Of a stretch of 18,864 nucleotides of DNA, positions 1 through 18,864 are shown in pieces. Made by a program: the position numbers and the translations under genes. How positions within the stretch are numbered: the first letter of the stretch is position 1; each line of letters begins with the position of its first letter. The DNA is from Desulfuromonas sp. SDB (GTDB lineage: Bacteria; SDB-A). The stretch covers positions 1 to 18,864 of the forward strand of contig LKUE01000239.1 in assembly GCA_001412365.1 (NCBI GenBank). Direction: 5' to 3'. The notes under the pieces were generated by a model. That model saw only the letters and a list, made by a program, of their open reading frames with translations. It was not told where the DNA came from and made no database searches.

Positions 1-441
1 ATTTTTTTGTTTCAACTGCAAATAGCTCAGAGTAAATCTCTTCCCCTGGTTATCCACTGCCGGGGCTATTACCATAAATTACAAAATATAATCAAACAAA
101 AGAAAATTACTGTACCCCTGATTTTACATCGCTACACCGGGGGTGATGGGCAGGTTAATGCCTTTGCCAAGCTGGGCTGTTATTTTTCATTTTCTGCCAA
201 TATTCTCAACCCCCGAAATAAAAAAACACTGAATTCGATCAAAGCTGTTCCTGCCGAGTTAATATTAGCGGAAACGGATGCTCCCTATTTTCATGAAAAT
301 TCAAAATCCTGGGGGACCCCCTGTGTCTTGCCCCGGGTTATCTCGGTGATTTCAGAAATAAAAAAAATAAAAAATGCTAAAATGAGAGAAATAATTGATG
401 AAAATATTACCCACGCATTTCAAGGAAGAATTCCAGTCTAG
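1..441 (+). CDS. tatD: TatD-family metal-dependent deoxyribonuclease, 5'-truncated by the window edge
   Basis: This is the C-terminal part of a TatD/YcfH-type TIM-barrel hydrolase, a metal-dependent DNase of the amidohydrolase-like superfamily. The frame is open from base 1, so the true start lies outside the window. Visible family motifs, in order, are a Gln-Leu-x-x-Ala helix followed by LPLVIHCR (metal-ligand His), LILHRYTGG (second His), a SFSANI strand and the ETDAPY signature that carries the catalytic/metal Asp. The C-terminal N-x-x-x-x-FQ segment matches the family end. About half of a normal TatD (roughly 255-265 residues) is present. The last 44 bases overlap the next gene, so the two are probably co-transcribed. 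TatD family membership is secure; which paralogue it is (TatD, YcfH or YjjV type) cannot be decided. Confidence 0.88.
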   Translation: MFLFQLQIAQSKSLPLVIHCRGYYHKLQNIIKQKKITVPLILHRYTGGDGQVNAFAKLGCYFSFSANILNPRNKKTLNSIKAVPAELILAETDAPYFHENSKSWGTPCVLPRVISVISEIKKIKNAKMREIIDENITHAFQGRIPV

Positions 442-1105
442 AACTGCCTTGGTTTTAGGAGAACATTGCCTGGGAAAAATCCGGCAAACCAAGCTGGCAA
501 TTATTGGAGTAGGGGGAGTTGGTTCCGCTGCAGCGGTATCCTTGCTTAGAATCGGTTTTAGTAATATGTTGCTGGCGGATGGTGATGTAATTGAAATAAC
601 CAATTTTAACCGTCATTTCCAGGGATATCCGGAGTATCTGGGATGGAATAAAACTGAAGCCATGGTTGATCAACTGAAAAAAATCAATCCCTGGGGAAAG
701 TATGTGGGTTTATTTAAATATATTGATGAAAATAATTTCGATGATATAAAACAGTACCATCCGGATTTTATTATTGATGCCATTGATCACTTAGATGAAA
801 AAATTATCCTAATTCAAAACTGTTTAAGGTATAATATTAAAGTAATATCATCAATGGGAGCAGGAGGGAAAAAATATCCGGAACTGGTAAAAAAGGGAAC
901 AATTTTCAGTAGTACTGACTGCAGTTTGGCTCGTAAAATGAGAAAAAAACTTAAACAACTGAATATTACTGAAGATTTACCGGTAGTTTATTCAACCGAA
1001 CCCAGTAATTTTACCAGACAGCAGCCGGGCAGTTTATTTACGGTCACTGCATCCTTTGGCTTAGCCATTGCTTCTTGGATAGTGGAACAGTTAGATCAGA
1101 AGTAG
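398..1105 (+). CDS. tcdA: TcdA/ThiF-type E1-like adenylating enzyme (probable tRNA threonylcarbamoyladenosine dehydratase)
   Basis: A 235-residue Rossmann-fold E1-like enzyme. It shows the nucleotide-binding loop GVGGVGS (residues 37-43), the Asp61/Asp63 then Asn71-Arg72 ATP-site pattern (ADGDVIEITNFNR), Lys85, and an IIDAIDHLDEK segment. The piece after it (MGAGGKKYPE, then LARKMRKKL, then VVYSTEP) fits TcdA/CsdL better than ThiF or MoeB. TcdA uses ATP to dehydrate tRNA t6A37 to its cyclic form. A frame-matched TTG lies directly before the ATG at 398. ATG is preferred because the family N-terminus (an Arg-Thr-x-x-x-x-G-x-x-x-L-x-x-Ile helix) follows it immediately. The protein is shorter than E. 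coli TcdA (268 residues), mainly at the C-terminus. The start lies 44 nt inside the tatD reading frame. HesA/MoeB-like function remains possible. Confidence 0.75.
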   Translation: MKILPTHFKEEFQSRTALVLGEHCLGKIRQTKLAIIGVGGVGSAAAVSLLRIGFSNMLLADGDVIEITNFNRHFQGYPEYLGWNKTEAMVDQLKKINPWGKYVGLFKYIDENNFDDIKQYHPDFIIDAIDHLDEKIILIQNCLRYNIKVISSMGAGGKKYPELVKKGTIFSSTDCSLARKMRKKLKQLNITEDLPVVYSTEPSNFTRQQPGSLFTVTASFGLAIASWIVEQLDQK

Positions 1106-1139
1106 CCATAATCATTTAATTTCAAAGAAAGGAGATAAA

Positions 1140-2114
1140 ATGGTTGATTATAAGAGTTTGGGTTTTGTCAATACCAAGGAAATGTTAAAAGATGCACTGG
1201 AAAAAAATTATGCGGTTCCTGCATATAATTTCAATAATATGGAACAGTTGCAGTCAATAATTCTCGCCTGTGCGGAAAGCAATTCTCCGGTGATCCTTCA
1301 GGTTTCCCGGGGAGCCAGAAAATATGCTAATCCCATCATGTTGAGATATATGGCGGAGGGGGCGGTTAGAATGGCTAGAGATGAATTGAAAGCCACCTTC
1401 CCCATGGCTCTGCATCTTGATCATGGAGATACTTTTGAGTCTTGCCAATCGGCAATTCAATCTGGATTTTCCTCGGTGATGATTGACGGTTCATCTTTAC
1501 CCTATGAACAGAATATTGAGGTGACTAAGAAAGTAGTGGAATATGCCCATAAGCTTGAAGTAACCGTGGAAGGAGAATTAGGGGTGCTGGCGGGAATCGA
1601 GGAAGATGTGGTTTCCCAGAAATCACATTATACTAATCCTGAAGATGTTGAAGATTTCGTAAACCGCACCAGAGTTGATTCCTTGGCTATTTCTATTGGA
1701 ACTTCCCACGGAGCCTATAAATTTAATTTAAAACCGGGAGAATCATTTCCTGAACTCAGATTTGATATTTTAGAGAAAGTTTCCAAAAGATTACCTGGTT
1801 TTCCCATTGTTCTTCACGGTTCTTCATCCGTACCTAAAGAATTTGTGGATATGGTTAATCGCTACGGCGGAAACTTGGGCAATGCGGTAGGAGTACCTGA
1901 GCAACAATTGAGGAGAGCTTCGAAATTAGCGGTATGTAAAATAAATGTGGATACTGACGGACGTCTGGTGGTTACTGCAAAGATCAGAGAAATTTTAAAC
2001 GAACATCCTGAACTTTACGATCCCCGCAAGTATCTGGGACCGGCTAGGGATGCGCTTAAAGATTTATTGATATCTAAGAATGTCAATGTAATGGGCAGTG
2101 CTGGTCAGGGTTAA
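1140..2114 (+). CDS. fba: Class II (zinc) fructose-bisphosphate aldolase
   Basis: A 324-residue class II aldolase that reversibly cleaves fructose 1,6-bisphosphate into dihydroxyacetone phosphate and glyceraldehyde 3-phosphate (glycolysis/gluconeogenesis, cytoplasm). The N-terminal VPAYNFNN segment, catalytic Asp94 with zinc ligand His95 in HLDHGD, Glu146 in EGELG, His190 in IGTSHGAY and His226 in VLHGSSS form the complete metal and catalytic set. KINVDTDGRL (267-276) supplies phosphate-site residues. The length matches the longer FbaA-like group typical of Bacteroidetes, spirochaetes and candidate phyla. An AAAGGAG site at 1128-1134 sits 5 nt before ATG and fixes the start. The gene follows tcdA by 34 nt. 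Its TAA overlaps the stop of the convergent rsfS, leaving no room for an intrinsic terminator between them. Confidence 0.95.
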   Translation: MVDYKSLGFVNTKEMLKDALEKNYAVPAYNFNNMEQLQSIILACAESNSPVILQVSRGARKYANPIMLRYMAEGAVRMARDELKATFPMALHLDHGDTFESCQSAIQSGFSSVMIDGSSLPYEQNIEVTKKVVEYAHKLEVTVEGELGVLAGIEEDVVSQKSHYTNPEDVEDFVNRTRVDSLAISIGTSHGAYKFNLKPGESFPELRFDILEKVSKRLPGFPIVLHGSSSVPKEFVDMVNRYGGNLGNAVGVPEQQLRRASKLAVCKINVDTDGRLVVTAKIREILNEHPELYDPRKYLGPARDALKDLLISKNVNVMGSAGQG

Positions 2115-2536
2115 ACCCTGGAGTGACTTTCACTTCCCAGGGGATCAATAATTCTGATAATTTTTGCATTAGCCCATAAATTTTCCAGCTGGTAAGTCTC
2201 TCTAAAAGCGGGAGTCATTAAATGAACCATGAAATCGGCAAAGTCCATGACTACCCAATTCCCCCGGTTTACTCCTTCTTCCCGGATAGGTTTGGAGATA
2301 TTATGCTGTTTTAAGTAGTTGGGTATTTTTCTGACCAAAGATCTGCTGTGAACTTCGGAAAGAACCGTGCCGATTATCATAATATCAGATATTGCTGAAA
2401 TTTCTTTTAAATCAATGCAGGTAATATTTTCAACTTTATTATCCAGAAGAATATCAATCACTTTTTTTATCTCTCCGGATAACTTTGTGTTTTGCAGAAG
2501 CTGTTTGGATTCAATACTTTCTATGCTGCTGTTCAT
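2111..2536 (-). CDS. rsfS: Ribosome silencing factor RsfS (RsfA/YbeB/Iojap family)
   Basis: A 141-residue RsfS protein. The family binds ribosomal protein L14 on the 50S subunit, blocks 30S joining and damps translation during starvation. Visible signatures are the SAISDIMIIGT strand (about 48-57), an E-H-x-R-S-L-x-R-x-I helix, EEGVNRGNWVVMDFADFMVHLM (87-107, shown here only as the family core) and YQLENLWANA (115-124). A ~20-residue Ser/Glu-rich N-terminal extension precedes the domain. No other in-frame ATG competes with the start, and there is no strong Shine-Dalgarno site upstream. The gene is divergent from the rpmH cluster and convergent with fba, sharing the palindromic TTAA at 2111-2114 for both stop codons. 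The usual neighbour nadD is not visible here. Confidence 0.93.
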   Translation of the reverse strand: MNSSIESIESKQLLQNTKLSGEIKKVIDILLDNKVENITCIDLKEISAISDIMIIGTVLSEVHSRSLVRKIPNYLKQHNISKPIREEGVNRGNWVVMDFADFMVHLMTPAFRETYQLENLWANAKIIRIIDPLGSESHSRV

Positions 2537-2641
2537 AATTTAAACATACCTAACTAAAGTTTAATTGTAAAGAGTTGAAATGAATTGTTTTAAAATAATT
2601 ACTGGTGCAGTCAACTTTTAATATATATGGTTCATAGGATG

Positions 2642-2669
2642 TTGACAATATGTTGTTTGCTGTTATAAT
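2642..2669 (+). promoter_or_regulatory. Sigma-70 promoter of the rpmH cluster
   Basis: An exact TTGACA at 2642-2647 is followed after a 16-bp spacer by an exact TATAAT at 2664-2669. The -10 is preceded by TGT, making it an extended -10. A start near 2676 would leave a leader of about 38 nt before rpmH. A full-consensus housekeeping promoter fits the high demand for L34 and the co-transcribed RNase P protein and YidC. It lies in the 177-bp divergent spacer between rsfS and rpmH; no matching promoter for rsfS could be picked out on the other strand. Confidence 0.88.
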
Positions 2670-2713
2670 TTCAATTTCAATTATATAAATTTAGATACTT
2701 TGCGGAGGAAAAT

Positions 2714-2860
2714 ATGAAAAGAACATATCAGCCCAGCAGAATAAAAAGGGCGAGAAAACATGGTTTTCGGAATCGAATGAGTTCACGAAATGGTCGGAAA
2801 ATCCTGGCCAGAAGAAGATTCAAAGGAAGAAAAAGGCTGACCCCCCAGCCATCACAATGA
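2714..2860 (+). CDS. rpmH: 50S ribosomal protein L34 (bL34)
   Basis: A 48-residue, very basic protein. It begins [18 protein letters not shown] and continues with [23 protein letters not shown], the invariant bL34 pattern that threads through 23S rRNA. The short TPQPSQ tail ends at TGA. GGAGG at 2704-2708, 5 nt before the ATG, fixes the start. It is the first gene of the rpmH-rnpA-yidD-yidC-jag-mnmE run and is followed by 80 nt without a gene before rnpA. At under 150 bp it is easily missed by length-filtered gene calling. Confidence 0.97.
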
Positions 2861-2940
2861 TGGGGATGGCAAAGAGAGTTATCTTCACTTGATTTCTGAG
2901 AGAGTTGTTTTTTTGCTATCGGTAGTTTAAATTCCTGTTG

Positions 2941-3282
2941 ATGAAAAAATCTTTTAACCGGAGTCAAAGATTAACCGGTAAAAAAGAAATAAACGAGACA
3001 ATTAGAATTGGAAAAAGAGTTAAGGGTAATTATTTAATAATTTTCTTTCTGCCCTCAGATAAGTTGAGGATGGGATTAAGTGTTAGAAAAGGAATTTCCA
3101 GTTCAGTTAGAAGAAACTTGTTGAAAAGAAGGTTGAGGGAGATATTGAGAGTGGAACAGGAAAAATTGAAACCGGTGAAATTATTTTTAATTTCTTCTGC
3201 TGATGCTGAGCATTTAAATTTTACACAACTCAAATGGGAAATAACCGATCTATTAAACAAAGCTGGCTTGTATCATTGTTGA
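2941..3282 (+). CDS. rnpA: Ribonuclease P protein component
   Basis: A 113-residue basic protein, the protein subunit that helps the RNase P RNA bind and cleave pre-tRNA 5' leaders. The N-terminal [19 protein letters not shown] matches the family's central-cleft strand. [16 protein letters not shown] followed by [10 protein letters not shown] (residues 44-70) is the conserved RNR-type basic helix, with one change (RRN-L rather than RNR). ATG at 2941 is preferred, but in-frame TTG (2938) and CTG (2935) abut it and no Shine-Dalgarno sequence is visible, so translation may depend on the upstream leader or on coupling to rpmH. Its 3' end overlaps the yidD frame. Confidence 0.92.
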
Positions 3283-3506
3283 ATTCTACCGGTTTGGGAT
3301 TGATAAGAGGTTATCAGATATTAATATCCCCTTATCTGCCCTCCCGGTGCAGATTTTATCCTAGTTGCTCTGATTATGCATACCATGCAATTGAAAAATT
3401 TGGATTGATTAAAGGTGCGGGATTAGGACTTTGGAGATTGGTTAGGTGCAATCCTTTCAGCAAAGGGGGATATGATCCAGTCCCGGATAATTTTTGGAGG
3501 AATTAA
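3234..3506 (+). CDS. yidD: Membrane protein insertion efficiency factor YidD
   Basis: YidD is a small, inner-face membrane-associated protein that assists YidC-dependent insertion. The core is complete: [20 protein letters not shown], then [10 protein letters not shown], the glycine-rich [15 protein letters not shown] helix, [17 protein letters not shown]. The first in-frame ATG (3234) gives 90 residues and lies 49 nt inside rnpA, without a clear Shine-Dalgarno. TTG codons at 3276 and 3279 would give about 75 residues, closer to the family norm. The latter overlaps the rnpA stop as TTGA, a typical coupling arrangement, so the true start is unsettled. The stop overlaps the yidC ATG by one base (TAATG). 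Confidence 0.92.
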
Positions 3507-5245
3507 TGTCCTATAGAGTTAGACTAATTATTGCAGTGATAATTTCCGCAATTTTATTGATATTGTGGCAAGTTCTACTGAATAAACAGCAACCAGAACA
3601 GCAGGAAATAACCACGGAGTCAATTGAAGATACCTCTTCAACAATAACTACTCCTGAACCGGTAATTACTACCAGTCAGCAGCCAGTTTTACCTGATACT
3701 ACCAGTTATACCCCTGATTCATTTGCAATCATTTTAACTAGTGAAGATTCCTCTCCGTATATTCTGGGAAACAAAGACGTGGAGATAACTATTGATCCAT
3801 TACATGGAGCAAGTGTTGAGGAAATTAAACTTCTGGGTTATCAACTGACCAGGGATAGTGATAGATTATCTCTATTCCCCTTGGTGGACCTGCATAATAC
3901 TGATTCAGTTTACCAAATTCATCCCCCCGGAAGACAAAGAGGATTGCTATTTTCTGTGGTTAATCAAGAAAATGAGCAAACTGTAATCTCAACTGGAAAA
4001 ATACCCATGGCTGTTGATACCACTTATTTCAATGACGATACTGCGGTGGTTATTTTCTCTCAGCAGGTTGGAATTCACCGGAGCTATATAAAGTATCAAT
4101 TACCTCCTCAAGGTTTTATGTTTAAGGTCTCTTTCTGGTCTGAAGGTATAAATAAAAGATTTTATCAAGGGTACTTGATATGGGAAGGCGGTTTAGCCAT
4201 AACTGAACCAGATTTACCCATAGACCAGGGAAAGAGAAGATTTTTTGTAGCGATGAATCCAGTAGGTTATAAACACTGGAGAAAAAGTTACAGTGATATA
4301 ATTTCCGGGGAGCAATATACAGATCAAGCTCTTTGGGCGGGGATGGCTAATCAGTATTTTATGATTGCCCTGATTCCCCGGGGGGATAGAGACAGCGATA
4401 TCGCTTCCTCCGTTAATTTTTCAGTTCCCCAAGAGGGACATCCCTACACCGTAACTATTAATTACGGTCCCATTCAGCAAGATACCTTTAACTTCTGGTG
4501 TTACGCCGGACCCCTGGATGAGAGATATTTAGCCCCGGTAGGTTTTCATTTAGAAGAAAATGTAGAGATGGGTTGGACTTGGCTAAGACCGATAAGCAAG
4601 GTTATTTTATGGATATTAAGAGCTCTGCATAGTTTTATTCCTAATTACGGATTAGTAATTATTATATTTGCTTTACTGATGATGCTGGTGTTTTCACCTT
4701 TGACCTTATACAGCCAGAAATCAATGAAAAGAATGCAGGAACTACAGCCCAAATTAGAAGAACTGAAGAAAAAATATAAAGATGACCCTAAAAAATTAAA
4801 TGAAGAAACCATAAAGCTGTACAGGGAAGAATCATTTAATCCTTTTACCGGATGTCTTCCCTTGCTTCTTCAAATGCCTGTATTTATGGCTTTATATCAG
4901 ATTATGAGAACCACTATTGTGCTCAGAGGGGAAGGATTTTTATGGCTGCACGATTTATCCAGACCGGAAACAACCATACCTATTTCCCTGCCTTTCTCTT
5001 CATCTCCGGGAATAGGTATTTTCCCTTTGCTGATGGGGGTTTTGATGTTTTTACAGCAGAAATTAACCAATCCAAATCCCCAGCAAAAAGCGATGACCTG
5101 GATTATGCCAATATTTTTGACCTATTTGTTCATCAGTTTCCCCTCCGCCATTGTTCTGTACTGGACTTCTTATAATTTATTTGGCTTGATTCAACAATTG
5201 ATCATAAAATACAAAGGTGATTTGAAAAAAATATTTGTTAAATAA
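3506..5245 (+). CDS. yidC: Membrane protein insertase YidC (diderm type)
   Basis: A 579-residue YidC/Oxa1/Alb3 insertase. It inserts and folds inner-membrane proteins alone or with SecYEG. The architecture is an N-terminal anchor (about 5-24), a Ser/Thr/Gln/Pro-rich linker, a large periplasmic P1 domain (about 75-350), then the conserved multi-span domain from about 370. In that domain are the LQPKLEELKKKYKDDP cytoplasmic hairpin and the FNPFTGCLPLLLQMPVFMALY motif. The P1 domain and N-terminal anchor are found in Gram-negative-type cells. GGAGG at 3496-3500, 5 nt before ATG 3506, decides the start; the upstream in-frame TTG at 3494 would bury that site. Unusually, the groove arginine (E. coli Arg366) aligns with Met393. 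The gene is followed by jag after 9 nt. Confidence 0.96.
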   Translation: MSYRVRLIIAVIISAILLILWQVLLNKQQPEQQEITTESIEDTSSTITTPEPVITTSQQPVLPDTTSYTPDSFAIILTSEDSSPYILGNKDVEITIDPLHGASVEEIKLLGYQLTRDSDRLSLFPLVDLHNTDSVYQIHPPGRQRGLLFSVVNQENEQTVISTGKIPMAVDTTYFNDDTAVVIFSQQVGIHRSYIKYQLPPQGFMFKVSFWSEGINKRFYQGYLIWEGGLAITEPDLPIDQGKRRFFVAMNPVGYKHWRKSYSDIISGEQYTDQALWAGMANQYFMIALIPRGDRDSDIASSVNFSVPQEGHPYTVTINYGPIQQDTFNFWCYAGPLDERYLAPVGFHLEENVEMGWTWLRPISKVILWILRALHSFIPNYGLVIIIFALLMMLVFSPLTLYSQKSMKRMQELQPKLEELKKKYKDDPKKLNEETIKLYREESFNPFTGCLPLLLQMPVFMALYQIMRTTIVLRGEGFLWLHDLSRPETTIPISLPFSSSPGIGIFPLLMGVLMFLQQKLTNPNPQQKAMTWIMPIFLTYLFISFPSAIVLYWTSYNLFGLIQQLIIKYKGDLKKIFVK

Positions 5246-5254
5246 GGAGTAAAA

Positions 5255-5734
5255 ATGGTTGACAATAGTCAACTGGAAATTTCCCCCTTGTCCTGGTTGG
5301 AAAAACAAGTTGCTACTATGCTGGAATTTATAAATGTAGAGTCGTCAAATATAAAAATTGAGCAATTAGCCCAGGATGAATATCAGGTTTTAATTGATGC
5401 GGGTAAAGATGATGGTTTACTAATTGGAAGAGATGGAGCCACTTTAGATGCAATTGCCCATATTTTGGGGAAAATGATGGCTGCTCATTACCAGGGATAT
5501 CGTATAAATGTTGATGTAGCAGGATACCGTCAAAGAAAGGAAGACCGGTTAAGAAGTAAAGTGTTGGAAATTGCGGATAAAGTGAACGAATTAACTTCTG
5601 AATATATTATCAAAGGACTTACCCCCCAGGAAAGACGAATAGTTCATTTGACTATCCAAGATTTTGATCATCTGGAAAGCCGGAGTGAAGGAGAAGGAAT
5701 ACTTAGGGATGTGGTGATTTATTCCAAGAATTGA
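5255..5734 (+). CDS. jag: KH-R3H RNA-binding protein Jag/KhpB, lacking the Jag-N domain
   Basis: A 159-residue protein with a Jag-type KH domain carrying the GxxG loop (IGRDGATLDAI, GRDG at 58-61). An R3H domain follows, with LTPQERRIVH supplying Arg127 and His131. Jag/KhpB proteins bind RNA and influence cell-envelope and division gene expression, and in many bacteria they sit directly after yidC, as here. AAGGAG at 5244-5249 overlaps the yidC stop and fixes the ATG. The N-terminal Jag-N domain and the long linker of Firmicutes homologues (about 200 residues or more) are absent: the KH domain begins near residue 12. mnmE follows after 21 nt. Confidence 0.92.
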   Translation: MVDNSQLEISPLSWLEKQVATMLEFINVESSNIKIEQLAQDEYQVLIDAGKDDGLLIGRDGATLDAIAHILGKMMAAHYQGYRINVDVAGYRQRKEDRLRSKVLEIADKVNELTSEYIIKGLTPQERRIVHLTIQDFDHLESRSEGEGILRDVVIYSKN

Positions 5735-5755
5735 ATTTTCCTTGGAATTATTTCA

Positions 5756-7096
5756 ATGAACTTTTTAAATGATACCATAGTAGCAATTTCTACGCCTTTG
5801 GTCACTGCTGCTTTAGGAATAATAAGAATCAGCGGTCCTCAAAGTTTGACCTTGACAAAAAAACTTACTCAAAAGCAGCAGTATAAACCTCATCGAGCCA
5901 CTTTAACCTGGATAAATTTATCCCCGGAATTAAAAGATCAAGCGGTAGTGACTTTTTATCCTGCTCCCAGATCATATACTGGCGAAGATTTAGTAGAGAT
6001 ATCAGTTCACGGGAATCCCCTTTTAATGAAGCTGGTGATTAGGGAATTGATCAATCGAAATGCCCGAATGGCAGATAGGGGAGAGTTTACCCGAAGAGCT
6101 TTTTTAAACGGGAAAATTGACCTTTCTCAAGCAGACGCAGTTTTAGCTATGGTCAATGCGAAATCCTTAAAGGGTCTAACCCATGCTGCCAACAGTCTGG
6201 AGGGAAAAATTTCCTCAACCATCAGCAGGGCACTGGATTATATTGATCAAACTGCTGCAGAATTAGAAGTATGTATAGTGAATTACGATGCTTTAACCGA
6301 TAATTTTCTAAAACGGTTTGAGACTGTAAAAAATATTATTAAACAGCTTAAGTTATGGGCGGAATTGACCTCAGAAGATCTGAATACTCCCGAAGTGATA
6401 TTACTAGGCTCTCCCAATGCAGGTAAATCCACGATATTTAATAAAATAATCGGAGAGGAGAGAGTAATTGTCAGTGAATTTCCGGGAACCACCCGGGATG
6501 TGGTAAGGGAGTTGGTTAATTTTGACGAATTAACCGCGATGTTAGTGGATGGAGCAGGAATAACTCAACGTCAGTATAATGTAAATAAAATTGAGCAAAA
6601 GGGAATGCAGTTCCTGACTGATAAACTGAAACAGGCTAAATTAATTATTTTAATTTTTGATATAACTACAAATTGGCAGGAACAATACCAGCACTTTAAA
6701 AAAATAGTTGACTCTAAACCCTGTCTGCTGGTTTTAAACAAAACTGATTTAATGGAGAACTTGCCCTCATCTCATCATGATGCAATAATGATTTCTGCTG
6801 AATCCGGGGAGAATTTTGAAAAATTTAAATCAAGTATTTCTAAAAAGCTGACCGAACTTGTCAATATTTCTGATCAACAAAACCAAGCTGGTTACTTATC
6901 TCAAAGAGCATCGCAATTATGTTACCTGGCATGGGAATCAATAAACAAGGCAGATCAATTTTTAGCTGAGCAGATTTGGGATTTAGCTTCAGAAGAAATT
7001 AAACAGGTGAGAAAGTATTTAGGCAGTATAATCGGAAGAGATGTTTCCCCGGGGGATTTAGTGAAATTTTTCGATCGTTTTTGTATTGGCAAGTAA
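5756..7096 (+). CDS. mnmE: tRNA modification GTPase MnmE (TrmE)
   Basis: A 446-residue three-domain GTPase. With MnmG it makes the 5-(carboxymethyl)aminomethyl group on U34 of certain tRNAs, using a folate one-carbon unit. The N-terminal tetrahydrofolate-binding domain (IVAISTP, LGIIRISGP, YTGEDLVEISVHG, RGEFTRRAFLNGKIDLSQA) is complete. The G domain carries G1 GSPNAGKST (218-226), G2 GTTRD (244-248), G3 DGAG (265-268) and G4 NKTD (328-331); Glu280 fits the position of the catalytic glutamate. The C-terminal helical domain ends with the hallmark FCIGK. The Shine-Dalgarno site is weak. The partner gene mnmG is not adjacent. The stop is 1 nt from the end of convergent murJ. Confidence 0.97.
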   Translation: MNFLNDTIVAISTPLVTAALGIIRISGPQSLTLTKKLTQKQQYKPHRATLTWINLSPELKDQAVVTFYPAPRSYTGEDLVEISVHGNPLLMKLVIRELINRNARMADRGEFTRRAFLNGKIDLSQADAVLAMVNAKSLKGLTHAANSLEGKISSTISRALDYIDQTAAELEVCIVNYDALTDNFLKRFETVKNIIKQLKLWAELTSEDLNTPEVILLGSPNAGKSTIFNKIIGEERVIVSEFPGTTRDVVRELVNFDELTAMLVDGAGITQRQYNVNKIEQKGMQFLTDKLKQAKLIILIFDITTNWQEQYQHFKKIVDSKPCLLVLNKTDLMENLPSSHHDAIMISAESGENFEKFKSSISKKLTELVNISDQQNQAGYLSQRASQLCYLAWESINKADQFLAEQIWDLASEEIKQVRKYLGSIIGRDVSPGDLVKFFDRFCIGK

Positions 7097-7097
7097 A

Positions 7098-8654
7098 TTA
7101 CTTTTCAGGATGGGATACCTTGAAATTCATTAACCGGGCTAGGATGAGATAAAAAGGCAAATAGGTTGCTGAAACCACGACAACTATGAGCAAACTCTGG
7201 ATTAATTTAAGTTCGGATGGTTCGAATAATTGAAGCCAGGGTATATAAATTATTACCGGCAACAAAGTAGCCATGATAACTTTAAACAATCCTTCCCACA
7301 GCAATTTAAAGGGGAGCGGAGAAAATTTAACATGAAAGGTTAATACCAGTAAAACCGCTCCGAATATACTGGCAATAGAAACAGCTAAAGATAATCCGTT
7401 AATTCCCATTGACCGGGTCAGCAGAAAAACAGCAATAATATTGATTATGCTGGAAATAAAACTTATGATTACCGGGGATTTGGTATCTTTAAGGGAGAAG
7501 AAAATATTAGCCATTATCTTGGTAGAAGAAGCTCCAATTATCCCGATTAAGAACCACCCTAATATCGCTCCGGTGGCTACGGTATCTCCAGGTAAAAATG
7601 CCCGGTGCTGAAAAATTATTCTGACAATATGAAATCTTAATAGCCACATCAGGCAGCAAACCGGAAAAACAAAGAACATGGCTAAGCGGAGAGTTTTAAT
7701 TAAAATGGAGCAGACTAAATCAGTTCTGCGGGATGAAGCATATCTAGCTGCTTCAGGAAGGGTTACCGTTGCCAAGGATACTCCGATTATACCTAGAGGA
7801 AAAGACATTAACCGGAAGGCGTAGGAATAATGTGAAACTGATCCTTCTCCCATATGGGTTGCCACTGCTTGATTTATGGCTACATTGATCCGGGTAGCCA
7901 CATAACCCAGTGCCACCGGAATAAATAGCATTAGTACTTTTTTCAGATGAGGAGAATTGAGATTAAAGGTCCACCGGTATCGGAACCCTTCCCGGTAAAG
8001 AGTGGGAATCATAAATAAAAATTCTGCCACTGCCCCCAGTACAATTCCCAATCCCAAGGCGTAAGAAGTTTCCAATCCTCTGGATCTATAAAAATTAAAG
8101 CCTATCCAGGTAATTCCGATGGTAACCAGATTCCACATAGCCGGGGCTAATCCAGTTATAGGATAATGGCGATAATAATTGAGAATTCCCATAACCAAAG
8201 AAATCAATGAGGATAGAACTAAAATAGGAAAAAGCATTCGAACTAATTTAACTGTCAGCATTTGCTTTTCAAAGCTGTATCCCCCCGCAAGAATTTTCAC
8301 AATTCCCGGAGCAAACAAAATCAATAAGATCATTAAAATAAAAGATAAAACTAAAAGTATGTTAAATAAATTCAGTGCAAAACTTAAAGCGCATTGTTTG
8401 CCTTTGGATTTATGCAGATCGGAAAATACCGGAATAAATGCTGCATTCATCGTTCCTTCGGATATAAATTCCAGAATTAAACCTGGTATGATATATGCTG
8501 TCCTGAATGCATCCATACCCGCTGATGCGCCGAATAAGGTTGCATATATAATTTCCCTGACTAATCCCATAATCCTGCTGACCAGTACACCAAAAGAAAA
8601 TCCACTGGCTAACTTGACTAAGGATTTGGCAGTTGCGGTTTTAGTTTCTTTCAT
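7098..8654 (-). CDS. murJ: Lipid II flippase MurJ (MviN family)
   Basis: A 518-residue polytopic inner-membrane protein of the MOP exporter superfamily that moves lipid II to the periplasmic face for peptidoglycan synthesis. The N-terminal signature SRIMGLVRE with Arg27 and Arg33, then GMDAFRTAY with Asp48, and EGTMNAAFIPVF with Glu66 correspond to the essential residues of the E. coli central cavity. YSYAFRLMSFPLGIIGVSLA and the LPEAARYA segment follow, with about 14 hydrophobic spans in all. The length is normal for the family. The start has no clear Shine-Dalgarno site. The gene is divergent from the MBL operon across a 271-bp spacer and ends 1 nt from mnmE. Confidence 0.95.
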   Translation of the reverse strand: MKETKTATAKSLVKLASGFSFGVLVSRIMGLVREIIYATLFGASAGMDAFRTAYIIPGLILEFISEGTMNAAFIPVFSDLHKSKGKQCALSFALNLFNILLVLSFILMILLILFAPGIVKILAGGYSFEKQMLTVKLVRMLFPILVLSSLISLVMGILNYYRHYPITGLAPAMWNLVTIGITWIGFNFYRSRGLETSYALGLGIVLGAVAEFLFMIPTLYREGFRYRWTFNLNSPHLKKVLMLFIPVALGYVATRINVAINQAVATHMGEGSVSHYSYAFRLMSFPLGIIGVSLATVTLPEAARYASSRRTDLVCSILIKTLRLAMFFVFPVCCLMWLLRFHIVRIIFQHRAFLPGDTVATGAILGWFLIGIIGASSTKIMANIFFSLKDTKSPVIISFISSIINIIAVFLLTRSMGINGLSLAVSIASIFGAVLLVLTFHVKFSPLPFKLLWEGLFKVIMATLLPVIIYIPWLQLFEPSELKLIQSLLIVVVVSATYLPFYLILARLMNFKVSHPEK

Positions 8655-8824
8655 AGTTATTTACTTTAAAAAAAGATAACAGAAAATGTTTAATTTCAGA
8701 AGATATAATAATATCAGCACAACCAGACAAGTACATTTGAAATATTACCTTAAGCAGCATAATTTTAATTTACCGGAAAAGATCTCTAAAAATATACCGA
8801 ATATCAACTTATTGCTTAATTTTA

Positions 8825-8852
8825 TTGACATATTATGATAAATAAATATTAT
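8825..8852 (+). promoter_or_regulatory. Probable sigma-70 promoter of the MBL-Xer-coiled-coil operon
   Basis: TTGACA at 8825-8830, a 16-bp spacer and TATTAT at 8847-8852 (5 of 6 to consensus) precede the TTG start at 8926. The implied leader is about 67 nt. The spacer and -10 overlap a 12-bp direct repeat, so the promoter could be under repression or autoregulation. A reversed TTGACA (TGTCAA on this strand, 8863-8868) lies downstream, but no convincing -10 for murJ pairs with it. The rest of the 271-bp murJ-MBL spacer is AT-rich, with no other recognisable structure. Confidence 0.65.
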
Positions 8853-8858
8853 GTTAAA
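8831..8858 (+). repeat. 12-bp direct repeat, period 16, in the divergent spacer; possible operator or Xer-arm-like site
   Basis: TATTATGATAAA at 8831-8842 and TATTATGTTAAA at 8847-8858 differ at one position and start 16 bp apart. The right copy with its next base contains TTATGTTAAAT, identical to the XerD-binding arm of E. coli dif as I recall it. The left copy contains TTATGATAAAT. The arms are direct rather than inverted, unlike a canonical dif. In so AT-rich a spacer the match could be chance. The repeat overlaps the -10 of the operon that encodes the Xer recombinase. Confidence 0.5.
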
Positions 8859-8913
8859 TAGCTGTCAAGACGGTTATTTTTGCTTAAGAAGCTGTTTATA
8901 TTAATATCTCATT

Positions 8914-8920
8914 AAAGGAG
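8914..8920 (+). promoter_or_regulatory. Shine-Dalgarno site that fixes a TTG start
   Basis: AAAGGAG lies 5 nt before TTG 8926. No ATG is available in frame nearby, and the protein aligns with its family from this codon (MKYKSLGAVREVTGS), so TTG is the start. Confidence 0.85.
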
Positions 8921-8925
8921 TTGGT

Positions 8926-10308
8926 TTGAAGTATAAATCACTTGGAGCAGTGAGAGAAGTCACTGGCTCTATGCACCTACTGATATCTGAACAAGGAAGC
9001 AAATTATTACTGGATTGTGGAATGTTTCAGGGAAAACGGAGTGAAGCTGAACAGAAAAACAGGAATCCGAAAATAAATCCCAAAGATGTTGATGCTATAA
9101 TTATTTCTCACGCCCACTTAGACCATTGTGGCTTAGCTCCCCTGCTGGTTAAAAAAGGTTTTACCGGACCGATATATGTAACCCCCGCTACTGCTGAATT
9201 GATGCAGTATATTCTTGCGGACAGCGCTTATCTTCAGCAAAAAGACGCTGAATATATCAATAAGAAGAGAAAAAAGGGTGAACCGAAAGTGGAAGTACTT
9301 TACTCTCAGCAAGATGTGGAAACCACTTTGGGATTATTAAATATTAAAAATTTCAACTCCGAATTTGAAATCAGCGGGGGCTTCAACGCAACCTTTTACC
9401 GAGCAGGACATATCCTGGGATCAGCATTGGTGGAGGTTAAAGAATCTGGTAAGACCCTTTTATTTACCGGAGATTTAGGGAGGAAAAACGCTCCCCTCCT
9501 TCAAGATCCTGAAGACCTGTCCAACCATAAAATCAATTACCTCTTAACTGAAAGTACTTACGGAGGTCGCATCCATCATGATTTCACCCAAGGCAGACAA
9601 AGGATTTCCCAGGCAATTAATAAAATTGATCAAACCAAAGGCAAGTTGATAATTCCTGCATTTTCTTTAGGCAGGACTCAGGAAATAGTTTACTCCATAC
9701 ATCAGTTAAGAGTGGATAAAAAAATTCCTCAAAATATCGAAGTATTTGTGGACAGCCCTCTTTCTGTTAATGTCACTGAGATATTTAGACAGCATTTTTA
9801 TGAACTTGATGAGGAAACCCAGGAATTGATGAGAAAAGATGGTGATCCCCTTGGTTTTGGCACTTTGAAATACACCAAAAGCGTTGAGGAATCAAAGGCA
9901 CTTAATACAAAAGAAGGTCCTTTTGTAGTGATTTCTGCCAGCGGGATGTGTGAAGGAGGAAGAATTGTACATCATCTGAAAAATTCTATTTCTGACAGCA
10001 AAAACATAATTTTAATTGTCAGTTTTCAAGCTCAGCATACACTGGGACGGAGAATTGCAGAAGGTAATAATGAAATAAAAATATTTGGTGAAAAATACAG
10101 GGTAGCCGCAGAAGTTTTAACTAACAATGAATGGAGTGCTCACGCAGATTCAAATGAATTAGTTAAATTTGCAACCTCAGTAAATCCTGATCAGACCTTC
10201 TTAGTTCATGGTGAAATGGAACAAATGGAAATGTTGAAAAATCGCCTGCAAGATAATGATCTAAGTGTTACCATCCCTGATCTTGAGGATTCAATTCGGC
10301 AGTTATAA
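8926..10308 (+). CDS. MBL-fold/beta-CASP RNA-processing-type hydrolase (YSH1/CPSF-like, COG1236 group)
   Basis: A 460-residue metallo-beta-lactamase fold protein with an inserted beta-CASP domain and an RNA-specificity segment. This group includes exo- and endoribonucleases. Metal-site residues are Asp30 (LLLDCG), HAHLDHCG (62-69), His162 (AGHILGSA) and Asp183 (TGDLGR). Beta-CASP motif A is Glu209 (TESTYGG), motif B is the His349-His350 pair in SASGMCEGGRIVHHL, and motif C is His406 (WSAHAD); VHGE (428-430) provides the last metal ligand. All catalytic residues are therefore present. It starts with TTG behind a strong Shine-Dalgarno and is the first gene of the five-gene run, 14 nt before xer. 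The exact RNA substrate cannot be predicted; RNase J is less likely because its C-terminal domain is absent. Confidence 0.9.
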   Translation: MKYKSLGAVREVTGSMHLLISEQGSKLLLDCGMFQGKRSEAEQKNRNPKINPKDVDAIIISHAHLDHCGLAPLLVKKGFTGPIYVTPATAELMQYILADSAYLQQKDAEYINKKRKKGEPKVEVLYSQQDVETTLGLLNIKNFNSEFEISGGFNATFYRAGHILGSALVEVKESGKTLLFTGDLGRKNAPLLQDPEDLSNHKINYLLTESTYGGRIHHDFTQGRQRISQAINKIDQTKGKLIIPAFSLGRTQEIVYSIHQLRVDKKIPQNIEVFVDSPLSVNVTEIFRQHFYELDEETQELMRKDGDPLGFGTLKYTKSVEESKALNTKEGPFVVISASGMCEGGRIVHHLKNSISDSKNIILIVSFQAQHTLGRRIAEGNNEIKIFGEKYRVAAEVLTNNEWSAHADSNELVKFATSVNPDQTFLVHGEMEQMEMLKNRLQDNDLSVTIPDLEDSIRQL

Positions 10309-10322
10309 CAAAGGAGATCAGT

Positions 10323-11243
10323 GTGGAATATTTTAAAAAAGAGTGGGAAATTGTATGTGATCACTTTATTAAATTTTTAATTTTTGAAAAAGGAGCCAGT
10401 CCCAATACCCTCAGCGCTTATAAAAATGATGTTAAGCAGCTGTATAATTTTTGTTTGGAAGAAAAGATCACTCCATTGCAGGTCACTGAAGATGTTATTA
10501 AAAAATTTGTGAAACAGCTATCCAAGGCTGGATTGAAAAGAACCTCTCTTAGTAGAAAGGTGTCCTCCATTCACCATTTTTTCGATTTTCTTAAGCGGAG
10601 TGGTAAAATAGATAAAAATCCGGTTTCGGACATGGTAATTCCCCGCAGTAAAAGACCTCTGCCCAAACCATTAACCGTGGAAGAAGTGGAGATGGTTTTA
10701 AAGTGCGTGGGCAACAGTACTCCTGAAGAAATAAGGGATCGAGCAATTTTTGAACTTATATATTCATCAGGTCTGAGAGTATCAGAAGTATGTGAAATGA
10801 AATTTTCTTCAATTCTGTGGGATGAGGGATTGATTAGAATTATCGGAAAAGGAAATAAAGAGCGTATTGTTCCGGTGGGAAAACCGGCATTGAAGGCAAT
10901 TAAGGATTATCTGGAGGAAGCCCGGGAGAAGTTGCTGAAAGATAAAAAAGATATTGATATTGTATTTTTAAGTTCTCGGGGAAGACCTATATCTCGACAG
11001 ATGATTTGGATTAGGTTAAAACGGGCTGCCCGTAAAGCTTGTATTGAGAAAGAAATTCATCCTCATACCTTAAGACATTCTTTTGCCACTCATTTGCTTC
11101 AGGGAGGGGCAGATCTTCGAGCAGTTCAGGATTTATTAGGTCATTCTTCAATTAGTACAACTCAAATCTATACGGAATTAGATAAAGAGACAATAAAAGA
11201 GGTTGTTAAAATGTATCACCCCAGGGAGAGAATGGTTGTCTGA
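10323..11243 (+). CDS. xerD: Tyrosine recombinase XerC/XerD family
   Basis: A 306-residue tyrosine recombinase of Xer size. The N-terminal SAM-like core-binding domain (about 10-100) has FEKGASPNTLSAYKNDV and a LSRKVSSIHHFF helix. The catalytic domain carries Arg152 (SSGLRVSE), Lys176 (IIGKGNKER), His248 and Arg251 (HTLRH), His274 (LLGHSSISTT) and nucleophile Tyr283 (QIYT), so the active site is complete. The MYHPR end resembles XerD more than XerC, but a single-recombinase system (XerA/XerH-like) is equally possible since no partner is visible. It would resolve chromosome dimers at dif, or act on mobile or phase-variable DNA. The GTG start has AAGGAG at 10311-10316. Its last 8 nt overlap the giant coiled-coil gene. 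Confidence 0.9.
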   Translation: MEYFKKEWEIVCDHFIKFLIFEKGASPNTLSAYKNDVKQLYNFCLEEKITPLQVTEDVIKKFVKQLSKAGLKRTSLSRKVSSIHHFFDFLKRSGKIDKNPVSDMVIPRSKRPLPKPLTVEEVEMVLKCVGNSTPEEIRDRAIFELIYSSGLRVSEVCEMKFSSILWDEGLIRIIGKGNKERIVPVGKPALKAIKDYLEEAREKLLKDKKDIDIVFLSSRGRPISRQMIWIRLKRAARKACIEKEIHPHTLRHSFATHLLQGGADLRAVQDLLGHSSISTTQIYTELDKETIKEVVKMYHPRERMVV

Positions 11244-14200
11244 TAAAGATAAATCAAATTCATCAGATAGTGATTTTGAATCATTAGCTGAAGAGATGTC
11301 TTCTTCTTTACTGGAAGGATTTGAGGAAGCTGCCCGGAATGAAGTTCTTAAAGAACAGAATCAAAAACTTCAGCAGGAGATAGATGAATTAAATCTATCT
11401 CGAGATGATCTGATTAATGAAATTGAAAAATTAGAAAATTCCAGAAAGGATCTGGAAAAAGGTATAAATAAGTTAAACAAAAAAATTGATAACTTCGATC
11501 AGAAAAAACAGGAACTAGCCGACATCAATGATAAAATTGAAGAATTAAAAAAAGTTAAAGGGGATTTTTCATCACAAGTTCAATCTTTAGAACAAAGAAA
11601 ACAGCAAATTTTATCGGAAATTGAAGAATCTGAAAAAGAATATAATTCCCTTACCCAAGAACATCAGCAGGTAAGTTCTGATTTATCGGAACTTGAAGAA
11701 AAAATGGATCAATATTCCACTAAAATGATTGATCTGACCAATACAATAAGGGAAAAACAAGCGGATATTGAAGATAAAGCTACAGAATTGGAAGATTTAC
11801 AGGCAAATATTGCCGCTTTGCAGATTGATTCAGCTGGACTTGAAGATGAATTGGAAAACAAAAAAGCGGAAAAGCAGGAAATTGAATCATTGGTGGGCAG
11901 ACTAACTGATCAGAAAAATCAGCTGGAGTCAGCTATTTCTGAAAGTGAAAATCAGATAAGACAATTGGAAAGCTCTAAACAGCAGATTTCTGAAGAAATT
12001 GAAGAGATAAATGGAAGTTACCAGGCGGAGAAAGAAAAGTTAGATGAACTTAGAGAGTTAAAACAAGAATTAGAACAGGACATTGAAAGTTTAATTAGTC
12101 ATCAACAGGAAGTATCTGACACCGTTGAATACTTGAATATGGAGATAAGTGCTAAAAACCAGGAAAAAGATGAACTGGATGAGATTATCGTTAAATTAAA
12201 ACAGGAAAAAGATGAAAAAAATACGGAACTGCAAGAAACTTTTGACCAAATTGAAGGTTTAAAAATTGAAATTAGCCAGCTTCAGGAGCAACAGCAGCTC
12301 TTAAATGAAAATATCGGAGAACTGAAAAATAAAATTCGAGAAGATGAGGAAGAGAAGAGAAAGCAGCAAAGTGCTAGAGAAAAAATTGAACAGGAAATTA
12401 CACAGTTAACTGAACAGAGAGATGAGTTAAGAAACCAGGTACTGTCCATCCAGGATCAACTTCACCTTGAACAGGAAAATTATGAAGTTAAGCTTTCTGA
12501 TTACCAAAGCGAACTTCTGCAACAGGAATTAAGAATTGAAGAACAAAAAACTGATTTGCAGAGAATGGATACGGAAAAGGAAGGATTGGATAATGCGATT
12601 ACTGAACTGTCGGTTAAAATTGAAGAATATAAATTAGAAAATTCAAATCTCGAGCAGATAAAACAGGAGTTAGAACAAAATATTGCCCAATCAGAACAGT
12701 TAATTAGAGAACATCAAGATTCCATAAGATCTATGGATACCAGTATTACCAATCTACAACAACAGATAACTGATAAAACTGAAGAATTGGGCGGATTAAA
12801 TAGCAGCTTAAGTAAATTAAGAGATGAATTTGACCGGGAACAATCTGAAAACCAGCACAAAATATCTTCACTGCAAAGTGAAATTATGCAGCTGGAAATG
12901 AAAGTTACCGAAGATAATGCGGCAATTGATGATTTACAGGAGAAAAAGGAGCAATTGATTGAACAAGTAGATCATCTAACTAGCCAATCTGAAGAACTCA
13001 CTACAACTAAACAGGATTTAACTGAACAAATTGAGAATTTTCAACAAAAAATTGAACAGCTTTCCCAAAACAAAGATGAACTTGAACAGCAGATATACCA
13101 ACACCAGGAAAATATTGAAAATATGCAATCCACCATTCAGCAGAAAAATCAGGAAGCTGAAGATTTAGATAAACAAATTGAAGAAACTCAAAAATCATTA
13201 CAACAAAATCAGGAAAATTCTGAAAAAACAATTGCTGCCCTGCAAAGTGATATCCTCCAGTTGGAGATGAAACAGCAGGAAATAGAAGATTATATTGGTA
13301 AGATTGAACAGGAAAAAGAATCTCTGGAAAACCAATATGAAAACAGAAGTCAGGAACTGGAAAAATTAAACCAGGAAATAAAAGATCAGCAAAATGAAAT
13401 TGAGTTATTAAACCAGAATTATTCTGAAGTTGACCGGAAAAAACAAGATCTGGAATCTGAAATCAGTATTTATCAGCAGGAAATTGAGAACTATAACCGG
13501 ACTATTGAAAACCAAAATGAAGAAATTAAAAACCAACAGGAAAAGCTTGAGAATTTAAAACAGGAAATTGAAACAGAAAAAATAAATTCAGAACAGATGA
13601 TATCCCTTTATCATGCTGAAATTGAACAATTAGAACAAAGTATCCAACAACACAGCCAATCAATTGAACATCTGACTGTAAACAAACAGGATCTGGAAGC
13701 CAGTATAGATGAGCTTAAGGGAGTGGAACAGGATTTACTGGCTAAGAAAGATGAGTTTGAAAAAACCGAACAAGATTTAAATTTGCTTAACAGCGAATTA
13801 TCCGCAAAACAAGCGGAACTGCAGCAGTTGGTGGATAATTTTAAACAGGAAAAGGAAGACACTGAACAACAAATATCTGCATATCAGAGTGAAATACTTC
13901 AACTGGAAATGAAAATTGAAGAAGAAAAAGCAAATTTAGATGAGCTGTTAAATCAACAGAAAAAAATCGAGGAAAATATAAATTCTCTCCAGGGGGTAGA
14001 ACAGAAACTAACTCAAGCTCAACAGGACTATTCAGAACTAAACGATCAAATTGAAATAAAAAAATCAATAGAACATGAATTATCTCAAAAAATTGACGAA
14101 TTGGAAAATAGTCTAAAACAAGAACAGCAGCAGTATTCTAATGCTATTGAACAGTATCAGATGGAAGTAGCTCAGCTGGATACGGTTAAACAAGAATTAG

Positions 14201-16281
14201 ACAATCATATCAACCAATACCGGGAAGACCAAAAGCGTTTACAGGAAAATATAGATCTTAATCAGCAAAGATTAACTGATCTTCAGCAGGAGCTGCAATC
14301 TTATGAACAGAATAAGCAAACCATCTTTTCTCAACTGGATGACTTGAAGAACCAAAAAAGCGAAATAGAAAAACTAATAGATGACCATAAAAACCAGCTT
14401 GATTCAATTAATCAGGAATTATCTTCTAAAGAATCTGAAATATCAGAATTAACTGAGGAAATTAATTTTGTAAAGCAGGAAAGAGATCAAGAAAAAGAAA
14501 AATCCGAAAATGTTTTATCGGAATATCAAAGTGAAATACTGCAGGTTCAATTAAAAATTCAGGAAAATCAAGCAATCTTAGATGAACTTAACACGCAAAG
14601 AAGTCAGTTGTTACAGGAAATTCAGTCTAAGGTTTTAGAAAAAACAAGACTGGATGAATCCCTGGAAGAAAATCGAAAAATTATTAATAGCTTAACCGAT
14701 GATATCTCAGGTTATAAACAAGAGATTTCCACATTGGAAACCTCCATAATGGAAAAGGAAGACCAGTATAAAAACCTGGAAATAAACATTGATGAAAACA
14801 ATCAACTATTAGAACAACTGAGAAAGCAAACCCAGAATCTTGATGAGCAGTTAGACTATAAAAAACACCAATCTCTGCAGGCTATTGAAGAAATTGAAAA
14901 CCAGGTATTGACTAAACAGCAGCAGCTGCAAAAAGTAGAACAGGAACTACAGGAGAAAACTCAATATTTCGAAGACTTAAGAAATCAGATAGCCAATGCG
15001 GTTGCCAGCTTAAGAGATTTATCTGTGCAAATTGAGCGTGATGAAAAGATGAGTGAGAGGATTAGAGACCGTTTTAATCAAGCTAAAGATAAATTCATTA
15101 AGGCGAAAAAAGAACTTCATGATTTAAGCAAGCAGAAAGCGGAAAAATCTCAGGAACTAAAGCTGCTGGAAGACAATTATCAGCAGCTGCATCAATCTTT
15201 TCAGGAAGAGCAGAGTAAAGCTGAGGTTACTGAAAAGAAAATAAGTCAATTTAAGCAGGAAACCGAGCAGTTGATTTCACAAAGAAATAAATTAAATTCG
15301 GAAATAGAGACCTTAAAACAAGTTAAAAATGATATTGCCGTTCAATTTCAACCGGTTTTCAATGATATTAAGGACAATAAAGATCAGCAGAGATTGCTGT
15401 TTAAAAGCATCAAAGCATTAGAAGAGAAAATCACAGTTATTGCCAATGCCAAGATCAAACTGGATGATGATTTCAGCAAAATCAATCAGAAAGCACATCA
15501 GAATTCTGACGAAATCTTAAAAATGATGGATGCTTTGAATTCAATAAAAGAGGAATTGGTAAGAGGACAGAAAAAACATAAAGATTTAAACCGGATTAAC
15601 CAGAATCTTAAGCAGGATATAGAAGAACAAAGAAATAAGTATGAAAAAATACAAGACCAATCCGCAGTTGTCCAGCAGGAAATATTAAGCTTAAATGAAA
15701 ATAGGGATAAGGTAAAACAACAGATCAATAAATTAACCCAGGAAAGAGATAAATTATTATCGGACAGAGAAAATCGCTACAAACAAAGATTAGCTGGTTT
15801 AGAAAATAGGATTAATGAATTGGAAAATCAGAAAGGTTCTCTGGAAAATGAGATCAGGCAGGGATTAAAACAGAAAGAGCAGCTCCGGAATTTACAGAAG
15901 CAAAGAGATCAGTTGACTCAACAAGTTGAACAATATCATAAACTAGCCAAACAAAAAGATCAGTTGATTGAACAAGTTGATCAGCTGGAAAGACAAATTC
16001 ATACAAAGCAGCAGATAATTCAAAGCTCTTCTGCTGATGCTGAAAGAGATCAGGCAATACCTCCCTCTCCCCCCATAAGTTTTGGCGATCAGGATTTTTC
16101 CGCTAGCAATGTGGCTGAGTTAAAACAAACTGCGGACCATCTGAATCAGTTAATTAAAAAACTAAAATCAGAAAAGCAGAAACTTGAACAGGAAGTAGGA
16201 ACTTTAAAAGGAGAAGAAAAAAAATCTTCCACTAAAGATGTTGGGATTGAAGGTGATGAATCAATTAATTTTGGATTATAA
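11236..16281 (+). CDS. Giant repetitive coiled-coil protein, unrecognised family
   Basis: A 1681-residue protein that is almost wholly alpha-helical coiled coil: heptads of Leu/Ile amid Gln, Glu, Lys and Asn. It has no signal peptide, membrane segment, cysteine or tryptophan, and no proline before Pro1373. A Ser/Asp-rich head (about 1-20) precedes the rod. Residues 300-1219 form a tandem array of 123- and 91-residue repeats opening with a YQSEILQLEMK-like motif. A second coiled coil follows Pro1373, then a proline-rich break (1609-1614), a short helix and an acidic tail ending in FGL. TTG 11236 is chosen as start because GGGAG (11224-11228) sits 7 nt upstream; an upstream in-frame TTG at 11203 lacks one. 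It overlaps xer by 8 nt and the DUF4159 start by 1 nt. It resembles SMC or myosin rods only by composition; no ATPase head (Walker A) is present. Confidence 0.9.
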   Translation: MSDKDKSNSSDSDFESLAEEMSSSLLEGFEEAARNEVLKEQNQKLQQEIDELNLSRDDLINEIEKLENSRKDLEKGINKLNKKIDNFDQKKQELADINDKIEELKKVKGDFSSQVQSLEQRKQQILSEIEESEKEYNSLTQEHQQVSSDLSELEEKMDQYSTKMIDLTNTIREKQADIEDKATELEDLQANIAALQIDSAGLEDELENKKAEKQEIESLVGRLTDQKNQLESAISESENQIRQLESSKQQISEEIEEINGSYQAEKEKLDELRELKQELEQDIESLISHQQEVSDTVEYLNMEISAKNQEKDELDEIIVKLKQEKDEKNTELQETFDQIEGLKIEISQLQEQQQLLNENIGELKNKIREDEEEKRKQQSAREKIEQEITQLTEQRDELRNQVLSIQDQLHLEQENYEVKLSDYQSELLQQELRIEEQKTDLQRMDTEKEGLDNAITELSVKIEEYKLENSNLEQIKQELEQNIAQSEQLIREHQDSIRSMDTSITNLQQQITDKTEELGGLNSSLSKLRDEFDREQSENQHKISSLQSEIMQLEMKVTEDNAAIDDLQEKKEQLIEQVDHLTSQSEELTTTKQDLTEQIENFQQKIEQLSQNKDELEQQIYQHQENIENMQSTIQQKNQEAEDLDKQIEETQKSLQQNQENSEKTIAALQSDILQLEMKQQEIEDYIGKIEQEKESLENQYENRSQELEKLNQEIKDQQNEIELLNQNYSEVDRKKQDLESEISIYQQEIENYNRTIENQNEEIKNQQEKLENLKQEIETEKINSEQMISLYHAEIEQLEQSIQQHSQSIEHLTVNKQDLEASIDELKGVEQDLLAKKDEFEKTEQDLNLLNSELSAKQAELQQLVDNFKQEKEDTEQQISAYQSEILQLEMKIEEEKANLDELLNQQKKIEENINSLQGVEQKLTQAQQDYSELNDQIEIKKSIEHELSQKIDELENSLKQEQQQYSNAIEQYQMEVAQLDTVKQELDNHINQYREDQKRLQENIDLNQQRLTDLQQELQSYEQNKQTIFSQLDDLKNQKSEIEKLIDDHKNQLDSINQELSSKESEISELTEEINFVKQERDQEKEKSENVLSEYQSEILQVQLKIQENQAILDELNTQRSQLLQEIQSKVLEKTRLDESLEENRKIINSLTDDISGYKQEISTLETSIMEKEDQYKNLEINIDENNQLLEQLRKQTQNLDEQLDYKKHQSLQAIEEIENQVLTKQQQLQKVEQELQEKTQYFEDLRNQIANAVASLRDLSVQIERDEKMSERIRDRFNQAKDKFIKAKKELHDLSKQKAEKSQELKLLEDNYQQLHQSFQEEQSKAEVTEKKISQFKQETEQLISQRNKLNSEIETLKQVKNDIAVQFQPVFNDIKDNKDQQRLLFKSIKALEEKITVIANAKIKLDDDFSKINQKAHQNSDEILKMMDALNSIKEELVRGQKKHKDLNRINQNLKQDIEEQRNKYEKIQDQSAVVQQEILSLNENRDKVKQQINKLTQERDKLLSDRENRYKQRLAGLENRINELENQKGSLENEIRQGLKQKEQLRNLQKQRDQLTQQVEQYHKLAKQKDQLIEQVDQLERQIHTKQQIIQSSSADAERDQAIPPSPPISFGDQDFSASNVAELKQTADHLNQLIKKLKSEKQKLEQEVGTLKGEEKKSSTKDVGIEGDESINFGL
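12133..14892 (+). repeat. Array of 123/91-residue coiled-coil repeats within the giant protein gene
   Basis: Units start at 12133 (weak), 12502, 12871, 13240, 13609, 13882, 14155 and 14524. This gives spacings of 369, 369, 369, 369, 273, 273 and 369 nt, i.e. 123 or 91 codons. A further weak opening motif lies 369 nt after the last, at 14893 (IENQVLTKQ). Opening motifs include YQSELLQQELRIEE, LQSEIMQLEMKVTE, LQSDILQLEMKQQE, YHAEIEQLEQSI, YQSEILQLEMKIEE, YQMEVAQLDTV and YQSEILQVQLKIQE. Each unit tends to close with an Ile-Ser/Ala-rich end such as SENQHKISS or TEQQISA. Codons differ between copies, so the duplications are old. The two 91-residue units share GVEQ at residues 38-41 of the unit. 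Confidence 0.85.
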
Positions 16282-16907
16282 TGGCTTATTTAGTAATATT
16301 TTTATTGTTGTCAAATTCAAATTTTTACCTGTCCCGGCTGAAATATTCAGGTGGAGATTGGTATAATGACCCCTCCGCCCTGGTCAATCTAACCGAAGAA
16401 GTAAACCGCAGATTAAATTTAGATATCAGTACTCAGCAACAAATTGTGGATATCCACCAAGCCTGGACTCTGCAGGTGCCGTTTATCTATATGACCGGAC
16501 ATGGAGAAATTAACTTCACCTCCCAGGAACAGGAATATTTCCGGAAATATATTGAAGAGGGTGGCTTTGTGTATATTGATGATGATTATGGAATGGATGC
16601 GGAGGTTAGAGAAGAGCTCAGTAAGATATTCCCCCATCTGCCCCTTACTGAAATATCTTCTGATCATATCATCTATCATTGGCCCTACCAATTTCCCCAG
16701 GGACTGCCTAAAATCCACCAGCATGATCAGAAAGCCCCCCAGGGATGGGGAATTGAAATGGATGGAAGGTTAGTTGTATTTTACAGTTATGAAAGCAACA
16801 TTTCTGACGGATGGGTAAATCCTGATGTTCACGGAGACCCTGAGGAAATAAGAGAAGCTTCATTTAAAATGGGCGTCAATATAATTTGTTATGCCATGAC
16901 TCATTGA
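16281..16907 (+). CDS. DUF4159 family protein with possible signal peptide
   Basis: A 208-residue DUF4159 domain protein. The match covers SRLKYSGGDWYNDPSALVNL (18-37), FIYMTGHGEINFT (68-80), the EEGGFVYIDDDYGMD stretch (92-106), FPQGLPKIHQHDQKAPQGWG (138-157) and GRLVVFYSYE with SDGW (162-178). The end, MGVNIICYAMTH, is typical. DUF4159 is thought to have a class I glutamine-amidotransferase-like fold with no established activity. A hydrophobic stretch (3-10, then SNSNFYLS) right after the start could be an export signal or anchor, placing it outside the cytoplasm. The ATG shares its A with the preceding TAA (TAATG), so it probably relies on translational coupling. DUF4159 genes elsewhere often sit near MoxR/BatA-type genes, which are absent here. 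Confidence 0.85.
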   Translation: MAYLVIFLLLSNSNFYLSRLKYSGGDWYNDPSALVNLTEEVNRRLNLDISTQQQIVDIHQAWTLQVPFIYMTGHGEINFTSQEQEYFRKYIEEGGFVYIDDDYGMDAEVREELSKIFPHLPLTEISSDHIIYHWPYQFPQGLPKIHQHDQKAPQGWGIEMDGRLVVFYSYESNISDGWVNPDVHGDPEEIREASFKMGVNIICYAMTH

Positions 16908-16909
16908 TT

Positions 16910-18760
16910 ATGGAAGAAAAACAAAAAGATAATAATCAGGATAATATCAATCCTTTAATAAAAAGCAAATATACTCATATCCGACAATCCATAGAGAAAT
17001 ATCTTTCTTCCGATGAACTTTGGGCTATAGTAAAAGAAACTTTATACCGTTGGGAGAACAGCGATAAATCCACAGTGGTTTATTCCGAAGAAGTTCATGA
17101 ACAGGATGAAAAAGTGGGTATAATTTTTTCAGTGGCTTCCAGTGATTGGGCAGGTATGTCCGAGGCATGTGTGGGGGTAGTCCACTCCCGGGGATTTAAT
17201 GTTTGGAGACTGGCTGGTTTTGTGGTGGAAGCTGAAAAAAGAATAGCTCTCCAGGAAGTAGGTATGATCATCATGTATATCAAACCTAAAGATCCAAATC
17301 TACAGGAAGAATTATTTGAAGCCAGGGATAGTTTGTCCAGAATGCTGGTTTATTCTTCTACCGGGGGGGGGACCGGAGCCGCCGCCTTAGTTGCTTCAGA
17401 ATCTAGCAAGGTGCAAAAAATGGCTATGGTTATAAAATATATTGAAAGAGCGCTCCAAGATGACCCCAAGCTGAGCAAAGATATTTCAGGACCAGAAGGA
17501 GAAACTGCAAAATTTTTTGCCAGCAGGTCCACCGAATATATAACGGATAGAATGGTGAAGCAGCTGGGTGATCAGATAATTACCAATTACAAATTGATTG
17601 ACCAGGTTCGCAAAAGCGGAAAAGGAGAGATATTTATTGAAAACATGACCAACCGTAAGGAGGAATTAACCTGTATTACCGTAGTAGGTAAACAGGAAAT
17701 GTTTTCTGTGGATGAAGTATTCCTTCGCCTGGATCATGCCCTTCCTAAATATAAGCGGAAATATGACAAGACTTTTACTACCCGGGACGGGATTAAAATA
17801 ATTAGGTTGGAGATCACTAATCAGTGGGACGAATTTTATTTAGGAGATGAACTGGAAAGGATAAAGAGAACTCTGATCAAGTGTGTCAATAAAATTACGT
17901 CTTTTGATGAAGCTATTTTATCTAAAAATATTTTACCGGGAGGGCAGGAGCATTATGCCCGGGCAATTATTCCCATGTTGATCAGAGAATATGAAAATTC
18001 AAAAATTACACAAGTTTACATGGCTCAGTCCTATTCCAATGAGTTTTTTATGTCCATGAAATTATTAATTGTCACCGCAAAAGTTGAACAGGGAAAAGAA
18101 TTGGAATTAAAAATATTAGAGGGGATTGAAAATATTAACGGATTTTTTGTCGCCAACTGTATGCCTCCCCGGACCTACGGTTCATACTTTGTGTATAATT
18201 TCGATATTCAGGCAGATTTAGATATCTTCACTTCAAAATATGAAGTAATTAACAAGTTAAAGGAATATTTATCTCTGGAATTTAAAAATTACCGGGATTT
18301 TGATGAAGGGATGAGAAGATCCATGCTGTCCAAACTAGAAGAAATAAAGAGAGATTTAGCTGATTATGATCAGACTACGGTGGAGGAGATTTATTATTTC
18401 TTAGACGGATTTCACCGATACCAAGCGGGAGTAGACGAATTGGTCTTGGAAATTAAAGCGGGAATAGAATCATTGGACAAAGCCAGATCAAATATTGACA
18501 AATCCGCTCTGGAGATTGTGGATATTCCTTCTCGAACCGGTGACTATATTAAATCTACGGTTATTGCCATGGTAACCAAAGACCGGATTAAAATTAAAAA
18601 ATGCGTTTCTGAGTTGATGAAGAGGTTTGAATTAACCCTGTGCAAGGTGAATGAAGATCCCTTTATCTTAATTATCTTGAATATAACCAGTCAGGGTAAG
18701 GGCTTAAACAATGATGAGATACAAACCATCTTGGATTACTGCCAGGTGACTGTCCACTGA
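16910..18760 (+). CDS. Unrecognised 616-residue protein with ACT-like segments
   Basis: No family is recognised with certainty. Residues 70-126 look like an ACT regulatory domain: a hydrophobic strand FSVASSDWAGM, a helix SEACVGVVHSRGF, then NVWRLAGFVVE and a strand VGMIIMYIKP. Three weaker strand-helix-strand segments of similar layout lie near 253-303, 385-436 and 550-594. ACT repeats occur in GlnD and in large NAD-glutamate dehydrogenases, but no nucleotidyltransferase or dehydrogenase domain is present. A TGGGTGAA loop (151-158) is encoded by a run of nine G. Residues 465-540 are charged and probably helical. There are no membrane segments. ATG 16910 is 2 nt after the DUF4159 stop, without its own strong Shine-Dalgarno; an upstream in-frame TTG (16886) would overlap it. 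It is last in the five-gene run. Confidence 0.85.
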   Translation: MEEKQKDNNQDNINPLIKSKYTHIRQSIEKYLSSDELWAIVKETLYRWENSDKSTVVYSEEVHEQDEKVGIIFSVASSDWAGMSEACVGVVHSRGFNVWRLAGFVVEAEKRIALQEVGMIIMYIKPKDPNLQEELFEARDSLSRMLVYSSTGGGTGAAALVASESSKVQKMAMVIKYIERALQDDPKLSKDISGPEGETAKFFASRSTEYITDRMVKQLGDQIITNYKLIDQVRKSGKGEIFIENMTNRKEELTCITVVGKQEMFSVDEVFLRLDHALPKYKRKYDKTFTTRDGIKIIRLEITNQWDEFYLGDELERIKRTLIKCVNKITSFDEAILSKNILPGGQEHYARAIIPMLIREYENSKITQVYMAQSYSNEFFMSMKLLIVTAKVEQGKELELKILEGIENINGFFVANCMPPRTYGSYFVYNFDIQADLDIFTSKYEVINKLKEYLSLEFKNYRDFDEGMRRSMLSKLEEIKRDLADYDQTTVEEIYYFLDGFHRYQAGVDELVLEIKAGIESLDKARSNIDKSALEIVDIPSRTGDYIKSTVIAMVTKDRIKIKKCVSELMKRFELTLCKVNEDPFILIILNITSQGKGLNNDEIQTILDYCQVTVH

Positions 18761-18864
18761 TCTTTTAAATTCTTTTATAAATTATATTCAACCACAGGGC
18801 AAAGGAAAGGTCAGTGTAATGTTGTAAGCTGATCAAAAAATTTAAAAATATTACCGGTAATTTT
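18761..18864. other. Non-coding end of window with a 12-bp palindrome
   Basis: These 104 AT-rich bases follow the last stop. There is no clear stem plus T-run terminator. ATTACCGGTAAT at 18850-18861 is a perfect palindrome near the edge and could be an operator or part of a hairpin that continues beyond the window. Confidence 0.35.

Follow-up and report, generated by a model that had tools for sequence, protein, structure and literature searches.

We identified an internally repeated coiled-coil rod of 1681 amino acids, encoded by a single open reading frame with a TTG start within the window (the whole stretch of 18,864 nucleotides that was analysed), in which copies of a YQSEILQLEMK-type motif recur at intervals of 123 or 91 residues, each with a 4-residue stutter (hendecad) just ahead of it (Table 1). 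The repeating module is real, its build is unusual and looks to have been selected, and the sequence is best read as a new protein family of a known kind.

Seven copies of the motif begin at residues 423, 546, 669, 792, 883, 974 and 1097, giving intervals of 123, 123, 123, 91, 91 and 123 residues. These positions and spacings, reported by the first-pass annotation, were recovered by a motif search given no spacing information. Each copy, when held out singly, was the top of ~1650 positions scored with a profile from the other six, and the leave-one-out score of 179 lay above all 100 heptad-class-preserving shuffles (mean 116, sd 10, maximum 151). Self-comparison of the protein gave among its leading offsets 91 (z 5.0) and 123 (z 3.8) together with 337, 428, 551, 305 and 214, which are sums of 91s and 123s; against a null of shuffling inside heptad classes, with a 95% level of the maximum of 3.83, only the offset of 91 is significant alone. 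Pairwise identity among the seven copies is 19-42%. No DNA tandem repeat was found and the longest exact DNA repeat is 15 bases; since the DNA copies have diverged to this extent a misassembly through collapsed repeats is unlikely. Two weaker copies had also been listed, at residues 300 and 1220. The former was not borne out, having neither motif nor, in the register fit, a stutter at that boundary, while at the latter the stutter is present and the motif has been lost.

Table 1 Features of the coiled-coil gene and its downstream neighbours, with positions in the window
Feature	Position	Strand	Remark
Long coiled-coil protein gene, 1681 aa	11236..16281	+	TTG lies within 3′ end of xerC-like gene
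Conserved N-terminal peptide FESLAEEMSSSLLEGFEEA, residues 14-32	11275..11331	+	EMSSSL identical in two genera
N-terminal rod, residues 33-408	11332..12459	+	Heptads almost unbroken from residue 91
Motif block 1, YQSELLQQELR, Tyr 423	12442..12612	+	Conserved in L028 and L029 (residue 422/423)
Stutter 1, LHLEQENYEVKL, residues 409-420	12460..12495	+	Stutter also in G001 and G003
Motif block 2, LQSEIMQLEMK, 546	12811..12981	+	Motif searches
Stutter 2, residues 532-543	12829..12864	+	Register fit
Motif block 3, LQSDILQLEMK, 669	13180..13350	+	Motif searches
Stutter 3, residues 655-666	13198..13233	+	Register fit
Motif block 4, YHAEIEQLEQS, 792; opens first 91-residue unit	13549..13719	+	Motif searches
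Stutter 4, residues 778-789	13567..13602	+	Register fit
Joint LKGVEQ, compensating stammer, 32-residue loss site	13714..13731	+	Register fit and unit alignment
Motif block 5, YQSEILQLEMK, 883; opens second 91-residue unit	13822..13992	+	Motif searches
Stutter 5, residues 869-880, weakest of eight	13840..13875	+	Register fit
Joint LQGVEQ, compensating stammer, 91 residues past first joint	13987..14004	+	Register fit and unit alignment
Motif block 6, YQMEVAQLDTV, 974	14095..14265	+	Motif searches
Stutter 6, residues 960-971	14113..14148	+	Register fit
Motif block 7, YQSEILQVQLK, 1097	14464..14634	+	Motif searches
Stutter 7, residues 1083-1094	14482..14517	+	Register fit
Stutter 8, residues 1206-1217; motif lost afterwards (1220)	14851..14886	+	Register fit
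Distal rod, residues 1218-1507	14887..15756	+	Unbroken heptads; conserved LRDLS at 1259
Conserved C-terminal tail (ISFGD ... DESINFGL)	16075..16278	+	Comparison with relatives
DUF4159 protein	16281..16907	+	E 3.5e-59 (Pfam); overlaps stop of rod gene
Stand-alone protein of four ACT-like domains	16904..18760	+	Resembles regulatory N-terminal part of 180-kDa glutamate dehydrogenase

The register of the rod, followed by dynamic programming and by the phase of the 3.5-residue signal, makes about one step per long unit, in keeping with the earlier claim that 123 residues hold a single 4-residue stutter. Allowing such a stutter improved the fit by 4.5-13.0 at the eight boundaries from 423 to 1220; at 67 places of the rod that lie beyond the array, the gain was never above 1.8. 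The limits of the hendecads were set by eye on the heptad pattern, the fit alone placing each step to about one or two heptads. Their cores are polar, with Glu/Asn/Lys followed by Gln/Lys and then by Tyr/Asn/Ser/Thr. The 91-residue units had been taken for 13 plain heptads, which proved incorrect: they keep the stutter, and it is offset by a 3-residue stammer at the sequence LxGVEQ (residues 827-832 and 918-923). Both short units match the long unit best with 32 residues removed at +33 to +38 from the first residue of the motif, and LxGVEQ lies at this deletion point in each. The simplest history would be that a unit was shortened by a single deletion and then duplicated in this form. The protein offers a clean natural example of a rod in which a single segment is repeated and each unit contains one register break, and of a shortened unit that keeps the net register.

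Ile (37%), Leu (17%) and Lys (12%) lead at position a of the heptads and Leu (46%) at position d, with Ala at 2-3% in both; the Ile-rich a, the Leu-rich d and the Lys at a indicate that the rod is probably dimeric. A reading by eye found no signal-like or membrane segment in the protein, which suggests a cytoplasmic location. With ~1470 residues in helix and 0.1485 nm per residue, a length of ~220 nm is predicted. We picture a cytoplasmic rod of this length, most likely parallel and two-stranded, serving as a scaffold, filament or tether with regularly spaced underwound sites, and consider the chances for and against this account evenly balanced. Conserved short terminal peptides would hold both ends of the rod. 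Its middle would have lengthened as a 123-residue segment was duplicated in tandem, and one of the units would have shed 32 residues before being copied again. In every unit the polar-core hendecad and the YQSEILQLEMK-type helix that follows it may form a locally underwound spot that is more flexible or accessible. Successive spots would lie ~18.3 nm apart, or 13.5 nm where the unit is short, and they could be hinges or docking sites under selection. The scaffold role and the selection on the sites are what we infer from this arrangement. A further step would make the rod a molecular ruler of this phylum: its underwound sites, set evenly ~18 nm apart, would act as docking points or hinges and so position several copies of a partner along the inside of the cell. 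We hold this to be unlikely.

The phylum was represented by four genomes. In two of them, G001 and G003, which belong to another genus, the rod gene is flanked by the same neighbours and each copy is split across two contigs. In the N-terminal halves a stutter precedes the first motif, which falls at residue 423 in one relative and 422 in the other, and the N-terminal rods of the two align without gaps at 42% identity; the ungapped fit of the N-terminal rod in the window to these relatives is likewise best at one single shift. In the C-terminal half of the G003 gene the phase of the 3.5-residue signal identified two stutters ~116 residues apart, matching the window's stutters 7 and 8 in position to within ~25 residues. 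The motif profile did not detect the motif in these last two units, although the stutters persist, so the motif is not required everywhere. Self-offset comparison of the relatives' fragments gave z(123) near zero or negative, and z(91) reached 2.5 in the C-terminal half of G003, under the 95% level of the null. Contigs L023, L024, L028 and L029 end within the coiled-coil gene, at points inside the array or past it, leaving the middle of the array unassembled in both relatives, and the comparison of spacing covered the position of the first motif and the stutters at the two ends of the array; the facing contig ends have no 15-mers in common over their last 400 bases, and a DNA search for the missing middle of the G003 gene did not find it. 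Searches of G002 found no assembled copy of the rod gene. The terminal peptides and the motif block, were each searched against 386 genomes; matches outside the family were all weak, with E of 2e-5 to 9e-4, and we read them as generic coiled coil. As no homologue was found beyond one family in the 386 genomes, a function cannot be borrowed from a relative.

The period could instead be a record of duplication history only, the copies keeping their length because coiled coils rarely tolerate insertions and the period itself having no function. Although we hold this to be less likely, several observations agree with it. The non-repetitive N-terminal rod is also constant in length across genera, as the position of the first motif and the ungapped alignment indicate; rods keep their length in any case, so that exact spacing by itself proves little. 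Two units tolerated the 32-residue loss, and no charge period is present at 91 or 123. Decay under neutrality should however be even along the unit, whereas the five long units that were compared resemble each other strongly between about -20 and +30 relative to the motif, with a peak z of 6.2 at the motif, and show null similarity between about +33 and +63. The stutter also outlives the lost motif at 1220 and precedes the first motif in the relatives. Conservation concentrated at the motif and none mid-unit makes regularly spaced sites plausible, and the pattern within the units suggests selection on stutter and motif rather than mere duplication history. The first-pass annotation had put forward a structural period, and of its two suggestions that of spaced sites gains from this conservation, while axial staggering of the myosin type is not supported, charge complementarity giving no signal at staggers of 91, 123, 214 or 246. 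The rod provides a test case in which the stutters of a long coiled coil can be asked to show if they work as sites or are scars left by duplication.

No described family fits the protein, as had been supposed at the outset: Pfam and NCBIfam matches all fall under their curated cut-offs and there is no PDB sequence match. Like crescentin and intermediate filaments (PMC10873595), it has a long, here probably parallel, coiled coil that contains a stutter and is flanked by short non-coil segments, and removal of the crescentin stutter interferes with cell curving (PMC10873595). A weak match to Pfam Filament (PF00038) also speaks for a filament of this type, in which the stutters set the lateral contacts of the rods and produce a regular stagger. 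That match reaches 23.7 bits against a cut-off of 40, and crescentin and intermediate filaments have one stutter in a far shorter rod, whereas here there are eight, evenly set, in an internally repeated rod about four times longer and with no charge signal for a stagger; we regard such a filament as unlikely. Scy is a long rod built on hendecads (PMC9858780), and very long bacterial coiled-coil rods using hendecads are common to Scy, FilP (DivIVA-like) and the protein described here (PMC9858780). Scy however is made up almost wholly of hendecads, its core is rich in alanine and its N-terminus carries a DivIVA-like motif, while in the rod described here single hendecads stand amid long heptad runs, Ala amounts to 3% (2-3% at a and d) and Pfam gave no DivIVA match at E up to 5. 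In myosin II rods there are skip residues, and the charges repeat every 196 residues (PMC7365473). Breaks of the heptad along the rod are shared with them, but here these are 4-residue stutters and not single skips, a charge repeat at the module length and a motor are absent, and no myosin tail match was returned by Pfam.

An arm like that of SMC or Rad50, or another ATPase-driven coiled coil, is very improbable: the match of the coil to SMC and Rad50 models of NCBIfam is one of composition (SMC_prok_B, 205 bits, cut-off 567) and the rod gene overlaps a xerC-like recombinase gene, but every match is under its cut-off and the frame has no ATPase head. Chance copies of a motif within a low-complexity coiled coil, for which the richness of the whole in Glu, Gln, Lys, Leu and Ile might speak, can be dismissed, since the spaced motifs are more alike than random segments of the same composition, their score exceeding that of every shuffle, and the five best shuffles show no regular spacing. 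On the scaffold reading, the rod would be a cytoskeletal or scaffold protein that has not been described before, from a phylum represented here by only four genomes.

The rod gene lies in a compact run on the forward strand consisting, in order, of genes for a beta-CASP nuclease and the xerC-like recombinase, the coiled-coil gene, a DUF4159 gene and a gene for an ACT-like protein, successive genes overlapping from the xerC-like recombinase onward. In the relatives an ATG occupies the position equivalent to the TTG start in the window. Ahead of the compact run in the window are housekeeping genes that we take, from reading the sequence, to be rnpA, yidC, jag and mnmE, with murJ on the opposite strand. 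Both relatives have between mnmE and murJ a membrane protein, by look an EamA-type transporter (L028 1455-2339 and L029 2062-2916), that is missing from the window. The DUF4159 neighbour is retained in G001 and G003, and the C-terminus of the rod protein is conserved as INF[SG]L. Neither the conserved ends of the rod nor the ACT-like neighbour names a function for it. The ACT-like protein resembles the regulatory part of the 180-kDa glutamate dehydrogenase in 7jsr (E 8.9e-11, with a model whose mean pLDDT is 70 and a low global fit), and the catalytic part of that enzyme is absent from it. A Tubulin/FtsZ identity for this protein, considered from a GGGTG string (Pfam Tubulin E 0.11), was rejected, the fold being that of four ACT-like domains; the string that mimics the tubulin signature occurs only in this genome and is missing from the relatives. 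A distant relative of the ACT-like protein is present in a Delongbacteria genome (L031).
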